Assembly: GCF_013359755.1 (NCBI RefSeq)
Contig: NZ_JABMCJ010000071.1
Coordinates: 124,001 to 188,000, forward strand
Origin: Tardiphaga robiniae
GTDB taxonomy: Bacteria > Pseudomonadota > Alphaproteobacteria > Rhizobiales > Xanthobacteraceae
DNA: 64,000 nt
Reading direction: 5' to 3'
Position 1 is the first letter of the stretch. Each line of letters begins with the position of its first letter. Of this stretch, positions 1 to 64,000 are shown in pieces. Both the position numbers and the translations under genes were made by a program. Under the pieces are notes generated by a model. It saw nothing but the letters and a program-made list of their open reading frames with translations, had not been told where the DNA came from and made no database searches.

Positions 1-615
1 GATATTGTCACGGCGCGTGGTCAGATGGTCGCCCGCGACCTGCCGGACGGCTCCCGCCTCAACATCGGCGCCGACACTGCCCTGGACCTGGACTTCAAGG
101 ATGGTCGACGCCGGGTCGTTCTGCGCCGGGGCCAGGCCTTTTTCGATGTAAAGCCCGACCAGACCGCCTTTACGGTCGACAGCGGCGCAGGCGAAATCCG
201 CGTGCTCGGGACTGCCTTCAATATCGACCGGACGGCCGATGGCATCGAGGTGACAGTTCAGCGCGGACTGGTGTCGGTCGCCGGCGAGGACCGCGATACG
301 ACCGTCAAGCTGTCGGCAAACCAGCATATGCGCGTGTCCGGCGGAAAACTCGGTACCGTCGAAACCGGAGATATTGACGCCAGGCTGGCGTGGATATCCG
401 GCCGTCTGGTCTTCGACCGCGTTCCGCTGCATCGGGTCGTCGAAGCGCTGCAGCGCCAGACATCAAGCCGCATCGTCATCCGCGGTCGCTTCAGCGATCT
501 GCTCGTCTCCGGCACGTTTCCGACTGCGAATGTCGATGAAAGCCTCACAGCCATTGCCGGCATGATCGAGGGCAACGTCGCCCATCTCACCCCCTGGGTG
601 ACCGTTATCTACTGA
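1..615 (+). CDS. fecR: FecR-type anti-sigma factor, C-terminal part (5' end outside window)
   Basis: The frame is open to the left edge, so the N-terminal cytoplasmic and membrane parts lie outside the window. What is visible is the periplasmic FecR domain: a GQ..ARDLPDGSRLNIGADT strand, a RRGQAFFDV stretch, then the hallmark RVLGTAFNI (about residues 73-81 of the visible part), and a C-terminal STN-like segment (LVFDRVPLHRVVEAL). FecR proteins sit in the inner membrane, hold an ECF sigma factor and release it when a TonB receptor with an N-terminal signalling domain is loaded. The receptor directly downstream has such a domain, so this is the sensor of the heme locus. The sigma factor is expected just upstream, outside the window. 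Confidence 0.87.
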   Translation, partial: DIVTARGQMVARDLPDGSRLNIGADTALDLDFKDGRRRVVLRRGQAFFDVKPDQTAFTVDSGAGEIRVLGTAFNIDRTADGIEVTVQRGLVSVAGEDRDTTVKLSANQHMRVSGGKLGTVETGDIDARLAWISGRLVFDRVPLHRVVEALQRQTSSRIVIRGRFSDLLVSGTFPTANVDESLTAIAGMIEGNVAHLTPWVTVIY

Positions 616-627
616 ACTCCTCCGCTG

Positions 628-644
628 TTTACCGGAATTCTAAA
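628..644 (+). promoter_or_regulatory. candidate Irr/ICE-like iron-control box
   Basis: The 17-mer TTTACCGGAATTCTAAA has a perfect right half (TTCTAAA) and an outer left TTTA of the TTTRGAA-N3-TTCYAAA type ICE element used by Irr in rhizobia, but its inner left half does not fit. It lies between fecR and the heme receptor, where iron control would be expected. Only a candidate. Confidence 0.28.
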
Positions 645-651
645 CCGCAAC

Positions 652-680
652 ACCCACAGACCTGATGTGGGTTTGATTTC
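652..680 (+). terminator. weak hairpin between fecR and hasR
   Basis: ACCCACA at 652-658 pairs with TGTGGGT at 666-672, followed by the T-rich TTGATTTC. It may partly terminate the sigma/fecR transcript, or separate receptor expression from it. The stem is only 7 bp, so confidence is low. Confidence 0.33.
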
Positions 681-769
681 GTGACTCGTTGAACTGGATG
701 AAGAGCAGAAGCTCTTCGCGGCGCTGGGGCGGCGCACAGCAAACAACGAGACAACGGAGTTCGGGCGTA

Positions 770-3409
770 ATGCGGTTCGGGGGTAGACGGGGCGTCGCTC
801 GCCATGTGGCGGGCGGGCTGATCGGCATATTGCCGTTGATCACGACAATACCGGCCTTTGGCCAAAACAATGTCGAAGCAACAGCGACCGCTTCCACGAC
901 CTACCCGCTCAACATTTCCGCCAAACCTCTTGCAGCCGCAATTGCCGACCTCGGCGCCAGCAGCGGATGGCGCATCCTCTACACGATCCAGCTCGCGCCA
1001 GACATCCGCAGCCAACCGTTGAACGGCAATTACACGGTAGCGCAAGCGCTGGGACAACTGCTGGCCGGCACGGGAATTACGTATCGCATCACCGGCCCGA
1101 AAGCCGCGCTGCTGATCGATCCGTCGCAGAGCCGCGCGGGCCCCGTCCCTTCCGGCGACGGCGTCCAGCTCGATACGATCGTCGTCGATGCGGCCAGGAG
1201 CGATAATACGACGGGCTCCGGCTATCAGGGAACGCCGGACTGGGTCTACCAGCGACCCGCAGCCGTCAGCGTGATCTCACGCGAAGCGATCGAGAGCAGC
1301 CCGACACGCAACGCACGCGATCTGCTCGACAATGTCGCGGGCGTCTATGCCAACCGCTCGGCGGCGCAGAACCCTGGCATCAGCGTCAATATCCGCGGCC
1401 TGCAGGACCAGGACCGCATTGCCACCATGATCGACGGAGCGCGGCAGAATTTCCAGCGCGGCGGCCACGGTGCGACGCAGCGGACCTATGTCGATACGGC
1501 CTTCCTGCGCCAGATCGACGTGGAGAAAAGTACGACGTCGGGCGTCGGCAGCGCCGGTGCGCTTGGCGGCCTGGTCAATTTTCGCACCTTCATCGCCGAC
1601 GATTTGATCAAGCCCGGCAATCAGTATGGCGGCGTGGTGAATGCCACCACGGGTACCAACGCCTATAATTTCGATGGCTCGACGGCAGCAGCCGTCCGCG
1701 TGTCGGAACGCTTCTCGGTGCTCGGCGGCGTCAGCTACAAGAACATCGGCGCCTACGATATCGGCCAGAACGGTACCATCGGCGATGGCATGAAGGCCTA
1801 TGACGGCAATGTCTTCCTGTTCTCCGGCCAGGAGGTATTCTCGACGATCCTCAAGGCCGAGGCGCTAACGACCGAGGACGTGAAGATCACGATCGGCTGG
1901 CTGCATAACGACTCCCGGTACAATACCGGAAACTACGATGACACGATCGCACGCGGCGGAATCCTGAAGTCCAGCGAGCAAGTCGCCAACGACACGTTCA
2001 CGTCCGCGGTCGACTGGAATCCGGGCAATGACATCGTCGATCTGAAAGCCAAGCTCTATTACAACCACCTCAAGAACGACACGGTTTCCGATGGCGCGTT
2101 TGCACTGACCGGGCCATCGAATTTCGTGTTCTCAACACTAGGCGGAAGCGTCGAGAACACCAGCCGTTTCGCGACAGGCATCGGTGCACTGGCACTCAAT
2201 TACGGCGTGGAAGCGTTCAGCGACACCGGCAAGACGACGCTGCAGCGCGGTTTTGTCGCCGGCAACGGTGTCGACTATTCGAGCACGCTGACCGGCGGCA
2301 CGCCGAGCGGAAACCGCGACGTCGCCAGCGGTTTCGGCACCGCGACACTCAAGCCGGCGGAATGGGTGACCCTGATCGGCGGCGTGCGTTACGACTGGTA
2401 TCATGTCGCGGGCAACGCGACGATCTACGGCGAAAGCCAGGAGATCGTCGGGCAACGGATGACCAATCCCGGAAGACCGGCCATCTGCAATGCGCGCGGC
2501 TGCGGCGCAGCCGTCCCACCGACATATGTGCCCATCGTTGGCACCGTTTATAGGCCGTACAATCTCGATGTCGATAAATCGGGCGGGGCCTGGCTCCCGA
2601 ATTTCACGGTCGCGTTTCAACCAGTCGATTGGCTGCAGCCCTTCGTAAAATATTCCAAGAGCTATCGGCCGCCAACGATCATGGAATCATTCCTGAACGG
2701 CGGCCACGATGCAAATGAGATCAATGGCTACGCCCCGAACCCGTTCCTGCGTCCGGAACGCGGCGACACCTACGAGGCCGGATTCAATGTTCTGGCCAAC
2801 GGCATCCTGACCGAGCGCGACACCGTCCGCTTCAAGGCCGTCGGCTTCTATCGTGAGATCACCGACTATATCAGCTTCGGTCGAATCGAGAATGCGAACA
2901 ACGCCCAACAATACACCTCGTACGTCAATCTCAACGGCGTCACCCGAATGAAGGGCGTCGAGGTCGAGGCCAATTACGACGCGCGCTTCCTCTATATTGG
3001 TGGCACCGTCACGCGCATCGACACGGATTTCGCCGACAGTTTCACCAGCCCGACAGGGCGGGACATGCCGATCAACAGCGGCCTCGGCGCCCCTGTCATC
3101 TTCGAGCAGCCGAAACTGCGCGTGACACTCGATGCCGGCATCCGTCTGTTCGACGAGAAGCTGACGCTGGGCACGCGCATCGTCGACGTCTCGAAGACCG
3201 TCCCTGCCCTGGGCTCGCTGCGCAGTGGCTACGAAATGCCGGGCTACCGCGTCTACGACATCTACGGATCCTATGCCTTCGACGAGGCGACCAAGCTGCG
3301 CTTTGCGGTGAACAACGTCACCGATCTCGCTTATGCGCCGGCGGTCGGCGCCAATTTCTACGCCGCGCCGGGCCGTACCGCGACGGTGTCGCTGAACTAC
3401 AAGTTCTAG
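770..3409 (+). CDS. hasR: TonB-dependent heme/hemophore receptor, HasR-like, with N-terminal signalling domain
   Basis: Outer-membrane TonB-dependent receptor of about 879 residues. I chose ATG 770 because GGAG lies 11 bases upstream and a signal peptide follows (RRGVARHVAGGLIG...PAFGQ); an ATG at 698 in the same frame is an alternative. Next comes an STN signalling domain (about residues 37-110), then the plug (VSVISREAIE, DLLDNVAGVY, VNIRGLQDQDR, SAGALGGLVNF) and a beta-barrel ending in the typical C-terminal aromatic (SLNYKF). A segment reading YRPPTIMESFLNGGH is of the HasR/heme-receptor type. The neighbours (fecR upstream; hemophores and a type I exporter downstream) support a role in taking up heme handed over by the secreted HasA-like proteins. 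No TonB, ExbB or ExbD is in the window. Confidence 0.88.
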   Translation: MRFGGRRGVARHVAGGLIGILPLITTIPAFGQNNVEATATASTTYPLNISAKPLAAAIADLGASSGWRILYTIQLAPDIRSQPLNGNYTVAQALGQLLAGTGITYRITGPKAALLIDPSQSRAGPVPSGDGVQLDTIVVDAARSDNTTGSGYQGTPDWVYQRPAAVSVISREAIESSPTRNARDLLDNVAGVYANRSAAQNPGISVNIRGLQDQDRIATMIDGARQNFQRGGHGATQRTYVDTAFLRQIDVEKSTTSGVGSAGALGGLVNFRTFIADDLIKPGNQYGGVVNATTGTNAYNFDGSTAAAVRVSERFSVLGGVSYKNIGAYDIGQNGTIGDGMKAYDGNVFLFSGQEVFSTILKAEALTTEDVKITIGWLHNDSRYNTGNYDDTIARGGILKSSEQVANDTFTSAVDWNPGNDIVDLKAKLYYNHLKNDTVSDGAFALTGPSNFVFSTLGGSVENTSRFATGIGALALNYGVEAFSDTGKTTLQRGFVAGNGVDYSSTLTGGTPSGNRDVASGFGTATLKPAEWVTLIGGVRYDWYHVAGNATIYGESQEIVGQRMTNPGRPAICNARGCGAAVPPTYVPIVGTVYRPYNLDVDKSGGAWLPNFTVAFQPVDWLQPFVKYSKSYRPPTIMESFLNGGHDANEINGYAPNPFLRPERGDTYEAGFNVLANGILTERDTVRFKAVGFYREITDYISFGRIENANNAQQYTSYVNLNGVTRMKGVEVEANYDARFLYIGGTVTRIDTDFADSFTSPTGRDMPINSGLGAPVIFEQPKLRVTLDAGIRLFDEKLTLGTRIVDVSKTVPALGSLRSGYEMPGYRVYDIYGSYAFDEATKLRFAVNNVTDLAYAPAVGANFYAAPGRTATVSLNYKF

Positions 3410-3440
3410 GAATTCCCCGCCCCATTGGCGTGGATGGAGG

Positions 3441-3456
3441 CCCGCCACAAGGCGGG
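3441..3456 (+). other. small stem-loop between receptor and first hemophore gene
   Basis: CCCGCC (3441-3446) pairs with GGCGGG (3451-3456) around an ACAA loop, followed by TAAAAC. It sits 27 bases before the first hemophore start and could be an attenuator or an RNA processing/stability element. No T-run of terminator quality follows. Confidence 0.3.
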
Positions 3457-3483
3457 TAAAACAAGCAGAGAAGGGTTTCGAGA

Positions 3484-4299
3484 ATGGCACTCAATCTTCA
3501 GCTTACGGCAGCAAGCAGCGACCTCGCAACATATCTGGCGTCGTATGACGCCAACTTCACCTACAATGGAAACGGCTGGTTCTCCACCTCGTTCACCGGC
3601 CAGGATCAGTGGTCGGCCGGTGTCGATACCGAAGGAACCGACAATAACCTGCCTTCCGTCATCATGAACATCCATGACTACAGCTATTCGCCCGGTACAT
3701 TCAACGGCGATGTGGAATCGCTCACACTCGGCCATAATCTTGAATATGTGCCGGCCACGGATCTGTGGGTGCAAGATCAGGAACTGATCATCACCAATAG
3801 CAGTGGCTACATGCCCGTCACCACCACCTTCAATCAGGCGATCTATTCGCTGTCGCATGGCGGGCAGGTCGATGGCGGGACGTTCTTCGGTCAGTCATTC
3901 GCTGGTCTGACCGACTATTTTGCCGAACAGGGAACGAACCAGACCGGCACGACAAACGATGACGTCCTTGTCAGTTTCGCCGGCGACGACGTTCTGACCG
4001 GCAATGGAGCTGTGCTGGTCGATACGTTCCTCTGGAACGCGAATTACTACGATACTGCCGCAGGTACAGCAGCACAGGGCTGGGGCGACGACGTCATCAC
4101 GGACTTCTTCGACGGAGCCGACCAGATCCAGCTCTCCGGCTTCGGTTGGGCCAATGCCACGGCATTCCAGAGCGCCGGCGGCAGCCTGTCCGGCAATGTC
4201 ATCACCTATGCCGACGCGACGAACGGGCTGACCAGCACCATCACAGTGAACTTCACTGGATCTGGCACGCTGGACTGGAGCGATATCGCCTTCGTCTAA
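3484..4299 (+). CDS. HasA-like secreted hemophore with RTX-like C-terminal region (copy 1)
   Basis: 271 residues, no Sec signal peptide, as expected for a type I secretion substrate. The N-terminal 150 residues follow the HasA pattern: a short start (MALNLQLTAASSDLATYL), a DLATYLASYDANF helix, and a strand-turn HDYSYSPG before LTLGHNL, where the heme-ligating Tyr of HasA would fall (Tyr68 here, with His64 nearby). Residues about 155-175 (GTTNDDVLVSFAGDDVLTGN) are RTX-like, and the tail (DDVITDFFDGADQIQLSGF) resembles the C-terminal secretion domain of serralysin-type proteins. Classical HasA is about 190 residues and lacks this extension. GAAGGG precedes the ATG. The gene lies between the receptor and the exporter genes. 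Heme binding is inferred, not shown. Confidence 0.75.
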   Translation: MALNLQLTAASSDLATYLASYDANFTYNGNGWFSTSFTGQDQWSAGVDTEGTDNNLPSVIMNIHDYSYSPGTFNGDVESLTLGHNLEYVPATDLWVQDQELIITNSSGYMPVTTTFNQAIYSLSHGGQVDGGTFFGQSFAGLTDYFAEQGTNQTGTTNDDVLVSFAGDDVLTGNGAVLVDTFLWNANYYDTAAGTAAQGWGDDVITDFFDGADQIQLSGFGWANATAFQSAGGSLSGNVITYADATNGLTSTITVNFTGSGTLDWSDIAFV

Positions 4300-4334
4300 C
4301 AGGCTTCGCTGCGAACTGGCGGCCACGCGACCTG

Positions 4335-4360
4335 CTGACGCGACGCCGATGTCGCGTCAG
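4335..4360 (+). other. perfect 10-bp stem-loop between the two hemophore genes
   Basis: CTGACGCGAC (4335-4344) and GTCGCGTCAG (4351-4360) form a perfect stem around a 6-base loop. No T-run follows, so it is more likely an mRNA-stabilising or attenuating element than a terminator. Confidence 0.5.
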
Positions 4361-4446
4361 CTCCTTGCATCGGGATCACCCGCAGGCTGATCACGACGCG
4401 CTGCCGGATCACGACGTCCCGACAACCCAAATCCTGAGGAACGACA

Positions 4447-5202
4447 ATGGCACTGACCATCACCTACAGCGAAGCAAGCAGCAACCTGCCCGCTTATCTG
4501 GACAACTGGATCGACAATTTCGAATATCGCGGCACCGGAAATTTCAACGCCGTGAAGAACACCACCGACCAATGGTATGCCGGCACACGCATCGTCGGCG
4601 GCGTCGACAATGACAAATCGTCCATCATCGTGAGCGGCGATGACTTCTCCTATACGCCGGGCATCGTCGATGGCACGGTCACCAACCTGACACTCGGTAG
4701 CAATCTGGCTTATGTCTCATCGACCGACCTGTGGGTCCAGGATCCCGGTCTGTCGATCGGATTCAGCGGCGCAACGCTGACGTCGGCCTTCGATGCCGCG
4801 ATCACCGATCTGTCGCAGAATGGCAGCCTGAACGGCCTTTACGGCTACTTTGCCGAACAGGGCACCATCCAGACCGGCACGGCCGGCGACGATGTCATGC
4901 TGAGCTTCGGTGGCAATGACAGCTTCACTGGCGGTCTTGGCAACGATACGCTCGTTTTCGCCGACGGGTGGGCCAATGACGTCGTGCTGGATTTTCACGC
5001 GGCCACCGGCGATTTCGACGTCCTCGACCTGCAGGGCGTAACCAACATCTCGAACTATGTCGATCTGTTCTTCAACCACAGCAACTGGTGGGATCAGAGC
5101 AACGTGCTCACCATCACCGATGGCGCCAACTCGATCCAGCTCGATGGCTATGTCGGGACAGACATGCTTGGTCTGATCCTGGACGGCCACTTCACCGTCT
5201 GA
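4447..5202 (+). CDS. HasA-like secreted hemophore with RTX/serralysin-type C-terminal domain (copy 2)
   Basis: 251 residues, a paralogue of the preceding gene. Shared blocks include the start (MALTITYSEASSNLPAYL), DLWVQDPGLSI matching DLWVQDQELII, and YFAEQGT.QTGT. The likely heme-ligand strand reads DDFSYTPG (Tyr69); the His at position 64 of copy 1 is absent. The C-terminal half is clearer than in copy 1: GTAGDDVMLSFGGNDSFTGG and GLGNDTLVF are RTX-type nonapeptides, and WANDVVLDFHAATGDFDVLDL matches the serralysin C-terminal secretion domain. GAGGA precedes the ATG. No signal peptide is present; export through the transporter encoded directly downstream is the obvious route. Confidence 0.77.
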   Translation: MALTITYSEASSNLPAYLDNWIDNFEYRGTGNFNAVKNTTDQWYAGTRIVGGVDNDKSSIIVSGDDFSYTPGIVDGTVTNLTLGSNLAYVSSTDLWVQDPGLSIGFSGATLTSAFDAAITDLSQNGSLNGLYGYFAEQGTIQTGTAGDDVMLSFGGNDSFTGGLGNDTLVFADGWANDVVLDFHAATGDFDVLDLQGVTNISNYVDLFFNHSNWWDQSNVLTITDGANSIQLDGYVGTDMLGLILDGHFTV

Positions 5203-5216
5203 GCAGAGCTGTCGTG

Positions 5217-7061
5217 GTGAAAGCTCCGCAGCGAAGTCCGCCGCAGCCATTGGCCGCGGCGGCCATCTCGCCACTCAAGCCCGCCATCGCGGGGATCGCC
5301 GTGATCAGCGGCATCGTGAACGTGCTCGCGCTGACTGCGCCGCTGTTCATGCTGCAGGTCTATGACCGTGTGCTGACCAGCCGCAGCGTTTCGACGCTGA
5401 TCGGCCTCGGTGTGCTGGCGGCCGCGCTCTACGCTTTTCAGTCCCTTTTCGACATCATTCGATCGCGCATTCTGCTGCGCATCGGCGAGCGCTTTGATCA
5501 TCAGTTGTCCGGCCGCGTGCATGATGCCGTTGTCGGTCTGCCGCTTGAGATGCCTTTGCCCGGCGATGGCTTGCAGCCGTTGCGCGATCTCGACAATGTG
5601 CGCGGCTTCCTGTCCGGCCCTGGCCCGACCGCCTTCTTCGACCTGCCGTGGATGCCGTTCTACCTCGCCATCTGTTTCGTGTTTCACTTCTGGATCGGCA
5701 TCACGGCCATCGCCGGTGCCGTCATCCTCGTATCCCTCACCCTTCTCACCAATGCCCGCTCCAGGGGACCCGCCCGCGAGACCGTGCAACACGGCATGTT
5801 TCGCAACGCCCTGATGGAGGCCAGCCGTCGCAACGCCGAAGTGGTGCGCGCGATGGGCCTCGGCGGCCGGATGGCCGCGCGCTGGCATCGCACAAACTCG
5901 GATTATCTGGCGGCCAATCGACGGGCTGGCGATGTGGCAGGAGGCCTCGGTGGCGTAGCCCGCGCGCTGCGCGCGCTGCTGCAGTCGACCATGCTCGGTG
6001 TCGGCGCCTATCTCGTGATCAGGCAGGAAGCCAGCGCCGGCGTGATGGTGGCGAGTTCGATCATGATGGGCCGCGCGCTCGCCCCCGTGGATCTGGCCAT
6101 CTCGACATGGAAGCCGTTCCTGATGGCGCGGCAGAGCTGGGCACGGCTCGATGAATTGCTGACGCGCATGCCGGAAGCCGCCAAGGCGATGGCGTTGCCA
6201 CGCGCCCATATCGATCTGCGCGTCGAGGCGATGACCATCGCGCCGCCCGGAGAGAAACGGCCGACGGTCACGGGACTGAGCTTTACCGTCTCCGCCGGAA
6301 ACGCTCTTGGCATCATCGGCCATAGTGGCAGCGGCAAGTCCACACTGGCACGCGCGCTGGTCGGCGCTTGGCGACCGGCCAACGGCAAGGTGCGCATCGA
6401 CGGCGCGAGCTTCGACCAGTGGGACCGCGAAATGCTCGGTCGCGATATCGGTTATCTGCCGCAGGGCGTCGAACTGTTCGATGGCACCATTGCCGAGAAT
6501 ATCTCCCGCTTCGAAGATGACCCGGTCTCCGAGGCCATCGTCGCCGCGGCCAAAGCTGCCGGCGTGCACGATCTCATCCTGCGGCTGGAAAATGGCTACC
6601 AGACGCGGATCGGCGAAGCCGGCTCAGCCCTGTCCGCCGGCCAGCGCCAGCGCATCGGGCTGGCACGCGCGCTTTATGGCGATCCGTTCCTGGTCGTGCT
6701 CGACGAGCCCAATGCCAATCTCGACGTCGAGGGCGAAGCGGCGGTCATCCGCGCCATCGCCGCCATCCGCGAGCGCAAGGGCATTGCCATCGTCATCGCA
6801 CATCGTCCGAGTGCGATCGGCGCCGTCGACCTCGTCCTGGTGATGGAAGGCGGTCGCGCCAAGGCATTCGGTCCGCGCGCGGACGTCCTCAGCAAAGCGC
6901 TGAAGGCTCCCGCCCCTGCAGCACACGGCAGCGGCACGACGACCGGCCATGCGGCCACCGCGCGGTCTCTGGCGCCGCTGCGGGTGATCGCTAATCCCGC
7001 CGACAAGTCGGGAATGAGCACACATCCTCACGACGATATGGAAGATCGCGATGCCCGATAG
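5217..7061 (+). CDS. hasD: type I secretion ABC transporter, permease/ATPase (HasD/PrtD family)
   Basis: About 614 residues from GTG 5217; GTG 5214 is equally possible, and AGAG lies 8-11 bases upstream. An N-terminal ABC-transporter membrane domain (ALTAPLFMLQVYDRVLTSRS, typical of the PrtD/HasD/LapB type) is followed by an ATPase domain with Walker A GHSGSGKST (around residue 370), a signature LSAGQRQR and Walker B FLVVLDEP. It exports C-terminal-signal substrates directly to the medium together with a membrane-fusion protein and TolC. It lies 14 bases after the second hemophore and overlaps the fusion-protein gene by 11 bases, so these are one transcript. The outer-membrane TolC partner is not in the window. 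Confidence 0.9.
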   Translation: MKAPQRSPPQPLAAAAISPLKPAIAGIAVISGIVNVLALTAPLFMLQVYDRVLTSRSVSTLIGLGVLAAALYAFQSLFDIIRSRILLRIGERFDHQLSGRVHDAVVGLPLEMPLPGDGLQPLRDLDNVRGFLSGPGPTAFFDLPWMPFYLAICFVFHFWIGITAIAGAVILVSLTLLTNARSRGPARETVQHGMFRNALMEASRRNAEVVRAMGLGGRMAARWHRTNSDYLAANRRAGDVAGGLGGVARALRALLQSTMLGVGAYLVIRQEASAGVMVASSIMMGRALAPVDLAISTWKPFLMARQSWARLDELLTRMPEAAKAMALPRAHIDLRVEAMTIAPPGEKRPTVTGLSFTVSAGNALGIIGHSGSGKSTLARALVGAWRPANGKVRIDGASFDQWDREMLGRDIGYLPQGVELFDGTIAENISRFEDDPVSEAIVAAAKAAGVHDLILRLENGYQTRIGEAGSALSAGQRQRIGLARALYGDPFLVVLDEPNANLDVEGEAAVIRAIAAIRERKGIAIVIAHRPSAIGAVDLVLVMEGGRAKAFGPRADVLSKALKAPAPAAHGSGTTTGHAATARSLAPLRVIANPADKSGMSTHPHDDMEDRDAR

Positions 7062-8361
7062 GAACGTCTCGGCGGTCTCCCACTCGATCCTGCGCCACCT
7101 CGGCATCGCGACGCTGGCGGGTATTGTGCTGGTTGGCGGCATCGGCGGATGGGCTGCGGCGACCAATCTGGCCGGCGCGGTCGTCGCCGCAGGACACTTC
7201 GTCGTGGATACCAACGTCAAGAAGGTCCAGCACCCGACCGGCGGCGTGGTCGGTGAAATTCTGGTCCGCGAAGGACAACGCGTCACCGCCGGCGACATTG
7301 TGATGCGCCTCGACGCGACGCAGACGCGCGCCAATCTCGCCATCGTCACCAAGCGGCTCGACGAATTCGCGGTGCGACGGGCGCGACTCCGTGCCGAGCG
7401 CGACGAGGCTGGCGTCATCGCCTTTCCCGACGAAATCAGATCGCGCGCCGCCGATCCGGAGATCGCACTGCTCATGGCAGGCGAAAGCAAACTGTTCGAA
7501 CTGCGCCGCGACGCCCGCCTCGGCCAGAAGGCACAGCTTCGCGAACGCGCCCTTCAATACGGCAAGGAAGTGCGCGGCCTCGTGGCTCAGGAAGAAGCGA
7601 AAATTCGCGGCATCGGCCTGATCCAACGCGAGCTGACAGGCGTGCGCGAACTCTGGGAGAAAGGGCTGGTACCCATTCAGCGGATGATGGCACTGGAACG
7701 CGAAGCGGCAAACCTCGACGGCGAACGCGGCCGGCTCGTCGAAGCCCAGGCGCAATCCGGCGGCAAGATTTCCGAAACACAGTTGCAGATGATTCAGGTC
7801 GACCAGGACCTCCGCAGCGAAGTCGCCAGCAGCCTGCGCGACATCGAGGGCCAGACGGCCGAATATGTCGAACGGAAGGTGACTGCAGAAGATCAGCTCA
7901 AGCGGATCGATATTATCGCTCCGCAAAGCGGACTGGTCCACGAGCTCGCGGTGCACACCGTTGGCGGTGTGATTTCGCCAGCCGACACCGTCATGCTGAT
8001 CGTGCCCGACAGCGACAGACTGGCACTTGAAGTACAAATCAACCCGCAGGACATCGACCAGATACGGCTCGGTCAGCCAGCCGTGCTGCGTATGTCCGCC
8101 TTCAACCAGCGCACCACGCCCGAACTGAACGGCAGTGTCAGCCGCATCGCCGCCGACCTGACCCTGGATCAGAAGTCCGGGCTTTCCCATTACATCGTGC
8201 GGATCACCATCCCGCCGCAGCAACTGGCGCGCCTCGGCAAACTCGCCCTCGTTCCCGGAATGCCTGCGGAAGCCTTCATTCAGACCGGCGAGCGCACGGT
8301 CCTGTCTTTTCTGGTCAAGCCCATCGGCGACCAGATCGCACGATCATTTCGTGAGGAGTAG
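7051..8361 (+). CDS. hasE: type I secretion membrane-fusion protein (HlyD/PrtE/HasE family)
   Basis: 436 residues: one N-terminal membrane helix (IATLAGIVLVGGIGGWAAAT), a lipoyl-like half (VVDTNVKKVQHPTGGVVGEI, VREGQRVTAGD), a long periplasmic coiled coil (about residues 90-280), the second lipoyl half (IIAPQSGLVHELAVHTVGGV) and a beta-barrel region. This is the standard HlyD-type adaptor linking the inner-membrane ABC transporter to TolC. The start overlaps the end of the transporter gene by 11 bases, which implies translational coupling. It is the last gene of the heme operon; the next gene is convergent. Confidence 0.9.
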   Translation: MPDRNVSAVSHSILRHLGIATLAGIVLVGGIGGWAAATNLAGAVVAAGHFVVDTNVKKVQHPTGGVVGEILVREGQRVTAGDIVMRLDATQTRANLAIVTKRLDEFAVRRARLRAERDEAGVIAFPDEIRSRAADPEIALLMAGESKLFELRRDARLGQKAQLRERALQYGKEVRGLVAQEEAKIRGIGLIQRELTGVRELWEKGLVPIQRMMALEREAANLDGERGRLVEAQAQSGGKISETQLQMIQVDQDLRSEVASSLRDIEGQTAEYVERKVTAEDQLKRIDIIAPQSGLVHELAVHTVGGVISPADTVMLIVPDSDRLALEVQINPQDIDQIRLGQPAVLRMSAFNQRTTPELNGSVSRIAADLTLDQKSGLSHYIVRITIPPQQLARLGKLALVPGMPAEAFIQTGERTVLSFLVKPIGDQIARSFREE

Positions 8362-8377
8362 CTGGTTCAAGTCGAGG

Positions 8378-9418
8378 TCAGCCTCTGCGCATGGGGCTGG
8401 GATATGGCTTCGCCGACTTCGCGCCGTCACGCCAGCGACCCGGCGCTATTCCGGTCACGCGCTTGAAGGCGCGATTGAAGGCCGCCTCGGAGTCGTAGCC
8501 GACATCGCTGGCGATGACAGCAAGACTGTCGCCACCCGTTCGCATGCGCTCCGCTGCCAACTGCATCCGCCAGCTGGTGACATATTCGATCGGAGCTTGG
8601 CCCAACACCTCGTTGAAGCGCTCGGCGAGCACCGTGCGCGACGTGCCGCATTCGCGGGCCAGATCGTCAACCGTCCAGCGATGACCGGGATTTCCGTGGA
8701 CATGCCACATCGCACGTCCGAGCACGGGATCGTTCAGTGCTGCGAACCAGCCATGCGCGCTGGGCGGCAATCCCGCAGCGTAGCGACGCAGCACCTCGAC
8801 GAATAGCAGCTCCATTAGCCGGCCGAGCATGATCTCACTGCCGGGCGTCGCATCTTCGGTCAGTGAGAGAATTTCGCGCACCGTCGTGGCGAGAATCGCG
8901 CTCACCTTGTCGTCGCCGGCGCGATCGATGAGCATCGGCGGCAGGGTCCGAAAGACCGGAGAATGCAGCAACTCCGACGATTCGATGAAGCCGCAGACCA
9001 TGCGGGTCTCCCGCCCTCCGCCGCCATGCTCGATCGTCCACATGCCGGATAGTGGACCGGCCCGCACCAGTTCCATCGCGGAACACAACTCCGCGCCGTC
9101 GCCGCTGTAGAACCTGTGCGTGTCGGCGAACGGCATCAGCAGAACGTCGCCCGCAGCAATGGTGCCTCGCTCGCCACTGGCGAGTTCGACGGTGCATTCG
9201 CCCGCCGCGATCAAATGAAAAATGCTCACATGGCGCAAATGCGCCATCGGAGTGCGTTCGTCGAAATGTTTCGGGCTAATGAGGCCGAAGGGCTCGGTCA
9301 GGCTGGCGTTCAGAAATACCGATCCGCTGAGCCGGATCGACCGCAGCATATCTGCGAGCAAATCCCCACCGCGATCAATATCCGGCGTCGCTGCAAATGA
9401 TGGCGGTGTCTCGATCAT
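8378..9418 (-). CDS. AraC-family transcriptional regulator with cupin sensor domain
   Basis: About 346 residues. I chose the ATG around 9418 because AGGA lies 6 bases upstream; upstream in-frame starts exist up to 9457. The N-terminal half is an AraC_binding/cupin_6-type domain (VSIFHLIAAGECTVEL, GDVLLMPFADTHRF). The C-terminal half has two helix-turn-helix motifs of AraC regulators (WTVDDLARECGTSRTVLAERF and SLAVIASDVGYDSEAAFNRAFKRVTGIAPGRW, positions about 255-335). It is convergent to the heme operon, so it probably does not belong to it. The effector is unknown; AraC proteins of this type often control a divergent neighbour, here the DUF1127-like gene. Confidence 0.85.
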   Translation of the reverse strand: MIETPPSFAATPDIDRGGDLLADMLRSIRLSGSVFLNASLTEPFGLISPKHFDERTPMAHLRHVSIFHLIAAGECTVELASGERGTIAAGDVLLMPFADTHRFYSGDGAELCSAMELVRAGPLSGMWTIEHGGGGRETRMVCGFIESSELLHSPVFRTLPPMLIDRAGDDKVSAILATTVREILSLTEDATPGSEIMLGRLMELLFVEVLRRYAAGLPPSAHGWFAALNDPVLGRAMWHVHGNPGHRWTVDDLARECGTSRTVLAERFNEVLGQAPIEYVTSWRMQLAAERMRTGGDSLAVIASDVGYDSEAAFNRAFKRVTGIAPGRWRDGAKSAKPYPSPMRRG

Positions 9419-9496
9419 GCGAGGTCCTGAACCTCCGATCATCGTCCGCAGCCCCAACCATGCGCGGCATGTGGCGCATTGTATCCGATGGAGACG

Positions 9497-10135
9497 ATGA
9501 TGATCAAGAAACGGCTGTCCAAAGCCGCCGATCGTAGCTTCCGGTTGATTGCAGCACTGTTGATGCGGCGCGCCATTGCGCGGCTGATCAGCATCGACGA
9601 CAACTCGCTATCCAAGGCAGGATTATCACGCGCCGCGGTGGCCGAGTTCCTCGAGAGTCCGCTTCAAACCGACCCGCACCGCTTCTTTGGTAGCAAGCAT
9701 GTGCAGCGCGATGTGCAAGACGTCGATACCGCTCTTGAGTCGGGTCAAGTGCCGCTGCCCCAACCGGACCCGACTCAAAATCTCGCAGATGAATCGATCG
9801 CTTTCGACAGCCATCGCGCGCAGATCGATACGCTGCACCGGGAAACCATCATGCGTGCGATCCGACAAATGGTGAGCTTCCGCATTCGGATACTTACAGC
9901 TGGCGTGCTCGTCGCCGTCGGCGCCCTGAGTGCCTGCTCCGGCAGCCTGCCCGATCACAATGCGGCACAAATCCGCCGTGATCACCCCGCGCGTTGTCGG
10001 CTGCAGCCCGATGCCATTCCGTTAGCGCCGATCATGCGGCCGATCGTGCGCGTGGCCGAGGCATCCCTTCTCCCCGGGAAGCCGCGCGCCAAGCAACCCG
10101 AAGCGCGCGCGGGTCCTCCCGGACGGGCCAACTGA
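9497..10135 (+). CDS. hypothetical protein with DUF1127-like N-terminus and lipoprotein-like internal segment
   Basis: Open frame of about 212 residues; ATG 9497 or 9500 follows GGAG. Residues 10-65 (LLMRRAIARLISIDDNSLSKAGLS, then AVAEFLESPLQTDP) match the small DUF1127/YjiS pattern common in rhizobia, in which the proteins are usually 50-110 residues. After that the sequence is not recognisable until an internal ATG at 9851, which begins a stretch resembling a lipoprotein signal (ILTAGVLVAVGALSAC). Either this is one odd fused protein or two overlapping small genes sharing a frame. The Pro/Arg-rich tail looks disordered. Confidence 0.4.
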   Translation: MMIKKRLSKAADRSFRLIAALLMRRAIARLISIDDNSLSKAGLSRAAVAEFLESPLQTDPHRFFGSKHVQRDVQDVDTALESGQVPLPQPDPTQNLADESIAFDSHRAQIDTLHRETIMRAIRQMVSFRIRILTAGVLVAVGALSACSGSLPDHNAAQIRRDHPARCRLQPDAIPLAPIMRPIVRVAEASLLPGKPRAKQPEARAGPPGRAN

Positions 10136-10190
10136 GACAACGCTTACGCTTGGTTCAAATCGACAAAGACAACCAGCAAAGGATAGTTCC

Positions 10191-10973
10191 ATGACCCGCA
10201 TCATTGCACTCCTCTACGGGCTCGCGTCCTACGCGATCTTCTTCATCACGATCCTCTATGCCATCGGTTTCGTCGACGGAATGATGGTACCAAAAGACAT
10301 CAACACCGGAACGCAGGTTCCGTGGCTGGAAGCTGTGCTCGTCAATCTCGCTCTGATGTCGCTGTTTGCAATCCAGCACAGCGTCATGGCGCGGAAGTCG
10401 TTCAAGCAGTGGTGGACGCAATATGTCCCGGCTTCGGTCGAGCGCAGCACCTATGTGCTGTTCGCGAGCCTGAGCCTTCTGCTGCTGTTCTGGCAGTGGC
10501 GCCCAATGCCGGCGGTCGTCTGGCAGATCAACAATCCACAATTGGCCATGACGATGACAGGGCTTTCCCTGTTCGGATGGGTCCTCGTCTTCACCAGCAC
10601 GTTCCTGATCAACCATTTCGAGTTGTTCGGCGTGCAGCAGGTAGTGCAGAATCTGTCTGACCAGAAGCCGTCTGCGCCGGCGTTTCGCACGCCGCTCTAC
10701 TACAACTTTGTGCGCCACCCGATCTATCTCGGCTTCATCATCGCCTTCTGGGCGACGCCGCTCATGACGGTCGGACATCTGTTGTTTGCGGCCGTCACCA
10801 CCGCCTACATCTTCGTCGGGATCTTTCTGGAAGAGCGCGATCTGGTCGAGCTGTTCGGCGATGACTATCGCCGCTACCGCGATCGGGTGTCGATGATCCT
10901 GCCGTGGCGCAAATCAGAGCGTCCGCCGACGCAGAGGCACGCCAATCCGTTCGGACTCACCGGCGAGCGATAG
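10191..10973 (+). CDS. mddA: probable methanethiol S-methyltransferase (MddA-like), NnrU/ICMT-type membrane protein
   Basis: 260 residues with about five membrane helices. The C-terminal part carries the isoprenylcysteine-methyltransferase-like signature of the MddA family: YNFVRHPIYLGFIIAFW, then TPLMTVGHLLFA, then EERDLVELFGDDYRRYR. Length and motif order fit MddA, which methylates methanethiol with S-adenosylmethionine to give dimethyl sulfide. AAGGA precedes the ATG by 7 bases. It stands alone and ends in a strong terminator shared with der. The related NnrU-type methyltransferase-like family is the alternative, but it is shorter and is represented separately at 15128-15712. Confidence 0.72.
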   Translation: MTRIIALLYGLASYAIFFITILYAIGFVDGMMVPKDINTGTQVPWLEAVLVNLALMSLFAIQHSVMARKSFKQWWTQYVPASVERSTYVLFASLSLLLLFWQWRPMPAVVWQINNPQLAMTMTGLSLFGWVLVFTSTFLINHFELFGVQQVVQNLSDQKPSAPAFRTPLYYNFVRHPIYLGFIIAFWATPLMTVGHLLFAAVTTAYIFVGIFLEERDLVELFGDDYRRYRDRVSMILPWRKSERPPTQRHANPFGLTGER

Positions 10974-10983
10974 GACACAAAAT

Positions 10984-11024
10984 AAAAACGCCGGATCGCG
11001 TGCACCGCGATCCGGCGTTTTTTT
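10984..11024. terminator. bidirectional rho-independent terminator between mddA and der
   Basis: A perfect 14-bp stem AACGCCGGATCGCG (10987-11000) pairs with its complement at 11006-11019 around the loop TGCAC. It has a T-run on the + side and an A-run on the left, so it works for both converging genes. Confidence 0.92.
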
Positions 11025-11036
11025 CCTGCTGGTCGA

Positions 11037-12422
11037 TCAGTTCGGCCGCTTGCGCTTGTGCGCGAACGGGTTCGCCTTCTCGCGCAACGTGATGCGGATC
11101 GGCGTGCCCGGCAGGTCGAAGGCTTCGCGCAGCGTATTGGTGAGATAGCGCAGATAGCTCGTCGGCACCGCATCGGCGCGCGAGCAGAACACCACGAAGC
11201 TTGGCGGCCGCGCCTTGTTCTGGGTGACGTAGTTTAGTTTCAGCCGGCGACCCGATACCGACGGCGGCGGATTCTTGTCGATCGCATCCTCGAACCAGCG
11301 ATTGAGGCCTGCGGTGGGAATACGGCGATTCCAGACCGCGTAGGCATCCTGTATCGCCTTCATCAGCCGTTCTACACCCTCTCCCATCAGCCCGGAGATC
11401 GCTACGACCGGCACCCCCCTGATCTGCGGCAACAAGTGATCGGCATCGGTGCGCAGCGCGCCAATCTGGCCGCCCTGCTTCTCGACCAGATCCCATTTGT
11501 TGACCGCAAGCACCAGCGCGCGTCCCTCACGCTCGACCAGATCGGCGATGCGCAGATCCTGTTCCTCGAACTTGTTCTGCGAGTCCATCATCAGCACGAC
11601 GACTTCGGCGAAACGCACCGCGCGCAGCGTATCGGCGACGGAGAGCTTCTCCAGCTTCTCCTCGATGCGCGAACGGCGGCGTAGACCCGCGGTATCGAAG
11701 ATGCGGAAGTCGCGGCCCTTGTAGTTGAGCTCGACCGAAATGCTGTCGCGTGTGGTGCCGGCTTCCGGCGAGGTCAGCAGGCGCTCTTCGCCGAGCAGAT
11801 AGTTGATGGTGGTCGATTTGCCGGCATTGGGGCGCCCGACGATGGCGACGCGGATCGGCCGCGTCTCGATCTCTTCTTCGGGAATGATGACGTCGTCGTC
11901 GTCGAATTCTTCCGGCTCTTCGACCGGCTCCGGCATCAGCACGCGCAGCGCGTCATAGAGCTCGCCGAGGCCTTCGCCGTGTTCGGCGGAGACCTGGATG
12001 GGATCACCGAGGCCCAGGGCATAGGATTCCATCGCGCCGACTTCGCCGTGCTTGCCCTCGCTCTTGTTGGCGAGCAGCAGCACCGGCTTGTTGGCGCGGC
12101 GTGCGAAATCCGCGAAGGCGCGGTCGTTCGGCGTCAAGCCCATGCGCGCATCGATGACGAAGAACAGCGCATCGGCCAGCGCAATCGCCGTCTCGGTCTG
12201 TTCCTGCATGCGTGCGGTCAGCGAGCCCTTCGGGCCTTCATCGAGACCGGCGGTGTCCACCAAAGTGAATTCGAGATCGCCAAGCTTGCCCTCGCCCTCG
12301 CGGCGGTCGCGGGTGACGCCCGGGGTGTCATCGACCAGCGCAAGCTTCTGCCCGACCAGACGGTTGAACAGCGTGGACTTGCCGACATTGGGTCGGCCGA
12401 TGATGGCAATGGTATAAGACAT
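11037..12422 (-). CDS. der: ribosome-biogenesis GTPase Der (EngA)
   Basis: 461 residues with the two tandem GTPase domains unique to Der. Domain 1 has [19 protein letters not shown] and NKSE; domain 2 (from about residue 189) has [25 protein letters not shown] and NKWD. A C-terminal KH-like domain ends in the basic [11 protein letters not shown]. Der acts in 50S subunit maturation and is essential in most bacteria. ATG overlaps no other gene; the lipoprotein gene ends 53 bases upstream on the same strand. An acidic linker ([17 protein letters not shown]) joins the two G domains. Confidence 0.97.
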
Positions 12423-12475
12423 AGGTGATCCGTGCGCCCTTTACGGACAGCCTGTCAATGAGAGGGCGCGCGAAC

Positions 12476-13027
12476 TCAGCGCGAGAAACTACCCGACGGC
12501 ACTGGTGCCGGGAATGGTGTGGTGGCCTGCTGGGCCGGCGCGGCTGCTGCCGGCTCATCCGGCGGCGGCGCGGTGGTGCTGCGGCGGCGGGCGACTTTCT
12601 TGCCTTGCGGCGGAGGCGGTGCGGCAGCCGTGCTGCCTTCCTCTGTCGGCGCGGCATCGGGATCGGCGGGCGCTGCGCCGTCCTGACGGACGGTGCCGAC
12701 CTGAACAGAGCCACGGCTCTTCGCCTTGCGGCCCTTCGGCTCCGGCGCGCCCGGCGGCGGCTGCAGTGGGGCGGCTGCGACGGGCGCAGCCTCCTGCGCG
12801 CGCTGGCGCTCGACATTCTCCTTGTAGAGATCGCGCGGCACGCCCTGCTCAAGACCGGGGACGCCGTCGGGGAACACCGGCTTGCGGTCGCCGGGCAGCT
12901 TCTTCTTGGTGTCCAGGAAGTCGAGCATGTCGGACGGATCCCAGCCAGTCATGCTGCCGCAGCCCGAGAGCGCGCTGGACAGCGCGATCAGGACGGCGGC
13001 GGAAACGAGGCGTTGCATCGGGCGCAT
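12476..13027 (-). CDS. short Pro/Ala-rich lipoprotein in the position of bamB
   Basis: 183 residues from ATG 13027 (a start at 13045 is also in frame). A lipoprotein signal with lipobox LSGC (SAAVLIALSSALSGCGSM) is followed by a conserved-looking 45-residue head (DMLDFLDTKKKLPGDRKPVFPDG..) and a long Pro/Ala/Lys-rich low-complexity tail ending in PSGSFSR. It lies between the YfgM-like gene and der, where many proteobacteria have bamB, but there is no beta-propeller sequence. It probably has a periplasmic, outer-membrane-linked role; function unknown. Confidence 0.75.
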   Translation of the reverse strand: MRPMQRLVSAAVLIALSSALSGCGSMTGWDPSDMLDFLDTKKKLPGDRKPVFPDGVPGLEQGVPRDLYKENVERQRAQEAAPVAAAPLQPPPGAPEPKGRKAKSRGSVQVGTVRQDGAAPADPDAAPTEEGSTAAAPPPPQGKKVARRRSTTAPPPDEPAAAAPAQQATTPFPAPVPSGSFSR

Positions 13028-13099
13028 GGACGACTTCTCACTCAACTCGTGATCTGAACGATCGGCTTCAGGTCAGCTTTAATTCGGCTCTTGTCTTGC

Positions 13100-13753
13100 T
13101 CAGCTTTTCGCCGCGGGCGGCAGCAGCGCCTGCAGTGCTTCGGCACGGGTCCGCAGGCTCGCCGGCGTCTCCGCATCGTTGGACATCATGTCCAGCCACT
13201 GCCGCGTCGCCACGGCGTTGTTGGCCTTCCATGCCGACAGCGCCAGCAGCTCGCGCGCCGAATGGCGATAGGTGCTGGTATTGGTCGTCGCCGGCTCCAG
13301 GCGGGTCTGCATCGCCTCATAGGCCGTGGTCTCCAGCAACAGGCTGCCGGCGCGGATGCGCGCCAAATCCTGCTCGGGTGCTGGAACGGTGCGGTCGGCG
13401 ATGATGTCGTCATAGAGCTTCACGGCGGCTTGCGGGTCGCGCGAAGCAGCCTCGGCAGCGGCGCGCAGACGCGCCAGCGTGCGGTAGCCGGACGGCGCCT
13501 CGGCAGCGAGCTTGGTGAAGGCGGCTTCCGCCTCGGCATGCTTGTTCTGCTCGGCCAGCTCGACCGCGCGGTCGAACGCCGCACCGGCCACGGCGGCCTT
13601 CTTGGCCTCGAGATAGCTGTAGCCACGCCAGCCGCCGACGCCGACCACGATCAGAATCGCGACTGCGATGATCAGGAGCGAATACTTCTCCCAGATCTTC
13701 TTGAGCTGCTCGCGACGCAGGTCTTCGTCGACTTCATTAAATAATTCAGACAC
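13100..13753 (-). CDS. YfgM-like tetratricopeptide membrane protein
   Basis: 217 residues: a short cytoplasmic N-terminus (VDEDLRREQLKKIWEKY), one membrane helix (LLIIAVAILIVVGVGGW), then a periplasmic helical repeat region with TPR character (AFDRAVELAEQNKHAEAEAAFTKLA). This fits the TPR_21/YfgM family, which interacts with the SecYEG-PpiD translocon region in E. coli. Gene order yfgM-lipoprotein-der is conserved in many proteobacteria. The start is ATG with GGATACC upstream. Confidence 0.82.
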   Translation of the reverse strand: MSELFNEVDEDLRREQLKKIWEKYSLLIIAVAILIVVGVGGWRGYSYLEAKKAAVAGAAFDRAVELAEQNKHAEAEAAFTKLAAEAPSGYRTLARLRAAAEAASRDPQAAVKLYDDIIADRTVPAPEQDLARIRAGSLLLETTAYEAMQTRLEPATTNTSTYRHSARELLALSAWKANNAVATRQWLDMMSNDAETPASLRTRAEALQALLPPAAKS

Positions 13754-13847
13754 TTAAAGGTATCCTGTCCCCGATGGGCCGCGCTCACCCCGAGCGGCGC
13801 CGGGCATATACGCTCCGGCATGGCGGCGGCGATACCCTAGCGTTATG

Positions 13848-13871
13848 GCGCTGGCAAGGCAAAGCCAGCGC
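13848..13871. repeat. inverted repeat upstream of the yfgM-like gene
   Basis: GCGCTGGC (13848-13855) pairs with GCCAGCGC (13864-13871) around 8 bases. It lies in the 172-base gap between the yfgM-like gene and the next gene on the same strand. No T-run follows on either side. Confidence 0.4.
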
Positions 13872-13925
13872 GATCAAAGCGTTATCCCGAAATGCTTAAT
13901 TTCGAACCGATGCCTTTTAGGCCCG

Positions 13926-14183
13926 TCAGTTCATGCCGCCAGCGCCGCCGCTGGTGCGGCCATTGGCATTGGACCCGGCGCTGTTATCGCCGAAGGCCGA
14001 ATTGGCGTTGTTGCCGCCCAGCGCCGCATTGCCGCGGGTGTCGTTAAGCGGGTTTGCGACCGGACGCGGCTCCTCGACGCGATAATGGGGCTTCCGCTCC
14101 TTTTTGGCCGGCTCCGCGTGCGAAACCGCGGGAAGCAGCGCCAAAACGGCGACAAAGCTCAGGAATTTCAAGGCCTTCATCAT
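13926..14183 (-). CDS. small secreted hypothetical protein, Asn/Gly-rich
   Basis: About 85 residues from ATG 14183, chosen because GAAGG lies 6 bases upstream; earlier in-frame ATGs lack a binding site. A clear signal peptide (MKALKFLSFVAVLALLPAVSHA) is followed by a basic stretch (KKERKPHYRVEEPRP) and an Asn/Gly-rich tail with repeated N-A-N/G-N-N units (ALGGNNANSAFGDNSAGSNANG). No known domain. Export to the periplasm is likely; function unknown. Confidence 0.65.
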   Translation of the reverse strand: MMKALKFLSFVAVLALLPAVSHAEPAKKERKPHYRVEEPRPVANPLNDTRGNAALGGNNANSAFGDNSAGSNANGRTSGGAGGMN

Positions 14184-14274
14184 CAACATCCTTCGCATTG
14201 CCCCTGCATTTCAACCCCGACCGGGCCGCAAAATTCCTGCGGAAATCCTGCGTTCGTCTTGCGTCAAACCTGCG

Positions 14275-15123
14275 TCAGCCCTTCGGCTTGCCGCCATAGA
14301 CATGTTCCGGCCCCGGAAACGCGCGCGAACGCACATCGGTTGCGTAGCCCTCGATGGCGGCCTCGATCATCGGTCCAAGATTGCCGTAGCGCTTGACGAA
14401 TTTCGGCACCCGCGCCGACAGGCCGAGCATGTCTTCGAGCACCAGCACCTGACCGTCACAAGCCGGGCTCGCGCCGATGCCGATGGTCGGGATCGGAATC
14501 GTCTCGGTGATCTTTCGCGCGAGTGGTTCGGCGACTGCTTCAATGACGACGGAGAACGCGCCGGCTTGCGCGATAGCAATCGCATCGTTCTGAATCGGAC
14601 CCGGCGCGTTATCGCCCCGCGCCAGTGCCTCGGCCTCGGCCTTACCTTGCGAACGGAACGAACCGAGCGCTGCGATCGACTGCGGCGTCAGGCCGATATG
14701 CGCCATCACCGGGATGCCGCGCTCGGTGAGGAAGGCGATGGTCTCGGCCATGCGCGCTCCGCCTTCCAGCTTCACGGCGCCGCAATGGGTCTCTTTCAGG
14801 ATGCGCGCGGCAGAATGAAACGCCTGCTCTTTCGAAGCTTCATAGGAGCCGAACGGCATGTCGACAACGACCAGCGACTGCTTCGAACCGCGCATCACAG
14901 CATGACCCTGCAGGATCATCATCTCCAGCGTCACCGGGATTGTCGTCTCAAAGCCATGCATCACATTGCCGAGCGAGTCGCCGACCAGGATCACGTCGCA
15001 ATAGCGATCGACCAATGAGGCCGTATGCGCATGATACGAGGTGAGCATCACGATCGGCTCGCCGTTCTTGCGCGCGAGAATATCCGGTGCGGTCTTGCGC
15101 TTGATGGCCGACTGAACTGACAT
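14275..15123 (-). CDS. panB: 3-methyl-2-oxobutanoate hydroxymethyltransferase (PanB)
   Basis: 282 residues, full length. It transfers a hydroxymethyl group from 5,10-methylene-tetrahydrofolate to alpha-ketoisovalerate, the first step of pantothenate synthesis. Visible PanB motifs are [14 protein letters not shown], the metal-binding [32 protein letters not shown], the catalytic-region [14 protein letters not shown], and [15 protein letters not shown]. It starts 4 bases after the end of nnrU on the same strand. No panC is nearby. Confidence 0.96.
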
Positions 15124-15127
15124 GAAC

Positions 15128-15712
15128 TTAAGCTCCGAACACTGGAACGCCGATCACCACCGGATGGAAGGCGAAACCCAAAGCGATATAGGCGACGACG
15201 CCGACCGCGACCGCAATCGCATCATTCATCGGACCGCCCACCGGGATCGGCGGACCGCCGGCGTCAGCGCGATGTTTCATCGAGATGCGATCGATCACCG
15301 CCCAGGCCAGGAAGGATCCGAACAGGATGATCGAGCCGAGATCGCCATTGGCGAGCAGATGCGCGGCGGCCCACAGCTTGATGCCGGCGAGCATCGGATG
15401 TTTCAGCGTGGTGTAGATGCGGCCGCGGATATAGGACGCAGTGACCATGATCACCGCCGGCAGCATCAGGGCGACGGTGATGTGCTTCATCGCCAGCGGC
15501 GGCGTCCAGACATTGATCCAGCCGGTCGCGCGATATTGCGCGAAGCCCCAGATGATCAGCGCGAGGCCGATAGCGGAGATCAGTGCAAAGCCGAGCTTGT
15601 AGACGCTCTCGCCCAGACGCGCGATCAACTGCGCGCGCGCCTCGCGCCTGATGATGAACAGGTGAATGCCGAGAAACAGCACGAGGCCGAGGATCATCAC
15701 GATCAGTCCCAT
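15128..15712 (-). CDS. NnrU-family integral membrane protein
   Basis: 194 residues with about five membrane helices; the start is [19 protein letters not shown]. The central [34 protein letters not shown] is the NnrU signature (GrI.r.tRHPml.g...W..aHlla.Gd). NnrU proteins were named from nitric-oxide-reductase regions, but their biochemical role is unsettled; the fold resembles ICMT-type methyltransferases. No denitrification genes are nearby. It reads into panB with a 4-base gap, so the two may share a transcript. Confidence 0.88.
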
Positions 15713-15862
15713 GATGTTCAGTCCTCTCGCCCGGGCGGTTGCGTGCCGGATGGGTTGCCCGCCCTGAAATTCCCACTATGGTCCCGCCCGGCCAGCGGAT
15801 TTTAGCCGCCTTTGGCGCCGGTCAGACGGTTTCCGGGTATCACTTTTCAGGGGACGCACGCA

Positions 15863-16858
15863 ATGCTGCGAAACGACACGACACCTGCCCCCTTTCGCCT
15901 TGCGCTCGCAGCGCTGTTGTTTGCGACGCAGCCCTTCGCAGCGCACGCGCAGGCGCCCGTCTGGCCGCCCAAGCTGGTGCGCATCATCGTGCCGTTCGGC
16001 GCCGGTGCGAGCCCGGACATCGTCGGCCGCGTACTCGCCGACAGTCTGCAGACGCGGCATCCCGGCACCAATTTCGTGGTGGAGAATAAGCCAGGTGCGT
16101 CCGGCAATATCGGCACCGATGCCATCGCCAAATCCACGCCTGACGGTTCGACCATCGGCATCTCGCTCGGCGGCCCGCTCGCCATCAACACGCTGCTGTT
16201 TGCCAAGCTGCCCTACAATCCCGACACCGACATCGCGCCGATCACTTTGCTGACGCAGCTCCCGAGCGTGCTCGCGGTGCCGACCAGCCTCGGCGTCAAT
16301 ACGGTCGCGGAATTCCTCGCCAAGGCCAAAGCCGATCCGAAGGGCCTCGGCTACGGCTCGATCGGCGTCGGCACACTGTCGCAGCTCTGCATGGAAGCGA
16401 TCGCGCAGAAGGCCGGCGCCAATATGGTGCACATCCCCTACCCGTCGTCCCCCGCGGCGACCACCGCGCTGATCCGCGGCGATGTGCAGGTCGCGTGCCT
16501 GCCCGCCATCGGCGTCACGCCGCAGCTCGCGACGGGCGCGGTGAAGATCCTCGCCGTCACCACCGCGAAGCGCTCGCCGTTCCTGCCGGACGTGCCGACA
16601 CTCACCGAGAGCGGCATCGACGTGCAGTCCGACGCCTGGAATGCGCTGGTCGGCCCGGGCGGGCTGTCGAAGGAAGTGGTGGCGACGATCAGTGCCGAAG
16701 TGACACAGACGCTGGCCGAGCCGGCCGTGATCGAGAAACTGAAGCTGCAGCTCATCACGCCGTCACCGACCACGCCGGATCAACTCCGCAAGCGCATGGC
16801 CGATGAGAAAGCGCTGTGGGCCGAGGTGATCAAGGCCGCGAAGATCAGGATCGATTGA
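15863..16858 (+). CDS. tripartite tricarboxylate transporter binding protein (TctC/Bug family), orphan
   Basis: 331 residues from ATG 15863, with AGGGGA 8 bases upstream. A signal peptide (FRLALAALLFATQPFAAHAQ) is followed by the Bug fold: KLVRIIVPFGAGASPDIVGR, VENKPGASGNIGTDAIAKS, the phosphate/carboxylate loop PDGSTIGIS, and KAGANMVHIPYPSSPAATTALIRGDVQ. Bug proteins bind small carboxylates or aromatics in the periplasm. No TctA or TctB membrane partner is adjacent, as is common in this group, where isolated Bug genes are frequent. Ligand unknown. Confidence 0.9.
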   Translation: MLRNDTTPAPFRLALAALLFATQPFAAHAQAPVWPPKLVRIIVPFGAGASPDIVGRVLADSLQTRHPGTNFVVENKPGASGNIGTDAIAKSTPDGSTIGISLGGPLAINTLLFAKLPYNPDTDIAPITLLTQLPSVLAVPTSLGVNTVAEFLAKAKADPKGLGYGSIGVGTLSQLCMEAIAQKAGANMVHIPYPSSPAATTALIRGDVQVACLPAIGVTPQLATGAVKILAVTTAKRSPFLPDVPTLTESGIDVQSDAWNALVGPGGLSKEVVATISAEVTQTLAEPAVIEKLKLQLITPSPTTPDQLRKRMADEKALWAEVIKAAKIRID

Positions 16859-16859
16859 G

Positions 16860-17067
16860 GTCTAACCTCTCCCCGTTCTTTACGGGGAGAGGTCGCCGCG
16901 TCTTCGCGGCGGGTGAGGGGCATGGCTCGAGGCCTGCCACAAACACGCTCCCTCAGGTTCCGCTGACCGACCCGCGAGTCCACGCTTGCCTTAACACCGT
17001 ACAAGGCCCCTCACCCGCGCGCTGAGATGCGCGCGACCTCTCCCCGCAAATGCGGGGCGAGGTAAGA
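16860..17067. repeat. inverted pair of palindromic repeat elements (REP/BIME-like)
   Basis: Element 1 (about 16863-16921) has a 10-bp hairpin (CCTCTCCCCG with its complement) plus a second hairpin, CGCCGCG-TCTT-CGCGGCG, and ends GGGTGAGGGG. Element 2 (about 17006-17067) is the same pattern in reverse orientation, starting CCCCTCACCCG and ending with a CTCCCCGC hairpin. Such pairs are common between genes in Bradyrhizobium relatives. They separate two converging genes and may also help terminate them. Confidence 0.75.
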
Positions 17068-17074
17068 AGCACCG

Positions 17075-17452
17075 TCACACGAACCGGCAGTTTCGCGCGG
17101 TTTGCGCCATGCCGGACGACGACGAGGTCGGAATGCTGTAGCTCGCCTCGCTCGGCGTTTGGCCGCGTGCAGGGATGATCACCATGCCGTGGTCCTTCAC
17201 CGAGCCCTTGGCGTTGGTGACCGTGACGTCGATGCCGCAGGCGATCTTGCGGGCGCAGTTGTTCTCGAAATCCATCTTGAACGAATACTTGCCGTTGTCC
17301 TGCCAGAACCCGACATACTTGTCGCCGACGCAGGCCTTGGCTTCCTCGGTCCAGTTGTCGGGCTCGGGCCAGAACAACAGCGCGCTGCCGCCGGTGAGCG
17401 CACCGACAGCGCCAACAATCGTCGCACTCAATACGAACCTGCGTCCAAACAT
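17075..17452 (-). CDS. secreted hypothetical protein
   Basis: 125 residues from ATG 17452, chosen because GGAGG lies 7 bases upstream. An N-terminal signal or membrane anchor (FVLSATIVGAVGALTGGSALLF) is followed by a compact domain with four Cys in the pattern CVGDKY..NNCARKIACGIDV...ARNCRFV, likely disulfide-bonded in the periplasm. The sequence around VTVTNAKGSVKDHGMVIIPARGQ suggests a beta-sandwich. I do not recognise the family. It is downstream of the next secreted protein gene on the same strand (62-base gap), perhaps an operon. Confidence 0.7.
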   Translation of the reverse strand: MFGRRFVLSATIVGAVGALTGGSALLFWPEPDNWTEEAKACVGDKYVGFWQDNGKYSFKMDFENNCARKIACGIDVTVTNAKGSVKDHGMVIIPARGQTPSEASYSIPTSSSSGMAQTARNCRFV

Positions 17453-17514
17453 CGCCGCCTCCGGAGTGACTTCCCCTTCGTCGCGGCGGGTGGCGCAGTG
17501 GTTCACGCCACACG

Positions 17515-18120
17515 TTACTTCCCGGACTGCTTCTCCAACTCCCGGTTATCGACATAGCGGATCATGATCGGGCGCCCGGCGACGGCGCCACCGAGACCCT
17601 TGGTGAGTTTCAACGGCAAGCAGCTATGGAGCGAGGCATTGATGGCCTTGAGATAGGTGTCGCGCGTGTCCTGCGGCACATCCTTGCTGGCAAAGGTCAC
17701 GCGCGGCGGCGCGATGGGCGTACCGGCCGTGTTGAACGAGAACATCACCGACATCTGCATGCCTGCACGCGCAACGTCCGGTGCGGGCGGCGACCAGCAC
17801 GACCGCAAGGCAGCGAACAGGTCGCCGATCGTATCGAGATCATGATCGGGCCGGCGATAGAGAGCCTGCTGATCGCCCGGCGGCACGCTCAGCACCGTGA
17901 CCTGCAGGTTTTGCCCGATCGGATAATCGATCTCGGGAATGCACGGCCCGTGATCGAACACGCTGCAGGTGGACGGCGTACACGGCTCGCCATCGAGCAC
18001 GCTGCACGGCCTGTGCGAAAAAGGCACTGCATCGCCGGCGCGCAGCCGCCGCGCCTCCGCCTGCCCGGCGAATGCCACCAGTACGCTGACGATCAACAGT
18101 AACGTGAGGTTCCGTGTCAT
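17515..18120 (-). CDS. secreted hypothetical protein, TonB-C-like tail
   Basis: 201 residues with a signal peptide (LTLLLIVSVLVAFAGQAEA). After a Cys-rich stretch (CSVLDGEPCTPSTCSVFDHGPC, residues about 39-60) comes a domain resembling the TonB/TolA C-terminal fold used by many rhizobial periplasmic proteins (MFSFNTAGTPIAPPRVTF, then TYLKAINASLHSCLPL). Function unknown. It precedes the other secreted protein on the same strand. Confidence 0.68.
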   Translation of the reverse strand: MTRNLTLLLIVSVLVAFAGQAEARRLRAGDAVPFSHRPCSVLDGEPCTPSTCSVFDHGPCIPEIDYPIGQNLQVTVLSVPPGDQQALYRRPDHDLDTIGDLFAALRSCWSPPAPDVARAGMQMSVMFSFNTAGTPIAPPRVTFASKDVPQDTRDTYLKAINASLHSCLPLKLTKGLGGAVAGRPIMIRYVDNRELEKQSGK

Positions 18121-18315
18121 TCGGACACCCTTGCAAATGCGCCCTCACCTGAAATGATACAGGCGTGTGGCGTCATCAAGATCGGGATGGGTCACAACCG
18201 CACGAGCAGACCAACAAACGGAACGCCGGCCAAACGACCGATTGCAGACATTGTTGCGCCTGTGCGCAGCCCGGCACCACACGTCGTCGTCACACCCCAA
18301 CCTCAGGAGACCGAC

Positions 18316-18981
18316 ATGAGCAGTCCCCAGGTGCATCGTGATACGTCCATCACTATGAAGCTCGAAATCGTCGTCATTCCCGTGTCGAATGTCGACACGG
18401 CCAAGAGTTTTTACGCAAATCTCGGCTGGAGGCTCGACGCCGACTTCGTGGTCGGCGACGACTATCGCGTGATCCAGTTCACGCCGCCGGGTTCGGATTG
18501 CTCGGTCATCTTCGGCAAGAACGTCACCGCCGCGACGCCCGGATCGGCGCAGGGCCTGTATCTGATCGTCTCCGATATCGAGGCTACCCGTGCAGACCTG
18601 CTCGGCCGCGGCGTCAAGGTGAGCGACGCCTTCCACGCCGGAGATGTCAATGTCGGGCCGGACGAACCCTATTTGTTCGGGCGACTTCGGGTGCATGGCC
18701 TCGATCCCGCGCGGGCCAGCTATCGCTCCTTCGCATCATTCAGTGACCCGGACGGCAATGGCTGGCTGTTTCAGGAGATCACCGCGCGACTGCCCGGGCG
18801 TGTCGATGCCAGTGCCACGACGTTCAACTCTTCCGCGGATCTCGCAGCCGCCTTGCGGCGGGCGGCCGTCGCCCATGGCGAGCACGAGAAGCGCAGCGGC
18901 GGCCAGCATGACGAGAACTGGCCGGACTGGTATGCCGACTATATCGTGCGCGAGCAGACCGGCGAGTCATTACCGACATAG
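18316..18981 (+). CDS. VOC-family (glyoxalase/bleomycin resistance type) protein
   Basis: 221 residues from ATG 18316, with AGGAGA 5 bases upstream. The first 120 residues form a vicinal-oxygen-chelate domain: KLEIVVIPVSNVDTAKSFYANLGW, then YRVIQFTPPGSDCSVIFG, YLIVSDIEATRADLLGRG, and SFSDPDGNGWLFQEI. The C-terminal 60 residues form a helical tail (SADLAAALRRAAVAHGEHEKR, NWPDWYADYIVRE), found in VOC proteins of this group. Substrate unknown. The first metal-ligand His of glyoxalase I is not evident, so a binding or unusual enzymatic role is possible. Confidence 0.85.
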   Translation: MSSPQVHRDTSITMKLEIVVIPVSNVDTAKSFYANLGWRLDADFVVGDDYRVIQFTPPGSDCSVIFGKNVTAATPGSAQGLYLIVSDIEATRADLLGRGVKVSDAFHAGDVNVGPDEPYLFGRLRVHGLDPARASYRSFASFSDPDGNGWLFQEITARLPGRVDASATTFNSSADLAAALRRAAVAHGEHEKRSGGQHDENWPDWYADYIVREQTGESLPT

Positions 18982-19079
18982 CGACCGTACTGCACAGCAC
19001 ATGGAATACATCACAACTGAATCGTCTGACGCAAAGCTGGATGACTCGCGCACCCATCTTTGCGGAACCGAACTCGACG

Positions 19080-20315
19080 TCAGAGGCGAACGCTGTCCTG
19101 GTTCTGCAACTGCGGGAGCGCGTATCCGGATCCGGCGACAGGCGCGTCGGCGGAGGCGCTCGATAGCGCATGGGAGATCGTGCGGTTGCGGCCGGTCCGC
19201 TTCGCTTCGTAAAGTCGCCCATCGACCCGCTTGTACAGGCTCGGCCAGCTATCTCCCGGCTGCAACGTCCCCACGCCGAAGCTCGCAGTGACCTGCCTCG
19301 CTCCACCCGGGACGGCAAAGCTGTTCTGCTCGATCGCGATCCTCAACCGTTCGGCATAATCAACCGCTTCCTGTTCGTCCGTATCCGGAAGGAACACCGC
19401 AAATTCCTCGCCGCCCAGCCGCCCGACAATGTCGCGTTTGCGCGACGCGTTGCGCAGCATGCGCCCCACCTCCCCAAGGACATCGTCTCCGACGTCATGA
19501 CCGAGGGTGTCGTTGATGCTCTTGAAGTTGTCGATGTCGCACAGAGCGAGCGCAGCACGGCTCGGTCCGTGTTTGCGCAGATGGGCGGATACCCGTTCTT
19601 GAAAGCCGCGCCGGTTCAGGATGCCGGTCAACAGATCGAGATCGCGTTCGCAGCGAAGATCGTCGATCATGTCGGACACCGCCGCGGCGAGGATGGCCAG
19701 CGCCAGGCCGGCGCCGAGCACGGCGAGCGAAAGCTGGAGTGCTTGCCAAAACATCGAATTGCTGAACGCGCTTCTGTCGACCGGCGCGGAAAATCCGACC
19801 GTGAGCAGGGTTCGCGGAAAAAAATGCAAACCAAACAGCAACAGCACCCAGAACAGAGCCCGATCGACATAGGGCCCGCGCGCCAATGCGGTGAGCCGCC
19901 CCGCTGCGATCAGCATCAGGAGGCCGTAGCCGAAATTCTGGATGTAGACTCGGGCGATGAGACTGCGATCGATATAAAAGAAATAGGCGAGCAGAAGAAC
20001 GAAGCCGGCAAGGATCGCCATGTCGATGACCGGACCGAGCCCCTTCCCCGACCGTACCAGAATGCCCTCCACGGCGGCGATAACCGCCGACGTGTAGAGC
20101 GCGCCCGAGACGATGGCATTGGGCCCCGCGCCGGGCGGCCAACTCAAAATCTGCGACATCGCACCGAGGGCAAACAGGACGCACGCGCCGGCCAGCAAGA
20201 GCAGGTAGTTGCGCTTCTTCTCGACGAGCCACGCGCAGACGAAGGCAGCTCCGAAGACAAACAATATTCCCGGCGTTATCAGTTGGAGCGTAGTCCTGAC
20301 GATGACCCCATCCAT
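19080..20315 (-). CDS. membrane diguanylate cyclase (GGDEF) with intact active and inhibitory sites
   Basis: 411 residues from ATG 20315. About seven N-terminal membrane helices (residues 5-215) form the sensory part, and a cytoplasmic GGDEF domain follows (about 230-385). The active site reads GGEEF (residues 301-305), and an RxxD inhibitory site, RKRD, lies five residues before it. It should therefore make cyclic di-GMP and be subject to product inhibition. Other hallmarks are DLLTGILNRRGF, CDIDNFKSINDTLGHDVGD and ASFGVG. There is no EAL domain. Start choice is uncertain: no strong binding site is visible, and the frame stays open upstream. Confidence 0.9.
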   Translation of the reverse strand: MDGVIVRTTLQLITPGILFVFGAAFVCAWLVEKKRNYLLLLAGACVLFALGAMSQILSWPPGAGPNAIVSGALYTSAVIAAVEGILVRSGKGLGPVIDMAILAGFVLLLAYFFYIDRSLIARVYIQNFGYGLLMLIAAGRLTALARGPYVDRALFWVLLLFGLHFFPRTLLTVGFSAPVDRSAFSNSMFWQALQLSLAVLGAGLALAILAAAVSDMIDDLRCERDLDLLTGILNRRGFQERVSAHLRKHGPSRAALALCDIDNFKSINDTLGHDVGDDVLGEVGRMLRNASRKRDIVGRLGGEEFAVFLPDTDEQEAVDYAERLRIAIEQNSFAVPGGARQVTASFGVGTLQPGDSWPSLYKRVDGRLYEAKRTGRNRTISHALSSASADAPVAGSGYALPQLQNQDSVRL

Positions 20316-20581
20316 CTCGCTCAAACTTTCCAATAGGCTCAGGTCGTCGTGACGCACGGCTTGGGCACCGGTACCTCGTAGCCAGAGAACACTATCAAAT
20401 TTGATCGGAAATGCCTCAAATGCGAGTCGATGACGGGAACCGGGTTCGTCACGCCCGACGCTTGACCCGCGTACCCATCTTCCCCGACAAAGCCTCCACA
20501 CAATACGCAGCGCCGTTGCGCACTCATCAAGAACAAGACCGTTCACAACTGCGCGAACAGACCGCGGAGGAACTGCCAGCC

Positions 20582-21040
20582 ATGACCACACCCAAGACAC
20601 CGACGCATCCGTTCGAGCGCAGCCACTCCATCGTGATCGCGGCTGCGCCCGAAGCCGTGTTCGATTACGTCACCAATCCGAAATCATGGCCGCAATGGCT
20701 GCCCTCCTCGCACGACATCGACTGCGAGGATCGCCCGATGCGTTTCGGCGACACGTTTCATGAACACTGGTCGACGCGGTCGGGCCCGGTCGCGCTGGAC
20801 TGGCTTGTGATCGCCTGCGAACGCCCGCGTCTGTGGATCGGCCTGACGCATATGAGCGTCACCGGCCCGATCGTCGTGCAATATGTATGCGATGTGGCGG
20901 ATGGCGGGACGAAATTCACGCGGACTGTGCGTAATCCTGCGCGGCCGAAGGCGCCGACGCCGGAAGTGGTTCAGCGGATCGATGAAGAAGCGGAGTTGGG
21001 TCTGGCGAATATCAAGAGGATCGTGGAATCTCGTGCCTAA
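20582..21040 (+). CDS. SRPBCC (START-like) family protein
   Basis: 152 residues from ATG 20582, with GGAGG 12 bases upstream. The N-terminal half is a polyketide-cyclase/SRPBCC pattern (HSIVIAAAPEAVFDYVTNPKSWPQWLPSS) followed by beta strands (FGDTFHEHWSTRSGPVALDWLVIACERPR) and a C-terminal helix (EEAELGLANIKRIVES). Such proteins form a hydrophobic pocket; the ligand is unknown. It is divergent from the diguanylate cyclase, across 266 bases with no other recognised signal. Confidence 0.78.
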   Translation: MTTPKTPTHPFERSHSIVIAAAPEAVFDYVTNPKSWPQWLPSSHDIDCEDRPMRFGDTFHEHWSTRSGPVALDWLVIACERPRLWIGLTHMSVTGPIVVQYVCDVADGGTKFTRTVRNPARPKAPTPEVVQRIDEEAELGLANIKRIVESRA

Positions 21041-21232
21041 GGCTGCGGTCTGAAGGCCGCACAAACTTCATATCCATTCCACGACTTAACTATGTAGGGG
21101 CAGCGGCCGATTCTCTGTTGCATTAACTGACGATAGTTGCGGACACGCTTCGCGGTCAGGAATCTTTCTTTAAGAATTCAGCGATACGGTCTTCTCAAGC
21201 GGTTCATGTATTGCGTACCGCTAGCAGGTTGA

Positions 21233-21258
21233 GATCCGCCGGAGCGACCCGGCGGATC
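21233..21258. repeat. inverted repeat between SRPBCC gene and prfC
   Basis: GATCCGCCGG (21233-21242) pairs perfectly with CCGGCGGATC (21249-21258) around 6 bases. It lies in a 280-base gap between converging genes and has no T-run. It may be a repeat element or a weak terminator. I see nothing else in this gap. Confidence 0.5.
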
Positions 21259-21320
21259 GTCCTGGCTTCTCGTGAGACAGCTGCGTCGGCCTACGAAAGG
21301 CCGAGCTCCAACGCGTCGCC

Positions 21321-22940
<1,620 letters not shown>

Positions 22941-23057
22941 AGACGTGCCTGTGGCAGGGAAAACGGGCGCAATCAAGGGATTTTGGGCGGGAAACTGGCC
23001 GAAGTGGCGACCATCGGCCGCGTTGCGATCCGGCTGTGTGGGTCCCATATAACCCCT

Positions 23058-23125
23058 GCGAGGACGACCTCCAAATCATCATCATCCGGCAAAGGGAGAC
23101 CTTTGCTTGCAGGGACGGCCCTGTA
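23058..23125 (+). promoter_or_regulatory. guanidine-II (mini-ykkC) riboswitch
   Basis: Two short hairpins with the diagnostic ACGR loops: GAGG-ACGA-CCTC (23060-23071) and CAGGG-ACGG-CCCTG (23110-23123, extendable by G-T and T-A pairs). They are joined by a 38-base linker and followed by an AGGAGG ribosome site at 23134-23139 and the ATG at 23147. This is the exact architecture of the mini-ykkC class, which binds guanidinium and frees the ribosome site. Class and regulated gene (SugE) agree. Confidence 0.93.
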
Positions 23126-23146
23126 CTTTCATCAGGAGGCCGTTCC

Positions 23147-23461
23147 ATGGCTTGGTTGTTGCTGTTCATCGCGGGTTTGCTTGAAGTCGGCTGGGCCGTC
23201 GGGCTCAAATATACCGAAGGCTTCACCCGCCTCGTCCCCTCCGTCCTGACCCTGATCAGCATGACCGCGTCCGTCGGCATGCTCGCCCTCGCCCTCAAGG
23301 AACTGCCGATGGGAACCGCCTATGCGGTGTGGACCGGCATCGGCGCGGTCGGCACCGCAGCGCTGGGCATGTACCTGTTCGGCGACCCGGCCACCGTCGC
23401 GCGGATCACCTGTATCGGGTTGATCGTGGCGGGCATTGCCGGGCTGAAGCTGGTGTCGTGA
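23147..23461 (+). CDS. gdx: SugE/Gdx-type small multidrug-resistance protein, probable guanidinium exporter
   Basis: 104 residues, four membrane helices. ATG 23147 follows AGGAGG. The SugE subtype pattern is visible: [26 protein letters not shown] with the essential Glu13, then [20 protein letters not shown]. Members of this subtype under guanidine riboswitches export guanidinium in exchange for protons (Gdx), and this gene has a guanidine-II riboswitch directly in front. It works as an antiparallel homodimer in the inner membrane. No urea carboxylase or carboxyguanidine deiminase genes are nearby, so the response here is export alone. Confidence 0.93.
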
Positions 23462-23467
23462 CCTGCG

Positions 23468-24484
<1,017 letters not shown>

Positions 24485-24498
24485 CTGATGGCCCTGCC

Positions 24499-25146
24499 TT
24501 ATACTTGTTCGATGACGATGCTGTTGATCTCGTTCGCGACGTCGTCGAAGCGGTCGGCCACCTTTTCAAGGTGCTTGTAGATCTCGGCGCCGACCACGAA
24601 ATCCATGGTGTTAGCGTCGCGATGCTTGAGAAACAGCTCCTTGAGCCCGATGTCGTGCAGATCGTCGACGCGGCCTTCGAGCTTGCCGACCTCCTCAGTG
24701 ATCGCGGTGAGCAGGCCGACATTGTCGCCGATGGCGCTCATCAGCGGCACGGCGCGACCGACAAGGTTGGCACACTCCACCAGCAGCGTGCCGATCTCGC
24801 GCATTGGCGGCTCGAACTGGCGTACCTCGAACAGCATCACCGCTTTCGCCGTCTGCTGCATCTGGTCGATGGAATCATCCATCGCCGTGATGAGGTTCTT
24901 GATGTCGACGCGATCGAACGGCGTGATGAAAGTGCGGCGAACGGCGGTCAGCACCTCGCGGGTGATGGCGTCGGCGTCGTTCTCGAACTGGTTGACGCGC
25001 TGACAGTAGACCGGCGTCTCGTCGCCGCCTTCCAGCATCCCCGCAAGCGCCTTGGAGCCCTCGACCACGGTCACTGAATGGCGGGCGAACAGGTCGAAAA
25101 ACCTTTCCTCCCGGGGCAGAAAGGACCGGAACCAACGCAGCATCAT
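24499..25146 (-). CDS. DUF47/PhoU-like phosphate-transport accessory protein
   Basis: About 215 residues. I chose the ATG at 25146 (or 25143), since family members start with a short MLRWFRSFLPREERFFDLF. Two three-helix PhoU-like bundles are recognisable, with conserved HRxxD-like metal motifs (FENDADAITREVL, FDRVDIKNLITAMDDSIDQMQ). Proteins of this family sit in operons with PiT transporters and are thought to modulate them. The pair forms one transcript with pit downstream. Confidence 0.9.
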   Translation of the reverse strand: MMLRWFRSFLPREERFFDLFARHSVTVVEGSKALAGMLEGGDETPVYCQRVNQFENDADAITREVLTAVRRTFITPFDRVDIKNLITAMDDSIDQMQQTAKAVMLFEVRQFEPPMREIGTLLVECANLVGRAVPLMSAIGDNVGLLTAITEEVGKLEGRVDDLHDIGLKELFLKHRDANTMDFVVGAEIYKHLEKVADRFDDVANEINSIVIEQV

Positions 25147-25342
25147 CTCATCCAACTGTCAGGAAAACGCAGCGACCGGACCGCCAGATGGCGGACATGG
25201 TCCCGCGGGGCCACCGCCGGGCGGCCCTGTGTCACACGGATGTCATAAAGCATTTCCGGTCAAGGCGGGCAATCGCACACCTTTTAGACCCGGTCATCCA
25301 CCGCTTTATGACAGCCTGCTTTTCCTGAGGCAGTGCCTGGAT

Positions 25343-26311
25343 TTAGAGCGACCGCTTGAAGTAATGCGCGATTTCGCCAATGACGCCGCGGCGGAAGGTC
25401 AGCACGCAGACCACAAAGATCACGCCCTGGATCACCGTCACCCACTGGCCGAAGCCAGCGAGATATTGCTGCATGGCGATGATCACGAAGGCGCCCACCA
25501 CCGGCCCGAACAGCGTGCCGAGGCCGCCGACCAGCGTGATCAGCACGATTTCACCGGACATGCTCCAATGCACGTCGGTGAGCGAGGCGTTCTGTGCCAC
25601 GAACACCTTCAGCGCGCCGGCGAAGCCCGCAAGCGTGCCGGACAGGATATAGGCCAGCAGCTTGTATTGATCGGTCTTGTAGCCCAGCGAGACCGCACGC
25701 GGCTCGTTCTCACGGATCGCCTTGAGCACCTCGCCGAAGGGCGAGTTGATGGCGCGGTAGATGATCAGGAAGCCCAGCGTGAAGCCAGCCAGGACCACGT
25801 AATACAGGGTGATCGGCTTCGAGAGATTGAACAGGCCGAACAGCGTGCCCTGCGGAATGCCCTGGATACCGTCTTCACCATGAGTGAACGGCGTCTGCAG
25901 ATAAACGAAGTACAGGAGCTGCGACAGCGCCAGCGTGATCATGGCGAAGTAGATGCCCTGACGACGAATGGCGATCAGGCCGGTGACGACGCTGAGCGCA
26001 GCGGCGGCGGCGACACCAACGACAATGCCCAACTCGGGCGTCAGGCCCCACACTTTCAGCGCATGCGCCGTGCAGTAGCCGGCGGTGCCCAGGAACATCG
26101 CGTGGCCGAAGGACAGCAGACCGCCATAGCCGATCAAAAGGTTGAAGGCACAGGCGAGTAGCGCGAAGCAGAGCGCCTGCATCACGAAGAACGGATAGAC
26201 GCCAGTGAGCGGCACGACCAGCAATAGTGCGGTCATGATCGCAAAGGCGACCATCTCGTCTTTGACGGTGCGGCGGGGTGACGGAATGGCGTTTTCAGTG
26301 ATCGTTGTCAT
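25343..26311 (-). CDS. livM: branched-chain amino-acid-type ABC transporter permease LivM
   Basis: 322 residues with about nine membrane helices. Typical LivM landmarks are FALLACAFNLLIGYGGLLSFGHA, QGIYFAMITLALSQL, and the EAA-like cytoplasmic loop INSPFGEVLKAIRENEPRAVSLGYKT. It forms the membrane channel with LivH. It is the last gene of the six-gene unit livG-livF-two binding proteins-livH-livM and starts 1 base after livH. The substrate may be a branched-chain amino acid, but the HAAT family also carries aromatic acids, amides and urea. Confidence 0.92.
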   Translation of the reverse strand: MTTITENAIPSPRRTVKDEMVAFAIMTALLLVVPLTGVYPFFVMQALCFALLACAFNLLIGYGGLLSFGHAMFLGTAGYCTAHALKVWGLTPELGIVVGVAAAAALSVVTGLIAIRRQGIYFAMITLALSQLLYFVYLQTPFTHGEDGIQGIPQGTLFGLFNLSKPITLYYVVLAGFTLGFLIIYRAINSPFGEVLKAIRENEPRAVSLGYKTDQYKLLAYILSGTLAGFAGALKVFVAQNASLTDVHWSMSGEIVLITLVGGLGTLFGPVVGAFVIIAMQQYLAGFGQWVTVIQGVIFVVCVLTFRRGVIGEIAHYFKRSL

Positions 26312-26312
26312 A

Positions 26313-27188
26313 TCAGGCAGCCCGTCCCGTCAGTCCGGAAGGTTTCACAAGGAGCACCAGCACCATCAGCACGAAGACGACAGTGTTGGAGGCCTCGGGG
26401 TAAAAATACTTGGTCAGACCCTCGATGATGCCGAGGGCGAAACCGGTGATGATGGAGCCCATGATCGAGCCCATGCCGCCGATCACGACGACCGCGAACA
26501 CGACAATGATCAGGTCCGCACCCATCAGCGGGCGAACCTGGTTGATCGGCGCCGACAGCACGCCGGCAAGTGCCGCCAGACCGACGCCGAGCCCGTAGGT
26601 CAGCGTGATCATCAGCGGCACGTTGATGCCAAAGGCGCGGACCAGCGTGGGGTTTTCCGTCGCGGCGCGCAGATAGGCGCCGAGCCGCGTGCGCTCGATC
26701 AGGAACCAGGTCGCGATACAGACCACCAGCGAGAAGATAACGACCCAGCCGCGATAGATCGGCAGGAACATGAAGCCGAGATTCATACCGCCCTTCAGCG
26801 CATCCGGGATCGCGTAAGGCAGACCCGACGAGCCGAAATAATTCTGGAACACGCCCTGGATGATCAGCGCCAGACCGAAGGTCAGCAGCAGGCCATAGAG
26901 ATGGTCGAGATTGGCGATCCATTTCAGCATGGTGCGTTCCATCACCATGCCGAACAGGCCGACCGCCAGCGGCGCCAGGATCAGCGCCGGCCAGTAGCCG
27001 ATGCCGGCCAGATTGAGCAGGAAATATGCCGCAAACGCGCCCATCATATAGACGGCGCCATGGGCGAAATTGATGATGTTCAGCATGCCGAAGATCACGG
27101 CGAGGCCGAGACTTAACAGCGCATAGAACGAGCCGTTGATGAGTCCGACCAGCAATTGCGCAGACAGGGCCTGTAGATTGATCGACAT
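26313..27188 (-). CDS. livH: branched-chain amino-acid-type ABC transporter permease LivH
   Basis: 291 residues, about eight membrane helices. LivH landmarks: QLLVGLINGSFYALLSLGLAVIFGMLNIINFAHGA near the N-terminus, the TRLGAYLRAATENPTLVRAFGIN cytoplasmic loop, and GADLIIVVFAVVVIGGMGSIMGS. Partner of LivM in the inner membrane. It follows the second substrate-binding-protein gene by 66 bases. Confidence 0.93.
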   Translation of the reverse strand: MSINLQALSAQLLVGLINGSFYALLSLGLAVIFGMLNIINFAHGAVYMMGAFAAYFLLNLAGIGYWPALILAPLAVGLFGMVMERTMLKWIANLDHLYGLLLTFGLALIIQGVFQNYFGSSGLPYAIPDALKGGMNLGFMFLPIYRGWVVIFSLVVCIATWFLIERTRLGAYLRAATENPTLVRAFGINVPLMITLTYGLGVGLAALAGVLSAPINQVRPLMGADLIIVVFAVVVIGGMGSIMGSIITGFALGIIEGLTKYFYPEASNTVVFVLMVLVLLVKPSGLTGRAA

Positions 27189-27254
27189 GTTGTTCTCAAC
27201 TCTTATCGCAGGAAAGTCTTGGCCCGGCAGCGTGACGCCGCCGGGCCAACGATC

Positions 27255-28475
27255 TTATTTCTTCAGCAGCGCACAAGTGCTCTTCTCGATCGGTGTAAAG
27301 GCCTGATCGGCTGGCACTGTACCGGCAAGCTTGTAGAAATCCCACGGCGCCTTCGATTCCGACGGCTTCTTCACCTCGAACAGATAGCCTGGATGAATCT
27401 TGCGGCCATTGGCTTCGATCTTGCCCTGCCCGAACAGCGGATCGTCGGTCGGCAATTCCTTCATCTTGGCAACGATCTTCGCGCCATCATGCGGATTGCT
27501 GCCGAGCGCTTCCAGCGCCTTGAAGTAGTGGATCAAGCCGGCATACACACCCGCCTGCACCATCGACGGCGGAGCGCCGTTCTTCATGCGCGCTGCGAAC
27601 TTCTTGGAGAAGTCGCGGGTCTTGTCGTTCAGGTCCCAGTAGAAAGTCTCGGTGAAGCTGAGGCCCTGTGCGGTTTCAAGACCGATCGCCTTGACGTCGG
27701 TGATGAACAGCAGCAACGCCGCGAGCTTCTGACCACCCTTGGCGATGCCGAATTCAGCCGCCTGCTTGATCGAGTTGGTGGTGTCGCCGCCGGCATTGGC
27801 CAGACCGATGACCTTGGCCTTCGACGACTGCGCCTGCAGCAGGAAGGAGGAGAAGTCCGCGGTGTTGAGCGGATGCTTGACGCCGCCGACCACCTTGCCG
27901 CCCGAGGATTTGACGACTTCCGAGGTATCGCGCTCCAGTGCGGCACCGAAGGCGTAGTCGGCGGTGAGGAAGAACCAGCTGTCACCGCCGGCCTTGACCA
28001 TCGCCTGCCCGGTCGAATGGGCGAGCATGTAGGTGTCGTAGGTCCAGTGCACGGTGTTCGGCGAACACTGCGCATTGGTGAGATCCGACGTCGCGGCGCC
28101 CGAATTGATGTAGACGCCGTTCTTCTCCTTGACGATGTTGTTCACCGCCAATGCCACGCCGGAATTCGGTACGTCGACGATGGTGTCGACCTTGTCGACG
28201 TCGAACCACTGCCGCGCGATGTTGGAGCCAATATCCGGCTTGTTCTGGTGATCGCCGGAAATGATGTCGATCTTCCAGCCCTTGGCCATCAGACCGGAAT
28301 CCTCGGCGGCCATTTGGGCAGCGAGCGTCGAGCCCGGGCCGCCGAGATCGGCGTAGAGACCGGACTGATCGCTGAGTGCGCCGATCTTGACAGTCTTGTC
28401 CTGGGCCATGACGACGCCCGCCATGGCCAGCGAAAGCGCCGTGCCGAGAAGTGCGGTCGAAATCTTGTTTTTCAT
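27255..28475 (-). CDS. ABC transporter substrate-binding protein, Liv/HAAT type (tandem copy B)
   Basis: 406 residues with a signal peptide (ALLGTALSLAMAGVVMA). Type I periplasmic-binding fold of the LivK/HAAT class: KIGALSDQSGLYADLGG, then AAQMAAEDSG, GDHQNKPDIGSNIARQWFD, and VHWTYDTYMLAHSTGQAMVKAGGDSWFFLTADYAFG. It is a close paralogue of the preceding gene; long blocks are nearly identical (the C-terminus reads YKLAGTVPADQAFTPIEKSTCALLKK against YKLVATIPADQAFTPLDKSACPLLKK). The two presumably widen ligand range or tune dosage of one transporter. Confidence 0.92.
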   Translation of the reverse strand: MKNKISTALLGTALSLAMAGVVMAQDKTVKIGALSDQSGLYADLGGPGSTLAAQMAAEDSGLMAKGWKIDIISGDHQNKPDIGSNIARQWFDVDKVDTIVDVPNSGVALAVNNIVKEKNGVYINSGAATSDLTNAQCSPNTVHWTYDTYMLAHSTGQAMVKAGGDSWFFLTADYAFGAALERDTSEVVKSSGGKVVGGVKHPLNTADFSSFLLQAQSSKAKVIGLANAGGDTTNSIKQAAEFGIAKGGQKLAALLLFITDVKAIGLETAQGLSFTETFYWDLNDKTRDFSKKFAARMKNGAPPSMVQAGVYAGLIHYFKALEALGSNPHDGAKIVAKMKELPTDDPLFGQGKIEANGRKIHPGYLFEVKKPSESKAPWDFYKLAGTVPADQAFTPIEKSTCALLKK

Positions 28476-28512
28476 GACTTCCTCTCAATGATTTGGACGA
28501 CGGGCTTCTAAA

Positions 28513-29736
28513 TTAGGTCTTCTTCAAAAGCGGACAAGCACTCTTGTCGAGCGGCGTGAAGGCCTGATCGGCAGGGATCGTCGCCACCAGCTTGTAGTAA
28601 TCCCAGGGTCCCTTCGACTCCTCAGGCTTCTTGACCTCGAACAGATAGGCCGGGTGCAGCTTGCGGCCGTTCGGCTGGATCGTGCCCTTGCCGAAGATGA
28701 TGTCATCGGTCGGGGTCGCCTTCATCTTGTCGACGATCTTCAATCCGTCATGGGAGTTGCCGCCCATCGCGTCGAGGGTCTTGAAGTAGTGGATCAGCGA
28801 TGAGTAGACGCCAGCCTGCACCGTGGTCGGCATGGCCTTGTTCTTCATGCGCTCCTGGAAGCGCTTGGAGAACGACCGCGTGCCGTCATTGAGGTCCCAG
28901 TAGAAGGTCTCGGTGAAGCTCAGTCCCTGCGCAACCGGCAGACCGAGGGCATGGACGTCCGAAATGAACATCAGCAGGCCGGCGAGTTTTTGGCCCCCCT
29001 TGATGATGCCGAATTCGGAGGCCTGCTTGATCGAGTTGATTGTGTCGCCGCCGGCATTCGCCAGGCCGATCACCTTCGCCTTCGATGTCTGCGCCTGCAG
29101 CAGGAACGACGAGAAGTCGGCGGTGTTCAGCGGCGGCCGCACGCTGCCCAGCACCTTGCCGCCCATGGCGGTCACGGCGTTGGTGGTGTCGCGCTCAAGC
29201 GCCGAGCCGAAAGCATAGTCCGCGGTCAGGAAGAACCAGGTATCGCCGCCGCTCTTGACCATCGCCGAGCCGGTGCCGTTGGCAAGCTGATAGGTGTCAT
29301 AGGCCCAGTGAATGGTGTTGGGCGAGCACTGTGCATTGGAGAGATCGGATGTGCCGGAGCCGGAGTTCAGATAGACGCCGTTCTTTTCCTTGACGACGTT
29401 GTTGACGGCGAGACCGACAGAGGACGTCGGCACGTCAACGATCACGTCGACCTTGTCGCGGTCGAACCACTGGCGCACAATGTTGACGCCGATATCCGGC
29501 TTGTTCTGGTGGTCGCCGACCACGACCTCGATCTTCCACCCTTTGGCGGCAAGGCCCGAATCCTCGACGGCCATCTGCGCGGCCAGCGTCGAACCGACAC
29601 CGGTTACGTCGGCATAGAGGCCCGACTGATCGTTCAGCACGCCGATCTTAGCGGTCTTGTCCTGGGCGAACGCAAGCGAGCTTGCGCTCATCATCAGCGC
29701 AAAACCCAGCAGCGACGTCGAAACGACTTTTTTCAT
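28513..29736 (-). CDS. ABC transporter substrate-binding protein, Liv/HAAT type (tandem copy A)
   Basis: 407 residues with a signal peptide (LLGFALMMSASSLAFA). Same fold and motif order as the next gene, 37 bases downstream: KIGVLNDQSGLYADVTG, GDHQNKPDIGVNIVRQWFD, and WFFLTADYAFGSALERDT. Two adjacent near-identical binding proteins for one permease pair point to a local duplication. The aspartate/serine-type ligand contacts of LivK cannot be assigned by eye, so the ligand stays open. Confidence 0.92.
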   Translation of the reverse strand: MKKVVSTSLLGFALMMSASSLAFAQDKTAKIGVLNDQSGLYADVTGVGSTLAAQMAVEDSGLAAKGWKIEVVVGDHQNKPDIGVNIVRQWFDRDKVDVIVDVPTSSVGLAVNNVVKEKNGVYLNSGSGTSDLSNAQCSPNTIHWAYDTYQLANGTGSAMVKSGGDTWFFLTADYAFGSALERDTTNAVTAMGGKVLGSVRPPLNTADFSSFLLQAQTSKAKVIGLANAGGDTINSIKQASEFGIIKGGQKLAGLLMFISDVHALGLPVAQGLSFTETFYWDLNDGTRSFSKRFQERMKNKAMPTTVQAGVYSSLIHYFKTLDAMGGNSHDGLKIVDKMKATPTDDIIFGKGTIQPNGRKLHPAYLFEVKKPEESKGPWDYYKLVATIPADQAFTPLDKSACPLLKKT

Positions 29737-29805
29737 TCTGTGCTCCCTACCCGTATTGATGGTTGTGTCTATCGTCGGACCGTTGGCTCGGTCCGTTATT
29801 CGATA

Positions 29806-30552
29806 TTAGACGCCGAGATACGTATGCAGCTTGTCCATATTCGCCGAGAGCTCGGAATTGGCGAAGCCATCGATGATCTTGCCGTGCTCGACGATGTAGT
29901 AGCGATCCGCTACCGTGGCAGCGAAACGGAAGTTCTGTTCGACCAGCAGGATGGTGAAGCCTTCCGACTTCAGCCGCGCAATGGTGTGGCCGATCTGCTG
30001 GATGATGACAGGTGCGAGACCTTCGGTCGGCTCGTCCAGCATCAGGAAGCGCGCGCCGGTGCGCAGGATGCGGCCGATCGCCAGCATCTGCTGCTCGCCG
30101 CCGGAGAGTTTTGTCCCTTGGCTGTTGAGACGCTCTTTCAGATTTGGAAACAGCTCGAAGATCTGATCCAGAGACAACCCGCCCGGCCGGATCGTCGGCG
30201 GCAGCATCAGATTCTCTTTCACGTCGAGGCTGGAGAAGATGCCGCGTTCTTCCGGACAGAATGCGATGCCCTGCTTCGCGATCTTGTCCGACGAGGTCTT
30301 GATGATCTCGTTGCCTTCGAACTTTATCGAGCCGGTGCGCTTGCCGATGATGCCCATGATGGACTTCAGCGTCGTGGTCTTGCCGGCGCCGTTGCGGCCG
30401 AGCAGCGTGACGACTTCGCCCGGCTTCACGTTGAAATTGATGCCGTGAAGAATGTGCGACTCGCCATACCAGGCTTCGAGATTCTCGATGCTGAGAATTG
30501 GATTGCCAGTTGCTGCAGTCGTTGCCGGTGCGGCCATTGTGATCTCAGCCAT
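29806..30552 (-). CDS. livF: branched-chain amino-acid-type ABC transporter ATP-binding protein LivF
   Basis: 248 residues. Walker A GRNGAGKTT (about 53-61), CPEERGIFSSLDVKENL, signature KLSGGEQQMLAIGR, Walker B FLMLDEPTEGLAP, and switch His region LVEQN. The EERGIF element and length fit LivF. The first 18 residues are an unstructured Thr/Ala stretch. The start overlaps the end of livG by 8 bases, which implies coupling. Confidence 0.93.
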   Translation of the reverse strand: MAEITMAAPATTAATGNPILSIENLEAWYGESHILHGINFNVKPGEVVTLLGRNGAGKTTTLKSIMGIIGKRTGSIKFEGNEIIKTSSDKIAKQGIAFCPEERGIFSSLDVKENLMLPPTIRPGGLSLDQIFELFPNLKERLNSQGTKLSGGEQQMLAIGRILRTGARFLMLDEPTEGLAPVIIQQIGHTIARLKSEGFTILLVEQNFRFAATVADRYYIVEHGKIIDGFANSELSANMDKLHTYLGV

Positions 30553-31315
30553 GCCCGGCTCCCAGATAAGCTTCCTTGACGCGCTCGTCCTTGGTCAGAT
30601 CGGCGTAGCTGCCTTCCGCAAGAACCTTTCCGCGAGTCAGAACGGTAATGATGTCCGACAGATTAGACACGACGCTGAGGTTATGTTCGACCATCAGGAT
30701 GGTATACTTCGCCGAGATGCGCTTGATCAGCGCTGCGATCTTGTCGATGTCCTCATGGCCCATGCCGGCCATCGGCTCGTCGAGCAGCATCATCTCGGGA
30801 TCGAGCGCCAGCGTGGTGGCGATCTCCAATGCCCGTTTGCGGCCATAGGGCATCTCCACCGCGGGCGTATTGGCAAATTCGCTGAGGCCGACGTCGTCGA
30901 GCAGTTCGGCCGCGCGTTGATTGTACTGATCCAGCACGCTCTTGGAGCGCCAGAAGTCGAACGACGATCCATGCTGGCGCTGCAGTGCAACACGGACATT
31001 TTCCAGCGCCGTCAGATGCGGAAACACCGCGGAAATCTGGAACGAACGTACGAGGCCAAGGCGCGCCACGTCGGCGGGCGCCGTAGCGGTGATATCCTTG
31101 CCCTTGTAGAAAATCTGGCCGGCGGACGGCTGCATGAACTTGGTCAGCAGATTGAAACACGTCGTCTTGCCGGCCCCGTTAGGGCCGATCAATGCGTGAA
31201 TGGTGCCGCGGCGAACTTTGAGACTGACATCGCGGACTGCGAAAAAGCCCGCAAATTCCTTGGTCAATCCGTTGGTTTCGAGAATGAACTCATCGGTCAA
31301 GCAAATTTCCCCCAT
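30545..31315 (-). CDS. livG: branched-chain amino-acid-type ABC transporter ATP-binding protein LivG
   Basis: 256 residues from ATG 31315, preceded by GGGAAGG. Walker A GPNGAGKTTCFNLLT, RSFQISAVFPHLTALENVRVAL, and Walker B MMLLDEPMAGM. The signature loop reads MPYGRKRALEIA instead of LSGGQ; a PYG form is usual in LivG. It is the first gene of the operon. The upstream 388 bases probably hold the promoter. Confidence 0.93.
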   Translation of the reverse strand: MGEICLTDEFILETNGLTKEFAGFFAVRDVSLKVRRGTIHALIGPNGAGKTTCFNLLTKFMQPSAGQIFYKGKDITATAPADVARLGLVRSFQISAVFPHLTALENVRVALQRQHGSSFDFWRSKSVLDQYNQRAAELLDDVGLSEFANTPAVEMPYGRKRALEIATTLALDPEMMLLDEPMAGMGHEDIDKIAALIKRISAKYTILMVEHNLSVVSNLSDIITVLTRGKVLAEGSYADLTKDERVKEAYLGAGHG

Positions 31316-31703
31316 CGACCTTCCCGGCGTGTGTCTCCGCCAGTGGCCAACTTTTTGCGCAGCCACATTTCAGGGAAAACTGAAAGTCATCCCCGCGCGG
31401 CCACATCGAGTGGCGCGAATATGCCGTCAACGCGACGGCGAACGCAAGGTGCAATGCGGCAGAATTGGGTGGACTGCCTGTCGCACTGACTTCGCCCTTA
31501 GTCGTAGGCAGTTAGCCCCTGCGCATGCGGAAAGCAGAGTCCGCCTGCGACCGGTCTACCGCGCAGAACGCGTCACCTGTTTGCGCCGCAAGGAGCTTTG
31601 AAAATCGCTCGTTAATTGTATTGCGAGGCGACTTCCCGCGTTCATTGATTATTTGCTTGCTGTACTCATACTACCCCCGATCGATATCAGGGGGATCATT
31701 GCC
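31316..31703. other. intergenic region between livG and PAS gene (divergent promoters expected)
   Basis: 388 bases between two divergent genes. No convincing gene is visible, and I see no strong hairpin. The right part (31600-31690) is notably AT-richer, as expected for promoters of the PAS-domain gene. The liv promoter should lie toward the left end. Confidence 0.4.
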
Positions 31704-32306
31704 GTGGACTTCCAGAGCGCCGACGCGTCCGTGGTGAAGTCCATTCGGCAGCGCGATCTGCTGAACTGCTGGCTACGACTCTATGCGCCGCAACAGGCTC
31801 TGCCCGATATCGCCAACTATCGCCCGGATCGGATGGACGACGAACGTCCCGATCTCGTCGACTACATTGTTGATCACTGCACGGCACCGCCGCGGCTCAT
31901 CATCGACAGTAACGGCACCCGCATGGCGAGCGCCTATGGTACCACCGGCAAGGGCCGCTATCTCGACGACTATCTCGGTCCGATCCTCGGTCCTGTCGTG
32001 CTGCCGGCCTATCATGAATGTATCGCACGCGAACTGCCGACTTATACCGTCTCGATGATCGACGATGTCAACGGTCGTGTTGTCGCCTATGAGCGCATGC
32101 TGATGCCGTTCTCATCAGGCGATGGCGTCACCCATATCATCGCGTCGCTCAAGACGATCAGCGAGGACGGCGGCTTCGAGATCCGCAACCTGATGCGCGG
32201 CCATCACAGCGTGCCGGTGCCGAAACTCCGCGCGGTGATCGATCGCAGCCTGTCCTATCGTGCGCCGCACCGGCTCGCAGCCGGCGACGTCGTCGAGATC
32301 GACTGA
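31704..32306 (+). CDS. PAS_5-family (DUF1487-like) domain protein
   Basis: 200 residues from GTG 31704 with GGGGG 10 bases upstream; a TTG at 31653 is less likely. The single domain fits the alphaproteobacterial PAS_5 family: SIRQRDLLNCWLRLYAPQQALPDIANYRPDR, then VDYIVDHCTAPPRLIIDSNGTR, YLDDYLGPILGPVVLPAYHECIAREL and ERMLMPFSS. No output domain is attached. Members are common in Bradyrhizobium relatives, and their ligand is unknown. The stop lies 3 bases from the stop of the convergent arsC-like gene. Confidence 0.85.
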   Translation: MDFQSADASVVKSIRQRDLLNCWLRLYAPQQALPDIANYRPDRMDDERPDLVDYIVDHCTAPPRLIIDSNGTRMASAYGTTGKGRYLDDYLGPILGPVVLPAYHECIARELPTYTVSMIDDVNGRVVAYERMLMPFSSGDGVTHIIASLKTISEDGGFEIRNLMRGHHSVPVPKLRAVIDRSLSYRAPHRLAAGDVVEID

Positions 32307-32309
32307 TCG

Positions 32310-32657
32310 CTATTTTACGTCTTTTGCGTAAATCTCCGGCTTGAAGCCAACCACAAGCTTGCCGCCAAGATCGAGTACAGGCCGCTTGATCATCGAGGGC
32401 TGCTCGAGCATCAGCGCGATCGCACGGCTCTCGTTCAGGCCTGCCTTGGCGGCATCATCGAGCTTGCGGAACGTGGTGCCGGCGCGATTGAGCAGCGTCT
32501 CCCAGCCGACCTCCTTGGCCCAGCGCTGCAGCCGCGCCTTGTCGATCCCCTCGGCCTTGTAGTCGTGGAAGCTGTAGGCGACATCGTGGCTATCGAGCCA
32601 GGCGCGGGCCTTCTTCATCGTGTCGCAATTCTTGATGCCGTAGATGGTGATGGCCAT
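32310..32657 (-). CDS. ArsC/Spx-family thioredoxin-fold protein (YffB-like)
   Basis: 115 residues. MAITIYGIKNCDTMKKARAWL carries the family N-terminal motif with Cys11 and no second Cys. RAGTTFRKLDD and MIKRPVLDLGGKLVVGFKPEIY match the ArsC/Spx fold; the cis-proline region with RPV is present. The YffB subfamily is more likely than true arsenate reductase, as no ars genes are nearby. Probable glutathione-dependent thiol chemistry; substrate unknown. Confidence 0.87.
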   Translation of the reverse strand: MAITIYGIKNCDTMKKARAWLDSHDVAYSFHDYKAEGIDKARLQRWAKEVGWETLLNRAGTTFRKLDDAAKAGLNESRAIALMLEQPSMIKRPVLDLGGKLVVGFKPEIYAKDVK

Positions 32658-32779
32658 GAGATGTCGCCGTGCCTGCCAGGAGTGATCGTCGTTCTGACCT
32701 GACTAGCAGATCAGGCAGCAGCGGCTGACAGCAAATCCGCGATCATCCACAGAGGCGGCCGATGACGCTGGGGCCGGCA

Positions 32780-33388
32780 TCATCGGTTTGTCCTCAGATC
32801 TCGGGCCGTACGCCTGCGGTTCGCGAAGATCAACCACAGCGCCGACACCAGGAAATAGAAGGCGCCGAAACCGGCATAGGGCGCGATATCCACGATCGTC
32901 GGCACTGTGGCGCCGCCCGCCTGCTTGACAAAGAACAGGCCGGCCGCGGTCGACTGCGCGCCGCTCAGGATCATCGCCCACTGCGCGCCGAATGCGCGCC
33001 AGCGTCGAACGCCGGTGACGAGTTGCGCGAGGCCCGCCAATGCCGCCCAGACGCCGAACACGGCCAGTACCGCATTCATCCCCGTCCGCAAGGCAACGGC
33101 CACGGCCAGTGCGGCAATGAGGCTCACCCCCACATTCAGCGCCTGCGAAGGATTGGCCAGCAAGCCGCCGCTACCCTGGGCATCGAACCAGTTCGCAAGT
33201 GCATCCCAGGCGGGATAACTAACCAGCAGGATGGCGGCGGCCCCGGGCGACGAGACGCCAACGGTGAAGGCGGCTGCCACCCAGGCCGCCGCGACGATGC
33301 CGCGGACGAGGTAATAACGTGCGAGGTCTCCGCTCGCTACGGCCGGCAGGCTGGCGGTTCCCTGTGGGACGGTCATGCTGGTCTCCAT
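32780..33388 (-). CDS. DUF308-like integral membrane protein
   Basis: About 202 residues (an ATG four codons later, at 33376, is an alternative) with five or six membrane helices, short loops and a basic C-terminus (FANRRRTARDLRTNR). The helix pattern with central GMNAVLAVFGVWAALAGLAQLVTGVRRWR resembles DUF308/HdeD. It is divergent from the OhrR-like regulator, and the intergenic palindromes lie directly in front of it, so this gene is a likely target of that regulator. Confidence 0.75.
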   Translation of the reverse strand: METSMTVPQGTASLPAVASGDLARYYLVRGIVAAAWVAAAFTVGVSSPGAAAILLVSYPAWDALANWFDAQGSGGLLANPSQALNVGVSLIAALAVAVALRTGMNAVLAVFGVWAALAGLAQLVTGVRRWRAFGAQWAMILSGAQSTAAGLFFVKQAGGATVPTIVDIAPYAGFGAFYFLVSALWLIFANRRRTARDLRTNR

Positions 33389-33460
33389 CGAAGCTTGGAC
33401 CGGGCGCTCTCCACCGGGCTGGCGGAAGAACTTCGGTCAAATTACATATTACGATAACTA

Positions 33461-33521
33461 ATATCGCGATATGTTTATTGACTCGAGCAGGCCGCCTTGT
33501 CCATATTTATTTATCGCGATA
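33461..33521. promoter_or_regulatory. two copies of palindrome TATCGCGATA between divergent genes
   Basis: TATCGCGATA occurs at 33462-33471 (extended to ATATCGCGATAT at 33461-33472) and again at 33512-33521, 50 bases apart. The surrounding DNA is AT-rich with partial copies (CGATAA, GTGATATC). They lie between the DUF308-like gene and the MarR/OhrR-type regulator, the expected place for an autoregulatory operator. Confidence 0.6.
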
Positions 33522-33556
33522 TACGTTATTGTGATATCGACGTGAGGAGAGTTGCC

Positions 33557-34030
33557 GTGGTGCCCGCCGACATTCCGCTGGATCACCAGCTCTGTTTTTC
33601 GCTCTACAGCGCCAGCATGGCCATTGGCCGCGCCTACAAGCCGCTGCTCGACGCGCTTGAGATCACTTACCCGCAATATCTCGTGCTGAGCACATTGTGG
33701 GAGGGCGGCGCGCAGAGCGTCGGCGGCATCGCCGATCGGCTGGCGCTGGAATCGAGCACGGTCACGCCGCTGGTGAAGCGGCTCGAGCAGGCCGGCTTCG
33801 TCGCGCGCAGGCGAAATCCGGAAGATGAGCGGCAGGTCGTCGTCAGCCTCACGGCCAAAGGCACGGCGCTGCGCGAGAAGGCACGCTGCCTCGGCGAGAC
33901 GTTGTTCGCCGCGGCCGGCATGACGCCGGAACGGCTGATCGCCCTGAACAGCGAGGTCCATGCCTTTCGCGATGCCGTGACCAACTACACCGGCAAGACA
34001 GGTGCGACCGTGGCGGAGAGTGCCGACTGA
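33557..34030 (+). CDS. MarR-family regulator, OhrR-like, with conserved N-terminal Cys
   Basis: 157 residues from GTG 33557 (or 33560), preceded by GAGGAGA; frames further upstream would run through the operator. The N-terminal segment DHQLCFSLYSASMAIGRAYKPLLDALEITYPQYLVLSTLWE matches OhrR, including the peroxide-sensing Cys (about residue 13) and the two Tyr positions. The winged helix follows (SVGGIADRLALESSTVTPLVKRLEQAGFVARRR, then DERQVVVSLT). OhrR proteins sense organic hydroperoxides through that Cys. No ohr gene is adjacent; the neighbour is a DUF308-like membrane protein. Confidence 0.85.
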   Translation: MVPADIPLDHQLCFSLYSASMAIGRAYKPLLDALEITYPQYLVLSTLWEGGAQSVGGIADRLALESSTVTPLVKRLEQAGFVARRRNPEDERQVVVSLTAKGTALREKARCLGETLFAAAGMTPERLIALNSEVHAFRDAVTNYTGKTGATVAESAD

Positions 34031-34102
34031 CGCAGATGACACGCGACAGGGCGCCAGCGAATCTGTCGTAAGATACCGGACCCATTCAGCGCCGGAGCGA
34101 CC

Positions 34103-34261
34103 ATGGAGTTCACCGCACTTTTCCTGGCGATCGCCATCACCATGCTCGTCGCATGGTATGGCAGCCGCAGCCTCGCATTCTCTCTGTTCGCCGTTGTGCT
34201 GATCGCCTGCGTGGCGACCTTCCTGCACCACGCCACCGACGCGCTGAAACTGTCGTTCTGA
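34103..34261 (+). CDS. small membrane protein, DUF5993-like
   Basis: 52 residues, start ATG 34103 with GGAG 5 bases upstream. The sequence runs MEFTALFLAIAITMLVAW, then YGSRSLAFSLFAVVLIACVA, then FLHHATDALKLSF. It has two membrane helices, and the LHHATD..LSF ending is typical of DUF5993 proteins, which are found next to dsbB. dsbB starts 7 bases downstream, so the two are cotranscribed. Role unknown; it may assist DsbB in the membrane. Confidence 0.85.
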   Translation: MEFTALFLAIAITMLVAWYGSRSLAFSLFAVVLIACVATFLHHATDALKLSF

Positions 34262-34268
34262 GGCCATC

Positions 34269-34817
34269 ATGACCTCACATCGCGCTATCGCCCTCAATGT
34301 CCTCGCACTCTACGCCCTCGCCGCGCTGCTGGCGGCCGCCTTTGCCGCGCAGTTCATTTTGGGCGAACTGCCCTGCCCGCTATGCCTGCTGCAGCGGATC
34401 ATGTTCGCGCTGCTCGCTATAGGCCCGATCCTCAACATTCGCTTCGGCCCGCGCCCCAGCCACTATGCGCTATCACTGCTCGCCGCCGTGGTCGGCGCCA
34501 CCGTCTCGACCCGGCAGGTGCTGCTGCACATCACGCCCGGCGATCCCGGCTTCGGCACCGCGCTGTTCGGCTATCACTATTACACCTGGGCACTGATCGG
34601 CTTCGTCGCGGCGATCGTGCTGCTGTCGCTGGTGCTGCTGTTCGACCGGCAATTCGAGAAGGCCCCCGCTGCTCACTCGGCGCCCAGCATCATCGCCCAT
34701 GTTGCCGTCTGGCTCGTGATCGGCCTGACGGCTGCGAACATCGCCTCGACCTTGCTCGAATGCGGCTTCAAGGCCTGCGCGGATGATCCCGTGGTGTATG
34801 AGTTGCTGAAGCGATAG
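34269..34817 (+). CDS. dsbB: disulfide bond formation protein DsbB
   Basis: 182 residues, four membrane helices. CPLC (residues 36-39) lies in the first periplasmic loop, in the context LGELPCPLCLLQRI. The second Cys pair is in LLECGFKACADDP near the C-terminus, after the fourth helix, whereas the classical pair lies in the second periplasmic loop. This resembles the DsbB/DsbI variants common in alphaproteobacteria. It passes electrons from DsbA-type oxidases to quinone. It follows the DUF5993-like gene by 7 bases. Confidence 0.9.
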   Translation: MTSHRAIALNVLALYALAALLAAAFAAQFILGELPCPLCLLQRIMFALLAIGPILNIRFGPRPSHYALSLLAAVVGATVSTRQVLLHITPGDPGFGTALFGYHYYTWALIGFVAAIVLLSLVLLFDRQFEKAPAAHSAPSIIAHVAVWLVIGLTAANIASTLLECGFKACADDPVVYELLKR

Positions 34818-34869
34818 CGGCGTCGTTCCCCGCGGGTGCGAGCGACCTTACAAATGCGTTGCTGGCACG

Positions 34870-35784
34870 TCAGGACGACCAACCCGCATTGTCGTAAATC
34901 TCTCCGAACGTCTGAACCGCGATACAGTTGACTCCCATCGACTCCAAGAAAAAGAGCTTTCCGGCCTGCCTGTCGTCGGACATATCGTTTTTGTAAACAT
35001 ACCAAGCTGGATGAAAGCGCTCGCGAAACTTCTTGAAGTACTTGGCACGCTCAATCAGAAGCCAGCGCAGAAAGACTTCGTTTTCTTCAAGAGCCAAACC
35101 AAAGATGAGCAAGGGCTTGTTGAACACAACATGCACCCAGGTATTCGCACCTGCCCAATCGCGACGATCCTTTGCTCCGAAGAGAGGGGCGCCGCCGCTG
35201 TGATGAAGCCAAGTCCGGGCTCGCTGAACTGACCCCATATAGTGACTGAGTCCCAGGCGAATGCTTCGCTTGTATTTTACCATCCCGTTGATGTGCCAAA
35301 CGCCAAAAGAAGCACAAGGATTTATGATAGCCGTTTGGCTAAAGTGACACTCCCACGGGTAGTAGCTCGTGAATTTCGGATTTTTCGGACGCCAGAACTG
35401 TGCATTGACAGCATCGCCCAACACTTGATCGAAGTTCGTTGTGAGCACTGGAGTACGGTGTCGGACTGCCCAGCTCATGATCTTCCGGTGATGTGGGAGT
35501 ACATCCCAACCGTCCAGGAGCGCACAAAATTTCTCCTGCAGAGCACCGATCTTACTCCCGGACAAGAGCTCCAGCACATCATAAAATTCTGTAAGCGTCG
35601 TGCCAGGTGGTACCTCGACAAGCCCGGGCGAGCACTCTTGAGCAATCTCAACGAGCAGCTGATCCCAGGAATTTACACGTTTCGATTCTACGTATCGGTG
35701 GATGCCGTTTCCGATGATCAGAGCCAAATTATCGCTGCTCTGCTCAAGCAAGGCGCTAAGGCTGTTGACGGGGTTATTAGCCAC
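34870..35784 (-). CDS. SIR2-like domain protein, possible NAD-dependent defence effector
   Basis: 304 residues from GTG 35784 with GAGGA 5 bases upstream. SIR2-like fold motifs in order: LALIIGNGIHRY (21-31), PVLTTNFDQVL (112-122), VWHINGMVKY (162-171, with His164 at the catalytic-His position) and LLIFGLALEENEVFLR (225-240). The cysteines of the Sir2 zinc ribbon are not arranged as in deacetylases, so NADase activity of the kind seen in antiphage SIR2 proteins is more plausible than deacetylation. The gene is alone, more AT-rich than its neighbours, and sits between dsbB and an HD-domain gene, which suggests recent acquisition. Defence role is inference. Confidence 0.72.
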   Translation of the reverse strand: MANNPVNSLSALLEQSSDNLALIIGNGIHRYVESKRVNSWDQLLVEIAQECSPGLVEVPPGTTLTEFYDVLELLSGSKIGALQEKFCALLDGWDVLPHHRKIMSWAVRHRTPVLTTNFDQVLGDAVNAQFWRPKNPKFTSYYPWECHFSQTAIINPCASFGVWHINGMVKYKRSIRLGLSHYMGSVQRARTWLHHSGGAPLFGAKDRRDWAGANTWVHVVFNKPLLIFGLALEENEVFLRWLLIERAKYFKKFRERFHPAWYVYKNDMSDDRQAGKLFFLESMGVNCIAVQTFGEIYDNAGWSS

Positions 35785-35925
35785 AATTCCTCATGATGCT
35801 ACTGCGGCGATAAGACGGCATACCACACTCAGCCTTGCCGCCTGAGTTCTACCCGCTCTTAATCCGAATCTAATGACATCAAAACACGCTTGGCAACGCC
35901 CGGCGGCCAATCTAACAACGGCACC

Positions 35926-36588
35926 ATGACCGAGATCACTGGTATCGCCACCGCCTTCGCTCCGTTCGAAACACTGGCCTCTTCGCTTCTGCATCACGTC
36001 AAGACCGATGACGGCTCGCATGACGTCGCGCATCTGGCGCGCGTCTGGTCCAACGTCCGCATCATCCAGCAAGCCGAAGGCGGCGATCCCGAGATCCTAG
36101 CGGCAGCGACGCTGCTGCACGACTGCGTCGCCGTCGAGAAGAGCTCACCGCTCCGCGCTAATGCCTCGCGCCTCGCTGCCGAACACGCGGTCAGCCTTCT
36201 GGCGCCGCTGGACTGGACGACCGAGCGGCTCGAGCGCGTTGCCCATGCCATCGCGGCCCATAGTTTCTCGGCGAAGATCACACCTGAAACGATCGAAGCG
36301 CAGATTCTGCAGGACGCGGACCGGCTGGACGCCATGGGCGCCATCGGCATCGCGCGCTGCTTCTACACCGCCGGGCGGATGCAATCCTTCCTGTACGATC
36401 CCGAAGATCCCGCTGCGCGGCATCGCGCCTTTGATGACCGCAATTTTGCGATCGACCATCTGCCGGCCAAACTGCTGACGCTCGCGGACGGCTTCAACAC
36501 CGTCACCGGCCGACGCATGGCGCAGGAACGCCACGCGCGGACCGAGGCTTTCCTCACGGCGTTTCTGGCCGAGGTCGGCGTCTCGTGA
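35926..36588 (+). CDS. HD-domain phosphohydrolase
   Basis: 220 residues from ATG 35926. HD motif residues: SHDVAHLARVWSNV (first His), ATLLHDCV (His-Asp), a central AHAIAAHSFS and the distal QDADRLDAMGAIGIARCF (Asp). This arrangement is that of YedJ-like HD hydrolases acting on small phosphorylated or nucleotide substrates. The motifs are complete, so activity is expected. Its stop lies 9 bases from the stop of the convergent cytochrome gene. Confidence 0.88.
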   Translation: MTEITGIATAFAPFETLASSLLHHVKTDDGSHDVAHLARVWSNVRIIQQAEGGDPEILAAATLLHDCVAVEKSSPLRANASRLAAEHAVSLLAPLDWTTERLERVAHAIAAHSFSAKITPETIEAQILQDADRLDAMGAIGIARCFYTAGRMQSFLYDPEDPAARHRAFDDRNFAIDHLPAKLLTLADGFNTVTGRRMAQERHARTEAFLTAFLAEVGVS

Positions 36589-36597
36589 AGTGGGCGC

Positions 36598-37104
36598 TTA
36601 TGGCGCCCACTTCGTAAACACGTAATCCCGCTCCTTCACGCGTGCCTCGTGACACGCAAAGCAGGTTTCGTGCTGTGCCTGATCCACCGGCTTGCCGTTG
36701 ATGAAGCGGCCGAAACCCCAGCCGCCTGACGCGGCATACTTCTTCGAATCCTTCACCATGACCTGAACAGTGGTCGCGGCACCGGGGATCGAGGCGGATT
36801 CGAATTCAGGCGACTGGGTGTGCTTCCAGGCGAGCTTCACCAGCACCGTGCCATCGGGAAACGGCAGCTGGCCGTCCCGATAGGCTTTGACGGCGATGTC
36901 GTTGCCGACCACCGCGCGCAATTCATTCAGAGGCTCGGCCTCCTGCGCCGGCGCGATCAGCTCCCATTTGCGGTAGCCATCGGGAAGCCCGACGCCGTAG
37001 ATCGGCGACAGGTTGGCGGGATTGACCGTGTTGGCGGCAAAGGCCGCCACCACCACGGATGACACCACGCCTGCCGCGAGGCTCGCTGCAAGAATCCATC
37101 GCAT
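36598..37104 (-). CDS. cytochrome P460-family protein
   Basis: 168 residues with a signal peptide (ILAASLAAGVVSSVVVAAFA). The C-terminal part carries the c-type heme site CFACH followed by EARVKERDYVFTKW, and the body matches the cytochrome P460 family (PIYGVGLPDGYRKWELIAP, VVGNDIAVKAYRDGQLPFPDG, GGWGFGRFI). The Lys crosslinked to heme in true P460 cannot be placed with certainty by eye. Periplasmic. It follows the hydrolase gene on the same strand by 12 bases. Confidence 0.88.
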   Translation of the reverse strand: MRWILAASLAAGVVSSVVVAAFAANTVNPANLSPIYGVGLPDGYRKWELIAPAQEAEPLNELRAVVGNDIAVKAYRDGQLPFPDGTVLVKLAWKHTQSPEFESASIPGAATTVQVMVKDSKKYAASGGWGFGRFINGKPVDQAQHETCFACHEARVKERDYVFTKWAP

Positions 37105-37116
37105 CGCGGATCTCCC

Positions 37117-38184
37117 TCAGCGTGCCATCGCGTCGGCGTCGATGATGGCCTGGGCGAATTCACGCGGTGCTTCCTGCGGCAGGTTGTGACCGATGCCACC
37201 ATTCACCGTGCGATGCTCGTACTTGCCGGTGAACTTCTTGGCATAGGCCTTGGGATCGGGATGCGGCGCGCCATTGGCGTCGCCTTCCATGGTGATGGTC
37301 GGCACCGCAATCGCCGGCCCCTGCGCCAGCCGCTTCTCCAGCTCATCATACTTCGCCTCGCCCTGGGCGAGTTCGAGCCGCCAGCGATAGTTGTGGATGG
37401 TGATGGCGACGTGATCGGGATTCTCGAACGCCTTGGCCGAGCGGTCATAGGTGGCGTCATCGAAATTCCACTTCGGCGAGGCCAGCTTCCAGATCAGCTT
37501 GGCGAAGTCGTGCCGGTACTTGTCGTAGCCCAGCCGGCCGCGCTCCGTGGTGAAGTAGAACTGGTACCACCATTCCAGTTCAGCCTTCGGCGGCAGCGGC
37601 ATGCGATTGCCCTCCTGGCTGCCGATCAGATAGCCGCTGACGGCGACCAGCGCCTTGACGCGCTCCGGCCAGATCGCAGCGAGAATGTCGGCCGTGCGGC
37701 CGCCCCAGTCATAGCCGCCGACCACGGCCTTCTCGATCTTCAGCGCGTCCATGAACGCGACGATGTCGGTGGCCAGCGCCGCCGGCTGGCCATTGCGCAC
37801 CGTCGCGTCGGAGAGGAAGCGCGTGCCGCCATAGCCGCGCAGATACGGGATGATGACGCGGTAGCCGGCCGAGGCCAGCAGCGGCGCGACATCCACATAG
37901 CTGTAGATGTCATAGGGCCAGCCGTGCAGCAGCAGCACAACGGGGCCGTTGGCCGGACCGTCCTCGGCATAGGCGACGCTGAGGTCGCCGGCATTGATCT
38001 GCTTCAGCGGCTTGAACGACGTATGCGTGCCGCGCTTGATGGCCGGGAACTGCTTGCCGGCCTTGGCGGCCTGCGCCGCGGCGGAGCCGATGCCGCCGAA
38101 CTGAGCTGCGGCGATGCCCATGAGCGCCGCGCCCAGCAGGCTGCGGCGGTTGAAGTGGCTGGTGTCGCGCTTGTCATTCGTCAT
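37117..38184 (-). CDS. exported alpha/beta hydrolase, epoxide-hydrolase-like, Tat signal
   Basis: 355 residues from ATG 38184, with GGAGG upstream. The N-terminus FNRRSLLGAALMGIAAAQFGGIGSAAAQA is a twin-arginine type signal. The alpha/beta fold has an oxyanion motif (LLLHGWPYDIYSY), a nucleophile elbow (VGGYDWGGRTADILA) with Asp as nucleophile, as in epoxide hydrolases and dehalogenases, and a distal catalytic His (NGGIGHNLPQEAP). Substrate unknown. It lies in one unit with the downstream cytochrome P460 gene. Confidence 0.88.
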   Translation of the reverse strand: MTNDKRDTSHFNRRSLLGAALMGIAAAQFGGIGSAAAQAAKAGKQFPAIKRGTHTSFKPLKQINAGDLSVAYAEDGPANGPVVLLLHGWPYDIYSYVDVAPLLASAGYRVIIPYLRGYGGTRFLSDATVRNGQPAALATDIVAFMDALKIEKAVVGGYDWGGRTADILAAIWPERVKALVAVSGYLIGSQEGNRMPLPPKAELEWWYQFYFTTERGRLGYDKYRHDFAKLIWKLASPKWNFDDATYDRSAKAFENPDHVAITIHNYRWRLELAQGEAKYDELEKRLAQGPAIAVPTITMEGDANGAPHPDPKAYAKKFTGKYEHRTVNGGIGHNLPQEAPREFAQAIIDADAMAR

Positions 38185-38376
38185 GGTGCAGGTCCTCCGG
38201 GCAATGACGGTTGAGGCCGTCGATGTGCGGACCATGCCGCGGTACCAGCATCCTCGCTTGAAGATTTCTTCGATTTTCTCTTGAGAAGGCCATGATTTAT
38301 CGTTGAGACGGGGTGTGCTAGGGGACGCTCCTGCGCACAAGGCCTTGGCGCGACAACAGGTATTGGACCCCCTATC

Positions 38377-39957
38377 TTGCTGTTCCGGTTCGACGAATTC
38401 GTCCTCGACACTGACCGGCGGGAGCTACGGCGGGGCACGGACACGGTGGCGGTGGAGCCGCAGGTGTTCGATGTGCTGGAATTCCTGATCCGCGCGCGGG
38501 AGAAGGTCGTCAGCCGTGACGATCTGCTGGCCGAAGTCTGGCATGGCCGCATCGTGTCCGAGGCGACGCTCAGCAGCCGGGTCAACGCGGCCCGCACGGC
38601 CATCGGCGACAATGGCGAGCAGCAGCGGCTGATCCGCACTTTGCCGCGGAAGGGGTTTCGCTTCGTCGGCGAGGTCATCGAACGGACCGACAGCCCCTCT
38701 CCGCCCGTGGTGACAACGCCCGCAACTGCACTCCTGCCCGAAGCCGCCGACCCCGAAGGGCTATCGATCGCGGTGCTGCCCTTCAACAATATGAGCGCGG
38801 ACCCCGAGCAGGATTATTTCGGCGACGGCATTGCCGAAGAGATCATCACGGCGCTGTCGCGCTGCAGCGGGCTGTTCGTGATCGCACGCAATTCGTCCTT
38901 CACTTACAAGAACAAGCCGGTTGATATCCGAGACGTCGGCCGCACGCTCGGCGTCAATTACGTGCTCGAAGGCAGCGTCCGCCGTGCCGGCGAGCGGCTG
39001 CGCATCATCGCGCAATTGATCGACGCCCGTTCCGGCGCGCATCTCTGGGCCGACAAATTCGACGGCGATCGCAGCGATGTATTCGACCTGCAGGACCGCA
39101 TCACCGAACAAACCGTCGCCGCCATCGAGCCGACGCTACGCATCGCTGAAATCGAACGGCGCAGGCACAGCCGTCCGAACAAGCCCGATGCCTACGACCT
39201 GCTGCTGCGCGCCTCCGGCTACCAACACGATTTCACGCCCGAAAGCATGACCGCGGCGCTGGATTGCCTACGTCAGGCTCTGGCCATCGATCCGACCTAC
39301 GCCCCGGCGATGGCAGCAGCGGCCTATTGCCATGCGCAGCGACATTTCCAGGGCTGGATCAGCCCAGACGACGCCCATCGCAGCGAAGGCCTGGCGCTGG
39401 CGCATCGCGCCATCGAGCGGATGCCGAACGATCCGCAGATCCTCTGGATGGCTGCGTTTGCGGTCTGGAATCTCGCCGAGCCACAGAGGGCGAAGGACGC
39501 GGCCATCGAATTGTTCAGCCGCTCGCTCGCGATCAATCCAAACTCCGCCACTGCACTCGCACTGGCCGGATGGATCGAGACCATGCGCGGACAGCAGCAG
39601 GCCGGCCGCGCTCTGCTCGACCGTGCGCGTCGCCTGAACCCGCTCGATCCACACGGCTGGTTCGTCTCCGGTGCGCTGGCCATCGCCGCGATCATCGACG
39701 AGAACTATGCCGAAGCGATCGCTTGGGCCGATAAAGCCTTGCTGCAGAACCGCCGCTTCGCCGTCGCACTCCGCGCGCTCGCCGTGGCGCTCGTGAAAAC
39801 TGGCGCGCACGAACGCGCCGCACAGGTGGTCGAGGAACTGCTCACCATCGAGCCGGAGCTGACGGTCTCCGCCTTCTTTGCGCGCATCCCGGTCCCCGTC
39901 GAATCCATGGCGAAGACCTATGCGGATGCGCTGAAGGCCGCGGGGCTGCCGGAATGA
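38377..39957 (+). CDS. winged-helix regulator with TolB-like and TPR domains (CadC-like architecture)
   Basis: 526 residues; start TTG 38377 is the only reasonable one, as the winged helix begins at once (LLFRFDEFVLDTDRRELRRG). Residues 1-100 form an OmpR/CadC DNA-binding domain, about 128-250 a cytoplasmic TolB-like domain (LSIAVLPFNNMSADPEQDYFGDGIAEEIITALSR), and 265-520 TPR repeats. No membrane helix is visible, so it should be cytoplasmic. It is divergent from the hydrolase/cytochrome pair across 192 bases, so it may regulate that pair. It overlaps the deformylase-like gene by 4 bases (ATGA). Confidence 0.88.
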   Translation: MLFRFDEFVLDTDRRELRRGTDTVAVEPQVFDVLEFLIRAREKVVSRDDLLAEVWHGRIVSEATLSSRVNAARTAIGDNGEQQRLIRTLPRKGFRFVGEVIERTDSPSPPVVTTPATALLPEAADPEGLSIAVLPFNNMSADPEQDYFGDGIAEEIITALSRCSGLFVIARNSSFTYKNKPVDIRDVGRTLGVNYVLEGSVRRAGERLRIIAQLIDARSGAHLWADKFDGDRSDVFDLQDRITEQTVAAIEPTLRIAEIERRRHSRPNKPDAYDLLLRASGYQHDFTPESMTAALDCLRQALAIDPTYAPAMAAAAYCHAQRHFQGWISPDDAHRSEGLALAHRAIERMPNDPQILWMAAFAVWNLAEPQRAKDAAIELFSRSLAINPNSATALALAGWIETMRGQQQAGRALLDRARRLNPLDPHGWFVSGALAIAAIIDENYAEAIAWADKALLQNRRFAVALRALAVALVKTGAHERAAQVVEELLTIEPELTVSAFFARIPVPVESMAKTYADALKAAGLPE

Positions 39958-40445
39958 GTATCCGCCCTATCGTCCGCTATCCCGACCCGCGTCTCGCGCA
40001 GCCGGCCGCTGATGTCACCGTGTTCGACGATGCGCTGCGCACGCTCGCCGACGATCTGCGCGACACCATGCATGCCGCTCCCGGCATCGGCATCACCGCG
40101 CCGCATATCGGCGTGCTGCTACGCGTGGTCGTGCTCGATCTCGGCGATGGCGCCAAGACCTATGTGAATCCGGAGATCGCATGGGCCTCGCCCGAACTGA
40201 TCATGCATCAGGAAGGCAGTGTCTCGATGCCTGGCGTGACTGACGACATCCAGCGCCACGCCCGCGTACGGATCAGCTATCAGGATCTCGACGGCAATAC
40301 GCAGACAGAAGAGTCCGACGGCCTGCGTGCGGTTTGCCACCAGCACGAGATCGACCAGCTCAACGGCATGTTCTGGATCCAGCGCCTGTCGCGCCTCAAG
40401 CGCGAGCGGCTGATCAAGCGGTTCGAGAAGTTGTCGCGCGCCTGA
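39954..40445 (+). CDS. peptide-deformylase-like protein with lost metal ligands
   Basis: 163 residues of deformylase fold: PDPRLAQPAADV, motif 1 GIGITAPH (canonical GxGLAAxQ), motif 2 EGSVSMPG (canonical EGCLS), motif 3 HQHEIDQLNG (canonical HEIDHLxG). The metal-binding Cys is Ser89 and the second metal-binding His is Gln135; only His131 and Glu132 remain. Peptide deformylase activity is therefore unlikely. It is coupled to the upstream regulator by an ATGA overlap, an unusual place for a housekeeping def gene. It may be a binding or regulatory derivative, or use different chemistry. Confidence 0.85.
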   Translation: MSIRPIVRYPDPRLAQPAADVTVFDDALRTLADDLRDTMHAAPGIGITAPHIGVLLRVVVLDLGDGAKTYVNPEIAWASPELIMHQEGSVSMPGVTDDIQRHARVRISYQDLDGNTQTEESDGLRAVCHQHEIDQLNGMFWIQRLSRLKRERLIKRFEKLSRA

Positions 40446-40460
40446 AGCGCGCGACGACCG

Positions 40461-40751
40461 TCACGTCCGCCACTGCGATTGGCGGTATCGGCCGGATATC
40501 AGCCTGAGCCAGGGCACGGCATGGAACAAGCTCATGAAGGCATACATCACCGCCATTCCACTCCACGGCGATGAACGCGACGTTGAACAGAGCAGGTCCG
40601 GCGAACTGCCATCGAGCACACCCGTCAGCAGCGCCATCAATGCGAAGGCCGGTGCGGCCGTAAGGCATAGCCAATCGGCGGCCGGCGCAAGGCTACGCAT
40701 TTTCCAGCGATAGGCCTTCGCGCGATCGACGTCATCGATAGCGCTACTCAT
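40461..40751 (-). CDS. small membrane hypothetical protein
   Basis: 96 residues from ATG 40751, overlapping the end of the DUF899 gene by 8 bases. Two hydrophobic segments are visible (LCLTAAPAFALMALLTGVL at about 30-48 and GMAVMYAFMSLFHAVPWLRLI at about 67-87), with a basic C-terminus. The Cys residues and short loops suggest an inner-membrane partner of the DUF899 protein. Family not recognised. Confidence 0.7.
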   Translation of the reverse strand: MSSAIDDVDRAKAYRWKMRSLAPAADWLCLTAAPAFALMALLTGVLDGSSPDLLCSTSRSSPWSGMAVMYAFMSLFHAVPWLRLISGRYRQSQWRT

Positions 40752-41493
40752 CGGTCTTCCTAAACGTGGCCTCTCCGGCGGCCGAGACCTCGACCCATTT
40801 CTTGTCGGGTGCGGCGCCAGCGACATAGTTGTCGTGCCAGTTCCACCATTTGTAGGTCGGAGTCTGAGGGTAGCCTTCGGGCGAATCCTCCCAGACCTCC
40901 TGGCGGCCGAGCGGCGTCGCGTCGAGATAGCTCCAGGTGGTCCCCATCGCCTCGTCGCCGCGGCTGTTGATGAAATAGGTGCGGAACACGCGGTCACCGT
41001 CGCGGAAGAACACGTTATGGCCGTGCCACTCGTCGACACCGAAGTCGGCGTCGAAACTGTCTGTGATCGTGACCCACGGCATCTCCCAATCCATCCGCGC
41101 CTTCAGGCGTGCGATGTCCGCCTGCGGTGCCCGCGAGGCATAGACGAGCGTGGTATCACGGGCATTCAGATGCGCGAGGTGGGCGACCTGATCGGCACCC
41201 AGGGAACAGCCGCGGCAGGCGTGATCAGGCCAGCCGAACACGCCGGGCTCGAAGAAGGCGCGGTAGACGATCAACTGGCGGCGGCCGTCGAACAGGTCGA
41301 GCAAGCTGGCTGTGCCGCCCGGCCCCTCGAACGCATAGGCCTTATCCACTTCCATCCACGGCATCCGCCGGCGCTCGGCAGCGAGCGCGTCGCGCGCGCG
41401 CATGACAGCCTTCTCCTTCACGAGCATGTCCGTTCGCGCTGCCTCCCATACCTGCGGTGACACAATCGGTGGTGTTTTCATCGGTGCCGTCAT
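40744..41493 (-). CDS. DUF899 thioredoxin-like family protein
   Basis: 249 residues from ATG 41493, chosen for the GGAG/GAAGG site just upstream; ATG 41523 in the same frame is an alternative. DUF899 features: VWEAARTDMLVKEKAVMRARDALAAERRRMPWM, LLDLFDGRRQLIVYRAFFEP, ACRGCSLGADQV, and DWEMPWVTITDSFDADFGVDEWHGHNVFFRDGDRVFRTYF. The fold is thioredoxin-like with a CRGC motif, and activity is unknown. It is cotranscribed with a small membrane protein. Confidence 0.88.
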   Translation of the reverse strand: MTAPMKTPPIVSPQVWEAARTDMLVKEKAVMRARDALAAERRRMPWMEVDKAYAFEGPGGTASLLDLFDGRRQLIVYRAFFEPGVFGWPDHACRGCSLGADQVAHLAHLNARDTTLVYASRAPQADIARLKARMDWEMPWVTITDSFDADFGVDEWHGHNVFFRDGDRVFRTYFINSRGDEAMGTTWSYLDATPLGRQEVWEDSPEGYPQTPTYKWWNWHDNYVAGAAPDKKWVEVSAAGEATFRKTDE

Positions 41494-41615
41494 GGCCTTC
41501 TCTCCACTTTCGTCCATCGTCATGCGTTCCCGACACGACTTGCCGGTTGATCGTCGTGAGGTAGATTAGGATCCGGCAATGGACGGGTGGGAGTGACAAG
41601 TGTGGCGGGATTTGA

Positions 41616-42836
41616 ATGGACTCCCTGATCACCGCCGCAGGTCACGCGCTCGCGGCGGGTGATCCGCTGGGTGCCCTGAAGCGTGTTGCATTGCGTGATG
41701 ACGCGCCGGCGCTTGCGCTACGCGGCATCGCAATGGCGCAGCTCGGCGATTTCGCACGCGCGAAGGAGCTCGTGAAACGGGCCGCGCGCGCCTTCGGTGC
41801 GAAGGAACCCGTGGCGCGTGCGCGGTGCATCGTCGCCGAGGCCGAGATCGCCCTCGTCTCGCGCGATCTGAACTGGCCCACCAAGGCGCTCGACGCCGCG
41901 CGGCTGACGCTCGATGCCCATGGCGACCACGTGAATGCGGCCTATGGCGGCTATCTCGACGTCAGGCGGCTTCTGCTGATCGGACGTCTCGACGAAGCTG
42001 AGCGAAAGCTCGGCGCGCTCGATCCCGCGCCTCTGCCGCCCGCCTTGCGTACCGCTCACGCGCTGGTCGTCGCCGGCATCGCGATGCGCCGCCTGCAGGC
42101 GAAAAAGTCACGCACCGCGATTGCCGACGCGCAGCGTGCCGCCAGGCTTGCCCGCATTCCGGCGCTAACGGCCGAAGTGGACACTGCGTCCCGACTTCTC
42201 GATGCTCCCGCTGCGCGTCTGATCGCACGCGGCGGCGAACGCGTGTTGCTGCTCGACGATGTCGAGGCGCTGCAGAATTCGAAAGCCATCGTCATCGATG
42301 CGTGCCGGCATGTCATCCGCTGTCAGAAGACAGAGCTGTCGCTGGCCACCCGGCCCGTTCTGTTCGCCCTCGCCCGCGCACTCGGCGAAGCATGGCCTGC
42401 GGATGTTTCGCGCGAAACGCTGCTGGCGCGCGCATTCCGCGCCAGACATGCCGATGACTCTCATCGCGCGCGGCTCCGCGTCGAGATGGGACGGCTGCGC
42501 AAACTGCTTGCGCCGCTGGCCGAGGTGAACGCGACCAAGCCCGGTTTTGCGCTGGTCCTGCGCCGCGCCCGCGACGTCGTCGTGCTGGCGCGGCCGGTCG
42601 AGGAAGAACACGCCGCAGTGCTCGCGCTTCTCGCCGATGGAGAAGCCTGGTCGAGCTCTGCACTGGCGCTCGCGCTCGATACCAGCCAGCGCAGCGTTCA
42701 GCGGGCACTCGACGAACTTGCCGCCACTAACAAGGTACAACCGTTCGGACGCGGACGGGCGCGCCGCTGGATGTCGCCATCCCTGCCGGGACTCGCGACG
42801 ATGTTGTTACTCCCGCCGCCGCTGCCGGATCATTAG
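41616..42836 (+). CDS. TPR/helix-turn-helix regulator-like protein
   Basis: 406 residues. The N-terminal 200 residues are helical repeats (RVALRDDAPALALRGIAMAQLGDFARAKELVKRAARAF..). Residues 205-320 look like an SARP-type winged helix (RGGERVLLLDDVEALQNSKAIVIDACRH..., RLRVEMGRLRKLLAPL). The C-terminus has a second HTH (WSSSALALALDTSQRSVQRALDELAA, then GRGRARRW). Predicted cytoplasmic transcription regulator. The target may be the propeller gene 30 bases downstream, which is in the same unit. Confidence 0.8.
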   Translation: MDSLITAAGHALAAGDPLGALKRVALRDDAPALALRGIAMAQLGDFARAKELVKRAARAFGAKEPVARARCIVAEAEIALVSRDLNWPTKALDAARLTLDAHGDHVNAAYGGYLDVRRLLLIGRLDEAERKLGALDPAPLPPALRTAHALVVAGIAMRRLQAKKSRTAIADAQRAARLARIPALTAEVDTASRLLDAPAARLIARGGERVLLLDDVEALQNSKAIVIDACRHVIRCQKTELSLATRPVLFALARALGEAWPADVSRETLLARAFRARHADDSHRARLRVEMGRLRKLLAPLAEVNATKPGFALVLRRARDVVVLARPVEEEHAAVLALLADGEAWSSSALALALDTSQRSVQRALDELAATNKVQPFGRGRARRWMSPSLPGLATMLLLPPPLPDH

Positions 42837-42866
42837 GGTCGTCGTCACATCATCACGGAGAGTTAC

Positions 42867-43505
42867 ATGACCAACTCAGCAGCCGAAATCATCCGCGAAT
42901 ATGGCCCCTTCGAGGGCGTCGACGGCGTGCATGGCGTCACCTATGACGGCACGCAAGTCTGGTTCGCATCCGGAAACAAACTCCACGCACTCGATCCCGC
43001 AAGCGGCAAGACGGTGCGTGCCATCGACGTTGCCGCCCACGCCGGCACCGCCTTCGACGGCAAGCATCTGTTCCAGATCGCCGAGGACCGTATCCAGAAG
43101 ATCGATCCGGCGACCGGCCGCGTGCTGAATACCATCCCTGCGCCCGGCGGCGGTGCCGACTCCGGCATGGCCTGGGCCGAAGGCACGCTGTGGGTGGGAC
43201 AATATCGCGAGCGCAAGATTCACCAGATCGATCCCGACACTGGAAAGATTCTGCGCACCATCGAGAGCAACCGCTTCGTCACCGGCGTCACCTGGGTGGA
43301 CGGCGAACTCTGGCACGGCACCTGGGAAAACGACGAGAGCGACGTGCGCCGTATCGATCCGCAGACGGGCGAAGCGCTGGAGCGGCTTCAACTGCCGGAA
43401 GGCACCGGCGTGTCGGGCCTGGAATCCGATGGCGCGGACTGCTTCTTCTGCGGCGGTGGCGGCAGCGGCAAGCTACGCGCAATCAAGCGACCGAAGCGGA
43501 AGTGA
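42867..43505 (+). CDS. cytoplasmic beta-propeller protein (Vgb/glutamine cyclotransferase-like)
   Basis: 212 residues, no signal peptide. At least five short beta-propeller blades with the repeat VTYDGTQVWFASG-K-LDP-GKTVR (blades at about 20-60, 60-100, 100-140, 140-180 and 180-210). IDP.TGK.L motifs are as in streptogramin-lyase-like and glutamine cyclotransferase proteins. Cyclase residues cannot be verified by eye. It follows the HTH protein by 30 bases with GGAG before ATG. Probably binds or modifies a small ligand. Confidence 0.78.
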   Translation: MTNSAAEIIREYGPFEGVDGVHGVTYDGTQVWFASGNKLHALDPASGKTVRAIDVAAHAGTAFDGKHLFQIAEDRIQKIDPATGRVLNTIPAPGGGADSGMAWAEGTLWVGQYRERKIHQIDPDTGKILRTIESNRFVTGVTWVDGELWHGTWENDESDVRRIDPQTGEALERLQLPEGTGVSGLESDGADCFFCGGGGSGKLRAIKRPKRK

Positions 43506-43535
43506 TCGATCGCATGAGCCGCCTCCCGTCGCGGC

Positions 43536-44132
43536 TTACTTCTTCCCCTGCGGATGGATCGTCTCGCCCTTCTTCAACATCTCGACGAACGCCGCGATCC
43601 GCTTCTTGCGGCCGGCCTCGGTCTTCAGGTTGTTCACCCGGAACGCCAAAGCGAAGCGGTTCTGCGCGCTGAGTTTTGCCAACATCGCTTTCGCTTTTGG
43701 CTCGGCGTCGATCGCCGCCTGCAGGTCAGCAGGAAGCTCCGACGCCTTGACGCGATAGGCGCGATCCCAGCGACCATCGGCCTTGGCCGCCTCAACATGG
43801 ACAAGGCCGTGCCCGGTCATGCGCTCTTCGTCGACGAGGCGCGCAATATTGTCGACGTTGATCTTGCTCCACACGCTTTTTTTGCCGCGCGGCGAATAGC
43901 GCTGCAGGAAGCTCGTCTCGTCCAGTCCCTTGCGGATGCCGTCGATCCAGCCCCAGCACAGTACGACATCGATCGCCTCCTGCGGCGTGATCGATGCGAG
44001 GCCGGATTTTAGCTTGTGAATCTTGATCCAGACCTCGTCGGCCTTGTCGTGGTTCTTGCCGAGCCATTTATAGAAGGCGTCGGCGCTCTTGAACTCGCGC
44101 ACATTCGCGGGATCGACTTTGACGGGTGCCAT
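43536..44132 (-). CDS. YdeI/OmpD-associated family protein
   Basis: 198 residues. Family motifs: FKSADAFYKWLGKNHDKADEVWIKIHKLKSG, TPQEAIDVVLCWGWIDGIRKGLDE, FLQRYSPRGKKSVWSKIN and the C-terminal FRVNNLKTEAGRKKRIAAFVEMLKKGE. Such proteins are called bacteriocin-protection or YdeI/OmpD-associated proteins. The function is poorly known; the N-terminal part is related to DUF1801-type domains. Ends in a basic PQGKK tail. Confidence 0.88.
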   Translation of the reverse strand: MAPVKVDPANVREFKSADAFYKWLGKNHDKADEVWIKIHKLKSGLASITPQEAIDVVLCWGWIDGIRKGLDETSFLQRYSPRGKKSVWSKINVDNIARLVDEERMTGHGLVHVEAAKADGRWDRAYRVKASELPADLQAAIDAEPKAKAMLAKLSAQNRFALAFRVNNLKTEAGRKKRIAAFVEMLKKGETIHPQGKK

Positions 44133-44159
44133 GCTCTGTCCTGACCGCTGCGCGCTGCG

Positions 44160-44825
44160 TTAGCGCGCGTCCAGCCCCATCTGCCAGAAATCAGCTTCCA
44201 GCCGCGACGCCTGGCCAAACAATTTGGCGAGCTCCGTAAAGCGCCGCTCGGTCATCGCACGCGCGGCGAGATCGTCGAGATGGCGGCGTGCTTTCATCGC
44301 GATATCCTGATAGGCGTCGCCGGCATATTCGCCGATCCATTCGCGATAAGGATGATCGCCGAGCGCGTCGGCACCACCCGGCGCGAGCTTCTTGCCGATC
44401 TCGGCATAACCGATCACGCACGGTGCCAGCGCCACATGCAGATCGAGCAGATCGCCGGCGGCGCCGCAGTCCAGCACGAAGCGCGTATAGGCCACCGTTG
44501 CCTGAAGCTCGGGCGCGGCCTCGATGTCGGCGGGCGACAGTCCCCAGCGGCCGCACAGTTTTATGTGAAGCTCCATCTCGCCGAGAATGGCCGCAAGTCC
44601 GCCTTGGGCCGCTTTCATGTCGTCAAGCGAGCGGCTCTTGTACGTCGCCAGCGCATAGGCGCGCGCGAACTGGATCAAGAACAGATAGTCTTGCACCAGA
44701 TAGGCGCGGAACGCGGGTTCTGGCAGCGTGCCGGCCCCGAGCTGTCGGACGAAACTATGATCGACATAGCTGGACCAGTCATCGGCCGAAGCTGATTTGA
44801 GACGATCAAAAATATCCATGCGCAT
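44160..44825 (-). CDS. tenA: TenA-family thiaminase II/aminopyrimidine aminohydrolase
   Basis: 221 residues (start at 44825, or the ATG two codons later). TenA helical fold with active-site positions in place: Asp in YLVQDYLFLIQFARAYAL, Cys in LAPCVIGYAEIGKKL (the catalytic Cys of TenA), YREWIGEYAGD, and the C-terminal Glu in RLEADFWQMGL. It salvages the pyrimidine half of degraded thiamin. No other thi genes are nearby. A small membrane gene lies 6 bases upstream on the same strand. Confidence 0.9.
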   Translation of the reverse strand: MRMDIFDRLKSASADDWSSYVDHSFVRQLGAGTLPEPAFRAYLVQDYLFLIQFARAYALATYKSRSLDDMKAAQGGLAAILGEMELHIKLCGRWGLSPADIEAAPELQATVAYTRFVLDCGAAGDLLDLHVALAPCVIGYAEIGKKLAPGGADALGDHPYREWIGEYAGDAYQDIAMKARRHLDDLAARAMTERRFTELAKLFGQASRLEADFWQMGLDAR

Positions 44826-44831
44826 TCCAGT

Positions 44832-45059
44832 TCACGCGTTCATCCGTCCACTGCCCTGCGTTGCTCTACGCCACTTTGCGGTATAGGGCAGCACGAACAT
44901 ATAGAGACCGCTGAACATCAACAGAAACAGCGGTGGCAACGGCGAGAAGGTCACCCAGGCTGGTGGCTCGCCAAATCCGCGGACAGCGAAATTGGCGATG
45001 ACCGTCACGGTAAAGGCCAGCGACAGCCAGCGGTGTGCGTATCTGATCCATAGGCTCAT
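44832..45059 (-). CDS. small membrane protein, hypothetical
   Basis: 75 residues with two hydrophobic segments (WLSLAFTVTVIANFAVRGF and TFSPLPPLFLLMFSGLYMFVLPY) and a basic tail. It is placed 6 bases before tenA on the same strand, which suggests cotranscription. Its pattern is like a two-helix fragment of heme-b-type membrane proteins, but I see no clear pair of ligand histidines. Function unknown. Confidence 0.72.
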   Translation of the reverse strand: MSLWIRYAHRWLSLAFTVTVIANFAVRGFGEPPAWVTFSPLPPLFLLMFSGLYMFVLPYTAKWRRATQGSGRMNA

Positions 45060-45114
45060 GTTGAGTAACCCTCAGTGCAATGCGGAAGTTGCGTGAGTTC
45101 TGTGTCGGCCGAAT

Positions 45115-45525
45115 TCAGTCCAATCGCGCCAGAAGCTGCTCCATCGACGCTAGGAATCGCGGCCATCCGAACTTGGCGCCCTGATAGGCCTGCTCCTGAT
45201 CCGGCCGGAAGCCGATCTGCTCCATCCGCAGCAGTGTCCCGTTGCTTGAAGGTGTGAGGGTCCAGGTCACGACACTCTCGAGACCCAGGGCCTCCCACGT
45301 GTAAGCGAGCTTTTGGTTCGGCTCGACTTCCGTGACCCGGCAAGCGACCACGCCCCAGTTTGCGCTCAGATCAAAACGATGCCCGAGGACGGGCTGGAAA
45401 TCGTTTTTCATCAGCCACTCGGCGATCAGATGCGGCTGGGTCAGCGCGCGCCAGAGCTTTTCCGGCGCGTGGCCAAATTCCCGCTCGACGACGACGGAAC
45501 GTGTTTCGGCTGCAGTATTGGTCAA
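45115..45525 (-). CDS. SRPBCC/AHSA1-domain protein
   Basis: 136 residues. Aha1-like pattern: VVEREFGHAPEKLWRALTQPHLIAEWLMKNDFQPVLGHRFDL, with LAYTWEA and a C-terminal RMEQIGFRP...GWPRFLASMEQLLARL. It is coupled to an ArsR regulator by a 4-base ATGA overlap, a standard pairing in alphaproteobacteria. The pocket ligand is unknown. Confidence 0.88.
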   Translation of the reverse strand: MTNTAAETRSVVVEREFGHAPEKLWRALTQPHLIAEWLMKNDFQPVLGHRFDLSANWGVVACRVTEVEPNQKLAYTWEALGLESVVTWTLTPSSNGTLLRMEQIGFRPDQEQAYQGAKFGWPRFLASMEQLLARLD

Positions 45526-45851
45526 TTGTCCATCCTCTTCAGCAGTTGTTCGAGATCGTCGAACCGGCTCTCCCAGAACCCGGCCATCTGGCTGGTCCAG
45601 TCGAGCAGCGGCGCCAGGGCCGCCGGTTGCGATCGATAATGTGTCTGACGGCCGCTCTGGCGATCGAGCACCAGCCCCGCCTGCTTCAGCACACCGAGAT
45701 GTTTGGAGACCGCCGGCTGCGAAACCCCGGCTTGCGCGGTCAGTGCCGCGACGGTCTGCTCCCCCTCACGACAAAGTCGCTCGAAGATCGCTCGCCGGGT
45801 CGGATCGGCGAGCGTCTTGAAGAGCACATCGAAGGTGTTCGGCATCGCCAT
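45522..45851 (-). CDS. ArsR-family transcriptional regulator
   Basis: 109 residues. A winged helix spans residues 8-85: LFKTLADPTRRAIFERLCREGEQTVAALTAQAGVSQPAVSKHLGVLKQAGLV. There are no Cys pairs of the metal-sensing type; it belongs to the SdpR-like group commonly paired with AHSA1 proteins. First gene of the two-gene unit. Probable autorepressor acting on the 124-base region upstream, where CATAACCCG... and ...ATGAGTTATGG form a partial inverted repeat around 45852-45898. Confidence 0.9.
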   Translation of the reverse strand: MAMPNTFDVLFKTLADPTRRAIFERLCREGEQTVAALTAQAGVSQPAVSKHLGVLKQAGLVLDRQSGRQTHYRSQPAALAPLLDWTSQMAGFWESRFDDLEQLLKRMDN

Positions 45852-45975
45852 CCATAACCCGTCAGCTATCGATCAGATCAATAACCAATGAGTTATGGAT
45901 TAGTCAAGCGTGAAAAGGACGGGAGGGAGTTCTCGAGATCGCGGAAGCACGATCGTCGTCTGAGGCAAGTTGACT

Positions 45976-46320
45976 CTATTTGCCGTCGTCGAGGCTCACG
46001 ATCACCGCCGCATTGGCAATGAGAATGCCGTCGCCGCCACTCTCGGCCGGAATGTCGAGGCCGCCTTTGACCGCGGTCACGGTCACGGTGCCGTAAGGCA
46101 ATTCCTGCGCGACCGCCGCCGTGTCGACGTCGTCCGGATTCGGCACCGCGACGGTCACATCGACAAACATGTCATACGGCGTCTTGCCAACCATCCGGAA
46201 GAAGCCAACGCTGGAATGGCGGATTGCATCGGAGACCGCTCGCTTCGCAGCCTTAGTGGCGTCGCGGCCGTGGACGTCGACGCCCATGCCCATCTCGGTG
46301 ATACAGCGCACACGTGCCAT
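45976..46320 (-). CDS. Lin0512-family protein
   Basis: 114 residues. Family features: the start RVRCITEMGMGVDVHGRDATKAAKRAVSDAIRHSSVGFF, then DMFVDVTVAVPNPDDVD, and AVKGGLDIPAESGGDGILIANAAVIVSLDD. Small oligomeric proteins with unknown function, related in pattern to the Lin0512/PF09585 family. Convergent with nothing close; it stands alone. Confidence 0.87.
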   Translation of the reverse strand: MARVRCITEMGMGVDVHGRDATKAAKRAVSDAIRHSSVGFFRMVGKTPYDMFVDVTVAVPNPDDVDTAAVAQELPYGTVTVTAVKGGLDIPAESGGDGILIANAAVIVSLDDGK

Positions 46321-46411
46321 TCGTTGTCCTCTTCGCTCATCCAGAATTGTGTCGATGCCGAGTTAAGCAATCTCGCGCGACTTACACCAGTCGTCTGCTC
46401 GCCAGTTCCGA

Positions 46412-47569
46412 TCAGCGACCAGCCAATGTGCAACCCGGCTGCGGCGGAATTCTGCCGAGCGCACGGACGGTGACCAATTCACTGCCCTGCGTCCTGGCGA
46501 TGAACATGCTCATGGTCGCATAGTGGTTCGCATCGATGGTAACCGTTCCAGTCGGCGACGGGATGGTGAGCCCGGCCAGCGCATCGACGATGGCCTCCTT
46601 GTCGACACGGCCCACTTTCTCGATCGCAGCCTTGAGCGCGATCAGCGTGTTGTAGTGGCTCATGACATAGTTCGACACCAGCACGTCGTTGCCGGCTGAG
46701 GCCCGCACCTTGGCGACGAACGCCTTCATCTCCGGCGCGTCGCTGGTCGCCAGCGATGGCACGACGGTGATCATGTTCTGGCCCTTGCCCTTGAAGATGC
46801 CGAGATCGATCTCGGACAATCCCAGGAATGCAACCGTGGTCTCCTTGAACAAGCCCTGATCATCGGCCTGCCGGATGAAATCGATGCCGTCACCCTTCAG
46901 CGCGAACAGCAGCACCTTCGGTTTGGCCGCCGCCACCTGCTTGATCAGCGGCGTGAAGTCCGTCTCGGTCCCCTGCGTATATTGCGTGCCGACGATGGTG
47001 CCGCCGAGCTTCTCGATCAGCGGCTTGGCTATATCGAACATCTGGTGCGGCCAGACGCGATCGGCGCCGAGCAGGAAGTAGGTGTTGCCGACAGCCTCGT
47101 TCACATAGGGCAGCAACTGGCCGAGATCCTGGTTAGGCACCGTGCTGAACGAAAAGATGTAGCGGCTGCATGTGCCGCCTTCGAAATTGGTGGCGTAAAG
47201 CAGCGGCGTCTTCGTGCTCTCGGCAAGCGGCCTGATCGCATTGAAGTTGGCCGAGGTGACAGGGCCGACAACCGCCACGACGCCGCTGTCGATCACCGAC
47301 CGCATCGCGCTCTCGGCGGAGGCCGGCCGGGTCTTGTCATCGACATAGATGACCTCGAGCGGCCTGCCGAGAATGCCACCCGCCGCGTTGATCTCCCTGG
47401 CAGCGAGATCGAGCCCGAGTTTTGCTTGCTCACCATAAAGTTCGACACCGCCGGAAAACGGCAGGACCGCGCCAATACGGATGGGATCGGCGGCATTCGC
47501 AGCGGAGCCGAGCGCCAGAGGCCCCAGCAGGAATGCGAGCGTGACAAACCCTGCAACAGATAACTTCAT
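46412..47569 (-). CDS. ABC transporter substrate-binding protein, Liv/urea/amide type, orphan
   Basis: 385 residues from ATG 47569. A signal peptide (LAFLLGPLALGSAANA) is followed by the type I fold: IRIGAVLPFSGGVELYGEQAKLGLDLAAREINAAGGILGRPLEVIYVDDKTRPASA, GPVTSANFNAIRPLAE, and TDFTPLIKQVAAAKPKVLLFAL. This resembles the UrtA/amide-binding branch of the HAAT family. No permease or ATPase genes are adjacent, so it probably works with a transporter elsewhere. It differs clearly from the two tandem binding proteins at 27-30 kb. Confidence 0.9.
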   Translation of the reverse strand: MKLSVAGFVTLAFLLGPLALGSAANAADPIRIGAVLPFSGGVELYGEQAKLGLDLAAREINAAGGILGRPLEVIYVDDKTRPASAESAMRSVIDSGVVAVVGPVTSANFNAIRPLAESTKTPLLYATNFEGGTCSRYIFSFSTVPNQDLGQLLPYVNEAVGNTYFLLGADRVWPHQMFDIAKPLIEKLGGTIVGTQYTQGTETDFTPLIKQVAAAKPKVLLFALKGDGIDFIRQADDQGLFKETTVAFLGLSEIDLGIFKGKGQNMITVVPSLATSDAPEMKAFVAKVRASAGNDVLVSNYVMSHYNTLIALKAAIEKVGRVDKEAIVDALAGLTIPSPTGTVTIDANHYATMSMFIARTQGSELVTVRALGRIPPQPGCTLAGR

Positions 47570-47676
47570 GCGCGCTTCCCTCTGCCATGAGCTGCGCGGT
47601 CGGCGCACCTGGACTCGCGGTCATGATTGCCCCGGAAAGATCGCAGCGCGCAAGAGCCGATCAAGACTCTGCCTGC

Positions 47677-48333
47677 TCAGGGCAACGCGGTCGACCTGGG
47701 CACGGGTACGGCAGGCGCGGGAGCGTCAGTGACTGGCGCGACAGGCAGCGGGGTTTCAGTTACGTCCGTTACGGGAGCGGCAGCCACGGGCGCGACACTA
47801 TCAGGGACAATCGACACCGGTGCTCCAGCAACGGGAGCCGGCGTGATTGCCACTGGCGCACCTGCTGCAGGAGCGTCGCGAGCCACAGGGACAGGAGCAA
47901 CCACCGGAGGGACTGCGGCATCGATCATCGGCTTGCAGAGCATCACGGCCGCAGCCGCTGAGGTCAATGCTGCCAGACTCTGGAGCTCCGGCGCTTGTCG
48001 GGGGTCCCCGGCCACTGCGGCTGCTTCGTCGCGAAGCCTGGCGTTGCAGTCGCAGTTAGGAATGCCGCTCGCCGGTGTGCAGGCATCGTGATTCATGCAG
48101 GCGAGATCGAGGGCATCGATGGGCGGTTTGCCCGGCCGATTGCCGGCACCGCAGTAATTGCCATGAATCAGCGTCGCGCCGTCAGTGGCGACAGCCGGAT
48201 TGCTGCGGGCGGCCCGGGCGCCAGACGCCCGCTCCTGCGCATACAGAGGCGCCGTTGCTACGCCGGTGCATAACATCAACAGCGCCGCACACCAGCAGCG
48301 CAGCCACGGAGCGATGGACAAGGGTTTTATCAT
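47677..48333 (-). CDS. secreted phospholipase-A2-like domain protein with Pro/Ala/Val tail
   Basis: 218 residues from ATG 48333. An N-terminal signal segment (CWCAALLMLCTGVATAPLYAQ) is followed by a short domain with the secreted PLA2 layout: a calcium-loop-like NYCGAG (59-64), then DALDLACMNHDAC (73-85) with the His82-Asp83 pair, and Cys94/Cys96. From about residue 130 the sequence is low-complexity Pro/Ala/Val (repeated APV..). Bacterial PLA2-like proteins of this type exist, but activity on lipids is unproven here. No Shine-Dalgarno site is visible before this ATG; an in-frame TTG lies at 48390. Confidence 0.7.
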   Translation of the reverse strand: MIKPLSIAPWLRCWCAALLMLCTGVATAPLYAQERASGARAARSNPAVATDGATLIHGNYCGAGNRPGKPPIDALDLACMNHDACTPASGIPNCDCNARLRDEAAAVAGDPRQAPELQSLAALTSAAAAVMLCKPMIDAAVPPVVAPVPVARDAPAAGAPVAITPAPVAGAPVSIVPDSVAPVAAAPVTDVTETPLPVAPVTDAPAPAVPVPRSTALP

Positions 48334-48442
48334 TCTGGAGGGGTCCGCCTGGCGCCGACGGAAGATGTCGGCCGCCAAGCATACGCCCAACCTGCCCCAA
48401 GGTTCCCGACCGGGTTCCCTCGGGTTCCACGAACCCTGATGG

Positions 48443-49696
48443 TCAGCCCGCCATCAGTTCCTTCGCCAGCGCCATATAGGCCGGCAGCGTCACCGGATCG
48501 TTGGAGGCATTGCCAGCGACCGGATGCGACGCGTAGCGCGCGATCACCATCTCGGCCTTCGGATCGATATAGAGCCCCTGCCCGTAGACGCCGCGCGCCA
48601 TATACCCGCCGTGTTCATTATGGGTCACCCACCACTGGTTGCGATAGGACGCGCCAGGCAGCGTGGTGTAGCCGGCCGGCTTGAACTTGGCGGGATCGGC
48701 GCCGCGTTCGATGTCCTCGACCACTGCGCTAGGCACGATCTGGCGGCCATTGAAGCGCCCGTGATTGCGCATCATCTCGCCGAAGCGCGCGAGATCGCGC
48801 AGCGTCGTCGATAGCCCGCCGCCACCGCTCTCGGTGCCGATGCGGTCGACGTGATAATGCGCGTCCTCCTCCGCCCCCATCGGCGCCCAGATGCGTTCCG
48901 ACAACAGATCGGACAGCGTCATGCCGCTGGCACGGCGGATGATCCAGGCCAGTACGTCGGTGTTGACGGTCTTGTAGGCGAAGGCCTTGCCATGCTCGCC
49001 CTGCTTCTGCTGCGTGCAGAGAAAGGCGAAGATGTCGCTCGCGCCTTCGTAATCCGGAGGGATCGGCGCCATGCCATTGGCGCGCCGCAGTCCCCACACA
49101 TCGGAATTCTTGTCGGTATAGACCTCGGTGTATTTGAGCCCCGTGGTCATATCCATGACCTCATGCACATCAGAATCGCCGAAGGCGCTCGCCTTCAGCT
49201 CCGGCACATAGTCGGTGACCGGCGCCTGCGGATCGATCTTGCCTTCGCCCACCAGAATGCCGGCCAGCGTGCCGGTAAACGACTTGGTCACCGACATGGC
49301 GATATGCGGCTTGTGCGGCTTCAGCGCGCCGGCATAGCGCTCGTAAATCAACTTGCCCTTGTGCAGCACGGCGATGCCGTCGGCATAAGTCTCGTCGAAC
49401 ATGCGCGCGAAGGTCATCGGCCGGCCGTCCATGGTGGTCGACGCGATTCCGCCGATATCGCGCTCCGCGCGCGGCAGCACCGAAGCGCCGCCTGCGCCGC
49501 GCCAGACATTCACCGTTGGCACGAGCTGGCGGACATTGCTCCAGGCCCAGCGCAGTTCGGGAAAGTTGCGGAACGAGCCGTCGTGGAAGGTGATGAGCCT
49601 GTCTTGCGGCGGCGGAAAGCCTTGCATGAAGCCGAGCGTGTTCGGATCGGTCTCGGCGGCGGTAGGGGCTTGGCTCGGTGCAGGCGCGTCAGACAT
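48443..49696 (-). CDS. serine hydrolase of the beta-lactamase class C family
   Basis: 417 residues from ATG 49696, with GGAG 7 bases upstream. No signal peptide is evident. The catalytic SxxK is SVTK in HIAMSVTKSFTGTLAGILVGEG, the YxN-like motif lies in the YKTVNTDVLAWIIRRASG region, and the C-terminal block is GASYRNQWWVTHNEHGGYMARGVYGQGLYIDP. It resembles the 6-aminohexanoate-dimer hydrolase/EstB branch (N-terminal PPPQDRLITFHDGSFRNFPELRWAWSNVR) rather than true AmpC. Probably an amidase or esterase. Confidence 0.87.
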   Translation of the reverse strand: MSDAPAPSQAPTAAETDPNTLGFMQGFPPPQDRLITFHDGSFRNFPELRWAWSNVRQLVPTVNVWRGAGGASVLPRAERDIGGIASTTMDGRPMTFARMFDETYADGIAVLHKGKLIYERYAGALKPHKPHIAMSVTKSFTGTLAGILVGEGKIDPQAPVTDYVPELKASAFGDSDVHEVMDMTTGLKYTEVYTDKNSDVWGLRRANGMAPIPPDYEGASDIFAFLCTQQKQGEHGKAFAYKTVNTDVLAWIIRRASGMTLSDLLSERIWAPMGAEEDAHYHVDRIGTESGGGGLSTTLRDLARFGEMMRNHGRFNGRQIVPSAVVEDIERGADPAKFKPAGYTTLPGASYRNQWWVTHNEHGGYMARGVYGQGLYIDPKAEMVIARYASHPVAGNASNDPVTLPAYMALAKELMAG

Positions 49697-50059
49697 GAAG
49701 GGGCTCCGGGAGGATGATGAGCCAGTCGTAACATCGCGGAGAATGACGCACATCCCGCGTTTGAGCGGGGGTGCATTGATCAGTCGCATGTCGTCTGGCG
49801 ACTGCCGCAGGCGACCGTCCTTCACTCGAACAGCCACCTCATCTTGATCATTCTGAATCGAGCGTGTGACGCTCCGTAATTTCATCTCTAAGTTAGCAGC
49901 TCGCTCAATGCTCTCGGTTTCGAAGAATATCCGTGGTCCGGCGGGGTCCGATGACAAGTTCGGCCCGCGAAATTCCGCGGCCAAAAATCGAAATCGGTTG
50001 TCGGGAGAGGCGCTGCTCGTTCGTCCTAAGGATGCGAAACACCCAGGTGGAGAGAAACA
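49697..50059. other. intergenic region between divergent hydrolase and GST genes
   Basis: 363 bases. The hydrolase frame remains open leftward of its start for 96 codons but without a binding site or recognisable domain, so I treat it as non-coding. GGTGGAGAG just before 50060 is the GST ribosome site. No strong hairpin, repeat or small gene is seen. Confidence 0.4.
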
Positions 50060-50710
50060 ATGCCCACGATTAGCGCCTTTGAACGGTCTCCCGATCGCGG
50101 AAGGGGATTGGCGCGTGACATGAGCGTTCGCTGGGCGCTCGAAGAGGTGGGCCAGCCTTACGACGTCCGTCTACTGTCGTTCGCTAAGATGAAAGAACCC
50201 GCACATCGCAGGCTTCATCCCTTCGGACAGATCCCGACCTACGAAGACGGCGACCTCATGCTGTTCGAGTCGGGGGCGATCGTCTTCCATATCGCCGAGC
50301 GCCATCCGGGCCTGCTGCCAGACGATGCGAATGCCAGGGCGCGCGCGATCGCCTGGATGTTCGCCGCGCTCAGCACCGTGGAGCCGCCGATCGTGGAACG
50401 CGGAGCCGCCACGCTCACGGAGCGCGACAAGACGTGGTACGCGACGCGCCTGCCGATTCTCGACGATCGCGTCCGCGCCCGACTGGGAGACCTGTCCACC
50501 CGCCTTGGCGACGCCGACTGGCTCGACGGCAGGTTCAGCGCCGGTGATCTGCTGATGGTGACGGTGCTGCGCAGATTGAACGGGTCGGGACTACTGGAGG
50601 ACTATCCGAACCTCTGCGCCTACATCGCCCGCGGCGAAGCACGGCCCGCCTACAAGCGCGCCTTCGCCGATCAACTGGCGGTCTTCACCGGCAAGCCACC
50701 GACCGGCTAA
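50060..50710 (+). CDS. glutathione S-transferase family protein
   Basis: 216 residues. An N-terminal thioredoxin-like domain (MSVRWALEEVGQPYDVRLLSF, then HPFGQIPTYEDGDLMLFESGAIVFHIAERHPGLLP) has the conserved cis-Pro (QIPTYEDG) and ES pair of GSTs. A helical C-terminal domain (ILDDRVRARLGDLSTRLGDADWLDGRFSAGDLLMVTVLRRL) carries the N-capping SAGD motif. GGAGAG precedes ATG. Substrate unknown. Confidence 0.9.
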   Translation: MPTISAFERSPDRGRGLARDMSVRWALEEVGQPYDVRLLSFAKMKEPAHRRLHPFGQIPTYEDGDLMLFESGAIVFHIAERHPGLLPDDANARARAIAWMFAALSTVEPPIVERGAATLTERDKTWYATRLPILDDRVRARLGDLSTRLGDADWLDGRFSAGDLLMVTVLRRLNGSGLLEDYPNLCAYIARGEARPAYKRAFADQLAVFTGKPPTG

Positions 50711-50780
50711 CAAAAGTCCGCTCTGGGGTCACTGGAACTCTCCAGAGCTATATGACCATGTAGATGGTCAGGAGCGGCAT

Positions 50781-51024
50781 ATGAACGCGATCAATCTGGC
50801 AGATTGCAAAGACCCATTTGAGCGAACTTGTCGATCGGGTCGAGGCGGGAGATTCGATCGCATCACCCGGCGCGGAAAGCCGGTCGCGCGGCTCACGGCC
50901 GTGGCCTAGGCCGCGCAAGCCGATTGACGCGGCCCAGCTCCAGTCCCTGACAGCGAGCATGCCGTTGCAGACACAGGCCGCCGCCGATCTGGTGCGATCG
51001 ATGCGGGACAGCGACCGCTCCTGA
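50781..51024 (+). pseudogene. broken Phd/prevent-host-death-type antitoxin
   Basis: An ATG at 50781 with AGGAG 6 bases upstream starts MNAINLAD, but the frame is then disrupted three times. An extra base lies near 50805 (after it, KTHLSELVDRVEAGDSI reads in the +1 frame), a missing base near 50860 (ITRRGKPVARLTAVA reads in the original frame, then hits TAG at 50907), and an extra base near 50904 ([20 protein letters not shown] follows in the +1 frame, ending at the TGA that overlaps the toxin start). Put together, these make a normal 80-residue Phd antitoxin of a VapC-type pair. A shortened product from an internal TTG at 50818 is possible, but its middle would be out of frame. Confidence 0.8.
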
Positions 51025-51449
51025 TGCTCTATCTGGACACGTCGCTGATTGTCGCCGCGCTTTCGAACGCGGCGATGACGTCATACGTCCAGGATTGGCT
51101 TGCCGAACAGGAGCCCGCGCAGCTTCTGATCAGCGACTGGACCATCACCGAGATGTCCTCAACCTTGGCAATGAAGCTGCGAACCTTGCAGATTCATCCG
51201 GAACAGCGCGCGGCTGCGCTGGCCATGTTCAGCAGACTGGTCGTCGAGAGTTTTACGGTGTTGCCGGTGACTGGCAGACACTTCAGAACGGCCGCAAAGT
51301 TCGTCGATCAACACACACTCGGACTCCGCGCCGGCAAGGCGCTGCATCTTGCCCTCGCCGCGGAGCATGGCGCTACGGTGCAGACGCTGGATCAGCGCTT
51401 GGCCGACGCCGGGCCGGTGCTGGGCGTACCGACGAAATTGCTGGCGTGA
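51024..51449 (+). CDS. VapC-type PIN-domain toxin with a replaced catalytic acid
   Basis: 141 residues overlapping the antitoxin stop (TGATG). PIN-domain acids: Asp5 ([10 protein letters not shown]), Glu43 ([10 protein letters not shown]) and Asp123 ([10 protein letters not shown]) are present, but the acid in the usual RAxDALHLA motif is Lys105 ([12 protein letters not shown]). PIN RNases need this residue for Mg binding, so the toxin is probably inactive or weak. That fits the broken antitoxin in front: a toxin without working antitoxin must be defused. It is otherwise full length. Confidence 0.83.
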
Positions 51450-51455
51450 GACGTA

Positions 51456-51525
51456 GGGCGCAATAGCGAAGCGTATTGCGCCACCCATCTGCAATGCGGC
51501 GGAATATGCTTCGCTATTCTGCGCC
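51456..51525. repeat. palindromic repeat element
   Basis: Two facing units: GGGCGCAATAGCGAAGC with GTATTGCGCC (51456-51482) and GGCGGAATATGCTTCGCTATTCTGCGCC (about 51498-51525). The AGCGAAGC/GCTTCGCT core is typical of rhizobial intergenic palindromes. It lies between the stop codons of two converging genes. Confidence 0.65.
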
Positions 51526-51534
51526 ACTTGCTGA

Positions 51535-52188
51535 TCAGACGTGAGCCAGCAATATATCGGCCAGCGCCTCGGGCTTGTGCCGCGCGACATTGTGCCCGCA
51601 ATCAAAGGCAAAGGTCGACCACTCCGGATCGTCACTCAAGCGTTCGTGCAGATCATGAAATGGGCTTCCTTCCCATCCAAATGCACCGACGAAGGTCTTG
51701 CGCGGCACGTCATGCCAACGTCCGCGGAGCTTGATCGATTGGAGAAACGTCCCGATTGGTTGCGGCCGGCATCGCGGATCGAGATTGGGAGGCGGCGTGC
51801 AGGTGAGGCCATCAGCCTCAGCCCCCGCGATAAAGAGATCACGAAAGCGAGGCGTCGTCAGTGACCATACGGAATCGCCTGTATCAGGTACATAGGCGTC
51901 CACATAGACTAGCGCCCGGATTTGCGATGGCTCAGTATCAGCGGCGCCACTCACGATCATTCCACCGTAGGACTGGCCAACAATGACCAGGTCATCGTGT
52001 TGCGCCCCTGCGGTAGCGACGACTTCACCAATGTGAGTATCAAGATTAGCCGTTGGGGCAGGAGCATCGCCCAGCCCTGCAAGAGTCATCGGTACGGCTT
52101 TGTGACCGTGCGCTGTGAGAATCTCGGCGACCTGTTGGTAGATCCAGCCACCCTGCCAGCCCCCGGGGATGAGGATAAAGGTGGCCAT
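51535..52188 (-). CDS. alpha/beta hydrolase
   Basis: 217 residues from ATG 52188, with AGGAGTG 8 bases upstream. Pattern of the small salicylate-esterase/pyrethroid-type hydrolases: ATFILIPGGWQGGWIYQQVAEILTAHGHKAVPMTLAGLGD, with nucleophile elbow VGQSYGGMIVSG (Ser) and the acid and His near FAFDCGHNVARHKPEALADIL. Cytoplasmic. It is close to the left edge of the proposed island. Confidence 0.88.
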   Translation of the reverse strand: MATFILIPGGWQGGWIYQQVAEILTAHGHKAVPMTLAGLGDAPAPTANLDTHIGEVVATAGAQHDDLVIVGQSYGGMIVSGAADTEPSQIRALVYVDAYVPDTGDSVWSLTTPRFRDLFIAGAEADGLTCTPPPNLDPRCRPQPIGTFLQSIKLRGRWHDVPRKTFVGAFGWEGSPFHDLHERLSDDPEWSTFAFDCGHNVARHKPEALADILLAHV

Positions 52189-52261
52189 ATTGTTCACTCC
52201 TGGCTCTGAGCTTGAAGCGCCGACAGTCCGATCGACTACAATCAGACGACGGCGCTCACCG

Positions 52262-52325
52262 TCACTCCCACTCGATCGTCCCGGGCGGCTTGCTCGTAAT
52301 GTCATACACCACGCGATTGATGCCC
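52262..52325 (-). repeat. displaced copy of the guaA 3' end (att-like site, left island border)
   Basis: Read on the minus strand this encodes [20 protein letters not shown] followed by TGA, the C-terminus of GMP synthase, with no upstream guaA sequence. It matches 61157-61218 of the real gene at 57 of 62 positions, in the same orientation, with four differences silent and one conservative. guaA 3' ends are known integration targets. This is the expected scar of the distal border of an integrated element. Confidence 0.85.
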
Positions 52326-52400
52326 GCTCGCGTACCAGCCCTGCGGCGCGACAGGCAGTCACCTGCCAACGCCGATCTTGAACAGCTCTCGTCCTCCGCC

Positions 52401-55193
52401 CTAGTAATGGACGGAGGCGCCCATCGCACCAACCTTCGGCGGCGCGAACTTGGTCAGGTCGATGCCTTCGACGGCGGCCTTGTATTCCTCGGCGCTCGGC
52501 GTGCGACCGAGGATCGCCGACAGCACCACGACCGGGGTCGAGGCTAGCAGCGATTCACCCTTCTTCTCGGCGGTGTCTTCCACGACGCGGCCCTGGAACA
52601 GACGGGTTGAGGTCGCCAGAACGGTATCGCCCTTCTCCGCCTTTTCCTGGTTGCCCATGCACAGGTTGCAGCCCGGACGTTCGAGATAGAGGATGTTCTC
52701 GTAGGCGGTACGGTTCGCGGTCTTCGGCTTCACATCGTCGAATTCGAAGCCGGAATACTTCTGCAGGATTTCCCAATCCCCTTCGGCCTTCAGCTCGTCG
52801 ATGATGTTGTAGGTTGGGGCGGCGACGACCAGCGGCGCGTTGAACGCGACCTTGCCTTCGGCCTTCTCAATGTTCTTGAGCATCTGGGCGACGATCTTCA
52901 TGTCGCCCTTGTGCACCATGCACGAGCCCACGAAGCCGAGGTCCACCTTCTTGGTGCCGCCGTAATAAGAAATCGGACGGATCGTGTCGTGGGTGTAGCG
53001 GCGCGAGACGTCGGCATTGTTCACGTCGGGATCGGCGATCATCGGCTCGTCGATGATATCGAGATCGACGACGACTTCGGCGAAGTATTTCGCATTGGCG
53101 TCCGGCGTCAGTGCCGGCTTCTCGCCCGAACGGATTTCGGCGATGCGCGCATCGGCCTTGGCGATCAGGCCCTTCAGCGTGCCCGCGGCATTGTCCATGC
53201 CCTTGTCGATCATGATCTGGATGCGCGATTTCGCGATCTCGAGCGACTCGATCAGCGTGTCGTCCTGCGAGATGCAGATCGAGGCCTTGGCCTTCATCTC
53301 GGCCGTCCAGTCGGTGAAGGTGAAGGCCTGGTCGGCGAGCAGCGTGCCGAGATGGACCTCGATGATCCGGCCCTGGAAAACATTGTCGCCGCATTGCTTG
53401 AGCATCTGCGCCTGGGTCGCATGGACCACGTCGCGGAAGTCCATATGCGGCTGCATCGCGCCCTTGAAGGTCACCTTGACCGATTGCGGGATCGGCATGG
53501 TCGCCTCGCCGGTCGCCAGCGCCAGCGCCACAGTGCCGGAGTCGGCACCGAAGGCGACGCCCTTGGACATGCGGGTGTGGCTGTCGCCGCCGATGATGAT
53601 CGCCCAGTCATCCACGGTGATGTCGTTCAGCACCTTGTGGATGACATCGGTCATCGCATGATAGCTACCCTTGGGATCGCGCGCGGTGATCACGCCGAAA
53701 TTGTTCATGAAGCTCATCAGCTTCGGAATGTTGACCTGCGCCTTCTTGTCCCACACCGATGCCGTGTGGCAGCCCGACTGATAGGCGCCGTCGACGATCG
53801 GCGAGATGACGGTGGCCGCCATCGCTTCCAGCTCCTGCGCCGTCATCAGGCCAGTGGTGTCCTGCGAGCCGACGATGTTGACCTTGACGCGCACGTCCGA
53901 GCCCGCATGCAAGACCTTGCCGCCGAGCACACCCACGGCATTGCGGTTGAAGATCTTCTCGACCGCGGTCAGGCCCTGGCCTTCGACCGAGATCTCCTTG
54001 TTCGGAGCGAAAACCGGGGTCGGCTCGACGCCGAGCGTTTCGGCGGCAAAGGTCTGCAGCTTCTTGCCGAACACGATGGCATAGGAGCTGCCGGCCTTCA
54101 TGAACTCCATCTTCTGCGGCGTGAAGGCGGCAGCGACGTCGACCAGTTCCTTGCCGTTTTCGTCGCGCAGCTTCTTGCCCTTGGCGTCGAGCGTCAGCAC
54201 GGTGCCGGTATCGACCGCAAATTTCTGCTCGAGGACTGGGTTGCCGTCGTTGTTGAGGATCGGCTTGCCGTCGGCGTCGAGCTTCTTGACCCAGTTCTTG
54301 AGATTGACGCCGATGCCGCCGGTGACGTCGACGGTGGTCGCAAAAATCGGCGAGATGCCGTTGGTGCCGGCGACGACCGGGGCGAAGTTGACGAAGGGCA
54401 CAAAGGGGCTGGCCGGCTTGCCGGTCCACAGCGCCACGTTGTTCACGCCCGACATGCGCGACGAGCCCACGCCCATCGTGCCCTTCTCGGCGATCATCAT
54501 CACGCGCTTGTCGGGATGCTGCTTCTGCAGCGCCACGATTTCCTGCTGCGCCTGCGGCGTCATCATGCACTGGCCGTGCAGCTCACGGTCCGAACGCGAA
54601 TGCGCCTGGTTGCCGGGCGACAGCAGGTCGGTCGAGATATCGCCTTCGGCGGCGACGTAGGTCACGACCTTAATCTCGTCTGCGACGTCCGGGAGCTTGG
54701 TGAAGAACTCGGCCTTGGCATAGCTCTCGAGCACGCCCTTGGCGACGGCATTGCCCGCCTTGAAGGCATCGCGCAGCCGGAACATGTCGGCGTCGTAGAG
54801 GAAGAACTGGGTCTTCAGAACTTCACCGGCCTGCTTCGCAAGCCCGGTATCACTGCCGAGCGTGACGTCGAGCAGCACGCCGATCGAGGGGCCCCCCTTC
54901 ATGTGCGACAGCAGTTCCAGCGCGAAGGTCGGCGTGATTTCCGGGACGATCGCCTCACCGAGGATAATCTCCTTCAGGAACGCGGCCTTGACGCCTGCGG
55001 CGCTCGTGGTGCCCGGCAGGGTGTTGTAGATGAAGAATTTCAGGGCGTCGGCGCGGTATTCGCTGCCGGTGTCCTTGATCAGGGCGATGATTTCGCCGGT
55101 GAGCGCGCCGTCGTCGATCGGTTTGGGAGCGAGGCCTTGAGCTTTTCTGCTTTCGATTTCAGCGAGGTAATCTGAATAGAGGCTCATCGTCAT
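52401..55193 (-). CDS. acnB: aconitate hydratase B (bifunctional aconitase/2-methylisocitrate dehydratase)
   Basis: About 930 residues; start ATG 55193, or 55187 ([18 protein letters not shown]). AcnB-type layout: an N-terminal HEAT-like domain, a swivel domain, then the catalytic part with iron-sulfur Cys residues in [16 protein letters not shown] and [19 protein letters not shown], and active-site stretches such as [18 protein letters not shown] and GNGD-like [10 protein letters not shown]. It interconverts citrate and isocitrate. It is somewhat longer than E. coli AcnB (865). Its place inside the guaA-bracketed segment suggests an accessory aconitase. Confidence 0.95.
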
Positions 55194-55499
55194 CCCAACG
55201 TCATGAGGTGGTTGACGCTGGAAACACAGCGCCACCAACCGTTGTTGTTAAAACCGGTCTAAAGGCGAATTCGGCTTCGAGTACGTCAATCGCGACCGAC
55301 TGACAAGATACTGCATTGCAGTAAAAATAGCCCTTTAAATTCAGCGTTCAACGGTCAAAACATGACGGCAGGCATGCTTGCCGGGCTGAAATGCTGGTTC
55401 TCACCCGACCTGTCGCAAAGAAACGCTCCGAAGACACGTCCGAAAGGTCGGTCTGACCCGCCACCGTCAGCAAATTGGTGGTCGGCGACCCGCCGCGCG
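55194..55499. other. intergenic region upstream of acnB
   Basis: 306 bases between acnB and the lysR end. An AT-rich tract at 55240-55340 (around TTGTTGTTAAAACC and GTAAAAATAGCCC) probably contains the acnB promoter. No gene, strong hairpin or repeat seen. Confidence 0.4.
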
Positions 55500-56396
55500 T
55501 CAGTCGCGCGATACGGACAGTCCCGCGAGCAGCGGCGCGTATGCGGCGAGCCTTCCGGATACGAACTCGGTGAAGAGCCGCACGCGCTTCGTCTTGCGTG
55601 TCTCCCCCTGTGTAAGAAGCCAGAGCGTCCCATGCATGGGCAGGTCGGTGCCCGGCACCCTCACCAATAGAGCGTCAGCATCTCCGACGAAGCACGGCAG
55701 TTTTGTCATCCCGATCCCTTGCCGTACAGCAACGATCTGCGTCTCGGCGTCCGGGGTCCTGAACGGAACTCCCGTGGTGTGAACCTCTCCCTCGCGCGCC
55801 CAGGCCGGGAGTCCATGATTGTCTATGACGATCCACCGGATGGGATCAGGCGTGCCCGCACGCCACGCGGCTAGTCGATCGCGAGACATGTAGACACCGC
55901 TGAACAGCTCCGGTCCCTTCAGGCCGTGAAGATTGAGCGGCAGAGTCTTGCGGTCGGCGACAATGCGGATCGCCACGTCGGCCTCTCGGTTGGTCAGATT
56001 TGCCACCTCGCCGGTCGACATGATTTCCATCTCGATGTCCGGATGCATACGCGCGAAATCGGCGAGATCCGGCATGAGCAGGTGTGTCGCGAGGAACGGT
56101 GGAAGCGTCACCCGCAAAAGCCCGCGCGCGCTCTGGTCGCGACCGAAGATGCGCGTCTCCAGCAAATGCGACGACGCTTCCATCTGGTCCGCGAACTCGA
56201 GAACCTCCTCGCCCGCAGTCGTCAGGCGGTAGCCCGAAGGCAGCTTTTCGAACATTTGCACCCCGAGGCGTGCCTCGAGCTGGGCGATGCGTCGCAACAC
56301 GGTCGCGTGGTTCACACCGAGGCGCTCGGCGGCAGCCCGCACCGAGCCTCCGCGCGCGACGGCAAGAAAATAGCGAACGTCATCCCAGTCGATCAT
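55500..56396 (-). CDS. LysR-family transcriptional regulator
   Basis: 298 residues from ATG 56396. HTH: MIDWDDVRYFLAVARGGSVRAAAERLGVNHATVLRRIAQLEARLGVQMFEK. The effector domain (about 92-290) has RGLLRVTLPPFLATHLLMPDLADFARMHPDIEMEI. It is divergent from the SDR/NADP-oxidoreductase pair and most likely controls it. The direct repeat CATGGTGCAA at 56394-56403 and 56454-56463 lies in the shared intergenic region. Confidence 0.92.
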   Translation of the reverse strand: MIDWDDVRYFLAVARGGSVRAAAERLGVNHATVLRRIAQLEARLGVQMFEKLPSGYRLTTAGEEVLEFADQMEASSHLLETRIFGRDQSARGLLRVTLPPFLATHLLMPDLADFARMHPDIEMEIMSTGEVANLTNREADVAIRIVADRKTLPLNLHGLKGPELFSGVYMSRDRLAAWRAGTPDPIRWIVIDNHGLPAWAREGEVHTTGVPFRTPDAETQIVAVRQGIGMTKLPCFVGDADALLVRVPGTDLPMHGTLWLLTQGETRKTKRVRLFTEFVSGRLAAYAPLLAGLSVSRD

Positions 56397-56463
56397 GGTG
56401 CAATCTCGCACCGTGCGGCGCGCCTTCCAAGCCCGTATCCAGACATGGTGCAACAATACGGGC
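56394..56463. promoter_or_regulatory. direct repeat of CATGGTGCAA in the lysR-SDR intergenic region
   Basis: Two exact copies of CATGGTGCAA, 60 bases apart; the first contains the lysR start codon. The spacing and location fit two regulator binding half-sites at the divergent promoters, but the sequence does not show the classic T-N11-A symmetry clearly. Confidence 0.3.
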
Positions 56464-56656
56464 TGTCATCATAGCCTATGGCGACGAGCGCGGTCCAATT
56501 CCGACCGGCGGACACCGATCGCCGCGGCTGGCGTTAGTCGTCCAGCCGGATCGATTTCGCACCACCGATGTGCGCGCTTCCGCACTCAACGCCTGACGCC
56601 GGCAGACCCATCTCGAGGTTCTCGGGGACAGTCCCGACACCACGACAGGAGAAGTT

Positions 56657-57391
56657 ATGGGAAAGCTTGAAGGCAAGGTTGCAGTCATCACGGGTGGATC
56701 GAGCGGCATGGCGCTGGCGAGCGCCAAGCTGTTCGTCGAAGAAGGCGCCTATGTGTTCATCACGGGCCGGAGGCAGGAGGCGCTCGACGAGGCAATCAAG
56801 CTGATTGGCCGGAATGTGACCGGCGTGCGCGGCGACGCGGCCAATCTCGACGACCTCGACCGCCTGTTCGACACGGTCAAGCGGGAAAAGGGAGAGATCG
56901 ACATCCTGTATGCGAGCGCCGGCACGGGCGAAGCCGTGCCACTGGGCGAAATCACCGAGCAGCATTTCGATGCGACCTTCGGCCTGAATACGCGCGGCAC
57001 GCTCTTTACGGTTCAGAAGGCGCTGCCGCTGTTCAATGATGGCGGATCGATCTTCATGACCGGATCGGTTGCGTCGTTGAAAGGCTTTCCTGGTTACAGC
57101 GTGTATGCCGCGAGCAAGGCGACGCTGCACGCATTCGCACGCGGGTGGCTCAACGAGCTGAAGGGCAGAAATATCCGGGTGAACGTGCTGCACCCCGGGC
57201 CGATCGCCACACCGATGCAGGACCAGGTCCTCACCGAGGAGGCGAAGCAGATGTTCGAATCCCTGATCCCGCGGGGAAAGATGGGGCGTCCCGAGGAAAT
57301 CGCGGCGGTCGCGCTGTTTCTTGCTTCAGACGATTCGAGCTTCGTGAATGGGCTGGAGCTGTCTGTCGACGGCGGCTTCTCGGCCATCTGA
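56657..57391 (+). CDS. short-chain dehydrogenase/reductase (classical SDR)
   Basis: 244 residues. Cofactor motif VAVITGGSSGMALASAKLF (TGxxxGxG-like, with G-M in place of G-I), ASAG at about 95, the catalytic Ser in MTGSVASLKG, Tyr-Lys in YSVYAASKATLHAFARGW, and VNVLHPGPIATPM. GRR after the second beta strand favours NADP. An oxidoreductase of unknown substrate; GGAGAAGTT precedes ATG. Confidence 0.92.
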   Translation: MGKLEGKVAVITGGSSGMALASAKLFVEEGAYVFITGRRQEALDEAIKLIGRNVTGVRGDAANLDDLDRLFDTVKREKGEIDILYASAGTGEAVPLGEITEQHFDATFGLNTRGTLFTVQKALPLFNDGGSIFMTGSVASLKGFPGYSVYAASKATLHAFARGWLNELKGRNIRVNVLHPGPIATPMQDQVLTEEAKQMFESLIPRGKMGRPEEIAAVALFLASDDSSFVNGLELSVDGGFSAI

Positions 57392-57407
57392 AAATCGGAG
57401 AAGCATC

Positions 57408-58007
57408 ATGAGCTACGCGATTATAGGATTCGGCAAGATAGGCCAGGCCCTCGCCCACGCCTTCGCCCGTAAGAACATCGAGGTGACCGTCGCGAGCCGC
57501 CGGCCGCCCGAGGCGTTGGCGACACAGGCTCGGGCGATTGGACCCACGGTGGTCGCCAAGTCGCTGTGGGATGCACTCGAGGCCGACACGATCATCCTGG
57601 CGGTCCCGTTCGGCGAGCATCGCGAGGTTGCGAAGGCCCTGCCGAACTGGAAAGGCAAGACGGTCATCGACGCGATGAACGCGTTTCCAGTCCCTGAAGA
57701 GCTGGACGGTCTGCCGTCCTCCGCCTTCGTTGCGAAGTCGTTCACCGGCGCCAGGCTCGTCAAAGGCTTCAATCACCTGATTGCAGCCACACTGGCGACC
57801 GATCCGATCGTCGAGGGCGGCCACCGGGTCGTCTTTCTGTCTGGTGACGACGAGGATGCGATCGCTCCCGTGGCGGATTTGGCCAAACAACTCGGCTTCG
57901 CACCCGTCAAGCTGGGAAAGCTCAACGAAGGTGGCGCGCTGGTGCACGCACGCGGCCGCACCTGGGGTCCGCTGATCTTCCAGGATTTGTTCAAGAAGGA
58001 GCAGTGA
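57408..58007 (+). CDS. NADPH-dependent F420-reductase-like/NAD(P)-binding protein
   Basis: 199 residues from ATG 57408, with GGAG upstream. A Rossmann start (SYAIIGFGKIGQALAHAFARKNIEVTVASRRPPEAL) is followed by DTIILAVPFGEHREVAKALPNWKGKTVIDAMN and FVAKSFTGARLVKGFNHL, the pattern of NADP oxidoreductase/F420-dependent reductase-like proteins. It starts 17 bases after the SDR gene, so it is in the same unit under the divergent LysR. No F420 synthesis genes are in the window, so it probably uses NADPH with another partner. Confidence 0.88.
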   Translation: MSYAIIGFGKIGQALAHAFARKNIEVTVASRRPPEALATQARAIGPTVVAKSLWDALEADTIILAVPFGEHREVAKALPNWKGKTVIDAMNAFPVPEELDGLPSSAFVAKSFTGARLVKGFNHLIAATLATDPIVEGGHRVVFLSGDDEDAIAPVADLAKQLGFAPVKLGKLNEGGALVHARGRTWGPLIFQDLFKKEQ

Positions 58008-58340
58008 TCGGCGTACGGGCGCCATTCGAAGAGCGGGGAGACGCCCGACGGAGCGGGCGGATTACGCCTTGCGGCTAATCCGCCCTGCGCACTGGCCGCG
58101 ACGACCGCAGGCTTGCCCTCTACCGCCGCGTCGACAACCGGGAGAACTCGGCCTTGGCATCGCGAAATTCACTCGCGCATGGCAGTGCCTTTTGTCTGAC
58201 GTAGGAGCGAAGTCGAGTTGACTAAATATGTTCGCTGGTTGGTTGTCATTCTAAACAGCGATCGGCTCTCGTATTGAGTGCAATGTCACCGTAATGCCCG
58301 AACCTTCGTACGCCGCCATTACGCGATCGGCTCTGCGCAG
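58008..58340. other. intergenic region containing a palindrome
   Basis: 333 bases between converging genes. It contains the hairpin listed at 58055-58085. The rest becomes more AT-rich toward 58200-58260, close to the downstream foreign-looking genes. No gene seen. Confidence 0.4.
58055..58085. repeat. inverted repeat GGGCGGATTA/TAATCCGCCC
   Basis: GGGCGGATTA (58055-58064) and TAATCCGCCC (58076-58085) are exact inverted copies around 11 bases (CGCCTTGCGGC). This is a common rhizobial intergenic hairpin, often found near mobile-element remnants. Confidence 0.7.
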
Positions 58341-59081
58341 TCACAAGCCGATACGCGATACCGTGAAGATCGGATTGTTGAGATCAACCTCGATCTCCGA
58401 TGTGAACGGGTCTCTATAAACCTCGGCGTCATATCCTCTAAACGCTATACCCGCTCCCTTCATCACCTTGAAAACTCGACAGACGGCTGACGTGAAAATA
58501 GGGACAACATCCAGATAAATCTGGTCTCCAGGATAGCGCTCGCTGGCGCCCTTCTGTCTGATCACCGCAAGCCCAAGTTGCCGATCGATCAGCTTGAATC
58601 TTTGCTCCGCTTTATCGCCTCTCAAGGATGTATCGAGGTGGGGCGAAGCTAGGTTCGGATCGAAGCGGGCATAGAAGTCATCCAGCCTAAAGTAGTGGCG
58701 CATGAAAATCGGCGCGCCATGAAGCGTCGGATAAGTTGCCAGAAGAAAGGAAGCGCCCAGCCATCGCGAAGGAATTCCCTCAAGGAAGAGCCGCGAAAAG
58801 AGACTACAAAACAGCGGGTGGTCGCGATGATGGATCGCATTCCGCATAGCGATGAGAAACGTCGAATCGCCATGATCAAAAAACGGGAAAAGTCCCTTGG
58901 AAACATCGTAGAGGGTGTGGAACGCCTCCAGCTTCGCTTCGAAGGCACGGTCCAGATTGTTGATTGCCTCTTCGCGATCAATCTTGAATAGGCTCCCGAA
59001 CCGCATTTGAGCTTCGACATATAAGCGCATGGTATTTGCGAGGGTGCTGATAGCCCCCTCAATGGCGTTATTCCTAGTCAT
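58341..59081 (-). CDS. HEPN-like protein with RNAIHH motif
   Basis: 246 residues, more AT-rich than the surrounding genome. The first 120 residues are predicted helical (DREEAINNLDRAFEAKLEAFHTLYDVSKGL) and contain IAMRNAIHHRDHPLF with Arg80 and His85: an R-x4-H motif placed in a helix, as in HEPN RNases. The C-terminal half is beta-rich (AVIRQKGASERYPGDQIYLDVVPIFTSAVCRVFKVMKGAG). The start overlaps the end of the next gene by 4 bases (ATGA), so the two are translationally coupled. RNase activity is inferred from the motif only. Confidence 0.6.
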   Translation of the reverse strand: MTRNNAIEGAISTLANTMRLYVEAQMRFGSLFKIDREEAINNLDRAFEAKLEAFHTLYDVSKGLFPFFDHGDSTFLIAMRNAIHHRDHPLFCSLFSRLFLEGIPSRWLGASFLLATYPTLHGAPIFMRHYFRLDDFYARFDPNLASPHLDTSLRGDKAEQRFKLIDRQLGLAVIRQKGASERYPGDQIYLDVVPIFTSAVCRVFKVMKGAGIAFRGYDAEVYRDPFTSEIEVDLNNPIFTVSRIGL

Positions 59082-60247
59082 AGGCTCGGATTGTATCCGA
59101 GAAGAACCGTGTCACCCTGCTTTACAGCGAATGCTTGCATAGCTGGCGAAACTGGTCCCTCAACATCAAAATCACCAAAACGCTTTCTAAAATAGCCCCA
59201 GTATCTTGCGAGCACGCCGGTTCTTCGAAACATCGGACACACCCAAACCCACTGAAGTCCCCAATTCTTGCCACTGGTTTGATCGCGCAAGCGAAACGCA
59301 CAAGCACCCACTATTAAATCTCGTTCGTTGAGAAAGAGAAATCCGTGAACATTCGGATCGCTATCGCCGTCGCTGCTGTCCCATTGAACAAAATCATAGC
59401 CGAACTCACGTCGAAAGAAGCGAGCCCTTTCGTAAATTTCTCGATGCTTCCAAGCTGGAGATGTAGCTGTTACCAATTCGGGCTCTGAATCAGTCAGCCG
59501 GGCTTGAGCTAGTTGCGAAAGAGGTTCTGGATTGAGCACTCTCATTCGCAACTTATGCTCTCTTCGATGATTTGCGCTCGCATCCGGATCTCCTTTAAAC
59601 CAAGTGTATCCACATTGCGCGCAGACTGTTTCTTTCGGAGAGGCACGTCGACGAAATCTTGGAGCGTCGACCGACAACAAGAGAGGCTCACCGGCATCGC
59701 CCCACCAAAGCTCTGCTTTGTACCCGCTGGACATCCGCAGCCGCTCAATCTTCGTTGCAAACGTCGCACGCCCCTCGACCTCAAGCGCTTGGGGAGCCAT
59801 CTTATGACGGTTCTTGGCAAACCAAAGAATCGAGAGTTGGGCTTCAGTGATGCGACGGAGAGACTTGATACTCGGCATCAATGCCTCGACCAAAGGCATT
59901 GGGTCGAGTGCAAAACCGAGTCGCTCCAATTGAATCAGAAGCTCGGCGACATCTGCCGCGGCCAATGCATGGAAACCAGAAACTGAACTAGAACGTGCCT
60001 TTGGCAGGTAATAAATTCTTCGCCAGGGAAGCTCGAATACAGCGCATAGTTTCTTAATATCAACGTTTCCGTCTAGGCGGGCATCGTAGAGATAGAAAAT
60101 GTCTTCGATATCAGCCCGCATAGCCCATCCATCGCTTGCTATGCGTCGAAGAAGCTCGCTTCCACTATGTAGGCGCGCCTTTCCAAGAGGTCGGCTCAAT
60201 GCGTCCCAAATAGCCTTAATCGTCCCCACGTCAAGAATATTGGACAA
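59078..60247 (-). CDS. ESCO-like zinc-finger plus acetyltransferase-like protein
   Basis: 389 residues from TTG 60247, preceded by AGGGGAA; the frame remains open to 60367, so a longer form cannot be excluded. The N-terminal 190 residues are unrecognised. Then comes ETVCAQCGYTWFKGDPDASANHRREH with Cys209, Cys212, His227 and His231, which fits the C2H2 finger of ESCO/Eco1 cohesin acetyltransferases. It is followed by a GNAT-like domain with FLFLNERDLIVGACAFRL and WGLQWVWVCPMFRRTGVLARYW (acetyl-CoA loop RRTG). The arrangement finger-then-GNAT is that of Eco1. Target unknown. It is the middle gene of the AT-rich trio beside guaA. Confidence 0.6.
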   Translation of the reverse strand: MSNILDVGTIKAIWDALSRPLGKARLHSGSELLRRIASDGWAMRADIEDIFYLYDARLDGNVDIKKLCAVFELPWRRIYYLPKARSSSVSGFHALAAADVAELLIQLERLGFALDPMPLVEALMPSIKSLRRITEAQLSILWFAKNRHKMAPQALEVEGRATFATKIERLRMSSGYKAELWWGDAGEPLLLSVDAPRFRRRASPKETVCAQCGYTWFKGDPDASANHRREHKLRMRVLNPEPLSQLAQARLTDSEPELVTATSPAWKHREIYERARFFRREFGYDFVQWDSSDGDSDPNVHGFLFLNERDLIVGACAFRLRDQTSGKNWGLQWVWVCPMFRRTGVLARYWGYFRKRFGDFDVEGPVSPAMQAFAVKQGDTVLLGYNPSL

Positions 60248-60486
60248 TGTTATTCCCCTAGCCTGAAGGAGAGGTGAAACGAAGCAATACCGACCAAGCC
60301 TCCCGCAATACGATGGGTTTCCTCTGACCCAACTCGCGCAACCATGCCCCGACCATTCGACATACAAGCTAAAGGCTTGGATGGTTGATCACGACCAATT
60401 CTGAAGAAGTCACTCGCGGAAGATACATCTCGCCAATTGGCCAATCTAGAACCGCCAAGCCTACCCAAGTTGTCAATTCTGCATTG

Positions 60487-61098
60487 TTACCGCGGTCGAT
60501 CGAGACGGAATTCCTCTGCCGGCACTGCCACGCGCCATGCATATCTCGGGCAAACTATGAAATCTTGATCATAGTGATCGAGGCGGCAATAGATTTCAGC
60601 GATATGCACTGTCGTTACATATACTGCGAGGTTGGCAATTTCGTAAAATTCGGCATGATGAGCCGCATACCAAATCGCCTTGTCAAGCGAAGGTGTCCAC
60701 GACATTCCCATGCTATGCACCGGGCCAGCGCAACCACGGAACAAAGTGAATCGCTCGCTCGCAAATGGAGCAACTGTTAGGCCTAATGGCTTTAGCTCTA
60801 GGAGACGATTGCGGTCGCAAGCGTCGAATACGTCTTTGATGAGCGAAAATCCCCACTCGTGGAAATGAGAAGTGTGCACGTAAGCGTCAAGCCAAGGCGC
60901 CTCCAGGCAACCCAACTTTGAAAGTATTCTGTAATTGCGAATTATAAAGCTTAAGCCGTCTGCCGGGATATAACCTTGAAAATTCTGACCACGAGCAATC
61001 GCAGTCTTCACGTTGTCAGCGTCAATTTCCGTGAGGCCAGAGAAGTCCAAATCTTCGAGCCCGGGCGCGTCTCCATACGGTGAACGGCCCGATTCCAT
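60487..61098 (-). CDS. hypothetical protein, possible ADP-ribosyltransferase-like fold
   Basis: 203 residues from ATG 61098, with AAAGGA upstream. The C-terminal half shows an ART-like pattern: RFTLFRGCAG (Arg121), GMSWTPSLDKAIWYAAHH (Ser133-Trp134-Thr135) and, near the end, DHYDQDFIVCP where a catalytic Glu would usually fall but Asp residues stand instead. The N-terminal half is helical. If the fold is right, it may bind NAD without full transferase activity. It is the gene nearest to guaA and the proposed attachment site, 56 bases away, with AT-rich composition. Family not firmly recognised. Confidence 0.5.
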   Translation of the reverse strand: MESGRSPYGDAPGLEDLDFSGLTEIDADNVKTAIARGQNFQGYIPADGLSFIIRNYRILSKLGCLEAPWLDAYVHTSHFHEWGFSLIKDVFDACDRNRLLELKPLGLTVAPFASERFTLFRGCAGPVHSMGMSWTPSLDKAIWYAAHHAEFYEIANLAVYVTTVHIAEIYCRLDHYDQDFIVCPRYAWRVAVPAEEFRLDRPR

Positions 61099-61154
61099 TC
61101 AAACATTCCTTTGTTCCGCTGGACCATAGCCCCTAAGCCGATATCAGACGCCCC

Positions 61155-62762
61155 CTACTCCCACTCAATCGTCCCCGGCGGCTTGCTCGTGATGTCATAC
61201 ACCACGCGGTTGACGCCCTTCACCTCGTTGATGATGCGTGTCGCGGTCTCGCCGAGAAACTTCATATCGAACGCATAGAAGTCGGCGGTCATGCCGTCGG
61301 TCGATGTCACGGCGCGCAGGCCGACGACGTATTCGTAGGTGCGGCCGTCGCCCATCACGCCCACGGTCTTCACCGGCAATAGGACGGCGAAGGCCTGCCA
61401 GATGGTGTCGTAGAGATCGGCCTTGCGGATCTGGTCGATATAGACGGCGTCGGCCTCTCTGAGGATGTCGAGCTTTTCGCGGGTGATCTCGCCGGGGCAG
61501 CGGATCGCGAGGCCCGGTCCGGGGAACGGATGACGGCCGACAAAGATATCCGGCAGGCCGAGTTCGCGGCCGAGATCGCGGACCTCGTCCTTGAACAGTT
61601 CGCGCAGCGGCTCGACCAGCTTCATGTTCATGCGTGCCGGAAGCCCGCCGACATTGTGATGCGACTTGATGGTGACTGAAGGTCCGCCGGTGAAGGACAC
61701 GCTCTCGATTACGTCGGGATACAGCGTGCCCTGCGCGAGGAAGTCCGCGCCGCCGATCTTCTTGGCCTCAGTGTCGAACACGTCGATGAACAAGCGGCCG
61801 ATGGTCTTGCGCTTCACTTCGGGATCGGTGACGCCTTCGAGTTCGCCGAGGAACGTCTTCGATGCGTCCACATGCACCAGCGGAATGTTGTAGTGGTGCC
61901 GGAACAGATCGACGACGGTCTTGGCCTCGTCCTTGCGCAGCATGCCGTGATCGACGAATACGCAAGTGAGCTGATCGCCGATCGCCTCATGAATCAGTAC
62001 GGCAGCGACGGCAGAGTCGACACCGCCGGAGAGACCGCAGATCACCTTGCCCTTGCCGACCTGGGCGCGGATCTTCTCGATCGCTTCCTCACGGAAGGCG
62101 CGCATGGTCCAGTCGCCGGTGAAGCCGGCGATGTTGCGCACGAAGTTGTGGATCAGTTTCGCGCCATCGGGCGTATGCGCCACTTCCGGATGAAACTGCA
62201 TCGCATAGAATTTTCTGGTGTCGTCGGCGATGATCGAGATCGGCGAGCCCGGCGCCTTGGCGACGGCGCGAAAACCCTCGGGCATCTTGGTGACGCGGTC
62301 GCCATGGCTCATCCAGACGTCGTATTTGCCACCCACTTCCCACACCCCGTCGAACAGCGCGCAGGTGTCGGTGATCTCGATCGCGGCGCGGCCGAATTCG
62401 CGATGATGGCCGGCCTCGACGGTGCCGCCGAGCTGCTGCGCCATGGTCTGTTCGCCGTAGCAGATGCCCAGCACCGGCACGCCAGCGGTGAGGATCGACA
62501 GCGGCGCCGACGGCGCATTGTCGTCGAGCACCGAGGCCGGGCCACCGGACAGGATCACGGCCTTCGGCTTCATTTCGGCGAAGGCAGCCTCCGCCTTGTT
62601 GAACGGCACGATCTCGGAATAGACGCCCTCCTCGCGGACGCGCCGCGCGATCAGCTGCGTCACCTGAGAGCCGAAATCGACGATCAGAATCTTGTCATGC
62701 GCCGAAGCCACATGGGGTGACGGATCGGCGGGCGAAGATGAGGGTTTGCTGGGGGCTGTCAT
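61155..62762 (-). CDS. guaA: GMP synthase (glutamine-hydrolysing)
   Basis: 535 residues. A class I glutamine amidotransferase domain ([24 protein letters not shown], Cys in [17 protein letters not shown], His in [15 protein letters not shown]) is followed by an ATP pyrophosphatase domain with P-loop [19 protein letters not shown] and the dimerisation tail ending GTIEWE. It converts XMP to GMP. Its last 62 bases are the target copied at 52264-52325, so the gene end is probably an old integration site. The gene itself is intact. Confidence 0.97.
61157..61218 (-). repeat. att-like site at the guaA 3' end (right island border)
   Basis: The last 62 bases before the stop of guaA, matching 52264-52325 at 57 of 62 positions in direct orientation. 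The copy lies 8,893 bases away and marks the proposed island. Confidence 0.8.
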
Positions 62763-62838
62763 AGCGAGGAATTACGCGACTCAACGCGGGGTCGCAAGGC
62801 TGAAAAGGCTTCATGGCAGCCCTGCACCGCTCTATCCC

Positions 62839-62922
62839 CGTCATTGCGAGGAGCCCTTGCGACGAAGCAATCCAGTTCTTCTTTGTGGCTTTCTGGATTG
62901 CTTCGCTCCGCTCGCAATGACG
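62839..62922. repeat. rhizobial palindromic repeat (CGTCATTGCGAG element)
   Basis: CGTCATTGCGAG at the left end, GCAATCCAG near the middle, then CTGGATTGCTTCG and CTCGCAATGACG at the right end: two arms in inverted orientation around a short spacer. The same element type is abundant in Bradyrhizobium-group genomes. It lies in the 180-base gap between guaA and the methyltransferase gene. Confidence 0.85.
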
Positions 62923-62942
62923 CCGGATAGGCTCTAGCCGAC

Positions 62943-64000
62943 CTATTGGCGTCTCAAAACACTCACGAAAAACCCGTCCGTTCCGGTCCGGCGCGGGGTC
63001 ATCAGCAGGCCTTCCGGGCTCTGATACGTCGCGGCCGCGAAATCCTCGGATTTGTCCCACAGCACCGACATCACCTGCGCCGGCGGCACCACCGAAAACT
63101 CCGGCTGCCGGGCGGTAAAGGCGCGGATCTGGTCGCGGTTTTCCTGGGGAAGCACCGAACAGGTCACATAGGCGATCCGGCCACCCGGCTTCACCAGCGC
63201 CACCGCGCGGTCGAGGACCTCGGCCTGGTCCTTGATCCGGACCTCGAGGGCGCCCGGCCGCATCCGCCATTTGGCGTCGGGATTGCGGCGCCAGGTACCC
63301 GTGCCGGTGCAGGGCGCATCGATCAGCACGAGGTCCGCGGAGTTGTGGATGTCGCTGAGCGTATCATCCGGGCCCTTCGGGGTGCGGATATCGGCATTGT
63401 GGATGCCGGCGCGCGACAGGCGCTCGTGGATCGGCGCCAGCTGGCGCTTGTCGGCATCGGTAGCGATCAGCCGGCCCTTGCCCTGCATCATCGCCGCCAG
63501 CGCCAGCGTCTTGCCGCCGGCTCCGGCGCAGAGATCGATGACCTGTTCGCCGGGCTTGGCGCCGGACAGCAATGCTGCGAGCTGCGAGCCCTCGTCCTGC
63601 ACCTCGATGCCGCCCTTGATGAAATCCTCCTCGGCATGGATGCCGGGATTGCGCGCGTCGGCGCCGAGATCGATCCGCAGCCCCAGCGGTGACCACGGCG
63701 TCTCGGTGGCCCCGAGATGGCGCAGCGAGCCCAGCACCTTCTCGCGCTTGGCCTTCAGCGTGTTGACGCGCAGGTCCAGCGGCGCACGGCTGGCCATGGC
63801 GGTGGCTTCCGCCACGCGATCGTCGCCAAATACATCGGCCAGCTGGCCATCGAGCCATTCCGGATAATCACCGGCGATATGCGCCGGTGCATCCGCCACC
63901 GTGCGCGACGCCAGCGCCGAGCGCTCCGCGTCAGACAGCGGCGCCGGCGCAAAACCGCTGCCGTCACAGAGCGCGGCAATCGTATCGACATCCATCCTGC
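62943..64000 (-). CDS. RsmB-type RNA (cytosine-5) methyltransferase, N-terminus cut by window edge
   Basis: At least 350 residues; the frame runs into the right edge, so the true start may be outside. An NOL1/NOP2/Sun-type methyltransferase: IKGGIEVQDEGSQLAALLSG, SAM loop DLCAGAGGKTLALAA, DAPCTGTGTWRRNPDAKWRM with the PC-motif Cys, and AYVTCSVLPQENRDQI with the catalytic Cys of the TC motif. Both Cys are present, so activity is expected. It probably acts on rRNA (RsmB-like); the substrate is not fixed from sequence. Confidence 0.9.
   Translation of the reverse strand, partial: RMDVDTIAALCDGSGFAPAPLSDAERSALASRTVADAPAHIAGDYPEWLDGQLADVFGDDRVAEATAMASRAPLDLRVNTLKAKREKVLGSLRHLGATETPWSPLGLRIDLGADARNPGIHAEEDFIKGGIEVQDEGSQLAALLSGAKPGEQVIDLCAGAGGKTLALAAMMQGKGRLIATDADKRQLAPIHERLSRAGIHNADIRTPKGPDDTLSDIHNSADLVLIDAPCTGTGTWRRNPDAKWRMRPGALEVRIKDQAEVLDRAVALVKPGGRIAYVTCSVLPQENRDQIRAFTARQPEFSVVPPAQVMSVLWDKSEDFAAATYQSPEGLLMTPRRTGTDGFFVSVLRRQ

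What the first reader, a model, noticed from the sequence alone, without database searches (positions are those of the whole stretch)
58341..61218. Three AT-rich genes beside the guaA site: HEPN-like, ESCO-like finger-acetyltransferase, ART-like
Seen: two genes coupled by an ATGA overlap (58341-59081 and 59078-60247) and a third upstream on the same strand (60487-61098), directly beside the guaA attachment-type repeat. The first has an R-x4-H helix motif (RNAIHH); the second a C2H2 finger followed by a GNAT-like domain in the Eco1/ESCO order; the third an ART-like RG...SWT pattern. Known: HEPN RNases, acetyltransferases and NAD-dependent ART folds recur in toxin and antiphage modules carried on islands. 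Inference: this is an undescribed defence or toxin module, with the HEPN protein as RNA-cleaving effector and the acetyltransferase as modifier or silencer.
Basis: partly seen in the sequence, partly recalled or inferred. Interest (0 to 1): 0.78.

Follow-up and report, generated by a model that had tools for sequence, protein, structure and literature searches.

The report
Bacterial ESCO-like enzyme beside HEPN nuclease
A newly acquired gene cluster beside guaA carries a likely phage-defence RNase gene of a kind that usually sits alone in prophages, a bacterial relative of the enzyme that locks our chromosomes together (cohesin acetyltransferase), and a doubtful ADP-ribosyltransferase-like gene; the trio does not look like a conserved system, but the mobile bacterial cohesin-acetylase relative deserves a test.

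Summary
The three genes, the ATGA overlap and the motifs are real. They are AT-rich cargo (51-52% GC against 62%) at a guaA hotspot whose content differs in the six relatives where the interval could be measured. P0001 has a HEPN Rx4H motif invariant in 9 of 9 aligned relatives and a HEPN-like predicted topology; matches to solved folds are weak. Its relatives are AT-rich single genes in prophages (6 of 8 viral contigs at one and the same tail-gene position) or plasmid/genome genes without P0002, so it probably acts alone as an abortive-infection RNase. P0002 is ESCO/Eco1-type: the same C2H2 finger before a GNAT domain, ESCO1 Foldseek's top hit, ESCO2 in VIA's top tie, Ser-acidic pair in 20 of 25 aligned relatives (not in this copy). 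It is mobile, with changing neighbours (HEPN, TIR-nuclease, Gabija). P0003 is ART-like at best. P0001 and P0002 families were not found together elsewhere (0 of 37 genomes, 0 of 13 genomes or records), so a three-gene module is not supported. A looser acetyltransferase-plus-variable-effector link remains possible: the nearest P0002 relative also has an ATGA-coupled HEPN-type gene. The novelty is the mobile bacterial ESCO branch.

The parts
58341..59081 (-). P0001, HEPN-like protein, 246 aa
58827..58844 (-). R80-N-A-I-H-H85, the Rx4H motif
   Evidence: invariant in the 9 rows of A2
59078..60247 (-). P0002, ESCO-like C2H2-GNAT protein, 389 aa, TTG start (the ORF is open to 60367)
59078..59081 (-). 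ATGA stop/start overlap of P0002 and P0001
59636..60247 (-). N-terminal region of P0002 (about residues 1-204), no fold assigned
   Evidence: barely tested by the fold search
59555..59623 (-). C2H2 finger C209-C212-H227-H231
   Evidence: 25 of 25 rows of A4; ESCO1/ESCO2 are the best PDB sequence matches
59093..59485 (-). GNAT domain, residues 255-385; S367 at 59147-59149
60487..61098 (-). P0003, ART-like protein, 203 aa; R121, S133-W-T, D177-Q-D179
   Evidence: phrog_4776 E 1.3e-5; two relatives compared by eye
61157..61218 (.). guaA 3' end, proximal attachment-type repeat
52264..52325 (.). distal copy of the guaA 3' end (92%)
58057..61156 (.). variable-cargo interval of the guaA hotspot

Best explanation
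A cargo cluster of independently mobile, defence-type genes put together at the guaA hotspot. P0001 most likely acts alone as a HEPN RNase: dimeric, metal-independent, with R80/H85 at the active site, kept inactive until an invading phage is sensed and then cutting RNA in an abortive-infection response, as the prophage protein Tha does. P0002 is a bacterial ESCO/Eco1-type acetyltransferase that binds acetyl-CoA and one zinc ion and acetylates lysines of a protein target still unknown; it travels on plasmids, ICE-like regions and islands. P0003 is a divergent, probably impaired ART-like passenger. Shown: sequence features, predicted folds, mobility, lack of co-occurrence in what was searched. 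Inferred: RNase and acetyltransferase activities, dimer, trigger, defence role.
Against: The ATGA overlap suggests co-expression of P0002 and P0001, and the nearest P0002 relative found (L015, 47% identity) also has an ATGA-coupled DUF4145-like gene with RNDAAH, as a working pair would predict. HEPN fold scores are below the level at which helical bundles convince; Foldseek found no PDB match at E <= 0.001 and Pfam none; two of the five P0001 models were poor (pLDDT 52.7 and 46.0). The P0001 relative of L012 does not differ in GC from its flanks (0.504 against 0.497). In this copy of P0002 the residue after S367 is Pro. The PADLOC control is a core region, not a matched accessory one. No activity was tested.
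Confidence: 0.6

Rival explanations
1. P0002 and P0001 form a two-gene system: the ESCO-like acetyltransferase senses or sets the state of the co-translated HEPN effector, either silencing it by acetylation (as MntA AMPylates HepT) or activating it. Across the family P0002 is a control subunit whose effector is swapped.
For: ATGA overlap here; in 5 of the 42 loci listed (L005, L015, L016, L031, L040) the next gene also starts with a 4-base overlap, four different genes in all. HEPN-type genes directly downstream in three places: this window, L015 (DUF4145-like, RNDAAH) and L006 (annotated HEPN, RSQLLH). TIR-Mrr at +87 (L033) and GajA at +99 (L002) also follow. AMPylation of HepT by MntA: abstract start of PMC7641770 in a search listing.
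Against: P0001 relatives occur without P0002 in prophages, plasmids and genomes. Many P0002 relatives are followed by an ICE-type gene, an integrase-like gene or nothing near on that strand. No P0001 in 37 P0002 genomes.
Confidence: 0.25
2. P0002 is not defence-linked: it is a plasmid/ICE maintenance or counter-defence enzyme that acetylates a host protein, and its defence neighbours only share accessory regions.
For: 126 of 137 plasmid records with P0002 are Pseudomonas; it lies before a gene of about 1,450 residues that looks like an ICE helicase/methylase gene in L023, L024, L029 and L043 (name by eye).
Confidence: 0.12
3. The first reader's three-gene module (HEPN effector, acetyltransferase modifier, ART).
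For: Same strand, similar GC, adjacent.
Against: No co-occurrence in what was searched; the P0003 gene ends 239 nt before P0002 starts and has DQD in place of ExE.
Confidence: 0.03

Closest known systems
ESCO1/ESCO2/Eco1 cohesin acetyltransferases
   Same: C2H2 finger directly before a GNAT domain; ESCO1 is Foldseek's top hit and ESCO2/ESCO1 align over finger plus GNAT; a Ser invariant in 25 of 25 rows with an acidic neighbour in 20, at a place that fits S809/D810 of human ESCO1 (PMC7300003, passages; the residue match is inferred)
   Different: Bacterial and mobile, an N-terminal region of about 204 residues of its own, substrate unknown; Pro after the Ser in this copy; tubulin acetyltransferases tie in Z (12.5) over the GNAT part, and the second Foldseek hit is an aminoglycoside acetyltransferase
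Tha, prophage HEPN RNase of Staphylococcus aureus
   Same: Prophage-borne protein with an RNxxxH motif (R265NSIMH270 in Tha, PMC11087260, passages; R80NAIHH85 here)
   Different: No sequence or structure comparison with Tha was made; Tha carries HEPN at its C-terminus, P0001 has the helices around an insert at 86-192
HepT of HEPN/MNT toxin-antitoxin systems
   Different: No nucleotidyltransferase partner; insert of about 105 residues; score not convincing for a helical bundle
phage family phrog_4776 (function unknown)
   Same: P0003 matches at E 1.3e-5; RG...SWT pattern shared with two members of that family found here
   Different: DQD in P0003 where those two read ERE and ETE

Membership tests
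HEPN superfamily | Rx4-6H motif, residue after R polar, mostly N, D or H (PMC3710099, passages) | tested here: met
   R80-N81...H85 in 9 of 9 rows of A2
HEPN superfamily | second conserved acidic residue, typically in Ex3[KR] (present in many HEPN families; same passages) | tested here: met
   E23 and E38 in 9 of 9; E23x3R27 in 7 of 9
HEPN superfamily | helical bundle resembling solved HEPN | tested here: inconclusive
HEPN superfamily | RNase activity | not testable with these tools
   needs an assay
ESCO/Eco1 acetyltransferases | C2H2 finger of zf-C2H2_3 type directly before the GNAT domain | tested here: met
   6 of 6 members of A1 match zf-C2H2_3; ligands 25 of 25 in A4. The window protein alone scores below Pfam's cut-off
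ESCO/Eco1 acetyltransferases | closest solved fold is ESCO over finger plus GNAT | tested here: met
ESCO/Eco1 acetyltransferases | catalytic Ser-Asp pair (S809-D810 of human ESCO1; D not strictly conserved among Esco homologues) | tested here: inconclusive
   Ser 25/25, D/E 20/25, but Pro in this copy; equivalence inferred from position, not from a residue alignment
ESCO/Eco1 acetyltransferases | acetylates Smc3 of cohesin | not testable with these tools
   substrate unknown in bacteria
ADP-ribosyltransferase (R-S-E class) | R, S-x-T/S, E signature (recalled) | tested here: not met
   R121 and S133WT present, but DQD where L133 and L135 have ERE and ETE
ADP-ribosyltransferase (R-S-E class) | ART fold | not tested
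Two-gene HEPN toxin-antitoxin-like system | conserved co-occurrence of effector and modifier | tested here: not met
   0 of 37 and 0 of 13

The most novel reading that the evidence does not exclude
A mobile bacterial branch of the cohesin-acetyltransferase (ESCO/Eco1) family works as a pluggable control subunit of conflict systems: an N-terminal sensor region, a zinc finger and a GNAT domain that acetylate and thereby switch a co-translated, exchangeable effector (HEPN, TIR-nuclease and others), or an SMC/ABC-type ATPase as Eco1 does with Smc3. If so, eukaryotic cohesin acetylation may derive from a bacterial conflict enzyme.
Probability: 0.15. Interest if true: 0.88.

Novelty: new variant of a known kind. 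Interest (0 to 1): 0.55.

Why it matters
If P0002 is an active acetyltransferase, bacteria and their plasmids carry an ESCO-type enzyme, which makes the origin of cohesin acetylation testable and opens a tractable hunt for its bacterial substrate. P0001 adds a prophage-moron family with a HEPN motif that no model of the defence library used here matches (PADLOC-DB 2.0.0).

Tried and rejected
Three-gene module: rejected for want of co-occurrence. The guaA repeat pair as the boundary of this cargo: rejected, since distal copies also occur in relatives with other cargo. HEPN for P0001 by Pfam, NCBIfam, PADLOC, PHROGs or PDB sequences: nothing of use. P0001 in a class-wide draw: 1 of 385 genomes, this one; in the phage records: none. 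BFVD fold search of P0001: none at E <= 0.001. P0003 in viral contigs, phage records and PDB sequences: nothing. Promoter and terminator scans: no more than in shuffles. Rfam: none. A home-made gene caller missed many P0002 relatives; its lists were used only for single start positions (L030). L026 dropped out of the neighbour lists because the ORF filter lost its P0002 relative, so searches cover 42 of the 43 loci given. In one search I gave 123 of the 124 neighbour ORFs (one 1,435-residue ORF of L023 left out, one L030 start shortened); L006 and L026 were absent from that list. Alignment A4 holds the window and 24 of the 37 loci; left out were L026, L034, L036, L039, L040, L041, L043 and the short forms L046-L051, five of which match only the GNAT part, so '25 of 25' is a count of chosen rows. 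Alignment A2 leaves out the truncated L055 and L057, L058, the 50-residue match L014, and L061 and L065, found later (both read RNAIHH). Regions fetched on the wrong side of guaA (L116, L117, L119-L121) were not used; one search replaced them. In some searches no genome was known to hold the query; that the same models find the window's own genes is seen.

Full report
Observation. The genes are AT-rich against their surroundings: 0.518, 0.509 and 0.510 against 0.619. The guaA 3' end is repeated at 92% identity 8,893 bp away.

Hotspot. All 18 genomes of the genus searched have a guaA match. In six relatives the stretch between the F420-type reductase gene and guaA lies on one contig and could be measured: it is 3.1 kb here, about 0.26 kb without a cargo gene in G008, and holds one AAA-type ATPase gene in G016, a hypothetical and a methyltransferase gene in G002, and other enzyme and regulator genes in G001, G005 and G011 (names for the last three by eye). 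Six relatives, six contents. In other relatives the genes next to guaA are of other kinds; antitoxin/PIN-type genes recur in G010 and G015 (by eye), and G003 has a RelA/SpoT-domain gene. G005, G008, G011 and G016 also have a second, distant copy of the guaA end on the same contig (75-94% identity), so the distal repeat here is probably older than this cargo. Pfam names aconitase B, a LysR regulator, an SDR and an F420 oxidoreductase for the other four genes between the repeats; I saw no integrase gene among the ORFs there. P0002 was found in 1 of 101 relatives searched, this genome.

P0001 alone. In 6 of 6 viral contigs (L053-L058) the relative follows the same 209-residue tail-region gene (81-89% identical to that of L053; split in two frames in L057), and in L053, L054 and L056 the same 139-residue gene follows. 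In L061 it follows P2-like tail genes, in L065 it lies between genes that look like HNH and lysis genes (names by eye). In the five contigs measured its GC is far below that of the flanks: 0.50 against 0.67-0.69 (L053, L054, L056), 0.36 against 0.52 (L061), 0.27 against 0.39 (L065); on two plasmids it is 0.49 against 0.57, and in L012 there is no difference. In prophages that is the mark of a moron. In L010 a distant relative follows an HTH gene and an ImmA/IrrE gene. None of the loci examined has P0002 beside it. Prophage HEPN RNases are known: Tha of S. aureus has R265NSIMH270 and is triggered by tail proteins (PMC11087260, passages).

Co-occurrence. In 297 order genomes each (the same draw as far as the handles show) P0001 is in 4 and P0002 in 2, sharing only this genome. 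P0001 is in 0 of the 37 P0002 genomes, P0002 in 0 of 13 P0001 genomes or records. On plasmids the genera of the two sets do not overlap.

P0003. It matches only phrog_4776 (1.3e-5), a profile found in 4 of 297 order genomes. Two of its relatives (L133, L135) read RG/SWT and ERE/ETE; P0003 reads DQD; L134 was not read out. A 76-residue ORF related to its N-terminal part (60% over 50 residues) overlaps the end of a UvrD helicase gene behind an OLD-type TOPRIM ATPase gene in Rhizobium indicum. It is ART-like at best and may be inactive.

Judgement. Most likely the cargo is an assembly of separately mobile defence-type genes (0.6). A working P0002-P0001 pair, or a wider acetyltransferase-plus-variable-effector principle, remains open (0.25), chiefly because the nearest P0002 relative also couples to an HEPN-type gene. 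The mobile bacterial ESCO branch is the part a specialist would find surprising.

Noticed in passing
L131:2974-3204: A 76-residue relative of the P0003 N-terminus overlaps the end of a UvrD helicase gene behind an OLD-type TOPRIM ATPase gene (Gabija-like) in Rhizobium indicum, hinting that this family may be an add-on of such systems.
   Followed up: partly
L010:3622-5816: A distant P0001 relative follows an HTH gene and an ImmA/IrrE gene in Mesorhizobium, a possible regulated three-gene unit.
   Followed up: no
L047:5689-6558: A finger-GNAT relative of P0002 carries what looks like a different N-terminal part, so the finger-GNAT unit may be shuffled among proteins.
   Followed up: no
L111:534-2150: The guaA hotspot of relative G016 holds a single AAA_21/SMC-type ATPase gene, defence-like cargo at the same place.
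   Followed up: partly
L007:6120-7193: A 357-residue protein without a Pfam match follows P0002 by 30 nt in the P. aeruginosa plasmid pBT2436 and in P. defluvii (L042).
   Followed up: no
window 51024-51449: A PIN-like gene just outside the distal guaA repeat resembles one that lies near guaA in relative G010 (L122), which may tell the older gene order.
   Followed up: no
window 27259-29239: Two direct-repeat blocks of 74-79% identity, 1,261 bp apart, suggest a tandem gene duplication.
   Followed up: no
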